This document shows, piece after piece, positions 1 through 64,000 of a stretch of DNA of 64,000 bases. The notes under the pieces were generated by a model, which made no database searches, was not told the DNA's origin, and was given only the letters and a program-made list of their open reading frames with translations. The DNA is from a delta proteobacterium ML8_F1 (GTDB taxonomy: Bacteria > Bacillota > Clostridia > Peptostreptococcales > Acidaminobacteraceae), in NCBI GenBank assembly GCA_002029975.1, contig LQBE01000015.1, positions 58,392-122,391 on the forward strand. Direction: 5' to 3'. The translations under genes were made by a program, and so were the position numbers. Within the stretch, counting starts at the first letter, position 1. The number at the start of each line of letters is the position of its first letter.

Positions 1-2650
1 AGTAGGTCCCGCTGAGCCTGCCGATCTCCGACACGGCCTCCTCATGGGAAAGCGGGAGCGCCCCCCAGGGATTCACCATCCGGTCATAGACCTCCGCGAC
101 AGCAAGAATTCTCGCCATCATAGGGATTTCCTCGCCTTTAAGACCCTTGGGATACCCTTCCCCGTTGAACCATTCGTGGTGACTGTAGACTCCCTCGGCG
201 ATATCAAGGGTTTCATCAAATAGATTCAGAATCCGGTAGCCCACCACGGAATGGTTTTTCATCTTTTGTTTTTCCACCTCCGAAAGGGGGCGCTTGTGAA
301 GCAATTCCTCCGAGAGGACGATTTTTCCGATATCGTGATGATACCCTGCTTTTTCCATCCTGTAGCCGGCTGCGGCATCTAAACCAAGGGCCCTGGCAAT
401 TTTTCCACTGAGTTCAGCCACCCCCTGTGAATGGGCCTCTTCCTCCTTGGAACGCCGGTGCAATGTCTCCATGAGGGTTTTGATAAGATGCTGGTTGATA
501 TCATTCCTTTTGAGGGTTTTTTCCTTGTACATGGCATTTTCAGCATTGGTCATGGTTTCTTCAAGCGATTTTCCCTGGGTCAGCCTCGTATCACTGCCCA
601 GGGAAATGCTGCATTTAATGGCGTCAATGGTCGCCTCTGAAAAGCTCTGGTTGATTCTTTTGATGACTTGCCCGGTCTCCTCCTTGCCGGTATCTGGAAG
701 CAGGACAAGAAATTCATCCCCGCCGATTCGGGCTATGGTATCCTTTTCCCTTGTGGACTGTCTGATTATCTGGGCTGATTTTTTAATCAGGTTGTCCCCG
801 GCACCGTGCCCGAAAATATCATTGGTCATTTTGAGGCCATTGATGTCGCCGATAATCACAGAAAAGGGTATTTTGTCCGCAAGGGCATACTGCCTGATCT
901 GTTCATCCACATACCTTCGATTCTTCAGACCCGTCAGTTCATCGTGATAACTCAGATACCGGATCTGCTCCTCATCCTTTTTCCGGCTGGTGATGTCCAT
1001 GAAGTTCACCACGGCCCCGACGAGATTCTCTCCCCTGTACTGCGGATAGGAATAATACTCCACTTCAAAGAAAGTGCCATCGGATCGCCAGAACACCTCG
1101 TCTTCAGCGTGGGTTTTTTTCCCCTCTTTAAAGGCACGGTCCATCTCACAGGTCTCCCTGGGCAGAGGGGTTCCGTCCTTCTTCTGGTAGTGGATCAGAT
1201 TATGCATATTCCTGCCGATGAGAGACTCCTCAGAACTGTAGCCCAACATCTTGAGACAACTGGTGTTTGTGAAGGTGCATCTGCCCTCTGTATCCACCCC
1301 GTAAATTGCCTCGGCAGTGGAATCCAGCAGGAGTCTGAGTTGGTCCGCACTGCGCTGCCGATCCTCCAAGGCCCCATGGAGTTCCTCAGTTCGCCTGGCC
1401 ACAATCCCCTCGAGGTCATTGATCAGGGACTGCAGCGACTCCGCCACATTGTTGAAGGCTATAGAAATTCTTCCGATTTCATCCATGCGTGAAACTTCAG
1501 CTCTTTGACTCAAATCCCCTGAAGCAATTTTCTCGCTGACCTCAAGGAGATTGGCAATCGGATCCAGGAGCACTTTTGTAGAAAAACTATAGGCTCCCAG
1601 GGTGAAAAGCCCCATGAGGATGACAAAACCGATGGTGAAATTGATGGTTCGGTTGACCTCTGCACTCAACAGACTCCTTGCAATTCCAGAAACCACCACC
1701 CATTCAAGACCGGAGCCTTCAAAGATTTCAGTATTGACAGCGTAGGTGGCTTCCAGATTTTCAGTCCCCTGGGAGGAATTCACTTTCCCGGAAGACCCCT
1801 CCATCAGGGCCTTCTCAATGTCCCGGTATGAATTTCTCACGTAGGATCCATCGGCCTCGACTCTGAAATTTTCCACCCCGATGGAATTGCCTATCATAAG
1901 GCCCGAATCCTTTTCATAAATGTAGGCGAATCCCCTGGAATCCTCGGCAATCGTTTCAAGGTAATCGTTTATTCCTGAAAGCAGCAGATGGGCTCCAAGG
2001 ACCCCCATGAAGTCATTCTCAGGACTATAGACTGGAATCGACGCAGAAATCGCAAGGTCATCCATCACAAAGTGCTGGTAAACCGGAGAAAAAGTGAAGG
2101 CTCCCTTGCTTTGGGCCGCCCGGTACCAATCCCGTGTCCTGGGGTCAAAGGCTCCAGCCACCACCACCCGATCGCCGGCGGTCAGATCCTCCCTGACCTC
2201 GTAATACCAGGAAACGCCCCCGGTTGAAGCGTCATTGCGCATAATTTCAAGAACCCCGTCGGGACTTCTTCTAGCCCCATAGTACTCTCCATGGACTGAA
2301 CCGAAGCTGAAACTGTATATATGGTCTTCATAGGTCTGCAGCACACCCAGAAAATACCGTTCCCGGTTTGTTGTCTCAGACAAATCAAGTATCCCCGTGG
2401 CTATCACCTTGTGGTTGAGAAGATTCATATGACGTGGCGTCTCCATAAAATCATGGATATCCTCGTGGATTCTCTCGTTGAGGTCCCGGGCCATGCCCAG
2501 GGTGGTTTTCTCTGAAGAGCTTCTCCAGTTGCTGATGATGATATGAGAATTCCCCACCACAGCCATCGATAGAATCAACAAAAAAAGGACCAGGAGTATC
2601 GTGCGTATGGACAGACTCTTTTTACCTTCCCCCAAAGCTTGTTTCTTCAT
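1..2650 (-). CDS. Cache-HAMP-PAS-GGDEF-HD-GYP c-di-GMP signalling protein (3' end outside window)
   Basis: This is a membrane-bound sensor that probably both makes and degrades cyclic di-GMP. From the N-terminus I read a transmembrane helix (about residues 13-32), an extracellular Cache-like region (40-325), a second membrane helix (about 330-350), a HAMP linker (355-405), a PAS domain with its C-terminal cap (about 440-560), a GGDEF domain with the intact motif RIGGDEF near residue 643, and an HD-GYP domain with HHDIGK near 773 and HHEWFNGEGYP near 823. An RxxD inhibitory site (REKD) lies exactly five residues before GGDEF, which suggests product inhibition. The ATG at 2648-2650 follows a GGAGG at 2660-2664. 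The gene runs off the left edge, so the C-terminus is missing. Its start lies only a few bases from the end of the IS605-like element, so its original promoter may be lost. Confidence 0.92.
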   Translation of the reverse strand, partial: MKKQALGEGKKSLSIRTILLVLFLLILSMAVVGNSHIIISNWRSSSEKTTLGMARDLNERIHEDIHDFMETPRHMNLLNHKVIATGILDLSETTNRERYFLGVLQTYEDHIYSFSFGSVHGEYYGARRSPDGVLEIMRNDASTGGVSWYYEVREDLTAGDRVVVAGAFDPRTRDWYRAAQSKGAFTFSPVYQHFVMDDLAISASIPVYSPENDFMGVLGAHLLLSGINDYLETIAEDSRGFAYIYEKDSGLMIGNSIGVENFRVEADGSYVRNSYRDIEKALMEGSSGKVNSSQGTENLEATYAVNTEIFEGSGLEWVVVSGIARSLLSAEVNRTINFTIGFVILMGLFTLGAYSFSTKVLLDPIANLLEVSEKIASGDLSQRAEVSRMDEIGRISIAFNNVAESLQSLINDLEGIVARRTEELHGALEDRQRSADQLRLLLDSTAEAIYGVDTEGRCTFTNTSCLKMLGYSSEESLIGRNMHNLIHYQKKDGTPLPRETCEMDRAFKEGKKTHAEDEVFWRSDGTFFEVEYYSYPQYRGENLVGAVVNFMDITSRKKDEEQIRYLSYHDELTGLKNRRYVDEQIRQYALADKIPFSVIIGDINGLKMTNDIFGHGAGDNLIKKSAQIIRQSTREKDTIARIGGDEFLVLLPDTGKEETGQVIKRINQSFSEATIDAIKCSISLGSDTRLTQGKSLEETMTNAENAMYKEKTLKRNDINQHLIKTLMETLHRRSKEEEAHSQGVAELSGKIARALGLDAAAGYRMEKAGYHHDIGKIVLSEELLHKRPLSEVEKQKMKNHSVVGYRILNLFDETLDIAEGVYSHHEWFNGEGYPKGLKGEEIPMMARILAVAEVYDRMVNPWGALPLSHEEAVSEIGRLSGTY

Positions 2651-2667
2651 CTGTTCAACCTCCGTTA

Positions 2668-2782
2668 GTGAACCTCACCTCAAAAGTCGCTTCGCAACTA
2701 TAGAAGGTGCTTCTAACTGCTTTAACAGCTAGACCCTCTGTCATAAATACAGCACTTACTGCGCAAAATACAACCATAAGTT
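2668..2782 (-). ncRNA. Candidate omega-RNA / right-end region of tnpB
   Basis: In IS200/IS605 elements the right end just downstream of tnpB is transcribed as the guide scaffold (established for TnpB systems). Here the stretch between the tnpB stop and the inferred right end contains the hairpin at 2685-2699 and a second weak stem around 2715-2735. A guide taken from the flank would start at about 2667 and read through the ribosome site and start codon of the adjacent GGDEF/HD-GYP gene. Inferred from position only. Confidence 0.4.
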
Positions 2783-4138
2783 CTACATGGCTTTAGCAAG
2801 GCTAATTAATGATGACAAAGTGCCTCTGGTCCTGAGCTCAAGTTCTGGAACTTTTGCCAGAGCTTGAGACCACTTCTTTTCAGAACTGGTTTTCTGTATT
2901 TCTTTGATAAAGTATCTCGCACCAATGTTGTATGATGCGTTAAGATCTGCCTGATAGGTTTTGCCTGATTGGAAAAGGGCAATATCTTTCCTCCTGTTTC
3001 TTTTGACAAGCCCGCTGCCATCAAAAGCGAGTGCGCTAGTGTTTTTCGCACTGACCCTGCGAAAACGCATACCTCTTTTGTGGGCCATATCCTCGACCTT
3101 GTCTTGAATCTTGGATTTTGCCCAGTACTGCATTTTCTGGCGAAATTTCATAACCCAAGAACTTTGACCTTTTGGCAGTTTGAATTTGCCAAGGTACTCG
3201 AAAACAATAACATCTGCTCCATTTTTCTCGGCAAACTTAATCATTTGACTAGCAGTGTCATGAACTATTTGTTTTTGAAGATGGTTGATTTTACGCCAGT
3301 GATTTGGAAAATTATTTTTACTGTTTTGCCCAGACTTCTTTTGCGCTTTTTTAAGTCTACCCAGGCGATGAAGTAATCGGTCTTTTTCTACTGACTGATT
3401 GATAAAAATTCGGTCAGTGACAGTACCATCAGACCTCATGGCAGAGCAAACCGCACTGTTGGTTAGTCCAAGGTCAACAGAAATAATCGTTTGGTCTTCC
3501 AATTTCGTGTTTTTCAGGGGCATGTTTTTCTGGTATGGGACCGCTAAGTAGTATTTTTTCCCGTGTTTCACCAGTGTGGGATTAAATGCTTTGTAGTTTA
3601 GCAGGTCGCGTTTCTCAAGATTTTTCATCTCAAATGAAATCTTAATCCAGACCCAATCATTCTTGTGAAAAACTTTGATCATGGCTTCTCCATCACCAAG
3701 TTTGTTGAACATGTTGGATTTGTAGAAAACCGGAAAAGCATCGTGTTTCTTTGAGAGTGTCGGTGCCTTGTCCTTGAACGCTTTGCCCTCTGATTCGAAT
3801 AGGCGTTGCTTCTCATAGTGATTTGCTAGATTGGATCGATGACTGGATACGATTCCCATTGCTTCAGCAGTAGCACTTCTTCGGAAATAACTTGGGAACT
3901 TGTGAAACTGCTGGTCGAACTTAGGATATTGGGGTGAAGGATTCTCTTTTGTCTCGTGAATGAGTTTTTCTACATGATTATATCGCTCTTTAGAGGTTTC
4001 CATAAGAGAGAGTGTTTCCCACTCATTATTGATGGCATCGACAATAAAAGCAAGGGCTTCTCGATAAATATTGAGGGTTGCTTTAAGCCTATTGGTGTGA
4101 GATGTAATTTTATGCCGAACAGTTTTAGTCACTTTCAT
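2783..4138 (-). CDS. tnpB: TnpB-family RuvC nuclease (IS605 OrfB), zinc-finger-less variant
   Basis: Transposon-encoded RNA-guided nuclease family protein, 451 residues from the ATG at 4138, which follows an AGGTG; an upstream TTG at 4153 would add five residues. The three RuvC acidic residues are visible: D222 in ISVDLGLTNSA, E314 in VIVFEYLGK and D398 in QADLNASYNIGARYF. Between the second and third RuvC motifs canonical TnpB has a four-cysteine zinc ribbon; here that stretch (NTSALAFDGSGLV, about 366-378) contains no cysteine at all. I recall a similar AFDGSG block in 'TnpB-related accessory proteins' of Firmicutes, so this is probably a recognised sub-branch rather than fresh decay. The frame is open throughout, so the gene looks intact while its partner tnpA is dead. 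Whether it still cuts DNA is unknown. Confidence 0.88.
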   Translation of the reverse strand: MKVTKTVRHKITSHTNRLKATLNIYREALAFIVDAINNEWETLSLMETSKERYNHVEKLIHETKENPSPQYPKFDQQFHKFPSYFRRSATAEAMGIVSSHRSNLANHYEKQRLFESEGKAFKDKAPTLSKKHDAFPVFYKSNMFNKLGDGEAMIKVFHKNDWVWIKISFEMKNLEKRDLLNYKAFNPTLVKHGKKYYLAVPYQKNMPLKNTKLEDQTIISVDLGLTNSAVCSAMRSDGTVTDRIFINQSVEKDRLLHRLGRLKKAQKKSGQNSKNNFPNHWRKINHLQKQIVHDTASQMIKFAEKNGADVIVFEYLGKFKLPKGQSSWVMKFRQKMQYWAKSKIQDKVEDMAHKRGMRFRRVSAKNTSALAFDGSGLVKRNRRKDIALFQSGKTYQADLNASYNIGARYFIKEIQKTSSEKKWSQALAKVPELELRTRGTLSSLISLAKAM

Positions 4139-4219
4139 ATGGCACCTCGTCAAATCCGGTTCTTTCTGTTACAATAATACCATAAATGGTATTTATTGTA
4201 AATAAATGAGGGATGCTGT

Positions 4220-4414
4220 ATGAACGCTTACAAGAAGAATAGACACTCATGTTACTCTCTAAAATATCACTGAGTTGTCGTGACAAAGTATAGACATAGC
4301 AGGTTCTACTGAAAACCATACTTCTGGAGCCAAAGCTACCTAATAATAGCCACAGGTGGAGCAACTATCGAAGTAATCATGAAGTACATTGAGGAGCAAA
4401 AGGCTCCTCAATAA
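4220..4414 (+). pseudogene. tnpA: tnpA (Y1 HUH transposase) remnant
   Basis: The ATG at 4220 opens a typical IS200 TnpA N-terminus: MNAYKKNRHSCYSLKYH, then an in-frame TGA at 4271-4273, then VVVTKYRH, a second TGA at 4310-4312, and directly the C-terminal part KPYFWSQSYLIIATGG followed by MKYIEEQKAPQ and TAA at 4412-4414. All pieces are in the same frame. The central part with the HUH (HxH) motif is deleted, so the normal length of roughly 130-150 residues is reduced to about 64 codons with two stops. The C-terminal YIEEQ, which holds the catalytic Tyr in this family, survives. Non-functional; the element cannot move without help. Confidence 0.88.
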
Positions 4415-4467
4415 AAACTAACCCCTCCTAAATCGGATTAGAGAAGGGGATTGCGTTTTTAATTTTG

Positions 4468-4773
4468 TTCAATCAGGAAGCCCTGAAGTCAAAGGACAAG
4501 GTGGACCTGATCACCATCACCCTGGACCTTCCCTTTGCCCAGAAGCGCTACTGCGCCGCTGAAGGGATTGAGAACATGACGGTGGTCAGCGACTATCAGC
4601 AAAGGGATTTTGGCTTGAAATACGGGTTTTTGATTGATGAGCTCAAACTGCTCACCCGGGGCGTCGTTGTCATCGGCAGGGACAACATCGTCAAATACGT
4701 GCAGTATGTGGCCGAGGTAGGCAATGAACCGGATTACGAGGCGGTGCTTGAGGTTATTGAGGCCCTGGATTAG
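4468..4773 (+). pseudogene. tpx: Thiol peroxidase (Tpx) 3' remnant, N-terminus lost at the IS end
   Basis: The product from 4468 matches the C-terminal two thirds of a Tpx peroxiredoxin: FNQEALK, then ITITLDLPFAQKRYC, GIENMTVVSDY, LLTRGVVVIG and a final VIEALD. Family members are about 165 residues; the first 60 or so, including the peroxidatic cysteine, are absent. Homology begins exactly at the inferred left end of the IS605-like element, and the TTG at 4465 that could start translation lies in the junction. The missing 5' part is not present on the other side of the element, so the insertion was accompanied or followed by a deletion. The resolving cysteine (KRYC) remains but cannot act alone. 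Confidence 0.85.
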
Positions 4774-4779
4774 TTTGTT

Positions 4780-4808
4780 TTGACAAGGGGCCGAAAAGAT
4801 GGTATAGT
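4780..4808 (+). promoter_or_regulatory. Sigma-A type promoter for the UPF0316 leader
   Basis: TTGACA at 4780-4785 and TATAGT at 4803-4808 are separated by 17 bases. Transcription would begin near 4815, giving an untranslated leader of about 140 bases. Confidence 0.8.
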
Positions 4809-4810
4809 AG

Positions 4811-4914
4811 CTAAGTCGGGTCAATCCCGACAATATGAAATCAGCTATCCCGTCGTTACCCATGAAATGGATAATCGATAGACCTGAGAGACTTCAGGTC
4901 TATTTTATTTTGTT
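4811..4914 (+). ncRNA. Candidate riboswitch-like leader with terminator (class not recognised)
   Basis: The leader has a perfect 6-bp hairpin GTCGGG/CCCGAC (4815-4820/4826-4831), then a helix CTATC (4845-4849) with GATAG (4877-4881) that encloses a CCAT-GAA-ATGG hairpin (4860-4870). The ATAG part of GATAG is also the base of a 10-bp terminator stem ATAGACCTGA/TCAGGTCTAT (4878-4887/4894-4903) followed by a T-rich run. The two helices are mutually exclusive, so forming the upstream helix would stop terminator formation: an 'ON' switch geometry. I do not recognise the aptamer; the guanidine-IV class is one to compare. Structure seen directly; ligand control is inferred. Confidence 0.55.
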
Positions 4915-4954
4915 TGTCGGGAAGCAGCGGGGCAGTTTTTCAAGGAGGGAAAAG

Positions 4955-5485
4955 ATGAATCAGGAAATGATGATTTCCTTGGGCAGTCTTTTCATGGTCA
5001 CCTCTTTTACCAATGTTTTGGCCACTCTCAAGACCATCATGATATCAAAAAAAATCATGAACCCCGTTTATCTGATAGTGTTCGTGGATGCTGCGATTTT
5101 TGCCAGTGTCCTGACCAAGGTGGTTGGATCCACCGGCCTCTATTTCACCCTGGCCTATGCACTTGGCAGGACCTTCGGGGTCTTTGTCGGAGGCAAGCTG
5201 GAGGATACCCTGGGTCTGGGCATTATTGAAGTGGACCTTTTTCTCAACGAGGGCGTGAAATCCACGGCGATTGCCCAGCGGCTAAGGGAAGAAGGCTATA
5301 CCGTCAATCATTTCCTCGCAAGGGGAAATCAGGGAGAAAAAAGACATCAAGTAGAAGTAGTCATGAAAAGAAAAGAGTACAGGATTTTCCGCGACATTCT
5401 TAGTGAAGCCGGAATAGATGATCCCACTCTGAAAATCAAGAGTATCAGTAAAATTGAAGGAAAGATTACCGTGAGCAGACTTTGA
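4955..5485 (+). CDS. UPF0316 membrane protein (DUF5698-DUF2179)
   Basis: The ATG at 4955 is chosen because it follows a GGAGGG at 4944-4949; earlier in-frame codons lie inside the structured leader. The 176-residue product begins with hydrophobic segments (about residues 5-25, 33-55 and 60-80) and ends in a soluble domain with the pattern EGYTVNHFLARG and KRKEYRIFRDIL, typical of the DUF2179 domain of UPF0316 proteins. Molecular function is unknown for the family; it is a small inner-membrane protein with a cytoplasmic ligand-binding-like fold. It stands alone between its own regulated leader and a terminator, so it is probably expressed in response to a specific signal sensed by the leader RNA. 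Confidence 0.85.
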   Translation: MNQEMMISLGSLFMVTSFTNVLATLKTIMISKKIMNPVYLIVFVDAAIFASVLTKVVGSTGLYFTLAYALGRTFGVFVGGKLEDTLGLGIIEVDLFLNEGVKSTAIAQRLREEGYTVNHFLARGNQGEKRHQVEVVMKRKEYRIFRDILSEAGIDDPTLKIKSISKIEGKITVSRL

Positions 5486-5529
5486 CGCTCTCCGAATGAA
5501 TCGGGGGGATTATCAGCTGTCTATGAAAA

Positions 5530-5576
5530 AATCCCCTTCGGCTGGCAGTGTCAACCGGAGGGGATTCATCGTTTTT
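5530..5576. terminator. Bidirectional terminator between UPF0316 and metH
   Basis: A 12-bp stem at 5530-5541/5554-5565 with one G-T pair is followed by T runs on both strands, serving the two convergent genes. Confidence 0.85.
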
Positions 5577-5590
5577 GTCAGGAGTTTCTG

Positions 5591-7963
5591 CTAGGGGCGG
5601 CGGATTTTGCGGGTGAAGAACTCATCGGCGATGGTGACGGCGCTTCTGGCATCTCTGCCGTAATAGTCCGCACCGATTTCCCTGGCGTATTCAGGGGTGA
5701 GAACAGCTCCCCCCACGAAAACCGATGTCTCAGGATATTCGGTTTTGATGGCCTTGATGGTGGTTTCCATGTGAAGCACCGTAGTGGTCATCAGGGCGCT
5801 GAGACCGACGAGCCTGACCCTGTGTCTGGCCACCGCTTCTACAACCTTTTGCGGGGAAGTGTCCTTGCCGAGGTCAATGACCTCATAGCCGTAGTTCTCA
5901 AGGAGGACCTTCACCAGGTTTTTGCCCAGGTCATGGACATCCCCCTGCACCGTGGCCAGGATAATGACTCCCTTGGGAGCGAGTTTTTCACCGCTTAAAA
6001 GGAGTTTTTTTCTCACAAGTTCGAAGGCGACACCGGCGGTTTCGGCGGCCCGGATCAGCTGAGGCAGGTAGATTGTCCTCTCCTCGTACTGCCGTCCCAC
6101 TTCATCAAGCGCGGGGACCAGATGGTTTTCAACAATCCACAGAGGCTCGTGGGTTTCAAGGCCTGCCTCGGTGAAGGTTCTCGTGGCTTCTTGGCTGCCC
6201 TTGAGTAGCATTTGAGTCAGATTTTCTTCCCGGATGGTCTCAGGGACACTCTCACCGGTGGTTTGATTGGCATAGGCGGCGATGAAGGCCTTTGCGTCGG
6301 GATCCTGGTTGGACAGCAGATTGAAGGCCATCAGAGTATCAATGACTCCGGGAGCGCCGGGGTCGATAATAACGGTGTCCAGGCCTGCACCAAGGGCCAT
6401 GGCGAGATAGGTCCGGTTGATCAGGGGCCGGTTGGGGAGACCATAGGAGACGTTGCTCAGACCCAGGGTAGTGAGGATGTCACCAGAGGCCTTGATGGCC
6501 CTGATGGCCTTGATGGTCTCCATCACCTCGGCCTGCTGGGCGCTGGCGGTAAGAACCAGGGTGTCGATGAGGAGCCTGCTTTTGTCAATGCCATAGTCCC
6601 CGGCGGTCCTGATGATTTTTTGTGCCACGGCCATGCGGCTTTCAAATTTTTTGGGAATGCCTCCTTCATCGAAGGTCAGGGCAATCACATAAGCACCGTA
6701 TTTTTTCACCAGGGGAAAGATGTCAGCCATGGACTGTGCCTTGCCATTGACCGAGTTGATAATGGGAACGCCATTATAGTGACGCAGGGCGGCTTCAATG
6801 ACCTCGGGGGTGGTGGTATCAAACTGCAGGGGAGCGTCAATCAGACCGTTGAAGCTTTCAATAATTTCAAGCATGGCTTTTTTCTCGTCCACCCCGGGCA
6901 GGGAGGTATTGATATCCAGGACCCTGGCTCCCTTCTCCACCTGCTCGAAGGCCATTTTGAGGGCCAAAGAAAAATCACCGGAGGTGAAGGGTTCCTTGAG
7001 CTGCCGGTTACCTGATGGATTGATGCGTTCACCGATAAGGGTGACCCCGTTATCGAGATTCACCCGTTTTTGGGAGGATGAGACGAAGCGTGGTCTTTTT
7101 TTGATTTCCCGTGGCTGGTAGCGGTCCTTGAGTTCACAAAGCTTCTGGATGGTCTGGGGGGTGGTGCCGCAGCAGCCCCCGATAATCTGGACCCCTTCAC
7201 TGACAAAAAGGTCATAGACTTCTTTGAAGGCCTCCGGGGAGACATGGTAGAAGGTTTTTCCGAAGTTGACACTCGGAAGCCCGGCATTGGCCTGGACCAT
7301 CACAGGAATTTCAGAGAAGTCGAGAATTCTTCTGACAATGGGAATCATTTCTCCGGGCCCCAGGGAGCAGTTGACTCCCAGGGCATCCACCCCCAGAGCC
7401 TCGAGGGCGAGAACCATGGTTTCGGGATCGGTTCCCGTCAGGCTCAGACCGTCGGCTTCAAAGGTCATGGTGGCGAATACCCTGCAGGAGGCGTTTTCCT
7501 TGGCGGCAAGTACGGCGGCCCGCATTTCGCCAAGATCCGACATGGTTTCAATCAGAATCACATCAATGCCCTTGCTGACACCGATGACCACTTGATTCTT
7601 GAAATACTCGTAGGCTTCCTCGAAATCCATTTCACCGATGGGGCGCATTACCCGCCCGATGGGACCCAGATCAAGGGCGATTTTCACATCGGTACCCTCA
7701 GTGGCGGCTTTGGCATTGTCTACGGCGGCAGAAACAATTGCTTCAAGGGAATACTTTGATTCAGAGAGTTTGTAGGCATTGGCGCCAAAGGTGTGGGTGG
7801 TGATGACCTGAGCCCCGTGGGCGATGTAGTCCTTGTGGATGGACACAATCACCTCGGGGTTTTCAATATTGAGTTCCTCGGGGATTGAGGTATTCACAAA
7901 TCCCTTTTCCTGCAGCATGGTGCCCATGGCACCGTCAAATACAAGCAATCCTGATTCCAACAA
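5591..7963 (-). CDS. metH: Cobalamin-dependent methionine synthase, short form without reactivation domain
   Basis: Transfers the methyl group of methyl-tetrahydrofolate to homocysteine through a corrinoid. Domains in order: homocysteine-binding barrel (about 1-290) with zinc ligands in GVNCSLGP and IIGGCCGTTP; pterin-binding barrel (about 305-560) with TLIGERINPSGNRQ; B12 cap and B12-binding domains (about 575-790) with the base-off motif DVHDLG. At 790 residues it lacks the C-terminal AdoMet-dependent reactivation domain of long MetH; that function is encoded by the next gene upstream. The TTG at 7963 is the likely start, behind AAAGGAGATG that overlaps the stop of that gene. Last gene of the S-box operon. 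Confidence 0.95.
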   Translation of the reverse strand: MLESGLLVFDGAMGTMLQEKGFVNTSIPEELNIENPEVIVSIHKDYIAHGAQVITTHTFGANAYKLSESKYSLEAIVSAAVDNAKAATEGTDVKIALDLGPIGRVMRPIGEMDFEEAYEYFKNQVVIGVSKGIDVILIETMSDLGEMRAAVLAAKENASCRVFATMTFEADGLSLTGTDPETMVLALEALGVDALGVNCSLGPGEMIPIVRRILDFSEIPVMVQANAGLPSVNFGKTFYHVSPEAFKEVYDLFVSEGVQIIGGCCGTTPQTIQKLCELKDRYQPREIKKRPRFVSSSQKRVNLDNGVTLIGERINPSGNRQLKEPFTSGDFSLALKMAFEQVEKGARVLDINTSLPGVDEKKAMLEIIESFNGLIDAPLQFDTTTPEVIEAALRHYNGVPIINSVNGKAQSMADIFPLVKKYGAYVIALTFDEGGIPKKFESRMAVAQKIIRTAGDYGIDKSRLLIDTLVLTASAQQAEVMETIKAIRAIKASGDILTTLGLSNVSYGLPNRPLINRTYLAMALGAGLDTVIIDPGAPGVIDTLMAFNLLSNQDPDAKAFIAAYANQTTGESVPETIREENLTQMLLKGSQEATRTFTEAGLETHEPLWIVENHLVPALDEVGRQYEERTIYLPQLIRAAETAGVAFELVRKKLLLSGEKLAPKGVIILATVQGDVHDLGKNLVKVLLENYGYEVIDLGKDTSPQKVVEAVARHRVRLVGLSALMTTTVLHMETTIKAIKTEYPETSVFVGGAVLTPEYAREIGADYYGRDARSAVTIADEFFTRKIRRP

Positions 7964-7970
7964 GGTAATT

Positions 7971-8642
7971 TCATCTCCTTTGATCTTTTCTGTGATGACA
8001 GGTGGCCACGTAGGCGCAACCCTCGCAGGAGGGCTGGCCGCAGCGGTTGACAGTTTCCTTTGGCATCACCCGGCTGGAAATGCCGAGGACGGCAACAATG
8101 GATTTGAGAGGTACCAGCAGCAGGCTGTCATTGAGACTCAGTCCGATTTTTTTGTAGGCGTCCAGCACCCCCAGAATAGGCTTCTGGTCCTTCAGGGGCA
8201 TATCCCCGTATCCGGGACTGAAGCGGGACCGAAAATAGGTGTCTGGGGGAAAGGCCTGCTTGATTTTTTCCTCGCACTCGTCGCAAACGGTTTCAATGAC
8301 AACAGAGGCGGTGGCATCGGCGACAAGCCCCTCATAGGCGTTCAGTCGGTTTTTGAGCTGAATCATGCGGTCGGCTGCCTGTCCGAGGGTACAGGCCAAA
8401 AGAGCCACTTCTTCGCAGCCCTTGAGATGTTCGGCGATACTTTTTCCTTCAAGGGCCAGGAGGGGATGGGAGAGGTCTACGCAATCTTCCCTGATGCTGT
8501 TGATTTTGAAGGTTTCATAGACGCATTTTCTCTTAAGCAGGCTTGTCATTTCCCCGTGGATTTTTTCAATGGTTTCCCGGGTTTCCGGGTCAGAGCCCCC
8601 GGGATAACCAAGGTACTCCTCAATGGTGCGGATAGTGTCCAT
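7971..8642 (-). CDS. Free-standing methionine synthase reactivation domain
   Basis: This 223-residue protein resembles the AdoMet-binding reactivation domain normally found at the C-terminus of MetH. The signature RSRFSPGYGDMPL (around residue 140) corresponds to the AdoMet-binding segment of MetH. It should methylate and rescue the oxidised cob(II)alamin form of the adjacent short MetH. A C-terminal cysteine cluster (CGQPSCEGCAYVATC) is an addition absent from classical MetH and could bind a metal or Fe-S centre, but that is inference. The ATG at 8642 follows a GGAGAG. It lies between metF and metH with gaps of only a few bases, so the three are clearly co-transcribed. Confidence 0.9.
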   Translation of the reverse strand: MDTIRTIEEYLGYPGGSDPETRETIEKIHGEMTSLLKRKCVYETFKINSIREDCVDLSHPLLALEGKSIAEHLKGCEEVALLACTLGQAADRMIQLKNRLNAYEGLVADATASVVIETVCDECEEKIKQAFPPDTYFRSRFSPGYGDMPLKDQKPILGVLDAYKKIGLSLNDSLLLVPLKSIVAVLGISSRVMPKETVNRCGQPSCEGCAYVATCHHRKDQRR

Positions 8643-8652
8643 AGGCTCTCCT

Positions 8653-9537
8653 TTATTTCTGGGTCAGGGTTTTTCTGATAGTGGTGATGGGTTCCATGAT
8701 TTTTCGGGTGTTCATGGGCTGGTTCATGGTATAAAGATGAATTCCGTCGACCCCCGAGGAAAGCAGGTCGATGATCTGATTGACGGCGTAGGCGATTCCG
8801 GCTTCTCTGAGGGCTTCAGGCTTGTCCTGATAGCGGTCGATAATCCTTGAAAATTTCGAGGGGAGACGGGTGCCGGTCAAGGCCTGGACATGGTTGATCT
8901 GTCTGAGGTTGACCACAGGGAAGATTCCGGCAATCACGGGAACCTTGATGTCGAGCAGGTCCAGGCTCTCTTTGAACTGGTAAAATTTCCTGTTGTCAAA
9001 AAAAAGCTGGGTGATGAGAAAGTCAAGACCGTGGTCCACCTTGGATTTGAGATACTTGATATCTGAAGTTCTGCTCAGGGACTCCACATGGCCTTCTGGG
9101 TAGGCGGCACCGCCGATGCTGAAATACCGGGATTTTTTGATTTCCTCGATGAGGTCCACGGTGTGGGGATAGGCGGGCTTGAAGCCGCTTTTTACAAGAG
9201 CCTCCGGGATGTCTCCCCTCAGAGCGAGGATGTTTTCCACACCGGAAGCCTTCAGGGTTTCAATGGTAGTGCGGATAGTCTCCCGTGAGGAGGAAATACA
9301 GGTCAGATGGGCGATGGATTCTATCCCGTAGTGGTTTTTGATCCGAGAGGCGATTTCAATGGTGTTGTTCTGGGTGGACCCGCCGGCACCGTAGGTGACA
9401 CTGATGAAATCAGGGTCAAGGTCTTTGAGGGATTCTATGGTATCATAAATGGTTTCGATGGGGTAATCCTTTTTTGGTGGAAAGACCTCGAAGGAGACAG
9501 TGGGTCTTTTTTCGTCAAACATATTTTTGATTTTCAC
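8653..9537 (-). CDS. metF: 5,10-methylenetetrahydrofolate reductase
   Basis: Reduces methylene-THF to methyl-THF, the methyl donor used by MetH. The 294-residue barrel shows the family landmarks FEVFPPK near the N-terminus (catalytic Glu), SVTYGAGGS, AHLTCISSS, LALRGDIP and FLITQLFFDN. Translation starts at GTG 9537 after AGGAAG with a 6-base gap. There is no sign of the C-terminal regulatory domain of eukaryotic enzymes. Position inside the S-box operon fits folate-dependent methionine synthesis; in acetogens the same enzyme also serves the Wood-Ljungdahl methyl branch, but no other genes of that pathway are visible here. Confidence 0.95.
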   Translation of the reverse strand: MKIKNMFDEKRPTVSFEVFPPKKDYPIETIYDTIESLKDLDPDFISVTYGAGGSTQNNTIEIASRIKNHYGIESIAHLTCISSSRETIRTTIETLKASGVENILALRGDIPEALVKSGFKPAYPHTVDLIEEIKKSRYFSIGGAAYPEGHVESLSRTSDIKYLKSKVDHGLDFLITQLFFDNRKFYQFKESLDLLDIKVPVIAGIFPVVNLRQINHVQALTGTRLPSKFSRIIDRYQDKPEALREAGIAYAVNQIIDLLSSGVDGIHLYTMNQPMNTRKIMEPITTIRKTLTQK

Positions 9538-9555
9538 AGTGTTCTTCCTTTCAGT

Positions 9556-10266
9556 TTATAATAAGCTGATGTCGCCCCAGACTCCCAGCCGGTCATCGGC
9601 GAGAATCAGAATCCCCAGAAGACCGGGAATTTTTCTGGCATAGGCAATGGCCCGGGGGATATCTTCACGGGTCTGGACCACGTTGCCGATGGCCGTGGCC
9701 GCCGCATCAGCGAGGAGGGGGTCTTCAGACACCACCACTACCGCATCCGCTCTGCCGAAGCTCAGGGAGTGGCCCAGGGTTCCCGATGAGGTGCAGATGC
9801 CCAGGGGGGTGGTCTCGGGGGCCACTTTGATGGTGACCCCCCCTTCAAAGGCCTTTGAGGCCGAATGGATTTTGATGTGTCGCAGGGTGGTGGATTTCAC
9901 ATAAAGATCGCCGCCGTTTTCAATGATCAAATCCTCATTGAGGGGGCTCAGGGCTTCACCCAGATAGTAGGAGACTGCTCCGGCCACACTTGCCATGGGC
10001 CCCACATGCAGGGCGCTGGAGGCCTTCTTCATGTGAGTGATGACCCTGTCTTCTTCAACCAGGGGACTGAGAGGAGACAGGGCGTGGATAAAATGGGGCT
10101 CCCGCTTGATATGGTTTTTGATTCGGCGGCGGATACTCCGGAGTTCACTCTCAGCGCCCTTCAAAGTGCCACTGTAGTAAATCATCAGGTCCGATTCCCC
10201 AAGGATAATCTGGCGGGTTTTCAAATCGTTGAAAACTTCTTTCCGGTAGGTTCTCTCCTGGTACAT
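9556..10266 (-). CDS. UPF0280 / COG2122 protein, homocysteine or cysteine biosynthesis accessory
   Basis: A 236-residue protein of the UPF0280 family, recognised by HVGPMASVAGAVSYYLGEAL, DLIIENGGDLYVKS, GICTSSGTLGHSLSFG and AIGNVV. The fold is related to ApbE-like flavin proteins. In Methanosarcina a COG2122 protein has been tied genetically to sulfide-dependent homocysteine and cysteine formation together with the DUF39/NIL-ferredoxin pair, which is exactly the pair encoded just upstream here. The start is the ATG at 10266 behind GGAGGCCGCC; a longer reading frame into the upstream gene has no ribosome site. Precise chemistry is unknown. Confidence 0.88.
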   Translation of the reverse strand: MYQERTYRKEVFNDLKTRQIILGESDLMIYYSGTLKGAESELRSIRRRIKNHIKREPHFIHALSPLSPLVEEDRVITHMKKASSALHVGPMASVAGAVSYYLGEALSPLNEDLIIENGGDLYVKSTTLRHIKIHSASKAFEGGVTIKVAPETTPLGICTSSGTLGHSLSFGRADAVVVVSEDPLLADAAATAIGNVVQTREDIPRAIAYARKIPGLLGILILADDRLGVWGDISLL

Positions 10267-10282
10267 GGCGGCCTCCTTGCCC

Positions 10283-10693
10283 TTAAAGGGAGAATGCTTT
10301 TGAAATGGCCATGGAGGGACAGACAGGGACACACAAATCGCATCCCGTACATTTCTGTGGATTGTAGGCAAGCTCCCAGTCCGGAGAAGCAATGGAGAGG
10401 GCGCCGGTAAAGCAGACCGCAGTACAGAGGCCGCAGTCGGTGCACTGGTTTTTGTCGACTTCGATGATGGCATCCAGTATTTCACAGTGCATCCCCGACT
10501 GGTTGATGTCGGCTATGGTTTTGCTGATCATGGCGGCCTCTCCTTCGATTTCATAGAGGATATGACCAATATTGTTGTAGCCGATATCCGCTTTGAGGAT
10601 ATTGATGATCAGGTCATAGTCTTTGATCAGTCGATAGGTGAGGGGGGTTCCGGTGTGCTCTGCCGGGAAGGTAATCATAATTTTGCTTTTCAT
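10283..10693 (-). CDS. NIL domain plus two [4Fe-4S] ferredoxin protein of homocysteine synthesis
   Basis: The first 75 residues or so form a NIL domain, known from methionine ABC transporters as a methionine sensor. It is followed by two 4Fe-4S clusters: CTDCGLCTAVC and CTGCDLCVPVC. The 136-residue protein is the usual partner of DUF39 proteins; in methanogens (the MA1822 type) it supplies electrons or sulfur handling for converting aspartate semialdehyde and sulfide to homocysteine. Its start overlaps the end of the DUF39 gene by four bases, implying translational coupling and a stoichiometric complex. The NIL domain suggests a possible methionine feedback point, which is inference. Confidence 0.9.
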   Translation of the reverse strand: MKSKIMITFPAEHTGTPLTYRLIKDYDLIINILKADIGYNNIGHILYEIEGEAAMISKTIADINQSGMHCEILDAIIEVDKNQCTDCGLCTAVCFTGALSIASPDWELAYNPQKCTGCDLCVPVCPSMAISKAFSL

Positions 10694-11859
10694 GCGTCCT
10701 CCCCTCCTTCTACCATGGGCTTCACCCTGTGGTCGAGGGTGAAATATTCAACGGGCTGCGACAGGAAGAATTCCCCCTGCTGAATCTGTTCTTTAAGAAT
10801 TTGAGCAATTTTCCTGGCTTTTCTCAGACTGCTCAGGGGTGCGGTCTTGACTTTTCTGTCCCCGACTGACACCTCGCCGCTTCTGAGTTCAGCGTAGGTG
10901 ACTGTGGCAATGACAGGCTTCGATCTCGCGGGGACACTGTAGTCGATGACATTGGTTTTAATGGCCTCGTCGCTGATGCCACAGTCACTGAGAACCCCCG
11001 GGTTCAAGACGGGTATGGGGATTCCGATGCCGACATTCATACTGACACCGTATCCCTTGAAAACCACGGGAGAGAGGAACTCCCTGTCCATTTTCTTGAG
11101 ATTGCCGATTACCGAGAGGGTGGCCGCCGGGGTTTTTGGAATCCCGTTGTCGTCCCGTTCCACGTCGGTTTTGAACTGGGTTCCGTTGAAGGCGACATAT
11201 CCCTGGGCTCCGGCCAGAAAGATTCTGGTGCCGATTCCGATGGTCTTCAGATAAGGATCATTCAACAGGGGGCTGAGCTGTCCCGTGGTGGAATAGGTGA
11301 TGTTCGATCCATCCGGCAGCAGAGTTCCCATGTAGGTATGGATAGGCCTGGAGGAGAGATTGATGGCTGCCGCATAATTCTGATAGGCGTTTCTGGGATT
11401 GAACATGAAAGCCTCGTTGAGGTCCTCCAGGGAGACCTCCCGGGAGACGGATTTTCCAGGATAGCAGTCTGTTCCTTTGGCGGAGCCTTTGAGGGTGACT
11501 TTTTTGCCCTCAACCAGATCACAAATCACATGAGCCCCTCCATAGGATTCCGGTGCGGATTCCGAGACATCAGTGGCACCAATGTAGGTATCCACGGCGG
11601 CGAGCCCTCCGGATGCGGGGACATTGTTGAGGGTGATTTTTTCCAGGCGGATAGGGGGGTCTGAATGTCCGAAATTGAGAAAGGCGCCGGTGGAGCACAT
11701 GGGACCGAAGGTGGCTGTGGTCACCACGTCCACCTGGTCAAAGGCGGACTCAGGGCCCTGTTCCCGGACGAGTCCGATGACTTCTTCCGCTGTCATTACC
11801 ACGACATTCCCCTGTCTGATTTTTTCATTGATTGCTTCGATGGTCCGTGATCGTGTCAT
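10690..11859 (-). CDS. DUF39 homocysteine biosynthesis protein (aspartate semialdehyde sulfurtransferase)
   Basis: A 389-residue DUF39 protein. Landmarks include TTATFGPMCSTGAFLNFGH near residue 48, GTDCYPGKSVSR, and LNPGVLSDCGISDE near the C-terminus; the conserved cysteines are those expected to carry the persulfide. In methanogens and several anaerobic bacteria this family forms homocysteine directly from aspartate semialdehyde with reduced sulfur, bypassing O-acylhomoserine and cystathionine. It is the first gene of the S-box operon, starting at ATG 11859 behind AAGGAGG. No metA, metB, metC or metY gene is visible in the window, which fits this being the local route to homocysteine. Confidence 0.92.
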   Translation of the reverse strand: MTRSRTIEAINEKIRQGNVVVMTAEEVIGLVREQGPESAFDQVDVVTTATFGPMCSTGAFLNFGHSDPPIRLEKITLNNVPASGGLAAVDTYIGATDVSESAPESYGGAHVICDLVEGKKVTLKGSAKGTDCYPGKSVSREVSLEDLNEAFMFNPRNAYQNYAAAINLSSRPIHTYMGTLLPDGSNITYSTTGQLSPLLNDPYLKTIGIGTRIFLAGAQGYVAFNGTQFKTDVERDDNGIPKTPAATLSVIGNLKKMDREFLSPVVFKGYGVSMNVGIGIPIPVLNPGVLSDCGISDEAIKTNVIDYSVPARSKPVIATVTYAELRSGEVSVGDRKVKTAPLSSLRKARKIAQILKEQIQQGEFFLSQPVEYFTLDHRVKPMVEGGEDA

Positions 11860-11880
11860 GCCCTGACCTCCTTATAAATT

Positions 11881-11908
11881 TAAAAAACTCTACCAGAAGG
11901 TAGAGTTT
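11881..11908 (-). terminator. S-box terminator of the methionine operon
   Basis: Perfect 10-bp stem AAACTCTACC/GGTAGAGTTT (11885-11894/11899-11908) with an AGAA loop on the plus strand, followed on the minus strand by a run of T. It is the expression platform of the SAM riboswitch. Confidence 0.9.
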
Positions 11909-11911
11909 GAT

Positions 11912-12016
11912 AGGTGATTTTCTCATCTTCCGGTTTACACCGCTGGATTTAGCACCACACCGTCAGGTAGGTTGCTGGATGTCATCGGGCCAGTCCCTCA
12001 ATCGCTCTTGATAAGT
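11912..12016 (-). ncRNA. SAM-I riboswitch (S-box)
   Basis: The minus strand carries the S-box hallmarks in order: CTTATCAAGAG, GAGGGACTGGCCCGATGA, CCAGCAACC, GGTGCTAAATCC and AGATGAGAA, then the terminator. Binding of S-adenosylmethionine should cause termination and shut off the six-gene methionine operon. Confidence 0.97.
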
Positions 12017-12044
12017 GTTGCTATTCAGTTGGTATTTGAAAATT

Positions 12045-12072
12045 ATTATAACAGTCTCAAAGAGGATGTCAA
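12045..12072 (-). promoter_or_regulatory. Promoter of the methionine operon
   Basis: On the minus strand TTGACA (12067-12072) and TATAAT (12045-12050) are both perfect consensus with a 16-base spacer. The start point falls just upstream of the S-box. Confidence 0.85.
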
Positions 12073-12091
12073 CACAAACATGACAAAAACA

Positions 12092-13747
12092 TTATTTAAC
12101 CAAATATTCACCAATGGATTTTCCCGGGGGAACAAAGGGATAGACATCCTCATCGGGATCGATGCGGACTTCGATAAAGTGTGCCTTGGAATCTTTTTTG
12201 CTGGCTTCAAGTGCTGTCTGAAGGTCTGAAAGACTGTCCACGGTGACCCCTTGAATCCCATAGGCTTTGGCGAGAAGAATATAATCCAGACTGCTTTTGT
12301 TGCTGGTTTCAGAATAGCGCTTGTCATGGAAGAGCTTCTGCCACTGTCGAACCATCCCGAGGGATTCGTTGTTGATCATTAGGATGGTGAGGTTGAGATT
12401 GTAGGTCGCCACGGTGAGGAGTTCATGGGAGTTCATTCTGAAGGAGCCGTCACCGGAAATAAGAACCACCGGGGTGTCCGGGTTGCCGATGCAGGCGCCG
12501 ATTGCCGCTCCCAGGCCGTAGCCCATGGTGCCGAGCCCCCCCGAGGTCAGCATCCCCCTGGGATGGATAACCGGCCAGTGCTGGGCGGCCCACATCTGGT
12601 GCTGTCCGGTATCGGTGACGAGTATGGTCTCGTCGGGATAGGCTTTTCGGGCGGTTTTGATGATATTTTCGGGACAATAGAGGGTGTCGGGTTTCGGGGG
12701 ATGTTTTTTGCCCGCAATCCAGGCCAGCCACTCAGAGTGTGCTTTGGCATCCAGATGGTCCACCAGGTAGGCCAGGTTGTTTTTGAGATCCCCCGCCAGG
12801 TAGAGATCACAGAGGATATTTTTGGAAAATTCGGTCTCATCGATATCCAGCTGAACGATAAAGGCATCCCTGGCAAAGGTTTCAGACAGGCCGATGGCCC
12901 GGTCGCTGAAACGGGCGCCGATGACAAGCAGCAGGTCCGCCCGGCTCATGGCCTCATTGACTTCGGGATGGCCGTGCATTCCGGAAAGGCCCAGGGACAA
13001 GGGATGATCCATGGGAAAGGTGCCCAGGCCCATCAGGGTGTTGATGACGGGGATATCCCCTTTTTTGGCCAGGGCCTGCAGCAGTGCTGAAGTGTTAGAG
13101 GACTTCACACCCCCGCCGGCGTAGATTACCGGCCGCTCGGCTTCCGCCAGTTTCAGCAGGATGGCCTCCAGGGCGGCAGTGTCCAGAGGGGGTGCCGGGG
13201 TGTCCTTCGGGGTCGGTGGGTTTGCAGCCGGGAGATGGCCGGTTTTGGCCAGAAGGATATCCTTGGGCAGATCCACCAGGACCGGACCCGGCCTTCCTCC
13301 CCTGGCCACGGCTATGGCTTCGTTGATGACGTCCTCCATCTTGTCCACGTCATCCACCAGGAAGGTTTTTTTGGTGATGGGTTCCGCAATGGAGGTGATG
13401 TCGATTTCTTGAAAGGAGTCCTTTCCCAGCAGGCTCGTGGGAACCTGGCCCGAGAGAACCACAATGGGTACGGAATCCATGTAGGCTGTGGCGAGTCCCG
13501 TGATGGTGTTGGTGGCGCCGGGACCGCTGGTGACAAAACAAATGCCTGGTTCACCAGTGGAGCGGGCATAGCCGTCTGTTGCGTGGACAGCGCCCTGTTC
13601 ATGGGCAAAACGGTAATGGGTGATGCGGCCGGTGTAATCCAGCAGGGCATCATACACAGGCATGATGGCCCCGCCGGGGTAACCGAAAATTTTGGTGATG
13701 TTGTTTTTCAACAGGGTATCTAAAATAATTTCTGATCCGGTACGCAC
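12092..13747 (-). CDS. ilvB: Acetolactate synthase, large subunit
   Basis: Thiamine-diphosphate enzyme that condenses two pyruvates, or pyruvate and 2-oxobutyrate, as the first common step to Val, Leu and Ile. The 551-residue protein shows IFGYPGGAIMPVYDAL, FAHEQGAVHATDGYA with the catalytic Glu, FVTSGPGATNTITG and the ThDP motif GDGSFRMN...NN near residues 440-470. It begins at GTG 13747 behind GGAGGT. It is last in a T-box controlled operon after the ACT subunit and ilvC. The small gap and same strand support co-transcription. No separate terminator was identified downstream before the methionine promoter region, which is oriented the same way. Confidence 0.96.
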   Translation of the reverse strand: MRTGSEIILDTLLKNNITKIFGYPGGAIMPVYDALLDYTGRITHYRFAHEQGAVHATDGYARSTGEPGICFVTSGPGATNTITGLATAYMDSVPIVVLSGQVPTSLLGKDSFQEIDITSIAEPITKKTFLVDDVDKMEDVINEAIAVARGGRPGPVLVDLPKDILLAKTGHLPAANPPTPKDTPAPPLDTAALEAILLKLAEAERPVIYAGGGVKSSNTSALLQALAKKGDIPVINTLMGLGTFPMDHPLSLGLSGMHGHPEVNEAMSRADLLLVIGARFSDRAIGLSETFARDAFIVQLDIDETEFSKNILCDLYLAGDLKNNLAYLVDHLDAKAHSEWLAWIAGKKHPPKPDTLYCPENIIKTARKAYPDETILVTDTGQHQMWAAQHWPVIHPRGMLTSGGLGTMGYGLGAAIGACIGNPDTPVVLISGDGSFRMNSHELLTVATYNLNLTILMINNESLGMVRQWQKLFHDKRYSETSNKSSLDYILLAKAYGIQGVTVDSLSDLQTALEASKKDSKAHFIEVRIDPDEDVYPFVPPGKSIGEYLVK

Positions 13748-13774
13748 GTTGTGACCTCCTAAGGTGTTGAGGTG

Positions 13775-14764
13775 TCAATCAATCCAGGACATCATGCTTC
13801 TGAGATTCTTGCCGACCTGTACCAGGTCATGCTCGAGCTCGGCTTCTTTGATTCTCTTGAAGTTCGGCAGGCCATTTTTGTTTTCATCAATCCATTCCTG
13901 GGCGAACTTGCCGTTTTGAATTTCGGCGAGGACCTGTTTCATCTCCCTGCGGGTGGATTCATTGATGATTCTCTTGCCCACCATGTAATCACCGTATTCT
14001 GCGGTGTCACTGATGGAGTAGCGCATGTTTTCAAAACCGCCCTCGTAGAGCAGGTCCACAATCAGCTTCATTTCATGAAGACATTCAAAGTAGGCGACTT
14101 CTTTTTGATAACCGGCATCCACCAGGGTTTCCCAGCCCGCCTTGATGAGTTCGGTGACTCCCCCGCACAGTACAGCCTGTTCGCCGAAAAGATCGGTTTC
14201 GGTCTCTTCAGTAAAGGTGGTTTCAATGACGCCGGCCTTGGTGGCCCCGATTCCCTTGGCGTAGGCTAAAGCCAGTTCCTGGGCGTGGCCTGTGTAATCC
14301 TGGTGGACAGCGAAAAGTGCCGGGACCCCCTTGCCGTCCTGATAGACCCTGCGCACAAGATGACCGGGTCCTTTGGGTGCGACCATGAACACATCCACAT
14401 TTTCAGGGGGGGCAATCTGCTCGTAGCGGATATTGAATCCGTGGGCGAAGGCAATGGCATTGCCTGCTTGCAGATTTTTTTCAATAGAGCCTTCATAGAC
14501 TTCCTTTTGTCTGGTATCGGGGACAAGAATCATGACCACGTCGCTTTCTTTTGCGGCTTCGTCAACAGTTTTGACATCAAATCCGTTTTTTTCGGCGACT
14601 GCCCAGGATTTTGAGCCTTCATAAAGGCCCACGACCACATCAACGCCGCTTTCCTTGAGATTGGAAGCGTGGGCGTGACCCTGGGATCCATAACCGACGA
14701 CTGCAACCTTCTTGCCTCTTAAAAACTCTAAATCCGCGTCCTTTTCATAATACATTTTAGCCAT
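13775..14764 (-). CDS. ilvC: Ketol-acid reductoisomerase
   Basis: Isomerises and reduces acetolactate or acetohydroxybutyrate with NAD(P)H and Mg2+. The 329-residue class I enzyme has the nucleotide motif [17 protein letters not shown] near residue 18, [13 protein letters not shown], and metal ligands in [10 protein letters not shown] and [17 protein letters not shown]. It starts at ATG 14764, three bases after the stop of the small ACT subunit, behind a GGAG-containing site. It functions with ilvB in this operon and with ilvD in the divergent operon. Confidence 0.97.
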
Positions 14765-14767
14765 TTC

Positions 14768-15004
14768 CTATTCCTCCATTTTTTCTTTGATTTCGTAGAC
14801 ATCTTCGATTTTGTTCATAAAACCCATGATTTGTTTGAGATCCCTGGCTGAATCTCCCAGAGTGACTTCAACAAGAAAGTCCTCCTGGGCCAGATGCTCC
14901 ATGAAGATCTTTTCGACCTCGATGCGCCTCCTTTTCAGCGTTGAACTGATTTTGATGAAGTGATCAAATCCGCCTCTTGATTTGATACTCAGTACTCTGC
15001 CCAT
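14768..15004 (-). CDS. Short ACT-domain acetolactate synthase regulatory subunit
   Basis: A 78-residue protein containing one ACT-type domain (ISSTLKRRRIEVEKIFMEHL then a VEVTL strand). By position directly before ilvC and ilvB it should be the regulatory small subunit that confers valine feedback. It is much shorter than IlvN (about 160 residues) and closer in size to IlvM; the C-terminal domain of IlvN is missing. The ATG at 15004 follows AAGGAGG. It is first in the T-box operon, so the regulatory subunit is made before the catalytic ones. Confidence 0.8.
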   Translation of the reverse strand: MGRVLSIKSRGGFDHFIKISSTLKRRRIEVEKIFMEHLAQEDFLVEVTLGDSARDLKQIMGFMNKIEDVYEIKEKMEE

Positions 15005-15023
15005 AATGACCTCCTTAAAATTT

Positions 15024-15320
15024 GGTAAAAAAAAACACCTTCGACTCCCAATACCCCAAGACGGGTATAGGAATGAAAGCATCGCTTCATGGTACCATCC
15101 TACTTCGTGATAAATCACCTTGTTTCGAATCAAACAATTCTAGCCCGTTAACGGCAGGCACCCGGCATAGACTTACTGGTACGTTCAGTCTGCTGTTCAG
15201 GAGGGATAAGGGATACCATTCTTTTGCCGGTTCGCACCAACCACCGGCTCTCTTGAATAAAGAGATGATCCCAAGCTCCGTCATCACATTTGAAAATGAA
15301 GTTGTCAAGAAAAGTTATAT
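15024..15320 (-). ncRNA. T-box leader of the ilv operon
   Basis: On the minus strand I see a stem I with the conserved AGAGAG and GGTTGGTG loop region (about 15225-15255), and the T-box proper AGGATGGTACCATG at 15088-15101. A terminator with alternative antiterminator follows: a stem around 15040-15078 and nine T at 15029-15037. The internal loop of stem I, bounded by ATTC/GAAT and GGGAT/ATCCC, contains ATC at 15212-15214, my best candidate specifier codon (Ile); GTA (Val) overlaps it and cannot be excluded. Uncharged tRNA would allow readthrough into the ilv genes. Confidence 0.92.
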
Positions 15321-15327
15321 TGTTGCA

Positions 15328-15356
15328 ATTATATCCACGGCCGGTTCCCCTGTCAA
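15328..15356 (-). promoter_or_regulatory. Promoter of the T-box ilv operon
   Basis: Minus-strand TTGACA (15351-15356), 17-base spacer, TATAAT (15328-15333): perfect consensus hexamers just upstream of the T-box leader. Confidence 0.88.
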
Positions 15357-15423
15357 GGGAAAAGCTGAAAAAAACTAATTATTTATAATGATTAAAATTT
15401 TCTGACTATTCTTTTGATAACTG

Positions 15424-15452
15424 TTGACTTTTTAACAAGAGGGGATTATGCT
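15424..15452 (+). promoter_or_regulatory. Promoter of the leuA-ilvD operon
   Basis: TTGACT (15424-15429), 17-base spacer, TATGCT (15447-15452). It is divergent from the ilv promoter about 70 bases away. Confidence 0.7.
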
Positions 15453-15469
15453 AGTTCCAATATAGATCA

Positions 15470-15590
15470 GGAGATCCTCAACTGTGATAGCCTGAGCAGG
15501 TTTTCTACGCCCAAGGAAAACCCGGCGGCCCCGATATCGGCCGGTAAGATACATCACGATCTTTAAATGTCAAGCATTTAAAGGCTTTTT
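15470..15590 (+). ncRNA. Structured leader with terminator before leuA (class not recognised)
   Basis: Helices visible: GTGAT (15484-15488) with ATCAC (15553-15557) closing a multibranch; GGTTTTC (15499-15505) with GAAAACC (15516-15522); and a GC-rich stem between about 15523 and 15543. They are followed by a 9-bp terminator CTTTAAATG/CATTTAAAG (15561-15569/15575-15583) and a run of five T. There is no T-box sequence and no leader peptide rich in Leu codons. This looks like a three-way-junction regulatory RNA acting on transcription termination. Identity unknown. Confidence 0.5.
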
Positions 15591-15607
15591 ACTAAGGAGG
15601 ATTCACT

Positions 15608-17125
15608 GTGGACAACCATATTTACTTTTTTGACACCACCTTGAGAGACGGAGAGCAATCTCCAGGCAACACAATGAATTTGAAGGAAAAGTTATTGTTG
15701 GCTAAACAACTCGAGAAGCTGGGTGTCGACGTTATCGAAGCCGGTTTCCCGGCGGCGTCCCCGGGGGATTTTGAAGCCGTCGAGGCCATTGCGGGAGTCA
15801 TAGAAAACGCTGTAGTGGCGGGGCTTTCAAGAGCCCTGGAATCGGATATCCAGAGGACCTTTGATGCCATCAAGGATGCAAAGCATCCCAGAATCCATAC
15901 GTTTATAGCGACATCGCCCCTGCACATGGAATACAAGCTGAAAATGACCCCCGAGGAAGTCTATCAAAAGGCCGTGGATACGGTGAAATTTGCCAAATCC
16001 CTTACCGGGGATGTGGAATTTTCAGCAGAGGACGCTTCAAGATCGGAACTGCCTTTTTTGGCAAAGGTCATCGAAGGCGTCATCGAAGCGGGTGCAACAG
16101 TGGTCAATATCCCGGATACCGTGGGATACACCACCCCGGAGGAGTACGCACACATCATCACCTACTTGAAGGAAAATGTCAAAAACATCGACTCTGTCAT
16201 TATCAGCGTTCACTGCCATAATGATCTGGGTCTTGCGGTGTCCAACAGCATCTCCGCCTTTAAGGCTGGCGCCCGCCAGGTGGAGTGCACAATCAACGGC
16301 ATCGGAGAACGGGCCGGCAACGCCGCTTTGGAAGAAATTGTAATGGCACTTGAAACCCGGAAGGACTTCTATGGATTCGAAACCGGAATCAACACCAGGG
16401 AGATTGCCAAGACTTCGCAGCTTCTGACCTCGATTACGGGGGTGCCGGTGCAGCCCAACAAGGCGATTGTGGGTTCAAACGCTTTTGCCCACGAGTCTGG
16501 AATCCATCAGCACGGTGTCCTGGCCCACAAATCCACCTACGAAATCATGTCGCCGGAATCCATCGGCGTCAAGTCCAACAAGCTGGTTCTGGGAAAGCAC
16601 TCCGGACGGCACAGTTTTGTCAAACGTCTGGAGGAGCTGGGATACACGCTGGAACCCGACAAGCTCAAGGATGCTTTTGAAAAATTCAAGGATCTGGCTG
16701 ACAAGAAAAAAAATATCTATGACCGGGACCTCATTGCCATTGCCATGGAGGAATCAGTCAGAATCCCCCAGATTTATCAGTTGAAATCCTTTACGATCAA
16801 CACCGGAACAGGTTTGACCTCCACTGCCACCGTCACCCTGGAATCCAAGGGGGACACCATAGAAGAGGTGGCCATTGGAGACGGTCCGGTGGATGCGGCC
16901 TACAATGCCATCAAGAAAATCGTAGGAATCGAGGGGGTTCTCAAGGAGTACAAGCTCGATGCCCTCACCGAGGGGATGGATGCCCAGGGCGAAGCCATGG
17001 TCACGGTCATTTTTGAAGACCGGAAGTACAAGGGACACGGTTTGAGTACGGATGTCCTGGAATCCAGCATCCTGGCTTACATTGAAGCCATGAACAGGAT
17101 TCTGGACCGCAGCAAGGAGAATTGA
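15608..17125 (+). CDS. leuA: 2-isopropylmalate synthase
   Basis: Condenses acetyl-CoA with 2-oxoisovalerate, the first committed leucine step. The 505-residue protein has the signature [13 protein letters not shown] at the N-terminus, metal ligands in [12 protein letters not shown], and [16 protein letters not shown]-terminal LeuA dimer or allosteric domain (about residues 385-500) implies leucine feedback. It starts at GTG 15608 with AAGGAGG upstream. It is first in the leuA-cimA-leuC-leuD-leuB-ilvD cluster, behind a leader with an intrinsic terminator. Confidence 0.96.
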
Positions 17126-17182
17126 TTCAAAGAAATCGATTAGGAATGGGCGCCGAAAAAATATGAAGCGGGAGCTTATTCT

Positions 17183-18742
17183 ATGAAAATCAAAATATTC
17201 GACTCCACCCTCAGGGATGGAGCCCAGGGAGAGGGCATCTCCTTTTCGGTAACGGATAAACTGAAGATTGTGAAGGTCCTTGACGACCTCGGGATTCACT
17301 ATATTGAATCAGGCAACCCGGGGTCCAATGAAAAGGACCGGATTTTTTTCAAGGAAGTCAAAAAAATGACTCTCAAGCAGGCCAGACTTGTAGCCTTTGG
17401 AAGCACCCGGCGCAAGGGAATTGAGGCTTGCGAGGACGATAATGTCCTGGCGTTACTGGAAGCGCAGACAGAAGTGGTCTGCATTTTCGGCAAGTCCTGG
17501 GATCTGCATGTGGAGGAAATTCTCAAGACCAGCCTGGAGGAAAACCTTAGAATGATTGAAGACACTGTGGCCTTTTTCAAGGAAAAGGGCAGGGAAGTCG
17601 TCTTCGATGCGGAGCATTTTTTCGACGGCTACAAAGCCAACCCCGGATATGCCATAAAAACCCTTGAAAGCGCCCGGGAGGCGGGAGCGGATGTTCTGGT
17701 GCTCTGCGACACCAACGGAGGGACCTATCCCACTGAAATCCAGGAGATAGTTCTGGCTGTGGGGAAAATCGCCGGAACGACCCTGGGCATCCATGTCCAC
17801 GATGACATGGGCCTTGCCGTGGCCAATTCACTTCTTGCGGTGGAAGCCGGAGCAACCCATGTGCAGGGAACCCTCACCGGTTTTGGCGAGCGGTGCGGCA
17901 ATGCCAATCTATCAGCCATTATACCGAATCTTCAGTTGAAACGGGGCTTTGAAGTACTCACTGAGGCACAGCTTGAAAATCTTGCCCGAAGTGCCCGGGA
18001 AGTCAACAATATCGCCAATATTCCCCTGTCCAACCAGCTTCCCTATGTGGGAAGGTCCGCCTTCTCCCACAAGGGGGGGATGCATATCGACGGGGTGGCG
18101 AAGGTTGCCCGGAGCTTCGAGCATGTTGACCCCGATGCGGTGGGTAACCGGCGCCGCTATCTTATGAGTGAAATGTCTGGGAAGACCTCGGTTTTTTCGG
18201 TCATCCAGAGAGTGGATCCCCGGGTCAGGCGGGATTCTGAAACCGCCTCCAGGGTTCTTGACAAATTGAAGGAACTTGAATATGAGGGCTATCAGTTCGA
18301 GGGTGCAGAGAGCTCCTTTGAACTCATTGTCAGGAAACTTCTGGGAGTTTACAAACCGGCCTTTGAAATTGCGTATTTCAAAACCATTGACGAAACAGCG
18401 GCATCGGACCTCAGTGCCTCGAGCATCATCAAGATCAGGGTCAAGGGCAGTGAAGAAATAACCGCCGCCCAGGGAAATGGTCCGGTGAATGCCATGGATC
18501 TGGCTTTGAGAAAGGCCCTTTTGAAGTTTTATCCCTGCCTTGACAAAATGAAACTCAAGGACTACAAGGTCAGGGTGCTGGATGGGGACAATACGACCGC
18601 GGCCAAGGTCAGGGTACTGATTGAATCCACCAACGGAAAAGAGACCTGGGGCACGGTGGGGGTCTCCACCAATATTATGGAAGCCAGCCTGAAGGCTCTT
18701 GTGGACTCCATAGAATACAATCTACTGAAGGAGATGGGATAA
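17183..18742 (+). CDS. cimA: (R)-citramalate synthase
   Basis: Condenses pyruvate and acetyl-CoA to citramalate, opening the threonine-independent route to 2-oxobutyrate and isoleucine. The 519-residue protein is a LeuA relative with [17 protein letters not shown], where AQGEG replaces the EQSPG of LeuA; this together with [13 protein letters not shown] fits citramalate synthase. Other landmarks are [13 protein letters not shown] and [12 protein letters not shown], and a C-terminal LeuA dimer domain. It starts at ATG 17183 after a 57-base gap and ends overlapping the leuC start. No threonine dehydratase is visible in the window, consistent with this route supplying isoleucine. Confidence 0.92.
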
Positions 18743-20019
18743 TGGGAATGACAATGACACAGAAAATCCTCGCGGCCCATGCCGGCCTGGACAAGGTAGA
18801 GGCGGGGCAGCTCATCTGGGCGGATCTTGATATGGTTCTCGGCAATGATATCACCGCTCCGGTGGCCATCGAGGTGTATGAAAAATCACAGCACAAGAGG
18901 GTGTTCAACCGGGATAAAATTGCTCTGGTTCCAGACCATTTCACCCCAAACAAGGATATCAAGGCGGCGGAGAACTGTCTCAAACTCAGGAATTTCGCCA
19001 AAGAGCAGGACATCACCCATTATTTTGAAATCGGAGAGATGGGAATTGAGCATGCCCTGCTGCCGGAAAAGGGACTGGTGGTTTCGGGTGACGTGGTCAT
19101 TGGAGCGGATTCCCATACCTGCACCTACGGCGCCCTGGGGGCCTTTTCCACGGGAATCGGTTCGACGGATATGGCCGCGGGCATGGCTACAGGGAAATGC
19201 TGGTTCAGAGTGCCTTCAGCCCTTCGGTTCAATCTGACAGGACAACTCAGGGAGTTTGTCAGCGGCAAGGACGTAATCCTGCACATTATCAAAATGATTG
19301 GTGTGGAGGGAGCAAGGTATCAGTCTATGGAATTCACCGGCGAAGGGATCAAAAGCCTCTCCATGGACCACCGCTTCACCATTGCTAACATGGCCATAGA
19401 AGCCGGGGCGAAGAACGGTATCTTCCCTGTGGACCAGCTGACCAAGAGCTATATCAGAAATCACAGCAGCAGGGAATTCGAGGTTTATGAAGCAGACGAC
19501 GATGCGGTTTATGAAAAAGTCTATGACATCGACCTCGACGAAATCGAGCCCACCATTGCCTTCCCCCATCTGCCGGACAAGGGCAGGGTATTCGGAGAGT
19601 TCGGGGATATTCCCATTGACCAGGTAGTCATTGGAAGCTGCACCAACGGCAGGCTTGGCGATTTGAGAGAAGCCGCCCGGATACTCAAGGGCAAGAAAAT
19701 CGCCAAAGGCATGCGCCTGATTGTCTTCCCGGCGACTCAGAAAATCTATCTGGATGCCATGAAGGAGGGCCTTCTGGAAATTTTCATCGAAGCAGGAGCC
19801 GTCGTGTCTACCCCCACCTGCGGGCCCTGTCTCGGAGGGCACATGGGGATACTCGCCAAGGGTGAGCGGGCCTTGGCCACCACCAACCGCAATTTTGTGG
19901 GACGCATGGGGCATCCTGAGTCAGAGGTCTATCTGGCAAGTCCGGCTGTTGCCGCTGCAACGGCCCTTGCCGGAGTGATAGCGGATCCAAGAAAAGTCAA
20001 GGGAGGAAATTATGAATAA
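18742..20019 (+). CDS. leuC: 3-isopropylmalate / citramalate dehydratase, large subunit
   Basis: Iron-sulfur hydro-lyase subunit that isomerises 2-isopropylmalate, and by context probably also citramalate. The 425-residue protein is of the short archaeal/clostridial LeuC type. It shows [20 protein letters not shown] and the cluster cysteines in IGSCTNGR and [13 protein letters not shown]. The ATG at 18742 overlaps the cimA stop by one base, and its own end overlaps the leuD start, indicating tight translational coupling. It needs LeuD for activity and is oxygen sensitive, suiting an anaerobe. Confidence 0.95.
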
Positions 20020-20509
20020 ACCAGGACGTGTCTTCAAATACGGGGACAATGTAGATACAGATGTCATCATCCCCGCCCGATATCTCAACACCACCGACTA
20101 CAAGGAGCTGGCCTCCCACTGCATGGAGGACCTCGACAAGGACTTTGCCAAAGCGGTGAAAACCGGAGATATCATTGTCGCCGGCAGCAACTTCGGTTCG
20201 GGATCTTCAAGGGAACACGCCCCTATTGCAATCAAGGAGTCCGGGGTATCCGTGGTAATCGCCCGGAGTTTTGCCCGGATTTTCTACCGCAATGCCATCA
20301 ATATCGGATTGCCCATTCTGGAATGCCCTGAAGCCTCTGAGCGGATTGCAGCGGAGGACCTGATTACCGTGGATTTGAAAGAGGGGACCATCACCAACAC
20401 CACCAAGGGAGAGGTTTACAAAACCCAGCCCTTTCCTCCCTTTATGCAGGCGCTGATTGAAGAGGGTGGCCTGATGGCCTATATCAAAGCCACAGGAGGG
20501 AAAATATAA
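20012..20509 (+). CDS. leuD: 3-isopropylmalate / citramalate dehydratase, small subunit
   Basis: Swivelling-domain partner of LeuC. The 165-residue protein begins with [18 protein letters not shown] and has the substrate-binding motif [14 protein letters not shown] near residue 60, as in the aconitase family. It starts at ATG 20012 behind GGGAGG, overlapping the end of leuC. Together the two subunits catalyse the second step of leucine synthesis and the equivalent step after CimA. Confidence 0.96.
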
Positions 20510-21579
20510 TGAAATACAATATTGCAGTCATAGAAGGGGACGGCATCGGTCCCGAGGTAGCCGCCGCCGGAGTCAGGGTTCTTGAAGCAGTGGGGGCGAG
20601 ATTCACCCATCAGTTTGTTTTCACTCCAGTGCTTGCCGGAGGAAAGGCCATTGATGAAACCGGTGTCCCCCTTCCGGCTTCCACCCTTGAAGTCTGCCGG
20701 AATTCCGATGCCGTGCTGCTTGGGGCAGTGGGGGGGCCCAAGTGGGACCAGCTGCCCGGGCATCTGAGACCGGAGAGAGGGCTGCTTGAAATCCGCCAGG
20801 GTCTCGGACTCTTCGGAAACATCCGTCCCGCCAAGGTTTTCAGTGCCCTGAGGAATGCCAGCCCCTTGAAGCCTGAAGTCATGGGAGATTCCCTCGATCT
20901 TGTCGTCATCCGCGAACTCACCGGAGGAATATATTTTGGGGACAGAGGCCGGGATGAAGGGGGGGCCTATGATACCATGCGCTACTCTGAACCGGAAATC
21001 AAAAGAATTGCCAGACTGGCCTTTGAAGTGGCTTCAAAGCGGGGCAAGAAGCTGACCAATGTGGATAAAATGAATGTCCTTGAAAGCTCCAGATTATGGC
21101 GGGAAACGGTGCTGGCGGTGGCCAGGGATTATCCGCAGGTCGTCCTCGAGCACCAGCTTGTTGACAACGCCGCCATGCAGCTGATCAGGGATCCCCACCA
21201 GTTTGATGTCATTGTCACCGGCAACCTTTTCGGGGATATTCTCTCCGATGAAGCCAGCATGCTTACCGGGAGTATCGGAATGCTGCCCTCGGCAAGCCTG
21301 GGAGAGGGCACCCTGGGTCTTTACGAGCCCATCCACGGCAGTGCCCCGGATATTGCCGGGCAGCACAAGGCCAATCCCCTGGGTACGATTCTTTCCACGG
21401 CGCTGATGCTCCGATATTCCTTCGGACTTGAAGAAGAGGCCCTGGCGGTTGAGAGGGCTGTTGAAAGCACCCTGGATGCCGGACTCCGCACGCCGGACCT
21501 CAAAGGCGGGGGCACAGTGGTTTCAACGGAGGAAATGACCCAGGCTGTCATTGACCAGTTGAACAGAGGAGGCAAGTGA
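20509..21579 (+). CDS. leuB: 3-isopropylmalate dehydrogenase
   Basis: NAD-dependent oxidative decarboxylation of 3-isopropylmalate; in organisms with CimA the same enzyme often oxidises methylmalate. The 356-residue protein has [14 protein letters not shown] at the start, [22 protein letters not shown], the tyrosine-containing [12 protein letters not shown], and [17 protein letters not shown]. It starts at ATG 20509, overlapping the leuD stop by one base, and ends just before ilvD. All expected catalytic motifs are present. Confidence 0.97.
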
Positions 21580-21580
21580 T

Positions 21581-23257
21581 TTGAAAAAATTGAGGAGTCA
21601 TGAAGTGACCAAGGGGGTTGCCAGGGCGGGTCATCGGTCCTTGCTTTATGCCATGGGCTACTTGCCCGAGGATTTTGACAAACCCCTCATAGCTGTTGTC
21701 AATGCCCAGAACGAAATTATTCCAGGTCATTTTCATCTGGATGACATAGCCAAACAGGTGAAGCTGGGCATCAGCGCCGCCGGTGGCGTGCCTTTGGAGT
21801 TTCCGGCTATTGGAATCTGTGACGGCATCGCCATGAACCACAGCGGCATGAAATACCCCCTGGCTTCGCGGGAGCTGATTGCGGATTCCATTGAAGCGGT
21901 AATGATGGGACATAAATTTGACGGGATGGTCCTTGTGGGCAACTGTGACAAGATTGTTCCCGGCATGCTCATGGGTGCAGCCCGTTTGAACCTTCCGGCG
22001 GTCTATATCGGAGGGGGTCCCATGCTGCCGGGAGAAAACAATGGCATGGCTATTGATCTGATCAGTGGCGCCTATGAAGGAGTCGGACAGCTCCAGGCGG
22101 GGAAAATCACTGAGGAGGAGCTTTTTGAAATTGAGCAGAACAGCTGCCCTACCTGCGGCAGCTGCTCAGGACTGTTTACAGCCAATACAATGAATTCTCT
22201 GGCGGAGGCTCTGGGGCTGACCCTTCCCGGCAACGGCACCATACCGGCCCCCTATGGCAAACGCAAGCAGCTTGCCAAGCGAGCCGGCATGGCCATTGTG
22301 GACCTGGTGGAAAAAAACATCACCGCCAGGGACATTATGACCCGTGAAGCTTTTTTGAATGCCGTCACACTGGATATGGCCATAGGCGGGTCCACCAATA
22401 CGGCACTGCATTTGCTGGCCATCGCCGACGAGGCGAGGGTGCCCCTGAGTCTTGATGACTTTGACCTCATCAGCAAAAAAGTCCCCAATCTGACAAAAAT
22501 AAGCCCTTCCGGTGTGAACAGCATGCATGATCTTGATCAGGCCGGAGGCATTTCAGCAGTTTTGAAGGAACTGCTGGACCATGGATTCCTGTACCCCGAC
22601 ACCCTGACAATTACTGGCAGAACCCTTGGCGAAACCGTAGCCAATGCGAGAATCAAAAATCCAAAGGTCATCCGCAGCGTGAAGGACCCCTACTCCCTCG
22701 AGGGAGGAATTGCCGTGCTCAAAGGGAATCTGGCCCCCCTGGGGTCCGTGGTCAAGCAGGCGGCGGTCTCTGCTGAAATGATGGTTCACGAAGGGCCGGC
22801 AAGGGTTTTTGATTCTGAAGAAGCCGCCTATGAGGCCATTGTCAACAACAGAATCAAGGCCGGGGACGTGGTGGTCATTCGTTACGAGGGACCCAAGGGC
22901 GGCCCGGGGATGAGAGAGATGCTCAATCCAACGGCGGCTATCAGCGGCATGGGACTTGAAAAATCCGTCGCCCTTATTACCGATGGGCGGTTCAGCGGGG
23001 GAACAAGAGGCCCCTGCATCGGTCATATCTCCCCTGAAGCCATGATGGGGGGGCCCATTGCCCTGATTGAAGAGGGGGATTTGATTGCCATCGACATTCC
23101 CAACCGGGGACTGAACCTTGGCATTTCTGATGAAGTCATGAAGGCACGACAAGAAAAATGGGTTCAGCCGCCTTCAAAGGCTGAGCCGGGAACCTATCTC
23201 TCCCGCTATGCCAAGCTGGTAACCAGTGCCAATACGGGAGGCATATTTGAAAAATAG
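21581..23257 (+). CDS. ilvD: Dihydroxyacid dehydratase
   Basis: Iron-sulfur dehydratase that produces 2-oxoisovalerate and 2-oxo-3-methylvalerate, shared by Val, Leu and Ile synthesis. The 558-residue protein has [18 protein letters not shown], the cluster-binding [19 protein letters not shown], and the C-terminal [11 protein letters not shown] and GHISPEA. It starts at TTG 21581 after AGAGGAGG, two bases past the leuB stop. It is last in the operon and is followed by a strong terminator. Confidence 0.97.
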
Positions 23258-23271
23258 CCGAAAAAGCCACT

Positions 23272-23310
23272 AAAAAGCGCCCCTCTTTTCCCTTGAGAGG
23301 GGCGCTTTTT
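23272..23310 (+). terminator. Terminator of the leu-ilvD operon
   Basis: A perfect 14-bp stem at 23272-23285/23297-23310 beginning with five A and ending in five T. It is able to act on either strand. Confidence 0.93.
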
Positions 23311-23381
23311 CAAAAAAAACTCGCGGGAACCAAAAAAGAGGTATAATGAAAAAAATCAACGAATTGTCCGGAGGGAGAAAA

Positions 23382-25232
23382 GTGGAGAATATCAGGAGAA
23401 GTGTCAGAGAACTTGAAAAAATTCTCGAGCTTACCAAGCTCATCAATTCCACCAATGACATTCAAACCATACTGAATTCCATTATGGATGTGACTCTGAG
23501 TCTGATGCCCCGGGCGGATATCGGAGTGATTTTCCTGTACAATGAAAAGACCGGCCTGCTTGACCTCACCACCTCCATAGGATTCGGCAGCATCGATATG
23601 AGTTTGAGACCGGGGGAATCCATCACCGGGATTGCCTTTGAAAAAAAGAAAACCCTGCATCTCACCAGCAAGGAGGAGATGATGGCCGCCATGGGGACCA
23701 TGGACACGGACAAATACGGCAGACTCGAGACCACGATTCCCCGGGGCATGGAGACCATTCAAAGCAGTATCAGTGTTCCTCTGATGTTCCAGGAGGAGGC
23801 TATAGGGGTTTTTGTCATTGACAACTATCAGGGAAAGGCGCCTCTGAACAGGGACGACATCTATTTGGCCGAGTGGATTTCCCAGCATGCCACCACGGCG
23901 ATTGTGAATGCGAAGAACTACGAGAAGATTCTGGAGAATCAGAGGAATCTGACCATTTACTCTGAGATGGTTGAAGAGGAAAAAAACCGCTATGAATATT
24001 CCACCTTCCTCCACGGCAAGTTTACGGAAATGGTTCTCAACGGCTCAACCATCCAGGATGTGGTAAAAGAGGTGTCGGAGATACTCAGTGCGGGAATTTT
24101 TATCATGGACCCCCTGTTCAATATTTCCCACTTTTCCCTGAGGGTTTTCACGATTGAAGAGCTCAACAGCGAAAAGGCCTATTTCACCCCCCGGCTGGAG
24201 CGCAGTACCGAGGTGATCTACTACTGCACAAAGCCTTCGCTGTGGATTTATCTCAATCCAATCCGGGTCAACAAGGAGGTTCTGGGCTGGGTGGGGGTTA
24301 TCTCCAATTCCCCGAGATACAATGAGCTTGAAAAGGTGACCATCAACAACTGTTCCACCATTGTGGCCCTGGAGATGCTTAAAAGCAACGAAATCGCCAT
24401 CATGGAGCAGTCCCTGAAGGGGGATTTTCTAGACAATCTGCTTTTGGAGAAGTCTGAGGACTTTTTGAAAAAGTTTGCTACAAAGTTCAATTATGATTTC
24501 CGGAAAAACCACCAGATGACCGTTATCAGATATTCTGAGGATACCTTTGATTCCCCCAGGGGCAAAGACTTCAAGCTGCTCTATCAGGAAATCAACCAGC
24601 TGATGATGGAGAAGCTCGCCGGAAGCTTCACAATTCCAAAAAACAATTTTCTGATTACTATTTTTGAATCCAGGGAGACCTATGACCGGGACTATCTGAC
24701 CGATCTTATCTACCGGATTTTTGAAAAAAGCCGCTATACCCTGTCCCATCTGAAAATCGATTATTCCTGTCAAGTGATGGTCAGCGAAGTAATCCAGCGG
24801 CAGGAGGATTTTAAAAGCGTCTACGAAAACACCCTTCAAGTTTTCAGTATGGACCTGTGGCAGGACAAAAAGCAGAGCTACAATTTCTACGAAGACCTGG
24901 AAATCAAGAAATTCCTGATGAAAAACAAACTCGAAGACCTGGAAAGCTTTGTATTGAAAACCCTGGGCCCCCTTTTCGAGTATCCCAATGCCTCACGCAA
25001 AGATCTTTTTGAAACCCTGAAAACCTATTTGAAAACCGGCAAGGATTTTGCCCTGACCAAGACCCAGCTGCACATCCACCCCAATACCCTGACCTACAGA
25101 ATCAATCGTTTGAAGGATATTCTTGATATCGATTTCAAGGAATACCACGATGTCTTGAAGCTTCAGATTGCCCTGGAGATTCTTGAAATCACATCCGATT
25201 TCAAGGGGTTCGACCTCAACAAAATCGAGTAG
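23382..25232 (+). CDS. GAF-domain PucR-type transcriptional regulator
   Basis: Predicted cytoplasmic regulator. A GAF-like sensory domain occupies roughly residues 15-190 (MPRADIGVIFLYNEKTGLL, SVPLMFQEEAIGVFVIDNYQ). A middle region resembles the GGDEF-like fold of PucR/CdaR regulators, and the C-terminus (TQLHIHPNTLTYRINRLKD) is a PucR helix-turn-helix. I choose GTG 23382 because GGAGGG lies 6 bases upstream. The ATG at 23346 would add 12 residues but overlaps a TATAAT at 23342-23347 that looks like the -10 of this gene. It sits between the branched-chain and aromatic operons; its target and ligand are unknown. Confidence 0.85.
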   Translation: MENIRRSVRELEKILELTKLINSTNDIQTILNSIMDVTLSLMPRADIGVIFLYNEKTGLLDLTTSIGFGSIDMSLRPGESITGIAFEKKKTLHLTSKEEMMAAMGTMDTDKYGRLETTIPRGMETIQSSISVPLMFQEEAIGVFVIDNYQGKAPLNRDDIYLAEWISQHATTAIVNAKNYEKILENQRNLTIYSEMVEEEKNRYEYSTFLHGKFTEMVLNGSTIQDVVKEVSEILSAGIFIMDPLFNISHFSLRVFTIEELNSEKAYFTPRLERSTEVIYYCTKPSLWIYLNPIRVNKEVLGWVGVISNSPRYNELEKVTINNCSTIVALEMLKSNEIAIMEQSLKGDFLDNLLLEKSEDFLKKFATKFNYDFRKNHQMTVIRYSEDTFDSPRGKDFKLLYQEINQLMMEKLAGSFTIPKNNFLITIFESRETYDRDYLTDLIYRIFEKSRYTLSHLKIDYSCQVMVSEVIQRQEDFKSVYENTLQVFSMDLWQDKKQSYNFYEDLEIKKFLMKNKLEDLESFVLKTLGPLFEYPNASRKDLFETLKTYLKTGKDFALTKTQLHIHPNTLTYRINRLKDILDIDFKEYHDVLKLQIALEILEITSDFKGFDLNKIE

Positions 25233-25285
25233 TGTGACAAAAGATAACTTATTTTCAGAAATTTCGATAATTTAAGTCCTACAGA

Positions 25286-25314
25286 TTGACTTTTAAAAAG
25301 ACTGAGGATATAAT
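25286..25314 (+). promoter_or_regulatory. Promoter of the aromatic operon
   Basis: TTGACT (25286-25291), 17-base spacer, TATAAT (25309-25314). Transcription starting near 25321 would include the whole leader peptide gene and its terminator. Confidence 0.85.
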
Positions 25315-25359
25315 CAGGACAATCATTATCATTCTTGTCCCTTTCAGGAGGAAAAACTT

Positions 25360-25503
25360 GTGATTAATGCCAGCGCGGTTCAAAACAGCACCCTTGGATC
25401 CAGTTATTTTTATTACTTTTTTAGCTTGGGCTTTTACTATGGCGCAGGCAATTTCGCGTTGAAAAATTTCATCACAAGGCCTTTCTTAAGAGGGGGATTC
25501 TGA
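25360..25503 (+). CDS. Phe/Tyr-rich leader peptide of the aromatic operon
   Basis: A 47-codon reading frame starts at GTG 25360, eight bases after a perfect AGGAGG (25346-25351), and ends at TGA 25501. It encodes 8 Phe and 5 Tyr, clustered as SYFYYFFSLGFYY (residues 15-27), and no Trp. A strong terminator begins 37 bases after its stop, and the next large genes make chorismate, Tyr and Phe. This is the layout of ribosome-mediated attenuation: stalling at Phe/Tyr codons under starvation would favour readthrough. An ATG in another frame at 25367 lies too far from the ribosome site and gives no biased peptide. The antiterminator pairing is not obvious; a CCTTT at about 25482-25486 could pair with AAAGG of the terminator. 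Confidence 0.8.
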   Translation: MINASAVQNSTLGSSYFYYFFSLGFYYGAGNFALKNFITRPFLRGGF

Positions 25504-25540
25504 ATCTAACGTGCAATGTATGGGAATACTGTATGCTGAT

Positions 25541-25574
25541 AAAGGGTTTCTTCTTGAGAAGAAACCCTTTTTTA
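25541..25574 (+). terminator. Attenuator terminator before aroF
   Basis: A perfect 13-bp stem AAAGGGTTTCTTC/GAAGAAACCCTTT (25541-25553/25558-25570) with a TTGA loop and a run of T. It lies between the leader peptide and the structural genes, so it should gate the operon. Confidence 0.92.
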
Positions 25575-25601
25575 TTGGCATTTTACGACAGGAGGGTCAA
25601 A

Positions 25602-25679
25602 ATGGACGAATGGGACTATGGTGACAAAGCAAGAGGCATGACAAAAAAACTTAAAAAACATTGGAGGAAATCAAAATGA
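25602..25679 (+). CDS. Small basic ORF coupled to aroF
   Basis: A 25-codon frame from ATG 25602 has its own GGAGGG (25591-25596), and its TGA overlaps the aroF ATG (ATGA at 25676-25679). The product begins MDEWDYGDKARGM and is then strongly basic (KKLKKHWRKSK), with two Trp and one Tyr. It could be a translational-coupling device or second control peptide for aroF, or simply chance. The good ribosome site and exact overlap argue for translation; I recognise no family. Confidence 0.5.
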   Translation: MDEWDYGDKARGMTKKLKKHWRKSK

Positions 25680-26677
25680 TTATTGTTCTGAGAAGAAATG
25701 CCACGGCTGAAGAAAAAGCAGCCATGATAAAATGGGTAGAGGAACACGGACTGACAGTTAAGGATGCCAGCAGCAGCGAGCATGCCGTTCTAGGCCTCAT
25801 TGGTGATACCCGGAAAATCGATATCACCCAGGTGGAGGCCCACCGGGTTGTGGAAAAGGTCCTCAAGGTAGAGGAGCCCTTCAAACTGGCCTCTAGAACC
25901 TTCCACCCCCTGGATACGGTTATCGACGTCAGGGGACACAGGATAGGAGGAGGCAATTTCACCATCATTGCCGGTCCCTGCTCAGTGGAAAGCGACTACC
26001 AGTTGATGACCGTCGCCCAGTCCGTCAAGGAATCCGGCGCCCATATCCTCAGGGGAGGAGCCTTCAAACCCCGGACTTCCCCCTACAGCTTCCAGGGACT
26101 GGGAGAAGAGGGGCTCAAACTGCTCAGCAAGGCCAGGGACCTGACAGGACTGCCTATTATCACTGAAGTCATGAACACCGAGGACTACGATCTTGTAGAG
26201 CACTACACCGACATTGTCCAGATCGGCGCGCGGAACATGCAGAATTTCGCCCTTCTCAAAAGGGCCGGCCGGGGTAAAAAGCCCATCTGTCTCAAACGGG
26301 GCTTGTCCGCCACCATCGAGGAGCTTCTGATGTCCGCTGAATACATTATGAATGAAGGCAACCAGGAAATCATTCTCTGCGAGAGGGGCATCAGGACCTT
26401 TGAAACCTACACCCGGAATACCCTGGACCTTTCAGTGGTGACGGCCATCAAAGAACTGAGCCATCTTCCGATTTTTGTCGATCCCTCCCACGGGACGGGG
26501 CGCTGGTCCATGGTGGAACCCATGTCCCGGGCGGCGGCGGCCATCGGCTCCGACGGCATCATGGTAGAGGTTCACCACGAGCCGGAACTGGCCCTGTCCG
26601 ACGGACAGCAGTCCCTCAAGCCGGAGCGTTTCAGAAGTCTTGTCGAGTCGGTGACACGAGTCCATCAATCCATATAA
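25676..26677 (+). CDS. aroF: DAHP synthase (3-deoxy-7-phosphoheptulonate synthase), type I-beta
   Basis: First step of the shikimate pathway: phosphoenolpyruvate plus erythrose 4-phosphate. The 333-residue protein has an N-terminal ferredoxin-like regulatory domain (about 1-70), as in the Thermotoga enzyme, where Tyr or Phe binding gives feedback. A barrel follows with IIAGPCSVES, LRGGAFKPRTSPYSFQG, KRGLSATIEE and FVDPSHGTGR. ATG 25676 has GGAGG eight bases upstream; an in-frame TTG at 25661 is less likely. First structural gene behind the attenuator. Confidence 0.95.
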   Translation: MIIVLRRNATAEEKAAMIKWVEEHGLTVKDASSSEHAVLGLIGDTRKIDITQVEAHRVVEKVLKVEEPFKLASRTFHPLDTVIDVRGHRIGGGNFTIIAGPCSVESDYQLMTVAQSVKESGAHILRGGAFKPRTSPYSFQGLGEEGLKLLSKARDLTGLPIITEVMNTEDYDLVEHYTDIVQIGARNMQNFALLKRAGRGKKPICLKRGLSATIEELLMSAEYIMNEGNQEIILCERGIRTFETYTRNTLDLSVVTAIKELSHLPIFVDPSHGTGRWSMVEPMSRAAAAIGSDGIMVEVHHEPELALSDGQQSLKPERFRSLVESVTRVHQSI

Positions 26678-26691
26678 GGCGGTGATTCACA

Positions 26692-27801
26692 TTGTTCAGT
26701 GACTTCAAGGCCATCACTATTGTGGGATTGGGTCTTATTGGCGGTTCCATGGCAAAAGCCCTCAGAGACAAGGGATACAAGGGCCGAATCTATGGCGTGG
26801 ACCATCACGGGGAAAATCTTCGTCAGGCCCTGAAAGACGGGGTCATCGACGGGACTGGATACCATGCATGCGACCTGCTGGTTCTGGCTGTTCCAGTAGG
26901 GCATTATGAGGCAGTGGTCAAAGAGGCCATCGGCTACTTAGATCCCCTGGGAATCGTCACAGACGTGGGGAGTGTCAAGGAAAAAGCCCATCATCAAGTG
27001 ACCCCCCTGCTGGGGGAAGGGCAGACCTTTGTGGGAGGTCACCCTATGATCGGCTCAGAGAAATCAGGATTCAGCGCTTCAAAAACCCACCTTTTTGAAA
27101 ATGCCTACTACTTCATTACCCCGGACACAGAAAGTGAAGGGGTTCAAAAAATCAGACAGCTGGTCGAGGTTCTTGGAGCGAATCCCCTCCTTATGAATCC
27201 AAAGGACCACGACCGGATTGTATCAAGAACCTCCCACATTCCCCAAATCAATGCCGTGGCCATGGTCAATATGACCCTCCTTGGGGAAGAATCCCTGATT
27301 GACTATGTCGGTGGGGGATTCAGAGATACCACCCGGATTGCCTCGAGTGATCCGAAGCTCTGGAAGGATATCCTGTTGAACAATCGTGAGGAGATTCTCG
27401 CGGGCATCAAGGATTACATTCGTTTGCTGGGTGCCATGAGGGATGCCATCGATATCGGGGACGGCCCTTACATCCAGAGTGAGTTTGAAAAGGCCAGAAG
27501 TCAGAGGGAAAAAATTCCCGGACATCTGATGGACTGGATTGAACAGGGATATGAGATTTTCCTGGATGTTCAGGACAGGCCCGGAATGATAGCCGGGGCG
27601 ACTACGATTCTGGCGGACAATGCCATCAACATCAAGGACATTGAGATTGTTCATGCCCGGGAAAACATACCGGGAGTGCTCAAGCTCGGATTCTATAATC
27701 AAGAGGACCAGCTCAAGGCTCAGGAACTCATGAAATCGGCGGATTTCACCTGGAAATCCACCCATCAATCCAAAAACAAGGAGGCGTTTGCATGCAAGTG
27801 A
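26692..27801 (+). CDS. tyrA: Prephenate dehydrogenase with ACT domain
   Basis: Oxidatively decarboxylates prephenate to 4-hydroxyphenylpyruvate for tyrosine. The 369-residue protein has a Rossmann motif IVGLGLIGGSMAKAL at residue 9, VTDVGSVKEKA, GGHPMIGSEKSG and SRTSHIPQ with the catalytic His region. A C-terminal ACT domain starts near residue 295 (IFLDVQDRPGMIAGAT), implying tyrosine feedback. It starts at TTG 26692 behind AAGGCGGTGA and overlaps the aroA start at its end. It carries no chorismate mutase domain; that activity is on PheA. Confidence 0.94.
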   Translation: MFSDFKAITIVGLGLIGGSMAKALRDKGYKGRIYGVDHHGENLRQALKDGVIDGTGYHACDLLVLAVPVGHYEAVVKEAIGYLDPLGIVTDVGSVKEKAHHQVTPLLGEGQTFVGGHPMIGSEKSGFSASKTHLFENAYYFITPDTESEGVQKIRQLVEVLGANPLLMNPKDHDRIVSRTSHIPQINAVAMVNMTLLGEESLIDYVGGGFRDTTRIASSDPKLWKDILLNNREEILAGIKDYIRLLGAMRDAIDIGDGPYIQSEFEKARSQREKIPGHLMDWIEQGYEIFLDVQDRPGMIAGATTILADNAINIKDIEIVHARENIPGVLKLGFYNQEDQLKAQELMKSADFTWKSTHQSKNKEAFACK

Positions 27802-29051
27802 CCATACAACCCCAACGGCTGAAGGGGACTCTGAAGATTCCCCCGTCAAAGAGCGTCAGCCACCGCGCCGTGATTGCCGCATCTCTGGCCCGGGGACATT
27901 CCAAGGTTTCAAATCTCTTGTACTCCAATGATATTCTGGCGACCTGTGACGCCATGGAGGGCTTTGGCGCCCTGATCAACAAGCGGGATAACTGGGCGGA
28001 AATCATTGCGACGGGGCAGTTGAAAAATCCCGGCCGTCCCATCGACTGCAAAGAATCGGGTTCGACCCTGAGGTTTCTGGTGCCCCTGGGAGGGGTCGTG
28101 GAAGAACCCGTGGTGTTTACAGGGGAGGGTCGGCTGAAAACCAGACCCATGACACCCTATTTTGAAATTTTCAAGGACAAGAACATCCGCTATGCCTACA
28201 ATGACGCCCTGCCCCTTTCCGTTGAAGGCGCCCTCACTCCCGGGACCTATTCCCTGGCCGGGGATGTCAGTTCCCAGTTTATCACAGGGCTTCTTTTCGT
28301 ACTCCCTCTCCTTCAGGGGGATTCTGAAATCACTGTGACTTCACCCCTGGAATCCAAGCCCTATGTGGATATTTCCCTGGAGGTCCTCAAAACCTTCGGT
28401 ATCCGGGTGGAGAATTACAACCACGAAAAATTTGTGATTCCGGGCTTTCAACAGTACACCCCCGCCGATTTTACGGTAGAGGGGGACTATTCCCAGGCGG
28501 CTTTCTGGATTGTTGCGGGTCTCATCGGAGGGGAGATTACCGTGGAAGGGCTCAGAAAGGACACGCTGCAGGGGGACCGGGCCATTATCGATATTGCAAG
28601 AGCCATGGGAGGAAACATTGAGACCGCCGATGAAGGGGTTGTGGCCAGGAAATCCCGGACCAGGGGGATGACCATTGATGCGTCACAGTGTCCGGACCTG
28701 GTGCCGATTCTGACAGTTCTTGCCGCTCTCAGTGAAGGGAAAACCCGGATTGTCAATGCGTCGAGACTCAGACTCAAGGAGTCCGACCGCCTCAAGGCCA
28801 TCGCCGAGGAGCTCAACAAGCTCGGGGCCCAGATTATAGAAAATCCTGACGGACTGGATATCTACGGGAAAGAACATCTCAAGGGAGGGGAGGTCGACTC
28901 CTGGAAGGATCACCGGATTGCCATGAGTCTGGCCATTGCCTCGATTCGGTGTACTGAAGCCGTCAGCATCCATGGAGCCCAGGCCATTGAAAAATCCTAC
29001 CCGAACTTCTTTGAGCATTTCAAATCCCTAGGAGGTCTCATCATTGAATAG
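27792..29051 (+). CDS. aroA: EPSP synthase (3-phosphoshikimate 1-carboxyvinyltransferase)
   Basis: Adds enolpyruvate to shikimate 3-phosphate. The 419-residue protein shows KGTLKIPPSKSVSHRAVIAA at the N-terminus, ESGSTLRFLVPL, SLAGDVSSQFITGLL, RLRLKESDRLKAIAEEL and DHRIAMSLAIAS, all family signatures. The alanine at SVSHRAV and the GSTLRFL segment cannot by themselves place it in class I or II. ATG 27792 follows GGAGG inside the end of tyrA; the end overlaps aroC. Confidence 0.96.
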   Translation: MQVTIQPQRLKGTLKIPPSKSVSHRAVIAASLARGHSKVSNLLYSNDILATCDAMEGFGALINKRDNWAEIIATGQLKNPGRPIDCKESGSTLRFLVPLGGVVEEPVVFTGEGRLKTRPMTPYFEIFKDKNIRYAYNDALPLSVEGALTPGTYSLAGDVSSQFITGLLFVLPLLQGDSEITVTSPLESKPYVDISLEVLKTFGIRVENYNHEKFVIPGFQQYTPADFTVEGDYSQAAFWIVAGLIGGEITVEGLRKDTLQGDRAIIDIARAMGGNIETADEGVVARKSRTRGMTIDASQCPDLVPILTVLAALSEGKTRIVNASRLRLKESDRLKAIAEELNKLGAQIIENPDGLDIYGKEHLKGGEVDSWKDHRIAMSLAIASIRCTEAVSIHGAQAIEKSYPNFFEHFKSLGGLIIE

Positions 29052-30078
29052 TACATGGGGCAAGCATATCGTATATTCACTTTTTGGAGAATCCCACGGG
29101 CCCATGATCGGCATCACCATCCATCATCTTCCCGCCGGGATTCCCCTGGATTTCCAAGCCATAAAAAAAGAAATGGACCGCAGACGTCCCGGCAGCTCTC
29201 CCCATACCACCCCCAGGAAAGAGGCTGACGATTTCAATATCATCTCCGGCTTTTTTGAGGGGAAAACCACAGGGGCACCTCTGACGGCCCTGATTGAAAA
29301 CACTTCCCGACGTTCGGAGGACTATGACGTCCTCAAGGATGTCATGCGGCCCTCCCATGCGGATTACGGGGCTCATGTGAAGTACCTGGGATACAATGAC
29401 CACCGGGGTGGCGGACATTTTTCAGGGAGGCTGACTGCGCCGGTGGTTTTTGCCGGAGCCATTGCCCGCCAGCTTCTCGGTTTGAAGGGTATCCGGATTG
29501 AAGGAGAAATTACCTCAGTCGCCCAGCAGAGCCTGGAAGGCTTCACCCCTCAGGAGGATATGAAGCGGGCTGTCAAAAAAGCCATGGCTGAAAACGATTC
29601 TTTGGGGGGAAGTCTTCAAATCAGGGGCACAGGGATTCCCGCGGGAGTGGGAGAACCCTTTTTCAATTCCGTGGAGAGCCAGCTGTCACATCTGTTTTTC
29701 GCCATTCCCGCTGTAAAAAGTGTGAGCTTCGGCCTGGGAGAGGGCTTTGCTTCAAAAAAAGGCAGTGAGGTCAGGGATGAAATGTTCTTTGAGAAGGAGG
29801 GGGTTGTCATCCCGGAGAATTTCAATGGGGGGGTCATCGGCGGCATTACCAACGGCATGCCCGTGGTAGCCAATCTGGTTATCAAGCCCACCTCGTCCAT
29901 CAAACAACCCCAGAACACCATTAATGTCGCCACCAGGGAAAACACAACCCTCATCGTAGAAGGCCGCCACGATCCCTGCATTGTTCTCAGAGCGCTGCCC
30001 GTGGCTGAGGCCATGATGGCCATGGGGATTCTGGAGCTCTACATGGACTACGACTATTCAGGGAGGTGGCAGGAATGA
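29044..30078 (+). CDS. aroC: Chorismate synthase
   Basis: Flavin-dependent 1,4-elimination of phosphate from EPSP to give chorismate, the branch point for Phe, Tyr and Trp. The 344-residue protein shows LFGESHGPMIGITI near the start, RRRPGSSPHTTPRKE, MRPSHADYGAHVKY, GRLTAPVVFAGAIARQLL, and a C-terminal GRHDPCIVLRALPVAEAM. It starts at TTG 29044 overlapping aroA by eight bases, and its TGA overlaps the pheA ATG. It uses reduced FMN, supplied elsewhere. Confidence 0.96.
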   Translation: MNSTWGKHIVYSLFGESHGPMIGITIHHLPAGIPLDFQAIKKEMDRRRPGSSPHTTPRKEADDFNIISGFFEGKTTGAPLTALIENTSRRSEDYDVLKDVMRPSHADYGAHVKYLGYNDHRGGGHFSGRLTAPVVFAGAIARQLLGLKGIRIEGEITSVAQQSLEGFTPQEDMKRAVKKAMAENDSLGGSLQIRGTGIPAGVGEPFFNSVESQLSHLFFAIPAVKSVSFGLGEGFASKKGSEVRDEMFFEKEGVVIPENFNGGVIGGITNGMPVVANLVIKPTSSIKQPQNTINVATRENTTLIVEGRHDPCIVLRALPVAEAMMAMGILELYMDYDYSGRWQE

Positions 30079-31169
30079 TCAGGGACATCAGAGAAAAAAT
30101 CGATCTGATTGACGATGAGCTGGTGAAGCTCATCAGTCGTCGGATTGAACTGGTGGAGGAAGTGGCAGGCTACAAGATGGCCAACAATCTGGACGTCAAG
30201 GATACCGACCGGGAGCTTGAAATCAAGAGGCGGCTCCTGGGGCTGATTGAAAACAAAGACCATCAAGAGGAGATTCTCGCCTTGATGGAAGCGGTTTTTG
30301 ATTTGAGTCGGAAGCGCCAAAGGGGCAGAATCAATGCGGAGGCCGTCATCGGCTATCAGGGGACCAAGGGCTCTTTCAGTGAGGAAATGGCGATTGACTA
30401 CTTTGGTGAATCCATGGACAAAAAAGCCTATGAGACCTTTGAAGAGGTTTTTCACGCCCTGGCCAACAAGGAAATCACCTACGGGGTACTGCCCATTGAA
30501 AATTCCTCCACCGGTGCGGTGAAGGAGATCTACGATCTTTTGAATCGCTACAGCTTCTTTATTGTGGGGGAGCATTATCTGAAGGTCAACCAACATCTCA
30601 TCGGCCTTGAAAATGCCAAGGTGGATTCCATCAAGGAGGTTTACTCCCATCCCCAGGGGATTGAACAATGCGAGCATTTTCTGAGCTATTATCCAGGCTG
30701 GAAAAAGGTGAGTTATCTCAATACCGCCATGAGTGTCGCGCTGGTGAAGAAGACCCAGGACCCCACAATTGCCGCCATAGCCAGCGAGCGGGCGGCGAAA
30801 ATCCACGGGCTTCACATTATCAAAGACACTATCAATGACAACAAGCTCAACACCACCCGGTTCATTGTCATCAAGGGTGAGATGGAGGAGGACGCCTCCT
30901 TTGACAAGATCAGTCTGATGTTTACCACGGCCCACACCTCTGGCGCGCTCTATAATATTCTGGCCGTCCTTGCCAAAAACAACATCAATATGATGAAAAT
31001 CGAGTCAAGACCCTTGAAACACCAGCCGGGACAGTATTTCTTCTTTGTCGATATCGAGGGGAAACTCGGAAATGAGAATGTCAAAAGAGCCCTTCGGGAT
31101 ATCAATGACCACAAGCGGTACTTTCGAGTACTGGGACATTACAAGAAAAAAGAAGGCTTCAGCAGCTGA
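30075..31169 (+). CDS. pheA: Bifunctional chorismate mutase / prephenate dehydratase
   Basis: Rearranges chorismate to prephenate and dehydrates it to phenylpyruvate. An AroQ chorismate mutase domain covers about residues 1-85 (IDLIDDELVKLISRRIELVEEV). The prephenate dehydratase domain (about 90-265) has GYQGTKGSFSEEMA, LPIENSSTGAVKE and the catalytic NTTRFIVI. A C-terminal ACT domain holds MMKIESRP, the Phe-binding ESRP motif, so Phe should inhibit it. ATG 30075 overlaps the aroC stop (ATGA) with GGGAGG upstream; an in-frame GTG at 30066 is a less likely alternative. Last gene of the aromatic operon. Confidence 0.95.
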   Translation: MIRDIREKIDLIDDELVKLISRRIELVEEVAGYKMANNLDVKDTDRELEIKRRLLGLIENKDHQEEILALMEAVFDLSRKRQRGRINAEAVIGYQGTKGSFSEEMAIDYFGESMDKKAYETFEEVFHALANKEITYGVLPIENSSTGAVKEIYDLLNRYSFFIVGEHYLKVNQHLIGLENAKVDSIKEVYSHPQGIEQCEHFLSYYPGWKKVSYLNTAMSVALVKKTQDPTIAAIASERAAKIHGLHIIKDTINDNKLNTTRFIVIKGEMEEDASFDKISLMFTTAHTSGALYNILAVLAKNNINMMKIESRPLKHQPGQYFFFVDIEGKLGNENVKRALRDINDHKRYFRVLGHYKKKEGFSS

Positions 31170-31170
31170 A

Positions 31171-31204
31171 AAATCCCCTGCTTTGAGGGACAAGCAGGGG
31201 ATTT
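31171..31204. terminator. Bidirectional terminator between pheA and the M20 operon
   Basis: A perfect 13-bp stem AAATCCCCTGCTT/AAGCAGGGGATTT (31171-31183/31192-31204), flanked by A on one side and T on the other, serving the convergent operons. Confidence 0.88.
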
Positions 31205-31205
31205 G

Positions 31206-32378
31206 CTATTTCAGAAAATTGAGTGCGAAGCGGGCATAGAGTTCAGCACCGTGCGCCAGAGCCTCCTCGTCGATGTCAAATCGTGGATGATGGTGGGGGT
31301 GGAGGATGCCTTTGGCAGAATTTTGACAGCCCACGAAGGCGATGGCTCCTGGCAGGCGTTCGAGATAGTAGGCAAGATCTTCACTGCCGGTGGTTTTTTC
31401 GAAGAGGACGTTTCCCTCGGGTCCCAGGAATTCTTCAACGGATTGCCTGGCCAGGCTGCTGATATGGGAATCATTGATGGTGGGAGGCGTGCCGTGGTTG
31501 AAGTTGAGGCTGAAATTCCCCCGATAGGATTCGGCGATAAAGGTGCCGTAGCGATTGATAATCTCTGGCAGCTCGGCCCGGATTGCAGGGCTGAAGGTTC
31601 TAGCGGTCCCTGAAATTTTCGCCCTGGCTGCCAGAACATTGAACCGCGTTCCCGAGTCCACTTCGCCAAAGGTGAGGACTGTGGGTTCCAAGGGGCTGAT
31701 TTCCCGGCTCATGAGGGCGTTGATGTTCATGATAAAGGCGGCGGCAATCAGGGCGGCATCCACTCCCTGGTTGGGCATGGAACCGTGTCCCCCCCTGCCT
31801 TCGATATGACATTCCACATAGTCCCCCGAGGCCATTCGAGGTCCGGCTTCCGCTGAGATTTGTCCCGTGGGAAGACCCATCCACAGATGAATTCCCAAAA
31901 GACCGTCAACATCCTCGAGTGCACCGGCTTCAATCATTTTTCTGGCACCGGCTACCAGCTCCTCGGCGGGCTGGAAAATCAGTTTCACAGTGCCTTCAAA
32001 GGTATTCTCCAGGGATTTGAGGACCCTGGCCGCACCAAGGAGCATGGCGGTGTGGCCGTCGTGACCGCAGGCGTGCATGACACCTTCCCGGGTGGACTTG
32101 TAGGGGACGTCATTTTCCTGGGTGACCATGAGAGCGTCCATATCAGCTCTCAGAGCAACGGTTTTTCCGGGTCTGGTGCCTTCAATGGTCCCGACAACTC
32201 CGGTTCCCGCCATGATTTCAAAGGAGATGCCCATGGCTTCAAGCTCCTCCTGGACCCGCTTCGAGGTTTCAAATTCTTCAAAGCTGGGTTCGGGATGGGC
32301 GTGGAAATGTCTTCTGAGGTCAATCATATACTGTCTTTGGGCTTTGATGCCTTCACTGATTGGATTCATGGGACTCAC
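31206..32378 (-). CDS. M20D-family amidohydrolase (N-acyl-amino-acid hydrolase type), copy 1
   Basis: Probable zinc- or manganese-dependent hydrolase that removes acyl groups from amino acids or cleaves small peptides. The 390-residue protein has the metal-binding motifs ALRADMDAL, MHACGHDGHTAMLLGAA and FQPAEE, a dimerisation domain (about 180-290) with GGHGSMPNQGVDA, and a C-terminal HPHHHPRFDIDEEAL. It starts at GTG 32378 overlapping the stop of copy 2. Substrate cannot be told from sequence; the neighbours suggest N-acylated or N-carbamoylated amino acids. Confidence 0.9.
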   Translation of the reverse strand: MSPMNPISEGIKAQRQYMIDLRRHFHAHPEPSFEEFETSKRVQEELEAMGISFEIMAGTGVVGTIEGTRPGKTVALRADMDALMVTQENDVPYKSTREGVMHACGHDGHTAMLLGAARVLKSLENTFEGTVKLIFQPAEELVAGARKMIEAGALEDVDGLLGIHLWMGLPTGQISAEAGPRMASGDYVECHIEGRGGHGSMPNQGVDAALIAAAFIMNINALMSREISPLEPTVLTFGEVDSGTRFNVLAARAKISGTARTFSPAIRAELPEIINRYGTFIAESYRGNFSLNFNHGTPPTINDSHISSLARQSVEEFLGPEGNVLFEKTTGSEDLAYYLERLPGAIAFVGCQNSAKGILHPHHHPRFDIDEEALAHGAELYARFALNFLK

Positions 32379-33538
32379 CGATTCAAAAAGTCGAGGGCGA
32401 ACTGGGCGTAAATGCCAGCGGCATTCTTCAGAGCGTCTTCGTCGATATCAAATTTCGGATGGTGGTGGGGATAGTAGTCAAGCTTTGCCGTATTTTTGGA
32501 ACCCACAAAGGCGAACATGGTAGGGGCTTTTTTTGAAAAAATACTGAAGTCTTCTCCGCCGGTGGTCTTCGGCACTTCAGCGACACCCGCTTCACCCAGT
32601 ATTGAGATCACGGACTCCCTTGCGATTTTGGCCAGTTCCGGATCATTGATGGTGGGAAGCACCAGCTGGGAATAATCTAGAACTGCCTCGGCGCGATAGG
32701 CCTTGGCTGTATTCTGGACAATTCGATCAATCTGTTCTTCAAAGGCATCGTTGACCTCCATGCTGAAGCATCGGGTAGTGCCTTCGAGATAGGCTTCCCC
32801 TGGCAGAACGTTGAACCGGGTGCCTGACTTGAAAATGCCGATGGAGAGGACTGCGGGGTCCAGAGGACTGATTTCGCGGCTGACAATGGATTGAAGATTC
32901 ATCAGGGTCGCAGCCCCCACCAGGGCCGCATCGACCCCTTGATTGGGCATGGAGCCGTGTCCCCCCTTGCCTTTGATTTTGATATTGAAGATGCCCGCCG
33001 AGGCCATGCGTCCGCCCGGCTCAACAGAGATTTTTCCTACCTCCAGATCATTCCACAGGTGAAGTCCGAAAACCGCATCACAGTCATCCACGACCCCGTC
33101 GTCGACGAGGGCCTGGGCACCTTTTGCCGTTTCCTCTCCCGGCTGGAAGAGAAGCTTGACGGTACCTTTTATTTCCCCTTCGAGGGATTTGAGGATTTTT
33201 GCCGCACTGAGCAGACCCGCAGTATGGCCGTCATGACCGCAGCCGTGCATGATGCCTTCATTCTGGGATTTGTAGGGGACGTCGCTTTCTTCAGTAAGCT
33301 CCAGAGCATCCATGTCAGCCCTCAGACCAATGGTTTTTCCAGGGGCTTGTCCCTTGATGACGCCGACCACACCGGTACCGCCGGCTTTGAAGCATTCAAC
33401 ACCCATTTTTTCGAGTTCTTCCATGACTCTTTTCTGGGTTTCATATTCCTTCATACTGGCCTCTGGATGGCTGTGGAAGTGTCTTCTCATCTCCACACCG
33501 TACGCAGCGACCTGATCCATTAATACTTTCACACTCAT
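32375..33538 (-). CDS. M20D-family amidohydrolase, copy 2
   Basis: A 387-residue paralogue of the adjacent downstream hydrolase, with the same metal motifs (GLRADMDALEL, MHGCGHDGHTAGLLSAA, FQPGEE), the dimerisation motif GGHGSMPNQGVDAALVGAA, and YYPHHHPKFDIDEDAL near the end. The similarity points to a local gene duplication followed by divergence in substrate. ATG 33538 overlaps the stop of the carbamoylase-like gene upstream (ATGA), so the set is translationally coupled. Confidence 0.9.
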   Translation of the reverse strand: MSVKVLMDQVAAYGVEMRRHFHSHPEASMKEYETQKRVMEELEKMGVECFKAGGTGVVGVIKGQAPGKTIGLRADMDALELTEESDVPYKSQNEGIMHGCGHDGHTAGLLSAAKILKSLEGEIKGTVKLLFQPGEETAKGAQALVDDGVVDDCDAVFGLHLWNDLEVGKISVEPGGRMASAGIFNIKIKGKGGHGSMPNQGVDAALVGAATLMNLQSIVSREISPLDPAVLSIGIFKSGTRFNVLPGEAYLEGTTRCFSMEVNDAFEEQIDRIVQNTAKAYRAEAVLDYSQLVLPTINDPELAKIARESVISILGEAGVAEVPKTTGGEDFSIFSKKAPTMFAFVGSKNTAKLDYYPHHHPKFDIDEDALKNAAGIYAQFALDFLNR

Positions 33539-34773
33539 TTGATAGCCTCCCCTAGTTGAAGTATGGTTTCATAGATGACTTCGATGCCCTTTTGCAGATC
33601 CTCGTAATCGGTCCATTCCTCGGGACAATGGCTTCGCCCGTCCCGGCTGGGGACGAAAATCAGACCCACATCGGTGAAAAGCCCCATAATCATAGCGTCA
33701 TGTCCGGCGCCACTGAGCATCATTTCATAGGAGAATCCCAAAGCCTCGGCATTTTCCCTGAAACTGGCCACAATCCCTTTTTCCATGGGGACCGGCTTGA
33801 CGCCCAGAAGGATTTCAGTCTCATAGCTTACAGGAGTCCCCTGCGAAGCACTGTCCAGGGCCTCAGTGATTTTCCCGACAATTCTCTCAATGCTCTCTGA
33901 GTCCTTTGAGCGGATATCCACGACAAAGGTGACGGATTCAGGCACGATGTTTGAAGCGCCGGGTTTCACTTCCAGAACCCCCACAGTGGAAACACTGCCG
34001 TTTTTTTCAGCTACCGGGAAATCCGGAATCCGGGCAATTACCTGTGAGGCCACCACCAGGGGATCCGCCCGCATATCCATGGGGGTGGTGCCGGCATGGT
34101 CAGGCCGACCCTTGAGGGTGACTTTAAGCTGGGTAATCCCCACAATGAATTCCACTATGCCGATATCACTGCCCCTGCTTTCCAGAACAGGCCCCTGCTC
34201 AATGTGAAGCTCAATAAAGGCCTTGACCTGATCCTTTGTGCGCTTGGCTTTTTCGATTTCCCTGGGATTGAAACCGAAGGATTCAAAGGCTTCAGCCATG
34301 GAAATGCCGTCGGCATCCCGTCGTTTGAGCAGCAGCTCATAATCCACAAGGCCTGCCATGGCCCGGGAACCGAAAACGCCGGAGCCGAACCGCCCTCCCT
34401 CTTCTTCAATCATAGCGACAAATTCAATGGGATAGCGGGTCTGAATCTTCTCATCCTGGAGGGTCCGCATGATTTCCAGGGCCATGATGACCCCTGCGGG
34501 ACCGTCGAAGTGACCGCCGTTCTTTACAGAATCAAAATGTGACCCGATCAGAATAGCGGGCAGGTCCTCTGTTCCGGCGCGTCTTCCAAAGAGGGAGCCG
34601 GCGGGATCCTCGTAAACGTTCAAGTCAAGTTTTTGAAGTTCCTTTCTCAGGTACTCCCGGGCGCCGCGGTCTTCCTCAGTCAAAGAAAACCGGGTCAACC
34701 CCTTTTCCGGCGTTGCGTTGAATTGTTGCAGATTTTCAAGATCCTGCTGAATGCGTTCGAGTCTGGTTTTCAT
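33535..34773 (-). CDS. M20-family N-carbamoyl-L-amino-acid hydrolase / allantoate amidohydrolase type
   Basis: A 412-residue zinc hydrolase of the hydantoinase/carbamoylase branch of M20. Landmarks are FSLTEEDRGAREYL, GSHFDSVKNGGHFDGPAGV (metal ligands), EEEGGRFGSGVFGSRAMAG, ELHIEQGPVLE, GRPDHAGTTPMDMR, and a C-terminal LSGAGHDAMI. Such enzymes cleave N-carbamoyl amino acids, ureidoglycolate-like compounds or beta-ureidopropionate. No hydantoinase or dihydropyrimidinase gene accompanies it here. ATG 34773 follows AGGAG. Its coupling to two M20D enzymes and a transporter suggests a scavenging pathway. Confidence 0.88.
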   Translation of the reverse strand: MKTRLERIQQDLENLQQFNATPEKGLTRFSLTEEDRGAREYLRKELQKLDLNVYEDPAGSLFGRRAGTEDLPAILIGSHFDSVKNGGHFDGPAGVIMALEIMRTLQDEKIQTRYPIEFVAMIEEEGGRFGSGVFGSRAMAGLVDYELLLKRRDADGISMAEAFESFGFNPREIEKAKRTKDQVKAFIELHIEQGPVLESRGSDIGIVEFIVGITQLKVTLKGRPDHAGTTPMDMRADPLVVASQVIARIPDFPVAEKNGSVSTVGVLEVKPGASNIVPESVTFVVDIRSKDSESIERIVGKITEALDSASQGTPVSYETEILLGVKPVPMEKGIVASFRENAEALGFSYEMMLSGAGHDAMIMGLFTDVGLIFVPSRDGRSHCPEEWTDYEDLQKGIEVIYETILQLGEAIK

Positions 34774-34831
34774 AATTTCACTCCTAAAGACCCCTAATAC
34801 TGCAAAGGGGTCCTTTTAATTGGTTGGTGGT

Positions 34832-36016
34832 TTAGAGCAGATTGACAAAGACACCGGCGATAATGACCGAAACGATGGTGACGGTGGTGAAGCCACCCAC
34901 CAGCATTTTTGGCAGCATTTCGCTCATCAGGAAATCCTTCTCCTCCTCATTGTTGGCGAGGGCCTTCGAGGCTTCTTCGGTGAGAATATAGTTGGGGGGA
35001 AAACCGTAAAGGGCTGTCAAGGCTACGGCAAAGGACATTTCCTTGGTGTAACCCAGGAATCTTCCAAGAATCATAGAAAGGATTCCCATGCCGGTGACGC
35101 CCAGGAGAATGATGACAACCAGTGGCAGGGCGATTTGGGCGAGCATGGCCGGTGTCGCTTTGTTGAGTCCGGCAAAGACGAAGGCCATCAGGATGGTAAT
35201 CAGGAATCCGAAGGAGCCTGACAGGTTGAGGGGTCTTTGTTCTACAAAGCCGATTTCCTGGGCGATGACGCCAAAAACCAGACACCAGACAAAGGCGGAT
35301 ATATTGAGATAGGGAGCGAGGAAACCGCCGAAGAGCACTGCAGCCCAGGCTGTAAGACCCAGCTTCATCAACAGGACATAAGTGGTCTGGTATTTTGCCG
35401 GGGTCGCAGGGAACAGTTTTTTGCTTTTTGCGACAGTTTTTTCAGTGTCGTCACTTTTGACATATTTGATTTCACCGCTTCGAAAGCCCTTGATAAGACG
35501 GGTGCCCTCTTTTTTGAGCATGACAGCGGTGAGGGGGTATCCGGCAAAGCCCTGCATGACGTAGGTGATGATGGCCAGAACCGCCAGGTCGGGAAGACCG
35601 GCATTGGTGGCGGCTTCACTCATGACCAGGGCGGCTACGACGCCGCCGGTGAGGGGGGGTGTTGCCGCTAAAGCGGTTTCAAAGTCGAAAAGGGCAGACC
35701 CGATGGTCATGACCATGCCCACGATGCCGACGATTCCAATCAGGGCGATGGCGATGGTCCGCCATTGGCCGGCCAGTTCCTTCACGGAGAGCATGGTCCC
35801 CATGTGGGTGATCAGAAGATACATGGACAGATAGACGATAGGCGTCTGGAAGCCGGCGATATCAACGATATCCGACGGAAAGAAAGTCCAGTAGCCAAAC
35901 AGGAATAATAATGCCGTAACAAATACTGAAGGAATAAAGGCTTTGGTCTTGGTGGAGATGATATCACCCAAGGACAGGGCAATCAGTACGATTGAAAATG
36001 CCATCAATAAACTCAT
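34832..36016 (-). CDS. Multi-pass membrane transporter of the M20 operon (GltS-like, uncertain)
   Basis: A 394-residue very hydrophobic protein with about ten predicted membrane helices and a charged cytoplasmic loop around residues 185-215 (KSDDTEKTVAKSKKL). The paired segments TPPLTGGVVAALVMSEAATNA and LNLSGSFGFLITILMAF recall two inverted repeats of secondary carriers such as the glutamate/sodium symporters, but I cannot name the family. I chose ATG 36016, eight bases after GGGG; an upstream ATG at 36034 lacks a ribosome site. As first gene of the operon it most likely imports the substrates of the three M20 hydrolases. Confidence 0.7.
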   Translation of the reverse strand: MSLLMAFSIVLIALSLGDIISTKTKAFIPSVFVTALLFLFGYWTFFPSDIVDIAGFQTPIVYLSMYLLITHMGTMLSVKELAGQWRTIAIALIGIVGIVGMVMTIGSALFDFETALAATPPLTGGVVAALVMSEAATNAGLPDLAVLAIITYVMQGFAGYPLTAVMLKKEGTRLIKGFRSGEIKYVKSDDTEKTVAKSKKLFPATPAKYQTTYVLLMKLGLTAWAAVLFGGFLAPYLNISAFVWCLVFGVIAQEIGFVEQRPLNLSGSFGFLITILMAFVFAGLNKATPAMLAQIALPLVVIILLGVTGMGILSMILGRFLGYTKEMSFAVALTALYGFPPNYILTEEASKALANNEEEKDFLMSEMLPKMLVGGFTTVTIVSVIIAGVFVNLL

Positions 36017-36414
36017 TAATAAATCCCCTTTCATTGCTTTCTATGGTGACGCCAGTGCAGTATTTAATGCATTATACCAAGGGAGGGCGGCTTTAAAAAG
36101 GTGTGTCATACCGAAGAAATAAGGGATAGTTTGTAAAAGCTTGAAAACTCTCAGGGGGGACCTGGGGGCGGGAAAGTTCAGTTGCTTTAAAAAAACATTC
36201 CATATATTAATAAAAAATTAAGAAAATTTCGAAAATAGCCCGGGAAGACCCCGTTGCCCTTTAAAAAATATAGCATTCATACTGAATAATATTCTATAAA
36301 TTTGTGAAATTCTTGAATTTTATGTTTTCAGAGAAGAAAATGTGGGTTAAATTTAGGTAAATTTCGTTAACAATCGGGTAATAGTTTAATACTATGGAAT
36401 CGGGGTGATGAACG
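36017..36414. promoter_or_regulatory. Divergent intergenic region between transporter and polyphosphate operons
   Basis: About 400 bases without a gene. On the minus strand a TATAAT (36071-36076) may be the -10 of the M20 operon. On the plus strand, hexamers TTAAAT, GTAAAT, TTAACA and GTAATA begin at 36347, 36357, 36367 and 36378, a 10-11 base spacing that resembles a PhoP box. An AT-rich block occupies roughly 36185-36345. No ORF with a credible ribosome site was found. Confidence 0.45.
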
Positions 36415-37923
36415 GTGAATCAACTATACGGGGCCATTGACTTGGGTTCCAACAGCATCAAAATGAAAATCGTCCAATATGTCGATTCAAGTTTCAAGTG
36501 TCTGGAGAATATCACCAAGGAAGTCGATATCGGAGAGGCGGTATTCACCAAGGGTTATCTCAAGCACGACAAGGTTGAGGAAATCATCAGCGTGCTGGAA
36601 TATTTCAAACAGGTCATGGAAACCTACGAGGTTGAGCGGTACCGCGCAGTAGCCACCTCGGCCATGCGCTTTACTGAAAACAGCCAGAATATCATGGAAC
36701 TGATTCTGATGAAAACGGGGTTCAAGGTAGAAATACTCGAAGACACCGTGGAGAAATTCATTACCTATAAATCCATCCGGGACAACGTACCCGGTTTTCA
36801 GGAGATTCGACAGGGGTCCCTGCTGGTGGAACTCAACACCGGCAGCTGCGATGTCAGTATGTATCTGAAGAACAGACTGGTGATGAATGAGGAGTTTTTT
36901 CTGGGCACCAAGATTCTGAAGAATCTGATGAAACAGATTGAGGCCATGAATGTCAATTATCTGCCGGTGGTGGGGGAATTTATTGAAGCCAGGACAAATC
37001 ACATTTTCCGGATGATCAAGAACAAGAAAATCCATCACTATCTGGTAGTGGGCGGGGAAGTCAAACCCATGAAGGACCTCCTCTTCGGGGGTAGTGATGA
37101 GATTCTCCGCAGGGATTTTGAAAAGGTTTATCAAAGAATTACCACAGACCACAGGGAAATCAGACACCTGGTGGAGGAGAAGGGGGTGGACTGGTATGAA
37201 CTGGTCTCTACCGTACTTCTCTACCACACCTTTTTCAAACTGGTGAAGACTGATGTCATGGTACCGGTCAATGTCAATCTTCGTGACGGAATCATTGCCG
37301 GGCTCATCGAAGAGGACTATCAGTTGAACCGCTATCAGCTTTTCAACCAGGATACGATTTTTCTGGCGACAAGCATTGCCAAGCGATATAAGACCAATCT
37401 TCCCCATGTCAAGTGGATTCAAAAGAATGCTCTGATTATTTTCGGGGAAATGAAACAGCACTACCCCTTTGACGAGAGGGATGAGGTGATTCTTCAACTC
37501 AGCGCCCTTCTTCATGAAATCGGCAAGTTCACCCGGATGAAGGACTACATGAATACTTCCTTTTCGAAAATCAAAAATTTGAGTGTTCTGGGAATTACAG
37601 AAGAGGAGATGAAACTCGTAGCCTACGTTTGTCTGATGATGATCAGCCCCAAGGATTTCAAAAAGAACGAAAATGCCGTCATGGTCAGGGAGGATCAGAT
37701 AAACCGCATCTTCAAACTCGGGGCTATCCTTTCCCTGGCGGATGCCCTGGACAAAAGCAAACGGCAGAAAATCACTCTGACCAGGGTGACCCTGTCCGAT
37801 GGGGACCTGAAACTGACGGCCCAGGCCCAGGAGGATGTCACTCTGGAGTACTGGGACTATGAGCAAAAGAGAAGATTTTTCATCAACACCTATGGGATTC
37901 ATCCCCGATTGGAGTTTGTATAA
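36415..37923 (+). CDS. Degenerate Ppx/GppA-like protein with HD-like C-terminal domain
   Basis: A 502-residue relative of exopolyphosphatase. The N-terminal ATPase-fold motif IDLGSNSIKMKIV and VATSAMRFTEN are kept. The catalytic segment that reads LSGEEEA in the canonical copy downstream is LEDTVEKF here, and the phosphate-binding IDIGGASTE is replaced by VELNTGSCD. The C-terminal helical domain has LLHEIGKF where active HD domains have HDIG. It is therefore probably a non-catalytic, regulatory or substrate-binding paralogue. It starts at GTG 36415 behind GGGGTGA. It heads the ppk-ppx operon with essentially no gap to ppk. Confidence 0.85.
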   Translation: MNQLYGAIDLGSNSIKMKIVQYVDSSFKCLENITKEVDIGEAVFTKGYLKHDKVEEIISVLEYFKQVMETYEVERYRAVATSAMRFTENSQNIMELILMKTGFKVEILEDTVEKFITYKSIRDNVPGFQEIRQGSLLVELNTGSCDVSMYLKNRLVMNEEFFLGTKILKNLMKQIEAMNVNYLPVVGEFIEARTNHIFRMIKNKKIHHYLVVGGEVKPMKDLLFGGSDEILRRDFEKVYQRITTDHREIRHLVEEKGVDWYELVSTVLLYHTFFKLVKTDVMVPVNVNLRDGIIAGLIEEDYQLNRYQLFNQDTIFLATSIAKRYKTNLPHVKWIQKNALIIFGEMKQHYPFDERDEVILQLSALLHEIGKFTRMKDYMNTSFSKIKNLSVLGITEEEMKLVAYVCLMMISPKDFKKNENAVMVREDQINRIFKLGAILSLADALDKSKRQKITLTRVTLSDGDLKLTAQAQEDVTLEYWDYEQKRRFFINTYGIHPRLEFV

Positions 37924-39981
37924 ATGGAAAAGCTTTTTTTCAACCGTGAACTGAGCTGGCTGAATTTCAATGAGAGGGTTCTCATGGAGGGAAGGGACAG
38001 TTCCCTTCCCATTCTGGAGAGGCTTAAATTCAGCGGCATTTTTTCAAACAATCTCGACGAATTTTTTATGGTGAGGATGGGTTCCATCAAGGAGCAGATC
38101 AGGGCCGGCTATGAAGAAGAGGATTCCTCCGGGGATTCCCCCCAGGTGATTTACGAAAAGATTGTCGGGAGGGTGAAGGAGCTGGTGGCCCTGCAGCATG
38201 AAATCACCCGGGAGTGCCTGGAGGCATTGAAGACCCGGGATATTGAAATACTGGAGGTTTCTGAAGTTGAAGAGGACTTCCAGACAAGGATTTTCCAGTA
38301 TTTCCATGCCCAGATTTTCCCTGTGCTGACTCCCATGGCAGTGGACTTTTCCAGACCCTTCCCTTATATTTCAGGAAAGGCTCTGTATATAGCCGCGCGC
38401 ATTAAAGTGGCGGACAAATCCCAGCTGGCCATTGTCCAGATTCCCCAGATTCTGCCCCGGTTGATTCCCTTCAAAGAGCAAGGGAAAACCGCCTACCTGC
38501 TCTTAGAGGACATTATTCTTTCACAGTTGGACAAGCTTTTCCCGGGGCACTCCGTGGAAAGTGCCGGGATCTTCAGAATCACCCGCAATGCGGACTTGGA
38601 ACTGATTCAGGATGTGGCGGATGATCTGCTCCTGGTCATCGAAGAAGCGGTTAAAAAGCGCAAATGGGGGGAGGTCATCCGTCTTGAAATCAAGGAAGGC
38701 ACAGACCCCTGGATACAGCGGGTGCTTCAGTCGGCATTGTCAGTGAATTCCAATGAAATCTACCAGATTCCCGGGATGATGGAACTCACTGCGTGGCTGG
38801 CCTTTTCTCCTCCGAAGGGTCGGGAGGCCCTGGCTCAAAAGCCCTACAAAGCCAAAAGAAATCCCCAGATGACCAAGGGGAATATCTTCAAGCTGATTCG
38901 GGAGGGGGATGTTTTCGTGCATCATCCCTATGAATCCTTTGATGTGGTAGTGGACCTGGTTCAAAAGGCCAGCGAAGACCCCAAGGTCCTGGCTATTAAA
39001 CAAACCCTCTACCGGGTGAGCGGAGACTCCGCCATTATCAGGGCTCTCGAGACCGCGGCAGAGCGGGGCAAGCAGGTGACGGTCCTGGTGGAACTGATGG
39101 CCAGATTCGATGAGGAGAACAATATCTCCTGGGCAAAGCGTCTGGAGAAAAAGGGCGTCAACGTAATCTATGGACTGGTGGGCTACAAGACCCATTCCAA
39201 AATCACCCTGATTGTCCGCAAGGAAATGAAGGAAATCAGAAGATATGTGCATCTGGGGACCGGCAACTACAACAATATCACGGCCAAACGCTACACGGAC
39301 ATGGGATACTTTACCGCCAAGGAGAGCTACGGCTCAGACGCCTCCATGTTTTTCAACATGATTTCAGGATTTGCCAATGAGGTCGTGACCCATACCCTTG
39401 TCGTGGCCCCCTACAATCTGAGGGAGAAGTTCTATGAACTGATTGACACAGAGGTGGCAAACGCCCGGATGGGAAAAAAAGCCCGGATCATTGCCAAAAT
39501 GAACGCCCTCGTGGATGACGGGATGGTGGACAGACTCTATGAGGCTTCAAAAGCCGGGGTACGGATTGAGTTGATTGTCCGGGGCATCTGCACGCTGGTT
39601 CCCGGTGTCCAGGGACTCAGTGAGAATATTCAAGTAAAGAGCATCATCGGCGAATTTCTGGAGCACTCCAGAATCTATTATTTCTATAATGACGGCCGGA
39701 ATGAGGTTTATCTGTCAAGTGCTGACTGGATGACAAGGAATCTCAACCGAAGAATCGAGCTGCTGTTTCCTGTGCAGGATCCTGTTATTGCCAGGAGGAT
39801 TCGTCTGATTCTGCAACTCTATCTGGGAGACAACGTGAAATCCTGGCGGCTCGATTCCCATGGAAACTATTTGAAGGTGTCCGGGGAGGGGGAAAAGGCA
39901 CTCTGGGCCCATGAAATCCTCAAGGAACTGCAGTACAAGGACAATGAGAGCTTCATCGCATATCTGAAGGAAAGAATGTGA
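37924..39981 (+). CDS. ppk: Polyphosphate kinase 1
   Basis: Polymerises the gamma-phosphate of ATP into polyphosphate. The 685-residue protein starts FFNRELSWLNFNERVL, has FSNNLDEFFMVRMGSIKEQ, and carries the two PLD-like catalytic halves: VLAIKQTLYRVSGDSAIIRAL then YKTHSKITLIVRKE with the phosphorylated His, and RGICTLVPGVQGLSENIQV then LEHSRIYYFYNDG with the second His. The ATG at 37924 follows directly on the stop of the degenerate Ppx gene. Length and motifs match the family. It sits between two Ppx-type proteins, so synthesis and degradation are co-regulated. Confidence 0.97.
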   Translation: MEKLFFNRELSWLNFNERVLMEGRDSSLPILERLKFSGIFSNNLDEFFMVRMGSIKEQIRAGYEEEDSSGDSPQVIYEKIVGRVKELVALQHEITRECLEALKTRDIEILEVSEVEEDFQTRIFQYFHAQIFPVLTPMAVDFSRPFPYISGKALYIAARIKVADKSQLAIVQIPQILPRLIPFKEQGKTAYLLLEDIILSQLDKLFPGHSVESAGIFRITRNADLELIQDVADDLLLVIEEAVKKRKWGEVIRLEIKEGTDPWIQRVLQSALSVNSNEIYQIPGMMELTAWLAFSPPKGREALAQKPYKAKRNPQMTKGNIFKLIREGDVFVHHPYESFDVVVDLVQKASEDPKVLAIKQTLYRVSGDSAIIRALETAAERGKQVTVLVELMARFDEENNISWAKRLEKKGVNVIYGLVGYKTHSKITLIVRKEMKEIRRYVHLGTGNYNNITAKRYTDMGYFTAKESYGSDASMFFNMISGFANEVVTHTLVVAPYNLREKFYELIDTEVANARMGKKARIIAKMNALVDDGMVDRLYEASKAGVRIELIVRGICTLVPGVQGLSENIQVKSIIGEFLEHSRIYYFYNDGRNEVYLSSADWMTRNLNRRIELLFPVQDPVIARRIRLILQLYLGDNVKSWRLDSHGNYLKVSGEGEKALWAHEILKELQYKDNESFIAYLKERM

Positions 39982-39985
39982 TTGT

Positions 39986-41509
39986 TTGGATCAGAAAATC
40001 GCCATAATAGACCTGGGTTCCAATTCAGTGAGGATGAACCTGATGGCCATCAATGAACGGGGAGGATACGGCATTCATGACTCCGCCAAGGAGATGGTGC
40101 GCCTGAGTGAGGGGCTTGAAAAGGACAACATGCTCAAGCCCCGTCCCATGGAGCGGACCATCAAGGCCATGGCGTATTTCAAGAAGCTGATTGAAATCAA
40201 CGAGGTTGAGGAAATTCACGTTCTGTGTACTGCGGCAGTGCGTCAGGCCGACAATCGAGAGGTCTTCATCGAGAGGGTCAAGGCACAGGTGGGCCTGGAC
40301 CTGAGGGTTCTCAGCGGCGAAGAGGAAGCCTATTATGATTATCTGGGGGTCATCAATGCCATGGATCTGGAGGATGCCCTGATTATCGATATCGGCGGGG
40401 CGTCCACTGAAATCATCTGGGTGAAAGACCGTCGTCTTGAAAAATCCGTGAGCCTGCCCTATGGTTCTGTCAATCTCACTGACCGCTTTGCCTCCATCAA
40501 GGACCAGGAACGTCGTTACAGGCAGGCGGAGCTCTTTATGAAAAAAACCATCAAGGGACTGGACTGGATCAAAAAAACCAAGAAACTTCCCATCATCGGT
40601 CTTGGCGGCAGCATCCGGGCCCTGGGGAAAGTGGACCGCAACCGCAACGGTTTTCCCATCAGGAATCTTCACAATTACCGAATGACGGCCCGGGAGGTCC
40701 AGGAGATTTTTGAGATGATTGGTCAAAAAAATGAAAAGGACCTGTCTCAGATCGAGGGAATCAACTCGAAAAGGGCGGATGTCATCGCCCTGGGACTGAT
40801 GCCCTTAAAGGCCCTGCTCAGCATTGTGAAATCTTCAGAGATGCGCATCAGCGGCAACGGGCTCAGAGACGGTTATTTCTACAAAACCTATTTTGAGCGC
40901 AGGCAATGGCCCCTTGTGGTGGAAGATGTGCTGGAACACAGCATCATGAATCTGATCAACCGCTTCGGGGTGCAGAAGGAACACGCCCATCAGGTCAAGA
41001 ATATTGCCTTGTCGCTCTTCGATCAAACACGGACAATCCATGATTTTGGTGAAAGTCACCGCCGGGTGCTAAAGGTGGCTTCCTTAGTTCATGACATCGG
41101 GATGCACATTGACTACTACGACCACCATATCCACGGCATGTACCTGCTGCTCTACGGAAAAATTCACGGGCTGAGCAACTTTGAACAGATTGCGGTGGCT
41201 TACCTGGTGGGAAACCACCGTCGGGATGAGATCAAGAACCCCCTAGAGGAGTACCGGGGAATTTTCACCCCGGTGGACAGGGAAATCTACGCCAAACTGG
41301 GAATTTTTCTGAAAATGGCGGAACAGTTGGATCGTTCCTTAAGCAGCAATGTAAAAAATATCGAAGTTGAGATAAAAAAGGATGTCGCCTTACTCCATCT
41401 CTACGGTGAAGAATATCCGGAACTCGATATCCTGTCCGCCCTTTACTATGCGCCCCTGTTTAAAAAGCAGTTCAACATGGAACTTGAAATTCTCTATGCC
41501 GGGGCATAG
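39986..41509 (+). CDS. ppx: Exopolyphosphatase / pppGpp phosphohydrolase family (Ppx/GppA)
   Basis: Hydrolyses terminal phosphates of polyphosphate, or pppGpp. The 507-residue protein has canonical motifs IIDLGSNSVRMNL, CTAAVRQADN, LSGEEEAYYDYLG, IDIGGASTEIIW and GLGGSIRAL, and a C-terminal HD-type domain with VHDIGMHIDYYDHH and VGNHRR. The likely start is TTG 39986, five bases after ppk, with AAGGA upstream. Unlike its paralogue at the head of the operon it keeps all catalytic motifs. Confidence 0.95.
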   Translation: MDQKIAIIDLGSNSVRMNLMAINERGGYGIHDSAKEMVRLSEGLEKDNMLKPRPMERTIKAMAYFKKLIEINEVEEIHVLCTAAVRQADNREVFIERVKAQVGLDLRVLSGEEEAYYDYLGVINAMDLEDALIIDIGGASTEIIWVKDRRLEKSVSLPYGSVNLTDRFASIKDQERRYRQAELFMKKTIKGLDWIKKTKKLPIIGLGGSIRALGKVDRNRNGFPIRNLHNYRMTAREVQEIFEMIGQKNEKDLSQIEGINSKRADVIALGLMPLKALLSIVKSSEMRISGNGLRDGYFYKTYFERRQWPLVVEDVLEHSIMNLINRFGVQKEHAHQVKNIALSLFDQTRTIHDFGESHRRVLKVASLVHDIGMHIDYYDHHIHGMYLLLYGKIHGLSNFEQIAVAYLVGNHRRDEIKNPLEEYRGIFTPVDREIYAKLGIFLKMAEQLDRSLSSNVKNIEVEIKKDVALLHLYGEEYPELDILSALYYAPLFKKQFNMELEILYAGA

Positions 41510-41552
41510 CCGTCCCTGCCCGGGGGGCCTCGCCGGGGCGCCTGGGAAACAC

Positions 41553-41602
41553 AAAAAAACCGAACCCACCGCCAACAGTCTGCAACTGTTAGTGATGGGT
41601 TC
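41553..41602 (-). terminator. Terminator after tRNA-Leu
   Basis: A long hairpin pairing GAACCCA with TGGGTTC and an inner ACTGTT/AACAGT (between 41562 and 41602), followed on the minus strand by seven T. Confidence 0.8.
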
Positions 41603-41616
41603 AGTTTGTGTGAGTT

Positions 41617-41704
41617 TGGTGCCGAAGGCAGGACTCGAACCTGTACGAACATAATGTTCACTAGAACCTGAATCTAGCGCGTCTGCCAATTCCGCCACTC
41701 CGGC
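41617..41704 (-). tRNA. tRNA-Leu (anticodon CAG)
   Basis: On the minus strand the acceptor stem GCCGGAG pairs with CTTCGGC, followed by A and an encoded CCA. The anticodon loop TTCAGGT between CTAGA and TCTAG gives anticodon CAG, decoding CUG. There is a long variable arm (GAACATTATGTTC) as expected for a type II tRNA, and the T loop GGTTCGAGTCC. Length is 88 bases with CCA. Confidence 0.97.
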
Positions 41705-41717
41705 CTGTCTGAATACC

Positions 41718-41746
41718 ATTCTACTGAATTCTCCAGGATTTTTCAA
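41718..41746 (-). promoter_or_regulatory. Promoter of tRNA-Leu
   Basis: Minus-strand TTGAAA (41741-41746), 17-base spacer, TAGAAT (41718-41723), about 14 bases before the mature 5' end. Confidence 0.7.
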
Positions 41747-41886
41747 GATATTTCGTCAATAAAGAGCAGGTTTATTAAAAAAAACAATTTTTTTCGTCCC
41801 CGGGACAAAACATGATAGAATAAAAAGGATGAACGGTGCCGTAAAGGCATGGGACTTATTGATTATTTAAAGGGGGAAACGGACTA

Positions 41887-43368
41887 GTGGAAGGCAATAC
41901 AATTAAAATCATCGTGCTGTCGATGTACCTGCTGGGCATGATTTATGTGGGGTTTGTCTATTTCAAAAGAACCTCGGATTTTTCTGATTATGTCCTGGGT
42001 GGCAGGAAACTGGGGAGCTGGACGGCCGCCCTATCGGCCCAGGCCTCGGACATGAGCGGGTGGCTGCTGATCGGCCTGCCCGGAGCGGCCTACATAGCGG
42101 GGCTTGAAGCAGCCTGGATAGCCATAGGGCTGGGTATCGGAACCTACATCAACTGGAGGGTCGTGGCCAGACGCCTTAGGAGCTACACGGAAATCGCCGG
42201 GAATTCTCTGACGCTGTCGGATTATTTTGAAAACCGCTTCAGAGACGACACCCATATTCTCAGGCTGGTCTCCTCTTTGGTAATCATCCTTTTCTTTGCA
42301 GTCTATACCTCGGCCCAATTTTCAGCGGGGGCCAAGCTTTTTGAAACCCTTATGGGCATCGATTACACCGTGGCATTGATTCTCGGGGGCATTGTCATTA
42401 TCGCCTATACCTTCCTGGGAGGATTCATGGCAGTTTCCTTCACGGACTTTATCCAGGGGATGCTGATGTTTTTTGCTCTGATTATTGTTCCTTTCGTTAT
42501 TCTGGCGGAACTGGGGGGGATTGAGGCTGCAGGCATCGCCCTGAAGGAAGTGGATCCCAATTACATGAATCTCATCCGGGCCACAGAGGGCGGTGGCGTA
42601 CTTCCTGTCATTGCCATCGTATCGAACCTCGCCTGGGGGCTGGGCTACTTCGGGCAGCCCCATATCCTCGCCCGTTTCATGGCCATCGGCAGCACGGACT
42701 TTATAAAAAAAGCCAGATGGATTGCCATGGTCTGGGTGAGTCTCACCCTGGGAGCGGCGGTTTTTATCGGGATTCTCGGAAGGGTGTACATGCCCGATAT
42801 CTCTGATCCGGAAAAGATTTTCATGTTCAGCGTGGATGTGCTTTTTGTGCCGGTAATAGCCGGTGTTTTCCTGGCTGCGATTCTGGCGGCCAGTATGAGT
42901 ACCGCTGATTCCCAGTTGCTGGTCACGGCCTCCTCAATATCAGAGGATATTTTCAAGAAATACATCAGGAAAGAGGCTACCGATGCGGAAATGATCAAGG
43001 TGGGGCGTCTGTCGGTGGTGGCCATTGCCCTGATTGCCATGGTCATTGCCATCGATCCCGAAAGCTCGGTTTTCGGTCTGGTATCCTATGCCTGGGCCGG
43101 CCTCGGAGCCTCCTTCGGACCGGTAATCATTGCCTCCCTCTTCTGGCGAAGGGCCAATAAATGGGGGGCGATAGCGGGAATGGTCACCGGAGCGGTGTCA
43201 GTGGTGGCCTGGACTCAAATCGCCGGAATTTCCCAGGCGGCAATTTTTGACCTTTATGAAATCGTGCCCGCCTTCCTGCTGTCAGGGCTCGCAATTTTTG
43301 TGGTTTCCTTGTTAACTGAAGCGCCGGAGGAGGCTATCCTTGCCGAATACGACCGGATGGCACACTAG
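41887..43368 (+). CDS. putP: Sodium/proline symporter
   Basis: Sodium solute symporter (SSS) family, 493 residues, about 13 membrane helices. Family landmarks: GGRKLGSWTAALSAQASDMSGW (helix 2, with sodium-site residues), FFAVYTSAQFSAGAKLFE, FLGGFMAVSFTDFIQG, LGYFGQPHILARFMA and a helix with AILAASMSTADSQLLVTAS. These fit PutP rather than the pantothenate or sugar branches. GTG 41887 follows GGGGG. Proline uptake fits the proC gene further along but they are not linked. A bidirectional terminator follows. Confidence 0.93.
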   Translation: MEGNTIKIIVLSMYLLGMIYVGFVYFKRTSDFSDYVLGGRKLGSWTAALSAQASDMSGWLLIGLPGAAYIAGLEAAWIAIGLGIGTYINWRVVARRLRSYTEIAGNSLTLSDYFENRFRDDTHILRLVSSLVIILFFAVYTSAQFSAGAKLFETLMGIDYTVALILGGIVIIAYTFLGGFMAVSFTDFIQGMLMFFALIIVPFVILAELGGIEAAGIALKEVDPNYMNLIRATEGGGVLPVIAIVSNLAWGLGYFGQPHILARFMAIGSTDFIKKARWIAMVWVSLTLGAAVFIGILGRVYMPDISDPEKIFMFSVDVLFVPVIAGVFLAAILAASMSTADSQLLVTASSISEDIFKKYIRKEATDAEMIKVGRLSVVAIALIAMVIAIDPESSVFGLVSYAWAGLGASFGPVIIASLFWRRANKWGAIAGMVTGAVSVVAWTQIAGISQAAIFDLYEIVPAFLLSGLAIFVVSLLTEAPEEAILAEYDRMAH

Positions 43369-43392
43369 GGAGCCTGTAGGCCCGTAAAAGAA

Positions 43393-43425
43393 AAAGGGAC
43401 CCCGGTCATCATCCGGGGTTCCTTT
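43393..43425. terminator. Bidirectional terminator between putP and the UDG gene
   Basis: A stem at 43393-43405/43413-43425 (AAAGGGACCCCGG with CCGGGGTTCCTTT) between convergent genes. Confidence 0.85.
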
Positions 43426-43984
43426 CCTTGTTTTCATAGCTTTCCAGTTGTTTTTTCAGGGTTTTGAAATCCTCCCAGGCCTCCTTTTTATAGGATGGAT
43501 TTCGCAGCAGGGCTGCCGGATGGAAGGTGCCCATGAACAGGGTGTCTCCCTTGTGGATCCATTTGCCGTGATCCCTGGTGATTTTAAAATCTGGATGAAT
43601 CAGCGTGGTGGCGGCTATCCGGCCCAGGGCCACTACGATTTTCGGGTGGAGTTCCTTGAACTGGGATCTCAGGTAGGGAAGGCAGGCCTCTCTCTCTACG
43701 GGTTCGGGATCCCGGTTGCCCGGGGGACGACATTTGACGATGTTGGTGATATAGACCGATTCCCTGGGGATGTCGACGGCTTCCAGAATGTTGCTTAAAA
43801 GAGCTCCGGATTTTCCCACGAAGGGGATCCCCCTGGCATCCTCCTCTTCACCGGGGGCCTCGCCGACGAAAAGAATAGTCGGATCACTGGGACCCTGGCC
43901 AAAAACACTGTGGGTCCGGGTTTCGCCCAGGGGACATTTTTTGCATCTTTTGACGACTTGTTCCAGCACTTGCAGGGTGTTCAC
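43409..43984 (-). CDS. Family 4 uracil-DNA glycosylase (UDGa), [4Fe-4S]
   Basis: Removes uracil from DNA after cytosine deamination. The 191-residue protein has the cluster cysteines at CKKC near residue 14, KCRPPGNRDP (about 84) and EACLPYL (about 99). Active-site motif GEAPGEEEDARGIPFVG is near residue 42 and the C-terminal motif is GTFHPAALLRNP. The GTG at 43984 is nine bases after AGGAGG; the nearby ATG at 43991 is out of frame. Family 4 enzymes are common in thermophiles and in Clostridia. Confidence 0.94.
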   Translation of the reverse strand: MNTLQVLEQVVKRCKKCPLGETRTHSVFGQGPSDPTILFVGEAPGEEEDARGIPFVGKSGALLSNILEAVDIPRESVYITNIVKCRPPGNRDPEPVEREACLPYLRSQFKELHPKIVVALGRIAATTLIHPDFKITRDHGKWIHKGDTLFMGTFHPAALLRNPSYKKEAWEDFKTLKKQLESYENKERNPG

Positions 43985-44089
43985 AATACATTTCCTCCTT
44001 GTAGGTTGACTTGGGCTGCAACTGTGACGCTCTTGGAGAGGATTCCTGGTAAAAACCAGGAGCAGTTGAGGGGTCTTGAGGAGTTGTCC

Positions 44090-45469
44090 CTAGAGTTTTT
44101 TCTGAATGGAGGCCAGATACTCACGGGTCAGGGTGTATTTTTCAAAAGAGGACTTCGAGAGAATCATGGCCGTGATGGTGCCAAGGGGAAGCAGCAATCC
44201 CAGGGCATAGAGTGTGAAGGGGGTCTGGGTGGCCAGACTGGAGTCAAAACCGATCAGGTCCAGGAGGAGGCCGAAGCAGAATATTCCCAGGGCCTGGGAG
44301 ATTTTATAGCCGAAGTTGAGCAGTCCGTAGTAGACCCCCTCATTTCTGACACCGTGGATGTGTTCTTCTATGTCAACCGTATCCGCCACCATGGAAAAGG
44401 GAAGGGAAAAAAGCCCGCTGGTGCCGAAACCCACAATGACCGCATAGAGAAGCATCACTTCAAAGTGGCCCGAAACGAAATCCTTGAAAAGGACCATGAT
44501 GAAGAGCAGACTGCTGCCGGCAATGGCGATTTTGAGCCCGGCAATCACGACGTTTTTTTTGTCGTGTTTTTTGGAGATGAAGACCCAGAAGGGTTGAAAG
44601 AGGATGCTCATTAGAAACTGCACTCCGAAAATCGTGGCAATCTCTACATTGTTAAAGACAAAGGTGTAGGTGAAGACATGGAGGCCGATGGTGCCGATCA
44701 GGGCGGCGGCAAGATTGGTGAAGAGGTAGCCCAGGAGAACGGATCTGAACTGGGGTTCTTTCAGGGCGAAGTTGACCCGGGTCAAAAAAAGGCTGAAATT
44801 GGGGCGGTCCTTCTTGTCGTCCCGGCTGCGGTAACCGGCAGTGGTGAAATAGGTGAAGAGCCCTGTGAAGAGGGTGAGACCCGAAACCGTGAGGGCCATA
44901 TTGCGATAGGCATCCGGATTGAGCTGTCCCAGGGGATAATCCAGGGAAGGTTTGAAGAAGACCAGCATGCCGATGGCGGTGACTGAAAGAATTGAAAGAA
45001 TAAAGAAAACAGTTTTAACCCCCTGGATGGCGCTGCGGTTGTCGTAATCCATGGTCATTTCAGCACCCAGGGCGTTGTAGGGGGTGGCATAAACGGTGAT
45101 AAAGGTCTTGTGGAGCAAAAGGATGACAAAAAGCCACAGGAATTTAATGGTGGGACTCAGGGAGGGGTTGACCGTCCACAGGGCGTAGTTGCCCGCCACC
45201 ATGAGAAGGGTGCCCAGGAGAAGATAGAGATGGCGTTTTCCCAGAGAGGAACGGGTGTTGTCGGAGATATAACCCATCAGGGGATCGCTGACACCGTCCC
45301 AGAGCACGCTGAGGGACACCATCAGACCGATCCAGCCGCCGGGCAGTCTCAGGACCGCCGTCCCGTAGAAAATCAGATAGGATGAAATCATCTGGGTAGT
45401 CAGCCCGTAACCGTAAACGCCGATGCCGTAACCCAGCTGATGGGAGAAGGGAACCTTGCTTTTTTGCAT
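44090..45469 (-). CDS. GPH-family (glycoside-pentoside-hexuronide) cation symporter, MFS-like
   Basis: A 459-residue transporter with twelve predicted helices. Family signs are GYGIGVYGYGLTTQMISSY at the N-terminus, LWDGVSDPLMGYISDNTRSSLGKRH (loop 2-3 of the GPH family), YNALGAEMT and GTSGLFSLPFSMVADTVD. It probably imports a sugar or glycoside with sodium or protons, but no glycosidase or sugar gene accompanies it. I prefer ATG 45469; a GTG nine codons upstream at 45496 would fall in a palindrome and has no ribosome site. A 22-base inverted repeat lies just upstream of the start. Confidence 0.88.
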   Translation of the reverse strand: MQKSKVPFSHQLGYGIGVYGYGLTTQMISSYLIFYGTAVLRLPGGWIGLMVSLSVLWDGVSDPLMGYISDNTRSSLGKRHLYLLLGTLLMVAGNYALWTVNPSLSPTIKFLWLFVILLLHKTFITVYATPYNALGAEMTMDYDNRSAIQGVKTVFFILSILSVTAIGMLVFFKPSLDYPLGQLNPDAYRNMALTVSGLTLFTGLFTYFTTAGYRSRDDKKDRPNFSLFLTRVNFALKEPQFRSVLLGYLFTNLAAALIGTIGLHVFTYTFVFNNVEIATIFGVQFLMSILFQPFWVFISKKHDKKNVVIAGLKIAIAGSSLLFIMVLFKDFVSGHFEVMLLYAVIVGFGTSGLFSLPFSMVADTVDIEEHIHGVRNEGVYYGLLNFGYKISQALGIFCFGLLLDLIGFDSSLATQTPFTLYALGLLLPLGTITAMILSKSSFEKYTLTREYLASIQKKL

Positions 45470-45493
45470 TGAATCACCATTTTCCTGGGATTT

Positions 45494-45515
45494 CACTTGA
45501 GTTTCCGCTCAAGTG
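45494..45515. promoter_or_regulatory. Palindromic operator candidate
   Basis: A perfect inverted repeat CACTTGAG-6-CTCAAGTG (45494-45501/45508-45515) lies in the divergent region between the sugar symporter and the NYN-LOTUS gene. It lacks a T run, so it looks like a repressor site or a 5'-UTR hairpin rather than a terminator. No regulator gene is adjacent. Confidence 0.45.
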
Positions 45516-45586
45516 ACTGGATTAATCGGGACAAATACTTTATACTTGGAGTGAAGGCCAAAGATTAAAGAATAAAGGGGTAAATT

Positions 45587-46339
45587 ATGAATGAAGACAA
45601 GCGCATCGCTGTTTTGATTGATGCCGACAATGTATCAGACAAGTACATCAGATACATCATTGATGAAATTTCAAACCACGGGACACCTACCTACAAAAGG
45701 ATTTACGGGGATTTCACCAGGTCCCAGATGACTTCCTGGAAGCAGGTGCTTCTTAACCATTCTATCATACCAGTTCAACAATACAGTTACACCACAGGAA
45801 AAAATGCCTCGGATGCGGCGCTAATCATCGACGCCATGGACATCCTCTATTCTCAGAACGTGGATGGTTTTTGTATAGTCTCCAGCGACAGCGATTTCAC
45901 GAAACTGGCGGCCCGGCTGAGAGAGTCCGGCATGCTGGTAATCGGCATGGGGGAAAAGAAGACCCCGAAACCCTTTATTGCCGCCTGTGAAAGATTCAAA
46001 TACCTTGAGGTCCTTGCCTCCATGGCAGACAAGACCGAGGAAGTGCCGACCACAAAGAGCCCCCCCGCCACCGATGATTCAAAGAACGGAATGACCTCCA
46101 AGACCCAGCTGGTGGAAACCATCAGAACCATTATCAATGAGGTGTCCGACGAGGATGGCTGGGCCTACCTTGGGGAGATTGGAAGCATCCTCAACAAGAG
46201 ATACCCTGATTTTGACACCAGAAACTACGGTTTTACCAAGCTGACGCCATTTGTCTCTTCCATGAAGAACTTTGAAGTCAGATCAGTGAAAACTTCCAAT
46301 CCCAACATAACTTTGAAATATGTCAGAAATAAAAAATAG
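45587..46339 (+). CDS. NYN-domain putative RNase with C-terminal OST-HTH/LOTUS domain
   Basis: A 250-residue protein. Residues 5-145 form a PIN-like NYN (LabA/LIM-KAIN) nuclease domain with acidic residues in VLIDADNV, GKNASDAALIIDAMDILY and CIVSSDSDFTKLAARLRE. A low-complexity linker (about 150-170) is followed by an OST-HTH/LOTUS domain (about 170-247: GWAYLGEIGSILNKRYPDFD, YGFTKLTPFV). LOTUS domains bind RNA, in particular G-rich or quadruplex RNA in eukaryotes, so this is likely an RNA-processing or quality-control factor. ATG 45587 has a GGGG site upstream. Target unknown. Confidence 0.9.
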   Translation: MNEDKRIAVLIDADNVSDKYIRYIIDEISNHGTPTYKRIYGDFTRSQMTSWKQVLLNHSIIPVQQYSYTTGKNASDAALIIDAMDILYSQNVDGFCIVSSDSDFTKLAARLRESGMLVIGMGEKKTPKPFIAACERFKYLEVLASMADKTEEVPTTKSPPATDDSKNGMTSKTQLVETIRTIINEVSDEDGWAYLGEIGSILNKRYPDFDTRNYGFTKLTPFVSSMKNFEVRSVKTSNPNITLKYVRNKK

Positions 46340-46342
46340 ACC

Positions 46343-46371
46343 TTGTTAAAAATTTGGCGACATGTTACAAT
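46343..46371 (+). promoter_or_regulatory. Promoter of the glycine-riboswitch transcript
   Basis: TTGTTA (46343-46348), 17-base spacer, TACAAT (46366-46371), about 60 bases before the aptamer. Confidence 0.6.
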
Positions 46372-46429
46372 GTGACAAATCATATGGACCGGATGATGGC
46401 AGTGGAAGAGGAATTCGACCGTTGCCGGA

Positions 46430-46521
46430 CGGGACTCTGGAGAGACTCTTTAAATAGAGCACCGAAGGGGAAAGCGTTCGTTTTGAAAAGAACGTCAAAC
46501 TCTCAGGTAAAAGGACAGAGA
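46430..46521 (+). ncRNA. Glycine riboswitch, single aptamer
   Basis: Core elements in order: GGACTCTGGAGAGACTC, GCACCGAAGGGGAAAGCG, AACTCTCAGGTAAAAGGAC and AGAG, with P1 formed by CTCTG (46435-46439) and CAGAG (46516-46520). Only one aptamer is present; the usual tandem partner is absent. A weak hairpin (around 46521-46550) and then a strong terminator lie downstream. Confidence 0.93.
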
Positions 46522-46562
46522 AAAGGGCTTTTAGTTGACGAGCCTTTTTATCTGCCTGCCTG

Positions 46563-46588
46563 AGACTGGAAAACCGGTCTTTTTTATT
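46563..46588 (+). terminator. Terminator in the glycine-riboswitch expression platform
   Basis: Stem AGACTGG/CCGGTCT (46563-46569/46574-46580) with AAAA loop, followed by TTTTTATTTTTTT. It lies just upstream of the ribosome site of the ACT gene. Confidence 0.88.
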
Positions 46589-46615
46589 TTTTTGTCAGAA
46601 AAGGAGGAAAGTCGA

Positions 46616-46909
46616 ATGAAAGCTATTGTCAATGTCGTGGGCAGGGACAGACTGGGAATCATAGCCGAGGTGTCTGGGGTCCTGTATCAGAAGCGGGTGA
46701 ATATTCTTGATTTGTCCCAGACCATCATGGAGGACTACTTCACTATGGTCATGCTGGTGGACCTGGGTCAAATGGAGGGCTCCTTCAAGTCCTTGAAGGA
46801 ATCCTTAAGGGCATGCTCTGAAAAAATCGGGATGTCCATAAGGATTCAGGAGGAGTCGATTTTCAAAGCCATGCATCAGGTGAATTTTGGGGGTGAGACC
46901 CTTGACTGA
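46616..46909 (+). CDS. ACT-domain protein, UPF0237 type
   Basis: A 97-residue protein with a single ACT domain (residues 1-75: [20 protein letters not shown] and VMLVDLG) of the UPF0237/GcvR-like group. Such proteins bind amino acids and usually regulate a partner. ATG 46616 follows AAGGAGG. Control by a glycine riboswitch suggests it senses or handles glycine. The end of the gene overlaps or abuts the start of UPF0210, its conserved neighbour in many Firmicutes. No enzymatic role is known. Confidence 0.9.
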
Positions 46910-46910
46910 C

Positions 46911-48260
46911 ATGAAATCAATCCTGGAGACCATCCGGATGATTGAGAAGGAAAAACTTGATATCAGGACAGTCACCATGGGAATCTCCCTTTTGGACTGT
47001 GCCCATGAGGATGGGGCCCGGGCCCGGGAAAGGATTTACAAAAAAATTACAACTCTGGCCAGGGATCTGGTGGCGGTGGCGGACCAGATTGAAGAGGAGC
47101 TTGGGATTCCCATCATCAACAAGAGAATTGCAGTGACTCCCATCAGTCTGATTGCCGGTGCCACTGGGGAAGAGGACTACACGGCTTTTGCAAAGACCCT
47201 TGACGATGCCGCAGAGGCTGTGGGGGTCAATTTCATCGGAGGCTTCAGTGCCCTGGTTGAAAAAGGCATCTCAAACAGCGACCGGATTCTGATGAAGAGT
47301 CTTCCCGGGGCGCTGGCCAGTACTCAAAGAGTCTGCGCCTCAGTCAACGTAGGGACCACAAAGGCCGGCATCAATATGGATGCCGTCAAAACCATGGGGC
47401 AGACTATTCTGGACGTGGCGGCAATGACCAGGGACCAAGAGAGCATCGGCTGTGCCAAACTGGTGGTTTTTGCCAACGCTGTGGGAGACAACCCCTTTAT
47501 GGCCGGGGCTTATCACGGCGTCGGAGAGGCCGATGCGGTCATCAACGTGGGCGTGAGTGGTCCAGGGGTCATCAAGGCCGCTTTGGAGCGGGTGAGAGAC
47601 CAGCCCATTGACGTGGTGGCCAGGGTCATCAAGGAAACCGCTTTTAAAATCACCCGGGCGGGACAGTTAGTGGGAGAAGAGGTGAGCCGTCGGCTTGGCG
47701 TTCCCTTTGGCATCATGGACCTGTCCCTGGCCCCGACACCTGAAATCGGGGACAGTGTGGCCAGAATCCTGGAGGAAATCGGCCTTGAGGCCTGTGGAAC
47801 CCATGGGACCACAGCGGCTCTGGCGCTGCTCAATGATGCCGTGAAAAAGGGGGGCATCATGGCCTCAAACCATGTAGGGGGCCTCAGCGGCGCCTTCATC
47901 CCGGTCAGTGAAGACGAAGGGATGATTGCAGCGGTACAGGGAGGGGCGCTGACCTTTGACAAGCTTGAAGCCATGACCTGCGTCTGTTCGGTGGGTCTGG
48001 ACATGATTGCCATTCCCGGAGACACCCGGGCGGCCACGATTGCCGCCATGATTGCCGACGAGGCAGCCATCGGGGTCATCAATAATAAAACCACCGCCGT
48101 GCGGGTTATTCCGGCATGGGGTAAAACCACCGGGGACATGGTCCATTTCGGCGGACTGCTGGGGTATGCCCCGGTGATGAAAGTTAACAGTTTCGGTTCA
48201 GAGGCTTTTATCCGTCGTGGGGGCAGGATTCCGGCGCCGGTGCACAGCTTTAAAAACTGA
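46911..48260 (+). CDS. UPF0210 (DUF711) protein
   Basis: A 449-residue conserved protein of unknown function. The sequence matches the UPF0210 family: [17 protein letters not shown] at residue 18, [44 protein letters not shown], and a C-terminal [13 protein letters not shown]. The family has a fold related to pyruvate-formate-lyase-type or barrel proteins but no proven activity. I give ATG 46911; GTG 46893 and TTG 46902, closer to the GGGGGTGAG site, are possible alternatives. It is co-transcribed with the ACT gene under a glycine riboswitch. Confidence 0.88.
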
Positions 48261-48271
48261 TAAAAACGACA

Positions 48272-48303
48272 AAAAAGCGACTATTATTGGGAGTTGTTTT
48301 GTG
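48272..48303 (+). terminator. Terminator after UPF0210
   Basis: A nine-pair stem with G-T pairs, AAAGCGACT/AGTTGTTTT, and a T-rich 3' arm. Confidence 0.6.
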
Positions 48304-48396
48304 AAATTCAAGAATTAGCTGTAAAAATAAAGGGTAAAGGTGAAGGGAGGCCGAAATAAGCCTGTGAAGGCAATAAAGTGAAGGAAGGATGGGACC

Positions 48397-49746
48397 ATGA
48401 AAAAAGTCTTATTGAAAAATGCAAAAGCCATTGTGACCTGTGATGACAGGGACCGTCAACTTTTTGGCTATGATCTTCTGATTGAGGCGGGGACCATCAC
48501 CGCCATTGAAAAAAACCTTAAAGATCCGGATGCTGAAGTGATCAATGCCGAAGATCTCTGGGTCTATCCGGGGCTGGTGAACACCCATCACCATTTTTAT
48601 CAGGTGCTCACCCGGAATATCCCGGAAATTCAAAAACTCGAGCTTTTTGACTGGCTGCTGTGGCTTTACGAAAGATGGCGCTATCTGACCTCGGACATGC
48701 TCCACGCCGCTGCCATGGTGGCCATGGCAGAGCTTGTCAAGTACGGCGCCACGACGATTTTCGACCATCACTATGTCTTCCCTCAAGGGGAGGAAAACCT
48801 GATTGACAGAGAATTTGAAGCCGCCGCGACCTTGGGTGTCCGGCTTCATGCCAGCAGGGGATCCATGTCCCTGGGGAAATCCCATGGGGGACTGCCGCCT
48901 GACGATCTTGTTCAAAGGGCGGAAGATATTTTGGCCGACAGTGAAAGACTCATCAGGAAATACCATGATTCCTCCCATGGTGCCATGACCCAGGTGGTTT
49001 TGGCTCCCTGTTCCCCTTTTTCAGTGGACCGGGAAATTATGGTAAAGAGTGCGGCCCTGGCCAGGAAATACGGTATCAGGCTGCACACCCATCTTGCAGA
49101 AACTGCGGATGAAGTGGATTTCTGCATTAAAACCCTGGGAGACAGGCCCCTGGGCTATATGGAAAGTGTCAACTGGGTGGGAGAGGACGTTTTCTACGCC
49201 CACGGCATATTCTTCAATGATGAAGAGCTCGAGCGCCTGGCCCAGACCGGGACCGGCATCGCCCACTGTCCGATTTCCAACATGAAGCTCGCTTCAGGGG
49301 TGGCAAGAATCAGTGAAATGCTTCCCATGGATATCCCGGTGGGACTCGCCGTGGATGGCAGTGCCTCTAATGACAGTTCCAATCTGCTTGCGGAAATCCG
49401 GTCCGGCTACCTGCTCCAAAGACTTGCCTACAAGGAAAAAGCGCCGTCAGCCTATGAATTTTTAAAAATCGCCACCAGGGGGGGAGCTAGAATTCTGGGC
49501 CGGGAGGACATCGGTTCCCTTGAAGTTGGAAAATGCGCCGACATGTTTTTCGTCAAAAGTGACAGCGTCAATTATGCCGGATGTGCTGATGACCCCGGGG
49601 CAGTACCCGGGGTGACGGGGATCAATGAGCCTGTCTTTATGACCATGGTGGGGGGCGAAATCATCTACAGGGAGGGTGAATTCACCCACATCAATGAGGA
49701 GGACTACGTCCGCAGGGTCAATGATTTTTCAAAGGTGCTGAGATGA
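48397..49746 (+). CDS. Metal-dependent deaminase, probable 8-oxoguanine deaminase
   Basis: Amidohydrolase superfamily, subtype III deaminase, 449 residues. Metal ligands: LVNTHHHFYQVLTR (HxH at about residue 66), RLHTHLAETADEV (third His), YAHGIFF and LAVDGSASNDSSN (Asp). The NTHHH...QVLTR pattern and the tryptophan-rich segment LFDWLLWLYERW are those I associate with 8-oxoguanine deaminases, which convert 8-oxoguanine to uric acid; guanine-type or TrzN-like chlorohydrolases are alternatives. ATG 48397 has GAAGGAAGG upstream. It stands alone; no purine catabolic genes adjoin it. Confidence 0.82.
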   Translation: MKKVLLKNAKAIVTCDDRDRQLFGYDLLIEAGTITAIEKNLKDPDAEVINAEDLWVYPGLVNTHHHFYQVLTRNIPEIQKLELFDWLLWLYERWRYLTSDMLHAAAMVAMAELVKYGATTIFDHHYVFPQGEENLIDREFEAAATLGVRLHASRGSMSLGKSHGGLPPDDLVQRAEDILADSERLIRKYHDSSHGAMTQVVLAPCSPFSVDREIMVKSAALARKYGIRLHTHLAETADEVDFCIKTLGDRPLGYMESVNWVGEDVFYAHGIFFNDEELERLAQTGTGIAHCPISNMKLASGVARISEMLPMDIPVGLAVDGSASNDSSNLLAEIRSGYLLQRLAYKEKAPSAYEFLKIATRGGARILGREDIGSLEVGKCADMFFVKSDSVNYAGCADDPGAVPGVTGINEPVFMTMVGGEIIYREGEFTHINEEDYVRRVNDFSKVLR

Positions 49747-49833
49747 CCAGGGGCTTTTTCAGGCCGGGCCCCTTTGCAGAGCATCCAAAGACGGGACACA
49801 TCCTGAACCCGGTCAAAAGGAAGTGTATCAAGT

Positions 49834-50874
49834 ATGCCGGCTAGAGGACAGCGAAGCAAGATGAACCAGCCTCCGGGGACACTGACCTATACGGGACAGT
49901 ACACCCAGGAGCCCTTTGCCATGGAGCTCTTTGTCTACACTCCTGAAGGGGTGGACCGGGTGGCCCTTGAGCGCATTGAAGATATTGAAGGGTACCGTGG
50001 CTTCAAGTGGCTCAATGTCGTGGGGATCTGCCATGTTCCGGAAGTGGCCGGGGTCGGAAGATATTTTGACCTTTCAGACCTTTTGATGGAGGACATTTTT
50101 CACGTATGGCAGAGAAGTCGTCTGGACATTGAAAAAGACCATCTGTTTTCCATCCACAAAATGATTTATCTCGAGGCACAGCATCTGGTCATGGAGCACC
50201 TTTCCATGGTGGTGATGAAAGACACCCTGGTCACCTTCCAGGAAGTGAAGACGGACATTTTCAATCCCGTCTGAGAACGTCTTTTTGACCAAAAGAGCAA
50301 TGTGAGAAACAGAGGCACGGATTATTTGTATTTCGCCCTCCTCGATGTTCTTTCGGACCGCTATTATGGGATTGTTGAGGACCTTTCCCAGGAAATCGAA
50401 TATCTGGAAAACACGATGCTGCAGATACGGGATCAAAAGGGAGAAAGGATACACGGCGTCAAAAAATCCCTCATCTGGATTAGAAACGGTGTTTTTCCAG
50501 GGAGGGATATTGTCAGGGAACTCACCCAGACAGAGTCATCTCTGATCAAAGACGAGACCAGGGTTTTTTTCGAGGATCTGCTCAGCCACCTGGACCAGAT
50601 TGTGGACATGGTGGGCATCTACCGGGAAATCGCCCAGAGCCTTAATGACACCTTCGATGGCTTGACCAACCAGCAAATGAATCGCATTATGACCATCCTC
50701 ACAATTTTCTCAGCGGTATTTATTCCCCTGTCCTTTCTTGCCGGGGTTTTCGGCATGAATTTTGTCCACATGCCTATTTTTGAATGGACCGGTGGTGTCT
50801 ACTTTTTTGTAATCCTTTGCATTGCTCTGGCCTCGGGGATGCTGGGGTATTTCAAATATCAAAAGTGGCTGTAG
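49834..50874 (+). pseudogene. corA: corA magnesium/cobalt channel gene interrupted by one in-frame TGA
   Basis: Two reading frames, 49834-50274 and from 50275, are in the same frame and separated only by a TGA at 50272-50274. Read through, the region gives FQEVKTDIFNPV-stop-ERLFDQKSNVRNRG, whereas CorA proteins have PVRER, so CGA (Arg) has become TGA by one C-to-T change. The first part holds the cytoplasmic funnel domain; the second has DYLYFALLDVLSDRYY, a stalk helix and the pore signature GMN (YGMN-like, FGMNFVHMP) with two membrane helices. Total length would be 346 codons. The C-terminal part has internal starts but without the funnel would not make a normal channel. Recent pseudogene, readthrough or a sequencing error are all possible. 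Confidence 0.88.
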
Positions 50875-50876
50875 TC

Positions 50877-52361
50877 TCAAAGGGCATCGATCAGTTTGTC
50901 GAGGGTGTCCATGACGTAGAGGGGATTTTTTTGAATCAGAGGGACCTGGTTCCACAGGTGGTCAAAGTAGTATTCAAAGGCCACTGTGGTGGTAAGGTCA
51001 GTTCCGAGAAAATACTCCCGGGTAGCCACTGGATTGTAGGTGACGACAAATTTTCTTGATGCAATAATGAGATTTACCGGAAACAGCAGGGAAATGTCAG
51101 CCTCCTGGATAAAGGCAAACTGAATCAGACTGTCGGAGCGCATTTTTTCCTTGATGGATTCAAAAATTTCCCTGAGCTCCGGACGGGTGATGTGAACCGG
51201 TTGACCGGCAAGATAACTCAGGGTTTCAATTCTGATCTGGTCGAGATTCCCGAGCTGATTGTAAAGGTCGATATTGTAGAGGATTTTTATAGAATTGGTG
51301 GCGAGGGCATTGAGTTCCGCCTGGAATTCAAGAATCCGGGTGATGTGTGTTTCCTGGATGCGGTGTCTTTGAAGAACCCTGACAATCAGTTCTGGAGGAA
51401 AATGGATGAGATTGGGCATAAAGGAATAGATGAAGTAGTTGTTGGGTTCCCGGATATAGCCTTCGAGTTTTTCTCTCAGCCCGTCAAGTCGGGCAAGAGG
51501 GAAGGGGATGAACAGGGGCTGGGAGCTTTTCAAATAGTTTTTGAAAATCTCCGTGTAGGATTTCACAGAAAAAGGGTCGGTGTACACCGCCGTGTAGCGG
51601 TCGTCGGGGTCGGAAGAGTAGTTCACGCTGTACAGGACTATCTTGTCCCGGACAATCAGCAGGGTGAGTTTGTGATTGTTTTCGCAGGGCATATTGTTGG
51701 AAAAGGTAGTCACATTGTGATGGGTGAAAAATGAAATCCAGTGTTTCAAGGATTCAGGTTCGAGAAAAATGCGGTGGTTCACGCCGTTAATCAGGGTGAA
51801 TTCATGGGCCTGATGGAGAATCTCCAGAATCTTGTTGTTCCATGAGTGGAGAAAATCAGAATCCTTCAGCAGCCATTTGAGGTCCTCCTGGGAAAAGAAC
51901 AGGAGTTTTTCAGTGGCACTGCTTTGCACTGTCATATCGAGAATCTGTTCAAAAGCCTCCCGGGCCCCTTCAAGTCCCCTGAAAAAACGCACAGGGTAAT
52001 CAAAAACCCGCCTGGTCGGGTCCATGGGCAGTGAAGACTCCCGGGACGGGGGGTTCAGGTGTGAGACATCATCCATCAGAAAGCGTTCGACGCTGTGTCG
52101 CAGCTGGGTCAGATTGTGGATAGGCTCCTCCTGGGAGGCGAAAATTCTTTTAAGGATATGGTAGTGGTTAGTCTGGTCGACTTTCAGAAAATAATCCACC
52201 AGGTCGCTGAAATACGGGGACCGGTAATTGAGGATTCTTTTTTTGTTTTTCCATTTACTGATCAGCGAGACATCTGTGTGGATGGCGCTGGCAAGTTCCC
52301 TGCCGCTGATATTCAGGGCATCCATCAGATAACCCAGATGGCTTTTGTAGGAATCGTTCAA
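50877..52361 (-). CDS. Uncharacterised 494-residue protein with N-terminal HTH domain
   Basis: I do not recognise a characterised family. Residues 8-45 look like an XRE-type helix-turn-helix (LGYLMDALNISGRELASAI, then HTDVSLISKWKNKKRIL). The rest (about 110-494) is a large soluble region without cysteine-rich or obvious enzymatic motifs, with phrases such as EKLLFFSQEDLKWLLKD and NYFIYSFMPNLIHFPPELIVRVLQRH; no membrane segments are evident. It is probably a one-component transcription regulator with a big sensory domain. ATG 52361 has AGGCAGGTGAC upstream. Its own promoter region carries a perfect palindrome over the -35, suggesting autoregulation. It ends almost touching corA in convergent orientation. 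Confidence 0.75.
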   Translation of the reverse strand: MNDSYKSHLGYLMDALNISGRELASAIHTDVSLISKWKNKKRILNYRSPYFSDLVDYFLKVDQTNHYHILKRIFASQEEPIHNLTQLRHSVERFLMDDVSHLNPPSRESSLPMDPTRRVFDYPVRFFRGLEGAREAFEQILDMTVQSSATEKLLFFSQEDLKWLLKDSDFLHSWNNKILEILHQAHEFTLINGVNHRIFLEPESLKHWISFFTHHNVTTFSNNMPCENNHKLTLLIVRDKIVLYSVNYSSDPDDRYTAVYTDPFSVKSYTEIFKNYLKSSQPLFIPFPLARLDGLREKLEGYIREPNNYFIYSFMPNLIHFPPELIVRVLQRHRIQETHITRILEFQAELNALATNSIKILYNIDLYNQLGNLDQIRIETLSYLAGQPVHITRPELREIFESIKEKMRSDSLIQFAFIQEADISLLFPVNLIIASRKFVVTYNPVATREYFLGTDLTTTVAFEYYFDHLWNQVPLIQKNPLYVMDTLDKLIDAL

Positions 52362-52390
52362 TTGGAGTCACCTGCCTTCCTGGTGTCTTG

Positions 52391-52419
52391 ATTATCCCAT
52401 GGTGTCAATATATTGTCAA
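52391..52419 (-). promoter_or_regulatory. Promoter of the 494-residue HTH gene
   Basis: Minus-strand TTGACA (52414-52419), 17-base spacer, GATAAT (52391-52396), about 30 bases before the start codon. Confidence 0.7.
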
Positions 52420-52437
52420 TTATCCAATATTGACAAT
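52412..52437. promoter_or_regulatory. Palindromic operator overlapping the -35 of the HTH gene
   Basis: A perfect 9-bp inverted repeat ATTGTCAAT-8-ATTGACAAT (52412-52420/52429-52437). The left arm contains the -35 hexamer. A further TGTCAAT half-site lies at about 52403-52409. The layout fits repression by the HTH protein itself. Confidence 0.65.
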
Positions 52438-52526
52438 CCAGGGGTTTGACTTCTCAAAATGATTTAAAGACATTAAAATGAACACATAGTTGCTAATATA
52501 CGCCATATTGGAATCTATAATGTGAA

Positions 52527-52550
52527 AGCCGGTGTCTGCCGGTTTTTTTT
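52527..52550 (+). terminator. Plus-strand terminator-like hairpin
   Basis: CCGG-TGTCTG-CCGG (52529-52542) followed by eight T. No plus-strand gene precedes it directly; the 90 bases upstream (52440-52526) show only AT-rich sequence and a TATAAT at 52516-52521, so a tiny transcript is possible but unsupported. Confidence 0.5.
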
Positions 52551-52556
52551 GTTGTC

Positions 52557-52588
52557 AAAAAAAGGACCGTCATTTGATGAGGTCCTTT
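52557..52588 (-). terminator. Terminator of the acetate-transporter-like gene
   Basis: A perfect 8-bp stem AAAGGACC/GGTCCTTT (52561-52568/52581-52588), continued on the minus strand by a run of T. Confidence 0.85.
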
Positions 52589-52596
52589 GCTGCAAT

Positions 52597-53244
52597 TCAG
52601 GCAATTCTTGACAAACCGGGTTGCGGTTTTTCCGACGGTTGTTCCTTGAAAAGATTCAGGGGTTTTCCCACAGGCAGGACAATTCTTTTGAAATGTCCGT
52701 TGAGGATATTCGCGCTGAAGGCATAAAAGGAAATGATGGAGACCAACAACTCGGAATAACCGGCCAGGAGATGTCCCAGGTGGCTGTCCGCCAAAGTGCT
52801 GAGAATCAGTCCCGCAAAGAGTGCATCAATGAAAATGAAATCCAGAAGCAGTACCTTGTTGGTCTTTGTCGCCGCCAGGGTCAGGACCAGGGAAAATCCG
52901 AAATAGGCCACAAAAGCCACTCCCAGCTGTTTCGGATCGGCTCCCAGGGCCAATTCTTCTCCCCAGGCTCCAGAAGCAATCATCCAGCTTGCGGCCACTC
53001 CCAGCCAGAAAAGGCCAAAGGCGCCGAAAACCGTAGTACCGAAGAGGTTCTCTCTTTTTGAATCCACATGGGCGGCATAGAGCTGCGCCGCAGCTCCAAG
53101 AAAAATCGCCCAGGGGACAATCAGAGCGGTTCCCTGGGTGAAACCCAGTTTTTGGGATGAGGCGACCAAAGTGACTACCGTCAGGCCGAAAAGACCGAGA
53201 GCCGAAGGATCGACAAGGGAATTTTTTTGCGAGTTCGTTTCCAT
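52597..53244 (-). CDS. GPR1/FUN34/YaaH (SatP-like) acetate/succinate transporter family protein
   Basis: A 215-residue membrane protein with six predicted helices. The family signature NPAPLGL appears as DPSALGLFG near residue 12, a divergent version. The following helices (LVASSQKLGFTQG, ALIVPWAIFLGAAAQLYAA, GLFWLGVAASWM) fit the AceTr family of acetate or succinate channels. A soluble C-terminal tail follows the last helix. ATG 53244 follows GGAGGAG. It is a single-gene unit with its own terminator. In an anaerobe it could export or import acetate; the altered signature makes the substrate uncertain. Confidence 0.82.
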   Translation of the reverse strand: METNSQKNSLVDPSALGLFGLTVVTLVASSQKLGFTQGTALIVPWAIFLGAAAQLYAAHVDSKRENLFGTTVFGAFGLFWLGVAASWMIASGAWGEELALGADPKQLGVAFVAYFGFSLVLTLAATKTNKVLLLDFIFIDALFAGLILSTLADSHLGHLLAGYSELLVSIISFYAFSANILNGHFKRIVLPVGKPLNLFKEQPSEKPQPGLSRIA

Positions 53245-53333
53245 AACTCCTCCAATTGATAAAATTTAGACAAAACCATTTCCTATCATAACTGAAGGAG
53301 ATTCCAAGGTCAAGGCAAGTTTTGAAAAAAAGG

Positions 53334-54824
53334 TCAATCCGCCCAGTTTTTAGATCGGTCCACTGCTTTGTGCCAGCCCCGAATCAACCGTTGCCTTTCA
53401 TCCGGAGGCATAAGAGGGGTAAAGACCGTAGTCTCGGCGTCTTTTTCAAGCAGGGCGTCAATGGACTCATAAAATCCCACTGCGAGCCCGGCGAGGGTGG
53501 CTGCGCCAAGGGCTGTGGACTCTGTGATGCGGGGTCTGATGACCTCGGTCCCCAGGATGTCCGACTGAAACTGCAGCAACCAGTCATTGCCAGTGGCTCC
53601 GCCATCAACCTTCAAGGCACAAAGGGGGACGGGACTGTCTTCCTCCATGGCGTGGATCACATCGGCTGACTGGTAGGCGATGGATTCGAGGGCGGCCCGG
53701 ATGATGTGGTTCTTGCCGGTTCCCCGAGTCAGGCCGACAAGGGTTCCCCGGGCGTACATGTCCCAATAGGGAGCCCCCAGTCCCGTAAAAGCGGGAACTA
53801 AATAGACTCCGCCGTTGTCCAATACTCTGGAGGCGTAGTAGGCGCTGTCCTTGGCTTCCTGAATCAAGCCGAGCTCATCCCTCAGCCACTGGATGGTGGC
53901 ACCACCCATGAAAACACTGCCTTCAAGGGCGTAGGTGATGCGGCCGTCAATCCCCCAGGCTATGGTGGTGAGCAGACCATGGCTTGAGGGAACCGGCACC
54001 TCTCCGGTGTTCATCAGGATAAAGCAGCCGGTGCCGTAGGTGTTTTTGGCCATGCCCGGTTTGAAGCAGGTCTGCCCGAAGAGGGCGGCCTGTTGGTCTC
54101 CTGCGATTCCGGCAATGGGAATGGCGGCGCCGAGAAATTTTTCGTCCAGGAAGCCGTAGACTTCGGAGGAACTCTTCACCTGCGGGAGGAGACTCTCCGG
54201 GATATCGAGGAGACGCAGCAGTGCCGGGTCCCAATGGAGTTCATGGATATTGTAAAGCAGGGTTCTTGAAGCATTGGAATAATCCGTGACATGGTTTTTT
54301 TGGGCGGTGAGGTTCCAGACCAGCCAGCTGTCCACTGTACCGAAAAGCAGTTCGCCCTTGAGGGCGAGTTGCCGGGCCCCCTGGACATGGTCCAGAATCC
54401 ATTTGATTTTCGTGGCGGAGAAATAGGCGTCGATGACCAGGCCTGTGGAGGCCTTGAAGAGGTCCTCATGACCCTCGGCTTTGAGTTTGTCGCAAAGGTC
54501 GGCGGTGCGGCGGCACTGCCAGACGATGGCATTATAAACCGGCTTTCCGGTTTTTTTATGCCACACAATGGTGGTTTCTCTTTGATTGGTGATGCCGATT
54601 CCGGCAATTTCCTCGGGGAGAACACCACTTTGACTCAGAACCTCCTCCATCACCTGAAGCTGTGACGAAAGAATCTCCATGGGATTGTGTTCCACCCAGG
54701 AGGCTACGGGATAAATCTGCTTGAATTCCTTCTGGGCCATGGCTCTGATTTTTCTGTCGTGATCGAAGAGGATGGCTCGTGAACTGGTGGTTCCCTGGTC
54801 CAGGGCGAGAATGTATTTTTTCAT
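53334..54824 (-). CDS. glpK: Glycerol kinase
   Basis: Phosphorylates glycerol with ATP. The 496-residue protein of the FGGY family starts [20 protein letters not shown] and has [33 protein letters not shown], the catalytic [27 protein letters not shown], and [22 protein letters not shown] 54824 is preceded by AAGGAGCAAGG; an upstream in-frame start at 54890 has no ribosome site. Neither glpF nor a glycerol-3-phosphate dehydrogenase gene is adjacent. All active-site motifs are present. Confidence 0.97.
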
Positions 54825-54902
54825 TAGTCCTTGCTCCTTCCTTGATAGGCTTCTCATGGTTAAGGAAAGAGTTGGATGAGAAGCATCCAACTCTTGAACA
54901 GG

Positions 54903-55721
54903 CTATTTGAATTGTAAGGCCATCTGTTTTGATTTTTCCGCACACTGGTTGACGGCCTCCATGACCGAACCCCTGAAGCCCCGGTCCTCCAGTACCTTGA
55001 GGGCCTCGATGGTGGTGCCCCCCGGTGAAGTCACGCTGTCTTTGAGAACCCCGGGATGCAAACCTGAGTCCCGGACCATTTTCGCAGCCCCCAGTACCGC
55101 CTGGGAGGCCAGAAGGTAGGCGGTCTCCCTTGGGAGGCCTCTCAGAACGGCTCCGTCGGCCAGGGCTTCTATAAAGACATAGACCATTGCAGGAGAGGAC
55201 CCTGAGGTTGCGGTGACTGCGTCAAAAAGAGACTCCTTGATGATGAGACTCTTTCCCAGGGCGTCAAAGATGCGAAGAACCATTTGCAGATTCTTCTCAT
55301 CGACCCGGGAGTTTGCCCAGACGGCGGTCATTCCTTCACCCACCATGGCTGGTGTGTTGGGCATGGTTCGGACAAGGGGTTGGTCCTCTCCGAGGATTTC
55401 TTCGTAAAAGGCGATGGGAATTCCCGCGGCAAGGGTGATGAGTACCCTGCTCTTGAGGTCAGGGACGTCCTTGAGCTGGTGGGCCACTTCAGGAATGACA
55501 CCGGGCTTGACCCCGAGGACAATGAAGTCGGATGCCATGGCCAGAGCGGTGTTGTCAGTGGTGGTCCCCACCCCGTATTCTGTCTTGAAAATTTCAAGCT
55601 TTGCCTGGGTTGGGTTACTGACGAGGATGTCAGCTGGTTCAAAAAGTTTTGAGCTTACCAGGCCGGATACGATGGCTTTTGTCATATTGCCGGCGCCGAT
55701 AAAACCGATTGTCAATCCCAT
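54903..55721 (-). CDS. proC: Pyrroline-5-carboxylate reductase
   Basis: Last step of proline synthesis: NAD(P)H-dependent reduction of P5C. The 272-residue protein has the nucleotide motif TIGFIGAGNMTKAIVSGL, then VLGVKPGVIPEVA, VRTMPNTPAMVGEGMTA, TATSGSSPAMVYVFIEALADGAVLRGL and VTSPGGTTIEALKVLE, all typical. ATG 55721 has GGAAG upstream. It is followed closely by glpK on the same strand, but the two are functionally unrelated. The proA and proB genes are not in the window. Confidence 0.96.
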   Translation of the reverse strand: MGLTIGFIGAGNMTKAIVSGLVSSKLFEPADILVSNPTQAKLEIFKTEYGVGTTTDNTALAMASDFIVLGVKPGVIPEVAHQLKDVPDLKSRVLITLAAGIPIAFYEEILGEDQPLVRTMPNTPAMVGEGMTAVWANSRVDEKNLQMVLRIFDALGKSLIIKESLFDAVTATSGSSPAMVYVFIEALADGAVLRGLPRETAYLLASQAVLGAAKMVRDSGLHPGVLKDSVTSPGGTTIEALKVLEDRGFRGSVMEAVNQCAEKSKQMALQFK

Positions 55722-55799
55722 GATTTCACTTCCTCAACAACTGATTTGATTAGAAATATTATATTACACCGGGGTCTAAAAGTAAAATCCAGGGAGGGA

Positions 55800-56669
55800 T
55801 CACGCCCTCTCATTTCCCAGAAAACTGACCACCAGCATTCCGGGCCCCACATGGGATCCGATGGTGGGGGACTCCGGATTGATGATGATTTGGTCGTAGC
55901 CGAGGGTTTTTTCAATCAGGTCCGCCAGCTCCCGGGCATCTGCTTCGCAGTCCCCGTGGCCGATGTGGATGGCGGATTTTTCCGGCAGGTACCGGTCTTT
56001 GATGACGGCGATAAAGTGCTGGTAGAGCTTGGACTTGCCCCTGACCTTGTTTTTTTGTCTGAGTCTGCCTGCAAGATCAATATCCATGATGGGCTTGAGA
56101 TTGAGAAGGGTGCCCACCGTGGCCAGGGCCGGAGGAATCCTTCCCCCGTTTTTCAAAAACATCAGATCAGACACCGAGAAGACATGGTGCACATTGAAGC
56201 GTTCCCTTTCAACGGCGTCGGCGATAGCTTCCAGACTTAAGGTTTCAAGGCTTTCAAGAGCCTTGAGGACCAGGGCGCCATATCCCACCGAGGCGGCATG
56301 GGAGTCCACAAGGAGAATAACTGCGTCGGGGTGGTCTTCAAGAAACATGTCCCGGGCAATCACAGAGTTGCTGTAGGTGCCGCTCATTCCTGAGGAGAAG
56401 GAGATATAGAGAATCTCCTTTCCTTCGAGGTAGAGTTTTTCAAAATAGTCGTAGAAATGGGTGGGAGTGATCTGAGAGGTTTTTGGCAGGTTACCCTGTC
56501 TGAGAGCGTCATAAAAATCTTTATGGGACATGGTTTTACCGTGGTCGTCTAAAAAATCCATATTACCGATATGGACGGGCATGCTGATCATGCTGAGGGA
56601 TTCTTGATATTGGTCAAACACATCTGGCGGCAGATTGCAGCAGGAATCCACCAACACTACTTTTTTCAT
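55800..56669 (-). CDS. DegV-family fatty-acid-binding protein (copy 1)
   Basis: A 289-residue DegV protein; the family binds a fatty acid and in Gram-positive bacteria presents it to the fatty acid kinase FakA (FakB role). Landmarks: VLVDSCCNLPPDVF at the start, TSQITPTHFYDYFEKL, YISFSSGMSGTYSNSVIA, VDSHAASVGYGALV and RIPPALATVGTLLNLKPIMDI. The usual DST motif is DSC here. ATG 56669 follows AAGGAG. No fakA (DAK2-type) gene is visible nearby. A second DegV lies at 60269. Confidence 0.9.
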   Translation of the reverse strand: MKKVVLVDSCCNLPPDVFDQYQESLSMISMPVHIGNMDFLDDHGKTMSHKDFYDALRQGNLPKTSQITPTHFYDYFEKLYLEGKEILYISFSSGMSGTYSNSVIARDMFLEDHPDAVILLVDSHAASVGYGALVLKALESLETLSLEAIADAVERERFNVHHVFSVSDLMFLKNGGRIPPALATVGTLLNLKPIMDIDLAGRLRQKNKVRGKSKLYQHFIAVIKDRYLPEKSAIHIGHGDCEADARELADLIEKTLGYDQIIINPESPTIGSHVGPGMLVVSFLGNERA

Positions 56670-56774
56670 ACGGCGACACTCCTTTTACTAGATTGTACCA
56701 TTATAACGCAATTTTAATCAGAATGTAATCATTTGAACAGCTGTATCTGGGTATAAGGGTTTTAGGTGATATTT

Positions 56775-58397
56775 ATGAAAAGTAAAGTAATGATTTTGAT
56801 ATTTGTGTTCAGTATATTGGGTTATAATGGTTCTGAAGCGCTGACTTTCACAGATGTTGCTTCGGAGGACTGGTTTCATGAGGATGTGACAACCCTGTCG
56901 GCGTCCGGGATTATCAATGGATTTCCCGATGGCAGCTTCAAACCGGACTCTGAAATACACATTGACCAGTTTATCAAGCTGCTGGTGGTCGCCCTGGGTT
57001 ACGACCTGCAGAACGGTTCTGTCTACTGGGCACAGCCCTTCATTGAAAAAGGGCAGGAAATCGGGCTTTTCGAATTTGCTGAATTTGACAGCTATGAGCA
57101 GCCGATTTCCCGGGGGGAGATGGCCACCCTCATCAGCCGAGGCCTTATGGAAAATTTCAGCAACAGGATGTATGAATACGCGTTTTTCATGAAGGATTAT
57201 GAAGAGAGCGGGACCCGGGAGATTCTCAAGGCCTTTTCCCTGGGGATTGTCACCGGCTATCCCGACGGCGCTTTTTATCCCCTGAGGACGGCGACCAGGG
57301 CAGAGGCCAGCACCATGCTCATGCGGTTGATAGCCGAGAACCGCAGAGTCGACACCCACCGTTTGAATCGTCTGATGGGGGAATTCACGGCCCTTGACGA
57401 ACAACTCAAGGAGGACCTTTCAGAGCATCAGGAAGCCAGAGAGATCCTTTTGCAGCAGACCCCAATTCTACTGGACAACGGGGATGCGCTGTATCGTCTG
57501 CAAGGGCTTGATATCGAAGGGTATCGCTGGGCCAATGGCGACCTGTATATCGGCACCATGGTCCAGGGAGGAATCGACGGTTTCGGTTATTTCTCCTGGA
57601 TCAACGGCACCCATTACATTGGAGAGATCGAAGAGGGTTTGATTCATGGACAAGGGTCAATGGCCTTCGGAACTGCGACCTATACCGGTGAATTCAACCG
57701 GGGGGAAATGACGGGGGAGGCCATGGTGGTCTGGGAGGACGATGATGTTTTCGTCGGGGAATATGTCAGGGGTGCCTTGACGGGTCTGGGCATGCACCAG
57801 GATCCCGCCGGAGAGAGGTACCTTGGCCAGTACCTCAAGGGTGCCAAGGAGGGCAGGGGAATTTATACCTATGCCGGCGGTTTGACTTATTTCGGCACCT
57901 TCAATCAGGAATACCGGGATGGGGATGACTTCACCATGTACTATCGGGATTCCGGGGATACGGCCTTTGAGGACATGGCCGGGAGGATTCTGGATGAGGC
58001 TCTTTCACAGGGAATGGGGGTCAACGAAAAAATCCGGAGCATCCACGACGCCCTGGCAAGGCATATCACCTACGATTCCGAGGGTTACAGCTCAGGAGAG
58101 GTTGAAGATGAAGCCCATACCGCCTATGGCGCTTTGGTGGAGGGCACCGCCGTCTGCGACGGCTATGCCGAGGCCTTCAATCTGCTTCTCAACCGGGCGG
58201 GAATAAAGTCGGACCTGGTCATTGGTGAGGCTTTGGGGGAGGGTCATGCCTGGAATCTTGTTGAGTTTGAAGAGGGATTCTACCATGTGGACCTGACCTG
58301 GAATGATCTTGACAACGGTCGTATCAGTGACGCCTACTACAAAATAAGTCTGGATGAGATTCAAAAGGACCATCTCATAGAAAGAATCATCCAGTGA
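56775..58397 (+). CDS. Exported SLH - MORN repeat - transglutaminase-like protein
   Basis: A 540-residue protein with a signal peptide (residues 1-22, ending ...GYNGSEA). Three S-layer homology units cover about 24-75, 84-125 and 140-187 (FTDVASEDWF, GIINGFPDGSFKPD, GIVTGYPDGAFYPL). After a helical linker (190-235) come about five MORN repeats (250-385; e.g. YRWANGDLYIGTMVQGGIDG, YIGEIEEGLIHGQGSMAF). A transglutaminase-like domain follows (about 400-540) with a visible Cys-His-Asp triad: C461 in GTAVCDGYAEAF, H491 in GEGHAWNLVE and D506 in YHVDLTWND. It is probably anchored to the cell wall and acts as a peptidase or crosslinker. ATG 56775 follows AGGTGAT. Confidence 0.9.
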   Translation: MKSKVMILIFVFSILGYNGSEALTFTDVASEDWFHEDVTTLSASGIINGFPDGSFKPDSEIHIDQFIKLLVVALGYDLQNGSVYWAQPFIEKGQEIGLFEFAEFDSYEQPISRGEMATLISRGLMENFSNRMYEYAFFMKDYEESGTREILKAFSLGIVTGYPDGAFYPLRTATRAEASTMLMRLIAENRRVDTHRLNRLMGEFTALDEQLKEDLSEHQEAREILLQQTPILLDNGDALYRLQGLDIEGYRWANGDLYIGTMVQGGIDGFGYFSWINGTHYIGEIEEGLIHGQGSMAFGTATYTGEFNRGEMTGEAMVVWEDDDVFVGEYVRGALTGLGMHQDPAGERYLGQYLKGAKEGRGIYTYAGGLTYFGTFNQEYRDGDDFTMYYRDSGDTAFEDMAGRILDEALSQGMGVNEKIRSIHDALARHITYDSEGYSSGEVEDEAHTAYGALVEGTAVCDGYAEAFNLLLNRAGIKSDLVIGEALGEGHAWNLVEFEEGFYHVDLTWNDLDNGRISDAYYKISLDEIQKDHLIERIIQ

Positions 58398-58414
58398 GTG
58401 AGTGAGGGATAACA

Positions 58415-60181
58415 GTGATAAGCAATTTGAAGAAACTTGTAAAGAATCTGATCCGAAGCTTCAGCAAAAGCACCCAGAGATTCCCGGAGACCCTGGCAAT
58501 GGCTGCCGGCTTTGTCCTTGTGGGGATTATGCTCAACCGGATGGAATACACAGACACCCCCGAATACCTTCTTGAGCAGGCCAGACTGAACCGGTGGCTC
58601 CTGACCTTCATTCTGGGGGCTCCCCTCTTCGCCCTGGGCAAGCTGGTTCTGGAAAGACTGGGAGAGTCTGTGAAGAAACGACTGGTGATTGATTCAATCC
58701 TGGTGGCTTTGCTGGCTGTCTTCTATCAGACGATTCCTGAAAAGCTCTACCAGGAATTCATGGTGAGATACCTGCTTTTGAATCTGGCCGCCTATCTGGG
58801 GTTCCTGATAGCGCCATATTTCTACAAGAGGGACAATTTCTCCCGGTACAGCCTCAAAGTGTTGACCCAGTTTTTTATCACCCTGTTTTTTTCCGGAGTC
58901 CTCTATGGCGGCCTCAACGGCATAATTTTCACCCTGGACCAGCTCTTTGAACTCAATCTGAATTACAGGATTTACATGGATATCTATCTCATTACTGTGG
59001 GTTTTTTTGCGGTACCCCATTTCCTCGGCAATATCAATCCGGTGACAGAGGATATGGATGAGGCCTACTACCCTCAGGTGTGGGCGATTCTTTTCAGTTA
59101 TATCGTGATTCCCCTGCTGAGTATTTACACCTTGATTCTATACGCCTACTTCATCCGACTGGTGGTGATGCGGGAGTTTCCCATCAATATTCTGACCCAT
59201 CTGGTGGTGTGGTATGGGTTGATCAGTGTGGTGGTGCTCTTCTTTGTGGAAAAGCTCAGGGAGAAAAACGATTATCTGAGGCGCTTTCATGAGATTTTCC
59301 CCAAGGCCATTCTCCTCCCCCTGGGACTTCTTTTCACCGCAATTTCCGCGAGAATCCTGGATTACGGAGTGACACCGGCAAGGTATTTTGTGGTGGTTGC
59401 GGGCATCTGGATTCTTGCAAGCGTGGTCTACATTGGTTTTTCAAAGAAGACCCGGTACCCCTTTGTCGTGCTGGGAGCCATAGTGGTTGTCCTGGTGGCC
59501 GCCTATGGACCCCTCAGTGCCTTCAACCTCTCCTTCAACAACCAGCTGGAGCGTTTTGAGAGTCTGCTGAGGGAAAATGCCCTGCTCAAAGAGGGGGCCA
59601 TTGAAAAAAATCCGGAGCTTGACTTGGAGGTCCAGTCTGAAATCAGTGAATTCCTGAGATATTTCGACAACAATCACGACCAGAGGCAGATTGACTTCCT
59701 GCCGGAGGATTTCAGTTACTATGAGGACACCCTGGAGGTTTTTGGTTTTGAACACCAGTACGGCTATCCTTCAAAGTTCGAAGACGAAACGATGATTGAG
59801 TATTACACCTTTGATCGGTTTGATATGGTGGTTCCTACATCGGGGGAAGGGTTTTTCACGGAGTTGAATCTGGAATTTGCCAGGGACTCGTCGGTTTCAG
59901 GCAATGAGGTCACCTTCGAATACACCGCTAAGACCGAGGAGCTTGCCCTGAAGTACCGGGATGAGGTCCTTGGGGTGGTCAATGTGGTTGAACTCATAGA
60001 AGACTACCATGAGGACAGGGAGGGCATCCAGCCCGGCACCCTGGAGGAAGCTACCCTCACCTTTGAATTTCCCGGAGCCAAGGTCGACCTGATTATCAGG
60101 AATATCTTCTACAATCCCTCTGGTGAGCCGGAAATGAAATACGGGCATTTCAATGGATTTGTGTTTCTTGAACTCAAATAG
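58415..60181 (+). CDS. DUF4153-like multi-pass membrane protein
   Basis: A 588-residue protein. Residues 30-390 hold about ten membrane helices with loops such as TIPEKLYQEFMVRY and YGGLNGIIFTLDQLFELNL, and FSYIVIPLLSIYTLILYAY, which I associate with DUF4153 proteins. Residues 390-588 form an extracytoplasmic soluble domain rich in Glu and Asp. GTG 58415 follows GAGGGATAAC, 17 bases after the SLH-MORN-transglutaminase gene, so the pair is probably an operon and may act together at the cell surface. Function is unknown. Confidence 0.82.
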   Translation: MISNLKKLVKNLIRSFSKSTQRFPETLAMAAGFVLVGIMLNRMEYTDTPEYLLEQARLNRWLLTFILGAPLFALGKLVLERLGESVKKRLVIDSILVALLAVFYQTIPEKLYQEFMVRYLLLNLAAYLGFLIAPYFYKRDNFSRYSLKVLTQFFITLFFSGVLYGGLNGIIFTLDQLFELNLNYRIYMDIYLITVGFFAVPHFLGNINPVTEDMDEAYYPQVWAILFSYIVIPLLSIYTLILYAYFIRLVVMREFPINILTHLVVWYGLISVVVLFFVEKLREKNDYLRRFHEIFPKAILLPLGLLFTAISARILDYGVTPARYFVVVAGIWILASVVYIGFSKKTRYPFVVLGAIVVVLVAAYGPLSAFNLSFNNQLERFESLLRENALLKEGAIEKNPELDLEVQSEISEFLRYFDNNHDQRQIDFLPEDFSYYEDTLEVFGFEHQYGYPSKFEDETMIEYYTFDRFDMVVPTSGEGFFTELNLEFARDSSVSGNEVTFEYTAKTEELALKYRDEVLGVVNVVELIEDYHEDREGIQPGTLEEATLTFEFPGAKVDLIIRNIFYNPSGEPEMKYGHFNGFVFLELK

Positions 60182-60186
60182 AAACA

Positions 60187-60212
60187 GGCCTTTTCGAAGG
60201 CCCGTTTTTTTT
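60187..60212 (+). terminator. Terminator after the DUF4153-like gene
   Basis: GGCCTT-TTCG-AAGGCC stem (60187-60202) followed by CG and eight T. Confidence 0.92.
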
Positions 60213-60268
60213 CTTTATTTCATGGATTTGGGTTATAATAGGAATCATAGAAAAGGGGGGCATGAAAA

Positions 60269-61225
60269 ATGATCAGAATCATTACCGATTCCACCTGCGA
60301 CCTCAGTGACGAGGTGTTGGAAAAACACCGGATTACCATGGTGCCGCTGTATGTGACCCTGGGAGAGACAACCTACAGGGATCGCGTGGATATCCAGCCC
60401 GACGATTTTTACAAGGTGATTGAAAAAGAAGACACCATCAAAACCGCCAATCCCAGTCCTGAAGATTTTCTCAAAGCCTTTGAAGAAGCGGTCAAAGAAG
60501 GGGCCGACGAAATTGTCTGTATCAATATGTCCAGTGGAACCAGCGGTTCCTACCAGGCGGCGGTTCTGGGACGGGAACTGTTTTTTGAAAGAAATTTCGA
60601 GTCAGCGGTGAAAATCAGAGTCATTGACTCAATATCCATGAGCCACGGCACAGGTTGGCTGGTTCTCAAGGGGGCGAGGCTTCTGGAGGAAGGGGCGGGG
60701 TACGAGGACATCATCGATTTCCTGGAGATGTACAAGGGCCATATGAAGCACTATCTTTCGGTGGATGACCTTGACCACCTGATCAGAAGCGGCCGGTTGA
60801 CCAATGCCAGTGCCTTTATTGGGAAAATGCTCAAGCTCAAACCCATCATGACCATGAAAAATACCAAGGGCGCCATCGTGGCCAAGGAGCGGGGCCGCAA
60901 GAAGGTCCTGGGACATTATATCAGGGAGTTCAAGGCCAGAGCCGATCTCGACATCACTGACTTTGTGATCATCGGCTACACTTCAGACCGGATGGTGGCT
61001 GAGAATCTGAAACAGAAACTCGAGGCTGAGACTGATTTTACGGGAGAAATAATGATCATGCAGATGGGAGTCTCCGTCGGTGCCCATGTGGGTCTCGGAG
61101 GGATCGCCTGCTACTTTGTCGAAAAGGGGCATCAGCCAGATGGCATTCTGATCAATGAATACAAGCAGTTCCTGGAGGCCAAGGAAGAAATGAAGAAAAG
61201 ACTGAAAAGTTTCAAGAAATCATAA
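60269..61225 (+). CDS. DegV-family fatty-acid-binding protein (copy 2)
   Basis: A 318-residue DegV protein with the standard motifs IITDSTCDLSDE, TANPSPEDFLKAF, CINMSSGTSGSYQAAVLG, IDSISMSHGTGWLV, RLTNASAFIGKMLKLKPIM and MGVSVGAHVGLGG. It is about 30 residues longer than usual because of a charged C-terminal tail (LEAKEEMKKRLKSFKK). Unlike copy 1 it keeps DST. ATG 60269 has a GGGGGG-containing site upstream, and a TATAAT at 60235-60240 may be its -10. Probably another FakB-type lipid carrier with different chain preference. Confidence 0.92.
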   Translation: MIRIITDSTCDLSDEVLEKHRITMVPLYVTLGETTYRDRVDIQPDDFYKVIEKEDTIKTANPSPEDFLKAFEEAVKEGADEIVCINMSSGTSGSYQAAVLGRELFFERNFESAVKIRVIDSISMSHGTGWLVLKGARLLEEGAGYEDIIDFLEMYKGHMKHYLSVDDLDHLIRSGRLTNASAFIGKMLKLKPIMTMKNTKGAIVAKERGRKKVLGHYIREFKARADLDITDFVIIGYTSDRMVAENLKQKLEAETDFTGEIMIMQMGVSVGAHVGLGGIACYFVEKGHQPDGILINEYKQFLEAKEEMKKRLKSFKKS

Positions 61226-61274
61226 CATCGGCTTAACACAGACTTGATAAACTGTCAAATGGAGGGAATAGCAA

Positions 61275-62369
61275 ATGAAGGAGAGGTTTCCAAGATTACT
61301 CATCAAGTACCGTCAGATTGCTGAAAATGCCGAGAAAGTGGTGGCTCTGTGCAAAAATAAGGGGATAAGTGTGACGGGGGTAGTCAAGGGATTCAATGGG
61401 ATACCTGAGGTTGCCATGGCCCTGGACGAAGGGGGCTGCGAACACCTGGGAAGCTCTAGAATCGAGCAGCTCCAGGCTATCAAGGCCCTGGACCCACTTG
61501 TTAAAACCATGATGGTGAGGATTCCCATGGTTTCAGAGGCCCAGGCCATTGTGGCTTCAGCCGATATCAGTCTCAACTCGGAAAGAGCAACCCTGGCTGC
61601 CCTCGATGAAGCCGCCATGGCCTGTGAAACAATCCATTCGGTGATTCTGATGGTGGACCTGGGAGACCTCAGGGAAGGCTATATGGATTCACAGGAGCTG
61701 GTTGAAACAGCCCTTTGGGTGGAGAAGGAGCTGACTCATTTGAATCTGATGGGCATCGGGACCAATGTGGGATGCTACGGGTCTGTCAAGCCGACCCGGG
61801 TCAATATGAATCAGCTGGTGGCAATGGCCCGTGAAGTAGAGAAGGCTCTCGGCAGAAAGCTTGAAATTGTCTCGGGAGGGGCCACCTCCTCCCTGACACT
61901 GGTAGCCCGGGACGAAATGCCCGAAGGAATCAACCATCTGAGAATCGGAGAGGGAATTGCTCTTAACCGGGACCTGCCAACCCTTTGGGACTGCCATATT
62001 GAAGGGCTCCACAAGGACAATTTCATCCTCGAGGGGGAAATCATCGAAATCAAGTCCAAACCCACCCATCCGATTGGAGAGCTTTTTGTCGATGCCTTTG
62101 GCCATCAAAACACCTATGAAGACCGGGGCAGTAGAAGACGCGCGCTGCTGGCCATGGGAAGACAGGATTTTCTCGATCACACCTCTTTGGAGAGTGTCCA
62201 TCCGGGAGTCGAGGTCGTGGGAAGCAGCTCCGACCATCTCATTGTGGATATTGAAGACTACCAGGATTCCCTGAAGGTGGGCGATGTTCTCGGATTTCAT
62301 CTCTATTACGGGGCCATGCTGTTTACTACGGGTTCTGCCTATGTTGAAAAAATCGTGGTTCGGGAATGA
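61275..62369 (+). CDS. PLP-dependent ornithine/alanine racemase family protein
   Basis: A 364-residue fold-type III PLP enzyme of the Orr/YhfX group. The PLP lysine is in VTGVVKGFNGIPEVA near residue 38; other landmarks are EHLGSSRIEQLQAI, VILMVDLGDLREGY, GIGTNVGCYGSVKPT and LEIVSGGATSSL. This group includes ornithine racemase of amino-acid-fermenting Clostridia, but members with other substrates exist, and no ornithine 4,5-aminomutase genes lie here. ATG 61275 follows GGAGGG. It overlaps the plsC gene by four bases, so the two are coupled. Confidence 0.82.
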   Translation: MKERFPRLLIKYRQIAENAEKVVALCKNKGISVTGVVKGFNGIPEVAMALDEGGCEHLGSSRIEQLQAIKALDPLVKTMMVRIPMVSEAQAIVASADISLNSERATLAALDEAAMACETIHSVILMVDLGDLREGYMDSQELVETALWVEKELTHLNLMGIGTNVGCYGSVKPTRVNMNQLVAMAREVEKALGRKLEIVSGGATSSLTLVARDEMPEGINHLRIGEGIALNRDLPTLWDCHIEGLHKDNFILEGEIIEIKSKPTHPIGELFVDAFGHQNTYEDRGSRRRALLAMGRQDFLDHTSLESVHPGVEVVGSSSDHLIVDIEDYQDSLKVGDVLGFHLYYGAMLFTTGSAYVEKIVVRE

Positions 62370-63559
62370 AAGCGCTTTTCAAGAAAGGTCTCAGAGGCCT
62401 GGTCAAAATCTATGTTTTCATGCGTTATGATTTGTCATACAGCGGTGAAGCCCTCGAAGCGGTAGAAGAACCCTTTATTCTGGTGTCGAATCATGTCAAC
62501 AATGCCGACCCGTTATTGGTCAGCCTCCCCATTGAGAGACCCATCAGCTTTGTGGCCAACGAGCGTTTTTTTGCACAGCCTGTAGCGGGCTACTTTCTAC
62601 AGCTTTTTGAGGCGGTACCCAAGGCGAAGTTCAAAAGCGATCTCATGACTATCCGGGGACTTTTGAAGATGAAGGCCAAGGGGTATCACATCGGATTATT
62701 CCCGGAAGGGCAGCGCAGCTGGGACGGGGTCACGGGTCCGTTGATTTTTTCAACAGCAAAGCTGGTGCGACTCATGAAAATGCCCCTCGTGGGAGTGACA
62801 ATCCAGGGGGGAGCTCTCGCCGGTCCCCGATGGGCGAAGAATAACCGCAGAGGAAGGGTCCATCTTGACTACCGGGTCATCATGACTCAAGAGGAAGTCC
62901 TCAGGAGCAGTGACCTGGAAATCCACACGAAAATGGTGGCGGCTCTCGAGCACGATGAGATGGCCACCCAGAGCCTGGAGCCACATCCCTACCGGGGCAG
63001 AAAACCCGGGGAAGGCTTACAAAGGATGCTTTACTACTGTCCGAGCTGTCTGACCCTGGACACTCTTCGTTCCCGGGGGGACCGCCTGTTTTGCACCCGC
63101 TGCGGCTACAGGGTGACTTACGGCGTCTACGGGGAATTCACCCCAGGTCCCGGGGAGCCGCTTTTTTTCAGTAACACCAGGGACTGGGACAGGGCGCAGC
63201 AAGGCTACCTTCAGGAAAATCTCAGTGCGCTTGAAAAACCGCATTTCGTCAAAGCAGCCAGAGTCAAGACTCTGAATGACAAAAGAATCCTTCAGTCCGA
63301 CGAGGTGCTTGAAGTCAGATTGGAATCGGGAAAAATCTATCTCAGGGAGGGATATCCCGTCAAGGGGTTGTCGGGAATCAATATTCAGTCCAACAATCTT
63401 CTGGAATTTTACATAGATGACAGGACTCTGATTCAAATCAAATTTTTGAATCCCTCTGAATCGGTCTATAAATGGCAGCAGGCTCTGAATGTCATTCGTG
63501 AGGGACTGGAACCCCGTGACTTGAGTTTTAGACAGTTGACCACAAAAGCCAACCGGTAA
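62366..63559 (+). CDS. PlsC-type 1-acylglycerol-3-phosphate acyltransferase with C-terminal zinc ribbon
   Basis: The N-terminal half (about 1-215) is a lysophospholipid acyltransferase: SNHVNNADPLLVSL supplies the HX4D catalytic motif, FPEGQRSWDG the second conserved block. At about 225-255 a four-cysteine ribbon (CPSC...CTRCGY) appears, followed by a ~140-residue C-terminal domain with no family I recognise (KTLNDKRILQSDEVLEV, LLEFYIDDRTLIQI). The total of 397 residues is well above the usual 200-250. ATG 62366 overlaps the racemase stop (ATGA). Likely membrane-associated phospholipid synthesis with an added regulatory or binding module. Confidence 0.85.
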   Translation: MKALFKKGLRGLVKIYVFMRYDLSYSGEALEAVEEPFILVSNHVNNADPLLVSLPIERPISFVANERFFAQPVAGYFLQLFEAVPKAKFKSDLMTIRGLLKMKAKGYHIGLFPEGQRSWDGVTGPLIFSTAKLVRLMKMPLVGVTIQGGALAGPRWAKNNRRGRVHLDYRVIMTQEEVLRSSDLEIHTKMVAALEHDEMATQSLEPHPYRGRKPGEGLQRMLYYCPSCLTLDTLRSRGDRLFCTRCGYRVTYGVYGEFTPGPGEPLFFSNTRDWDRAQQGYLQENLSALEKPHFVKAARVKTLNDKRILQSDEVLEVRLESGKIYLREGYPVKGLSGINIQSNNLLEFYIDDRTLIQIKFLNPSESVYKWQQALNVIREGLEPRDLSFRQLTTKANR

Positions 63560-63764
63560 CACTCAGAATATATACCCCGGGTCAGGCGCATTCATGAGTC
63601 ATCGGCTTGCAGGCAGCACAGACTTCAAGACAGGGAGCAGGCTTCTATCGGGGCCGGCTCAAACCTTTGCCGGAAGACTTCATGGTTGGGAGATTGAAGG
63701 CAAAAATAAATAAGAGTATGGCTAGGAATATCAGCGTGACTCTTATCATACAAGGAGAATGGCA
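63560..63764. other. Intergenic region, no gene recognised
   Basis: About 200 bases. I see a GCCGG/CCGGC hairpin around 63643-63665 and a weak AAGAGT/ACTCTT pairing near 63711-63743, but no terminator with a T run, no clear promoter and no known riboswitch core. A frame open across this stretch (from 63607) has no ribosome site and overlaps the real downstream gene in another frame. Confidence 0.4.
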
Positions 63765-64000
63765 ATGGAAAACGGCTGGCAGCTGGCTTTGTATTTTGTG
63801 TATCTGTCTTTATTCATTTTTATTGCAAATGCTATCAACAAGAAGGTGGGTTTTCTCAGAAATGTCATTGTCCCCACGGCAATCATCGCTGGATTTACAG
63901 GGTTATTGCTGGGTCCCGAGTTTCTAGGCTGGGTCCCCTTTGAAACAGAAATCCTCGGGATGATGGTCTATCATCTCATGGCCATCGGCTTCATAGCCCT
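63765..64000 (+). CDS. Membrane transporter, N-terminal part (GltS-like, cut by window edge)
   Basis: ATG 63765 follows AAGGAGA by seven bases. The visible 78 residues read as a membrane protein: a first helix (WQLALYFVYLSLFIFIANAI), a basic turn (NKKVGFLRN), a second helix (VIVPTAIIAGFTGLLLG) and the start of a third (MMVYHLMAIGFIAL). This opening resembles sodium/glutamate symporter-type (GltS-like) carriers, but the fragment is too short for certainty. The gene continues past 64000. Confidence 0.6.
   Translation, partial: MENGWQLALYFVYLSLFIFIANAINKKVGFLRNVIVPTAIIAGFTGLLLGPEFLGWVPFETEILGMMVYHLMAIGFIA

Follow-up and report, generated by a model that had tools for sequence, protein, structure and literature searches.

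Overlapping terminator and antiterminator folds in the leader of a UPF0316 gene suggest control by transcription attenuation

UPF0316 (DUF5698) is a conserved, uncharacterised family of membrane proteins, for which our literature search returned only incidental mentions in proteomics studies. In the 64,000-nucleotide stretch of DNA analysed here (the window), one UPF0316 gene carries a promoter and, 3′ of it within the gene's 5′ leader, a premature intrinsic terminator, which raises the question of whether the leader controls the gene and, if so, in response to what. A preliminary description of positions 4811–4914 had read it as a riboswitch-like ON switch. We consider the leader to be a cis-acting transcription attenuator of the UPF0316 gene, working by a terminator and an antiterminator, with a probability of about 0.75 (Table 1).

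Table 1 Features of the UPF0316 leader and gene in the window.
Feature	Position	Strand	Basis or remark
Promoter TTGACA-17-TATAGT, extended −10	4780–4808	+	11/12 consensus match; position same in sister leader L002
5′-terminal hairpin GUCGGG-loop-CCCGAC	4815–4831	+	Strand A 4815–4822, strand B 4826–4831; kept in three leaders
Strand A UCGGGUC, complement of terminator 5′ arm GACCUGA (4881–4887)	4816–4822	+	Duplex −13.1 kcal/mol
AAUCAGCUAUCC	4839–4850	+	Longest identical block in the window versus L002 alignment; includes the antiterminator 5′ strand
Antiterminator hairpin	4841–4887	+	Minimum free energy fold (MFE) of transcript up to 4887–4897; compensatory changes
Antiterminator pairs UCAG(4841–4844):CUGA(4884–4887); UC(4848–4849):GA(4881–4882)			
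Antiterminator pairs GUCG(4852–4855):CGAU(4876–4879); UUA(4856–4858):UAA(4872–4874); CCAU(4860–4863):AUGG(4867–4870)			
Intrinsic terminator, 12-bp stem 4877–4888:4893–4904 and U-rich tail	4877–4914	+	Folding; U-A to C-G at 4879:4902 in L002
Ribosome-binding site AAGGAGG	4942–4948	+	Read directly
UPF0316/DUF5698 gene, 176 aa	4955–5485	+	Pfam PF18955, 3e-9

All elements named in the preliminary description were found where it had placed them, namely the 5′ hairpin (in DNA letters, GTCGGG 4815–4820 / CCCGAC 4826–4831), a CTATC/GATAG helix, a CCAT-GAA-ATGG hairpin (4860–4870), a terminator with the core ATAGACCTGA (4878–4887) / TCAGGTCTAT (4894–4903) and a T-rich tail, the strong promoter ahead of the leader and the gene for a UPF0316 membrane protein downstream. 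Since the promoter is near consensus, transcription is expected to start at ~4813–4815, and positions 4811–4814 of the interval first delimited probably lie before the start or straddle it. The helix GUAGCU(4807–4812)/AGCUAU, given by the first fold, was rejected; it overlaps the −10 element and is therefore probably not transcribed. The predicted folding energy of the 100-nt transcript 4815–4914 is −32 kcal/mol; 200 dinucleotide shuffles averaged −19.0 (sd 3.1), and none reached it (z −4.2, 0/200). Because GATAG (4877–4881) and the ATAG at the terminator base overlap, the two proposed states indeed exclude each other. No second copy of the leader was found elsewhere in the source genome.

The hairpin could instead be merely the 3′ terminator of the thiol peroxidase (tpx) gene, which ends at 4773 and also lies upstream in the sister genome. 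Against this, a strong promoter separates tpx from the terminator and none is visible in the window sequence between terminator and UPF0316 gene, while the promoter-leader-terminator layout recurs before UPF0316 at loci of other genera; we regard this explanation as very improbable. The tpx gene of the window (4465–4773, +) is itself without its 5′ half, which is present in the sister genome and was not found within the window, and it adjoins a gene for a TnpB-like transposon protein with a Cas12f1-like TNB domain (2783–4153, −).

Two relatives complete a set of three short leaders. L002 (the same as L038), from the one other genome of the genus examined, has the promoter, 5′ hairpin, AAUCAGCUAUCC block and terminator in common with the window, the terminator stem being retained with its U-A to C-G change. 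In L039, which comes from another genus of the family and whose protein is 67% identical, the layout recurs in a sequence that is largely different. A covariance model made from the three (R2) recovered no further convincing member among 41 family genomes: beyond the known three, a hit in genome G034 fell at the 3′ end of UPF0316, and the remaining weak hits were not before UPF0316.

Before the terminator 3′ arm exists, the computed minimum of all three leaders consists of the 5′ hairpin and the antiterminator hairpin, an architecture predicted independently in each, in which UCAG (probability 0.86–0.98 in the window and L002) or UUAGC (0.87–0.99 in L039) grips the terminator 5′ arm. In a sequence-only alignment of the three leaders, the 15 pairs of these two hairpins were paired in 91% of cells, and 5 of them had changed on both sides; as good a result came from 3 of 500 shuffles, and register-slid controls gave 0–1 compensatory pairs. 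The 5′ hairpin alone was paired in 18/18 cells, 2 of its pairs having changed on both sides. The alignment leaves two of the four UCAG:CUGA columns of L039 unpaired, shifted by one. A mutually exclusive competing helix with compensatory changes is accordingly supported by three sequences, two of them from one genus, and the covariation rests on few events for that reason.

The competing helix predicted here is not quite the one first proposed. An antiterminator does appear to exist on the same terminator bases, but the exact helix 4845–4849:4877–4881 is replaced by 4841–4844:4884–4887 together with 4848–4855:4876–4882. In L002, 2 of the 5 pairs of the original helix are broken; across the three leaders 333 of 500 shuffles paired as well, and the helix at 4845–4881, whose covariation the preliminary description had set as a test, is not conserved. 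CTATC/GATAG is one among several alternatives of similar energy in the window, and since its extended form, UCAGCUAUC:GAUAG-AC-CUGA, lies within 0.6 kcal/mol of the best window fold, it may exist in the window itself.

Attenuation by a leader peptide would be another way to couple such folds to gene expression, and an open frame from ATG 4835 continues in frame into the UPF0316 gene. The ATG and frame are absent from the sister leader L002, and no ribosome-binding site precedes ATG 4835; this mechanism is thus disfavoured, and we give it almost no weight.

Energies computed for growing transcripts change sides within the terminator. As long as the transcript ends no later than 4897, the antiterminated fold has the lowest energy; at 4898 the preference passes to the terminated fold, whose lead at full length is ~8 kcal/mol. 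In these models, a kinetically controlled attenuator would be expected to show such a crossover. RNA polymerase would start at ~4813–4815, and the stable 5′ hairpin would form first. The antiterminator hairpin 4841–4887 would then sequester the terminator 5′ arm until the 3′ arm (4893–4904) emerges, at which point the ~8 kcal/mol more stable terminator could displace it and so stop transcription before the gene. The fraction reading through would be set by whatever stabilises or blocks the antiterminator, be it a small molecule, an ion or a protein. The promoter, both folds, their overlap and the covariation are computed, whereas switching in the cell and a sensed signal are inferred; the crossover would fit a signal that turns the gene on as well as one that turns it off. 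The same lead of ~8 kcal/mol at full length would also suit an unregulated partial terminator that has no sensor and merely lowers UPF0316 expression, as would the absence of the element from several orthologues. Nevertheless, no part of the leader is better conserved than the antiterminator 5′ strand, whose pairs also covary; this argues against so simple a device, which we consider unlikely.

To place the attenuator in a wider context, protein searches of 61 relatives and of 394 order, 391 class and 398 phylum genomes yielded 65 distinct UPF0316 leaders, ~50 of which carry a terminator-like hairpin and U-tract before the gene (simple criteria). Among orthologues, the length before the terminator runs from ~65 to 450 nt. 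No terminator is obvious before UPF0316 in the family members L003, L025 and L032; in L003 and L025 the leader is short and the 5′ hairpin is present. Distant UPF0316 genes (~40% identical; L098–L102) also have an intrinsic terminator in the leader, and several of these have in common a CUCCUCUUC stem with no sequence relationship to the window leader.

A further regularity concerns the transcript 5′ end, which is complementary to the terminator 5′ arm (GUUAG/CUAAC in clostridial leaders, GUUGGC/GCUAAU in L039, UCGGGUC/GACCUGA in the window). In 25 of the 29 leaders with both ends defined, less than 1% of other segments match the transcript 5′ end in this pairing, a count that is no significance test because the leaders are related by descent. 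As judged by sequence comparison, this trait of the long leaders described below extends to the window and, more weakly, to L002: shuffled 5′ ends pair with the terminator arm as well in 0.05% of cases for the window, 13% for L002 and 3% for L039, and no rival segment of the window leader is as good as strand A. Strand A (4816–4822) is thereby a possible alternative antiterminator.

Long UPF0316 leaders of ~180–480 nt occur in Alkaliphilus, Natronincola, Tepidibacter, Tissierella, Anaerovirgula and other Clostridia (L004–L035 and L067–L096; for example L008:1522–1904, with its core at L008:1675–1766), and their core is strongly conserved (AAAGTAGATTTATTCTATTCTTGAATTTTCAATATGAATTATT). For 15 aligned Alkaliphilus-type members, the consensus fold of −54.4 compares with −22.8 (sd 3.4) for shuffled columns (z −9.3) and forms a long imperfect hairpin with further hairpins between both ends, while single long leaders are mostly not unusually stable (z −2.3 to +0.7). 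When all long leaders were aligned (31 sequences), RNAalifold recovered the terminator alone, because their lengths vary too much; the 15 closer ones worked. A model of the 92-nt core, searched against 277 genomes, gave 19 hits at E<1e-7, all 19 of which sit 125–329 nt upstream of UPF0316. The core found no convincing match in the window, L002 or L039 (genomes G000, G001 and G014; best E 0.012, in L039). The long leaders resemble the window leader in gene, layout and the complementarity of transcript 5′ end and terminator 5′ arm, and differ in their ~180–480 nt and the conserved 92-nt core. Homology of the short window leader to them, suggested by the same place and layout, is therefore only possible.

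As to what the attenuator would sense, a ligand-sensing riboswitch is a serious candidate to which we give somewhat less than even odds. A small molecule or ion would bind the 5′ hairpin, A-rich linker and antiterminator, and the gene would be ON if the antiterminator were held. Like orphan riboswitch candidates, the leader is compact, has mutually exclusive folds and precedes one gene; the long leaders, its possible relatives, have a conserved fold and core. Its features are those of terminator/antiterminator riboswitch leaders (a promoter, a short structured leader, a terminator 5′ arm common to the competing helix, one gene), which differ in having a known ligand and Rfam models. The window leader, with only three short members, matches none: in line with the preliminary view that no named class fits, the Rfam 15 comparison which that description had proposed yielded nothing at gathering threshold and, with the cutoff relaxed to E ≤ 10, only weak matches of no relevance. 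A T-box was rejected because the relaxed search returned none. Rfam gathering hits were also lacking at the UPF0316 loci of 20 relatives. Moreover, three leaders define no conserved sequence resembling a ligand pocket, a spread of ~65–450 nt before the terminator is unusual for a single aptamer class, and one regulated gene offers no ligand clue. Our literature search found nothing linking UPF0316 to riboswitches. Elsewhere in the window, Rfam identifies a SAM-I riboswitch (11920–12017, −; 2.4e-16) ahead of a gene run (5591–11859, −) that includes metH-like and methylenetetrahydrofolate-reductase-like genes and is convergent with UPF0316, and a glycine riboswitch (46427–46528, +; 1.2e-10).

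Riboswitch classes such as those for guanidine and NMT1/xanthine were orphans at first. Among described classes, the guanidine-IV (GGAM-1, mepA) riboswitch likewise places a terminator hairpin after a 5′ hairpin (PMC7736828). It needs a pseudoknot joining both hairpins, with highly conserved nucleotides around it, none of which we identified here (no complementary loop-loop partner was noticed, judged by eye alone), and its gene context is sugE/mepA rather than UPF0316. Rfam 15 gave no guanidine-IV hit at E ≤ 10, the inclusion of a guanidine-IV model in the library being uncertain. The yjdF motif is an orphan leader class found almost exclusively with one gene of unknown function (PMC4793209), and is in this respect like the UPF0316 leaders; its gene is a different one, and the Rfam search returned no yjdF hit for the window leader.

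The gene product bears on the signal as well. In an AlphaFold model (pLDDT 78.5), the protein has three predicted transmembrane helices and, at its C terminus, a PII/PstA/CutA-like domain, for which Foldseek matches PII proteins, PstA and CutA. PstA binds cyclic-di-AMP, and the PII/PstA-like fold binds nucleotides in known proteins, which favours a riboswitch at this gene. The modelled structure suggests that UPF0316 may be a membrane-located sensor for a nucleotide or small ligand. Alternatively, an RNA-binding protein, perhaps UPF0316 itself by feedback, might act on the leader to control antitermination. Each leader stands only before its own gene, as autogenous control predicts, and the conserved core strands of the long leaders could serve as protein sites. 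UPF0316, however, is predicted to lie in the membrane and its PII-like domain is not a recognised RNA-binding fold, and no known antiterminator-protein site was recognised, so that protein control seems rather doubtful to us.

The attenuator reading of the window leader gives UPF0316, a conserved and uncharacterised membrane protein family, a gene-specific candidate RNA switch and with it an experimental handle, as anything found to alter termination here becomes a candidate for the signal of the UPF0316 protein. The long leaders, being large, conserved, bound to one gene and without a gathering hit in Rfam at 20 loci, are a candidate new RNA family. More speculatively, and with clearly more doubt than confidence, one uncatalogued class of leader RNA might control UPF0316 genes across Clostridia by sensing one signal, ranging from 180–480 nt down to the ~100-nt minimal form seen here. 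If true, such a class would reveal directly which ligand or stress is tied to the PII-like membrane protein UPF0316.
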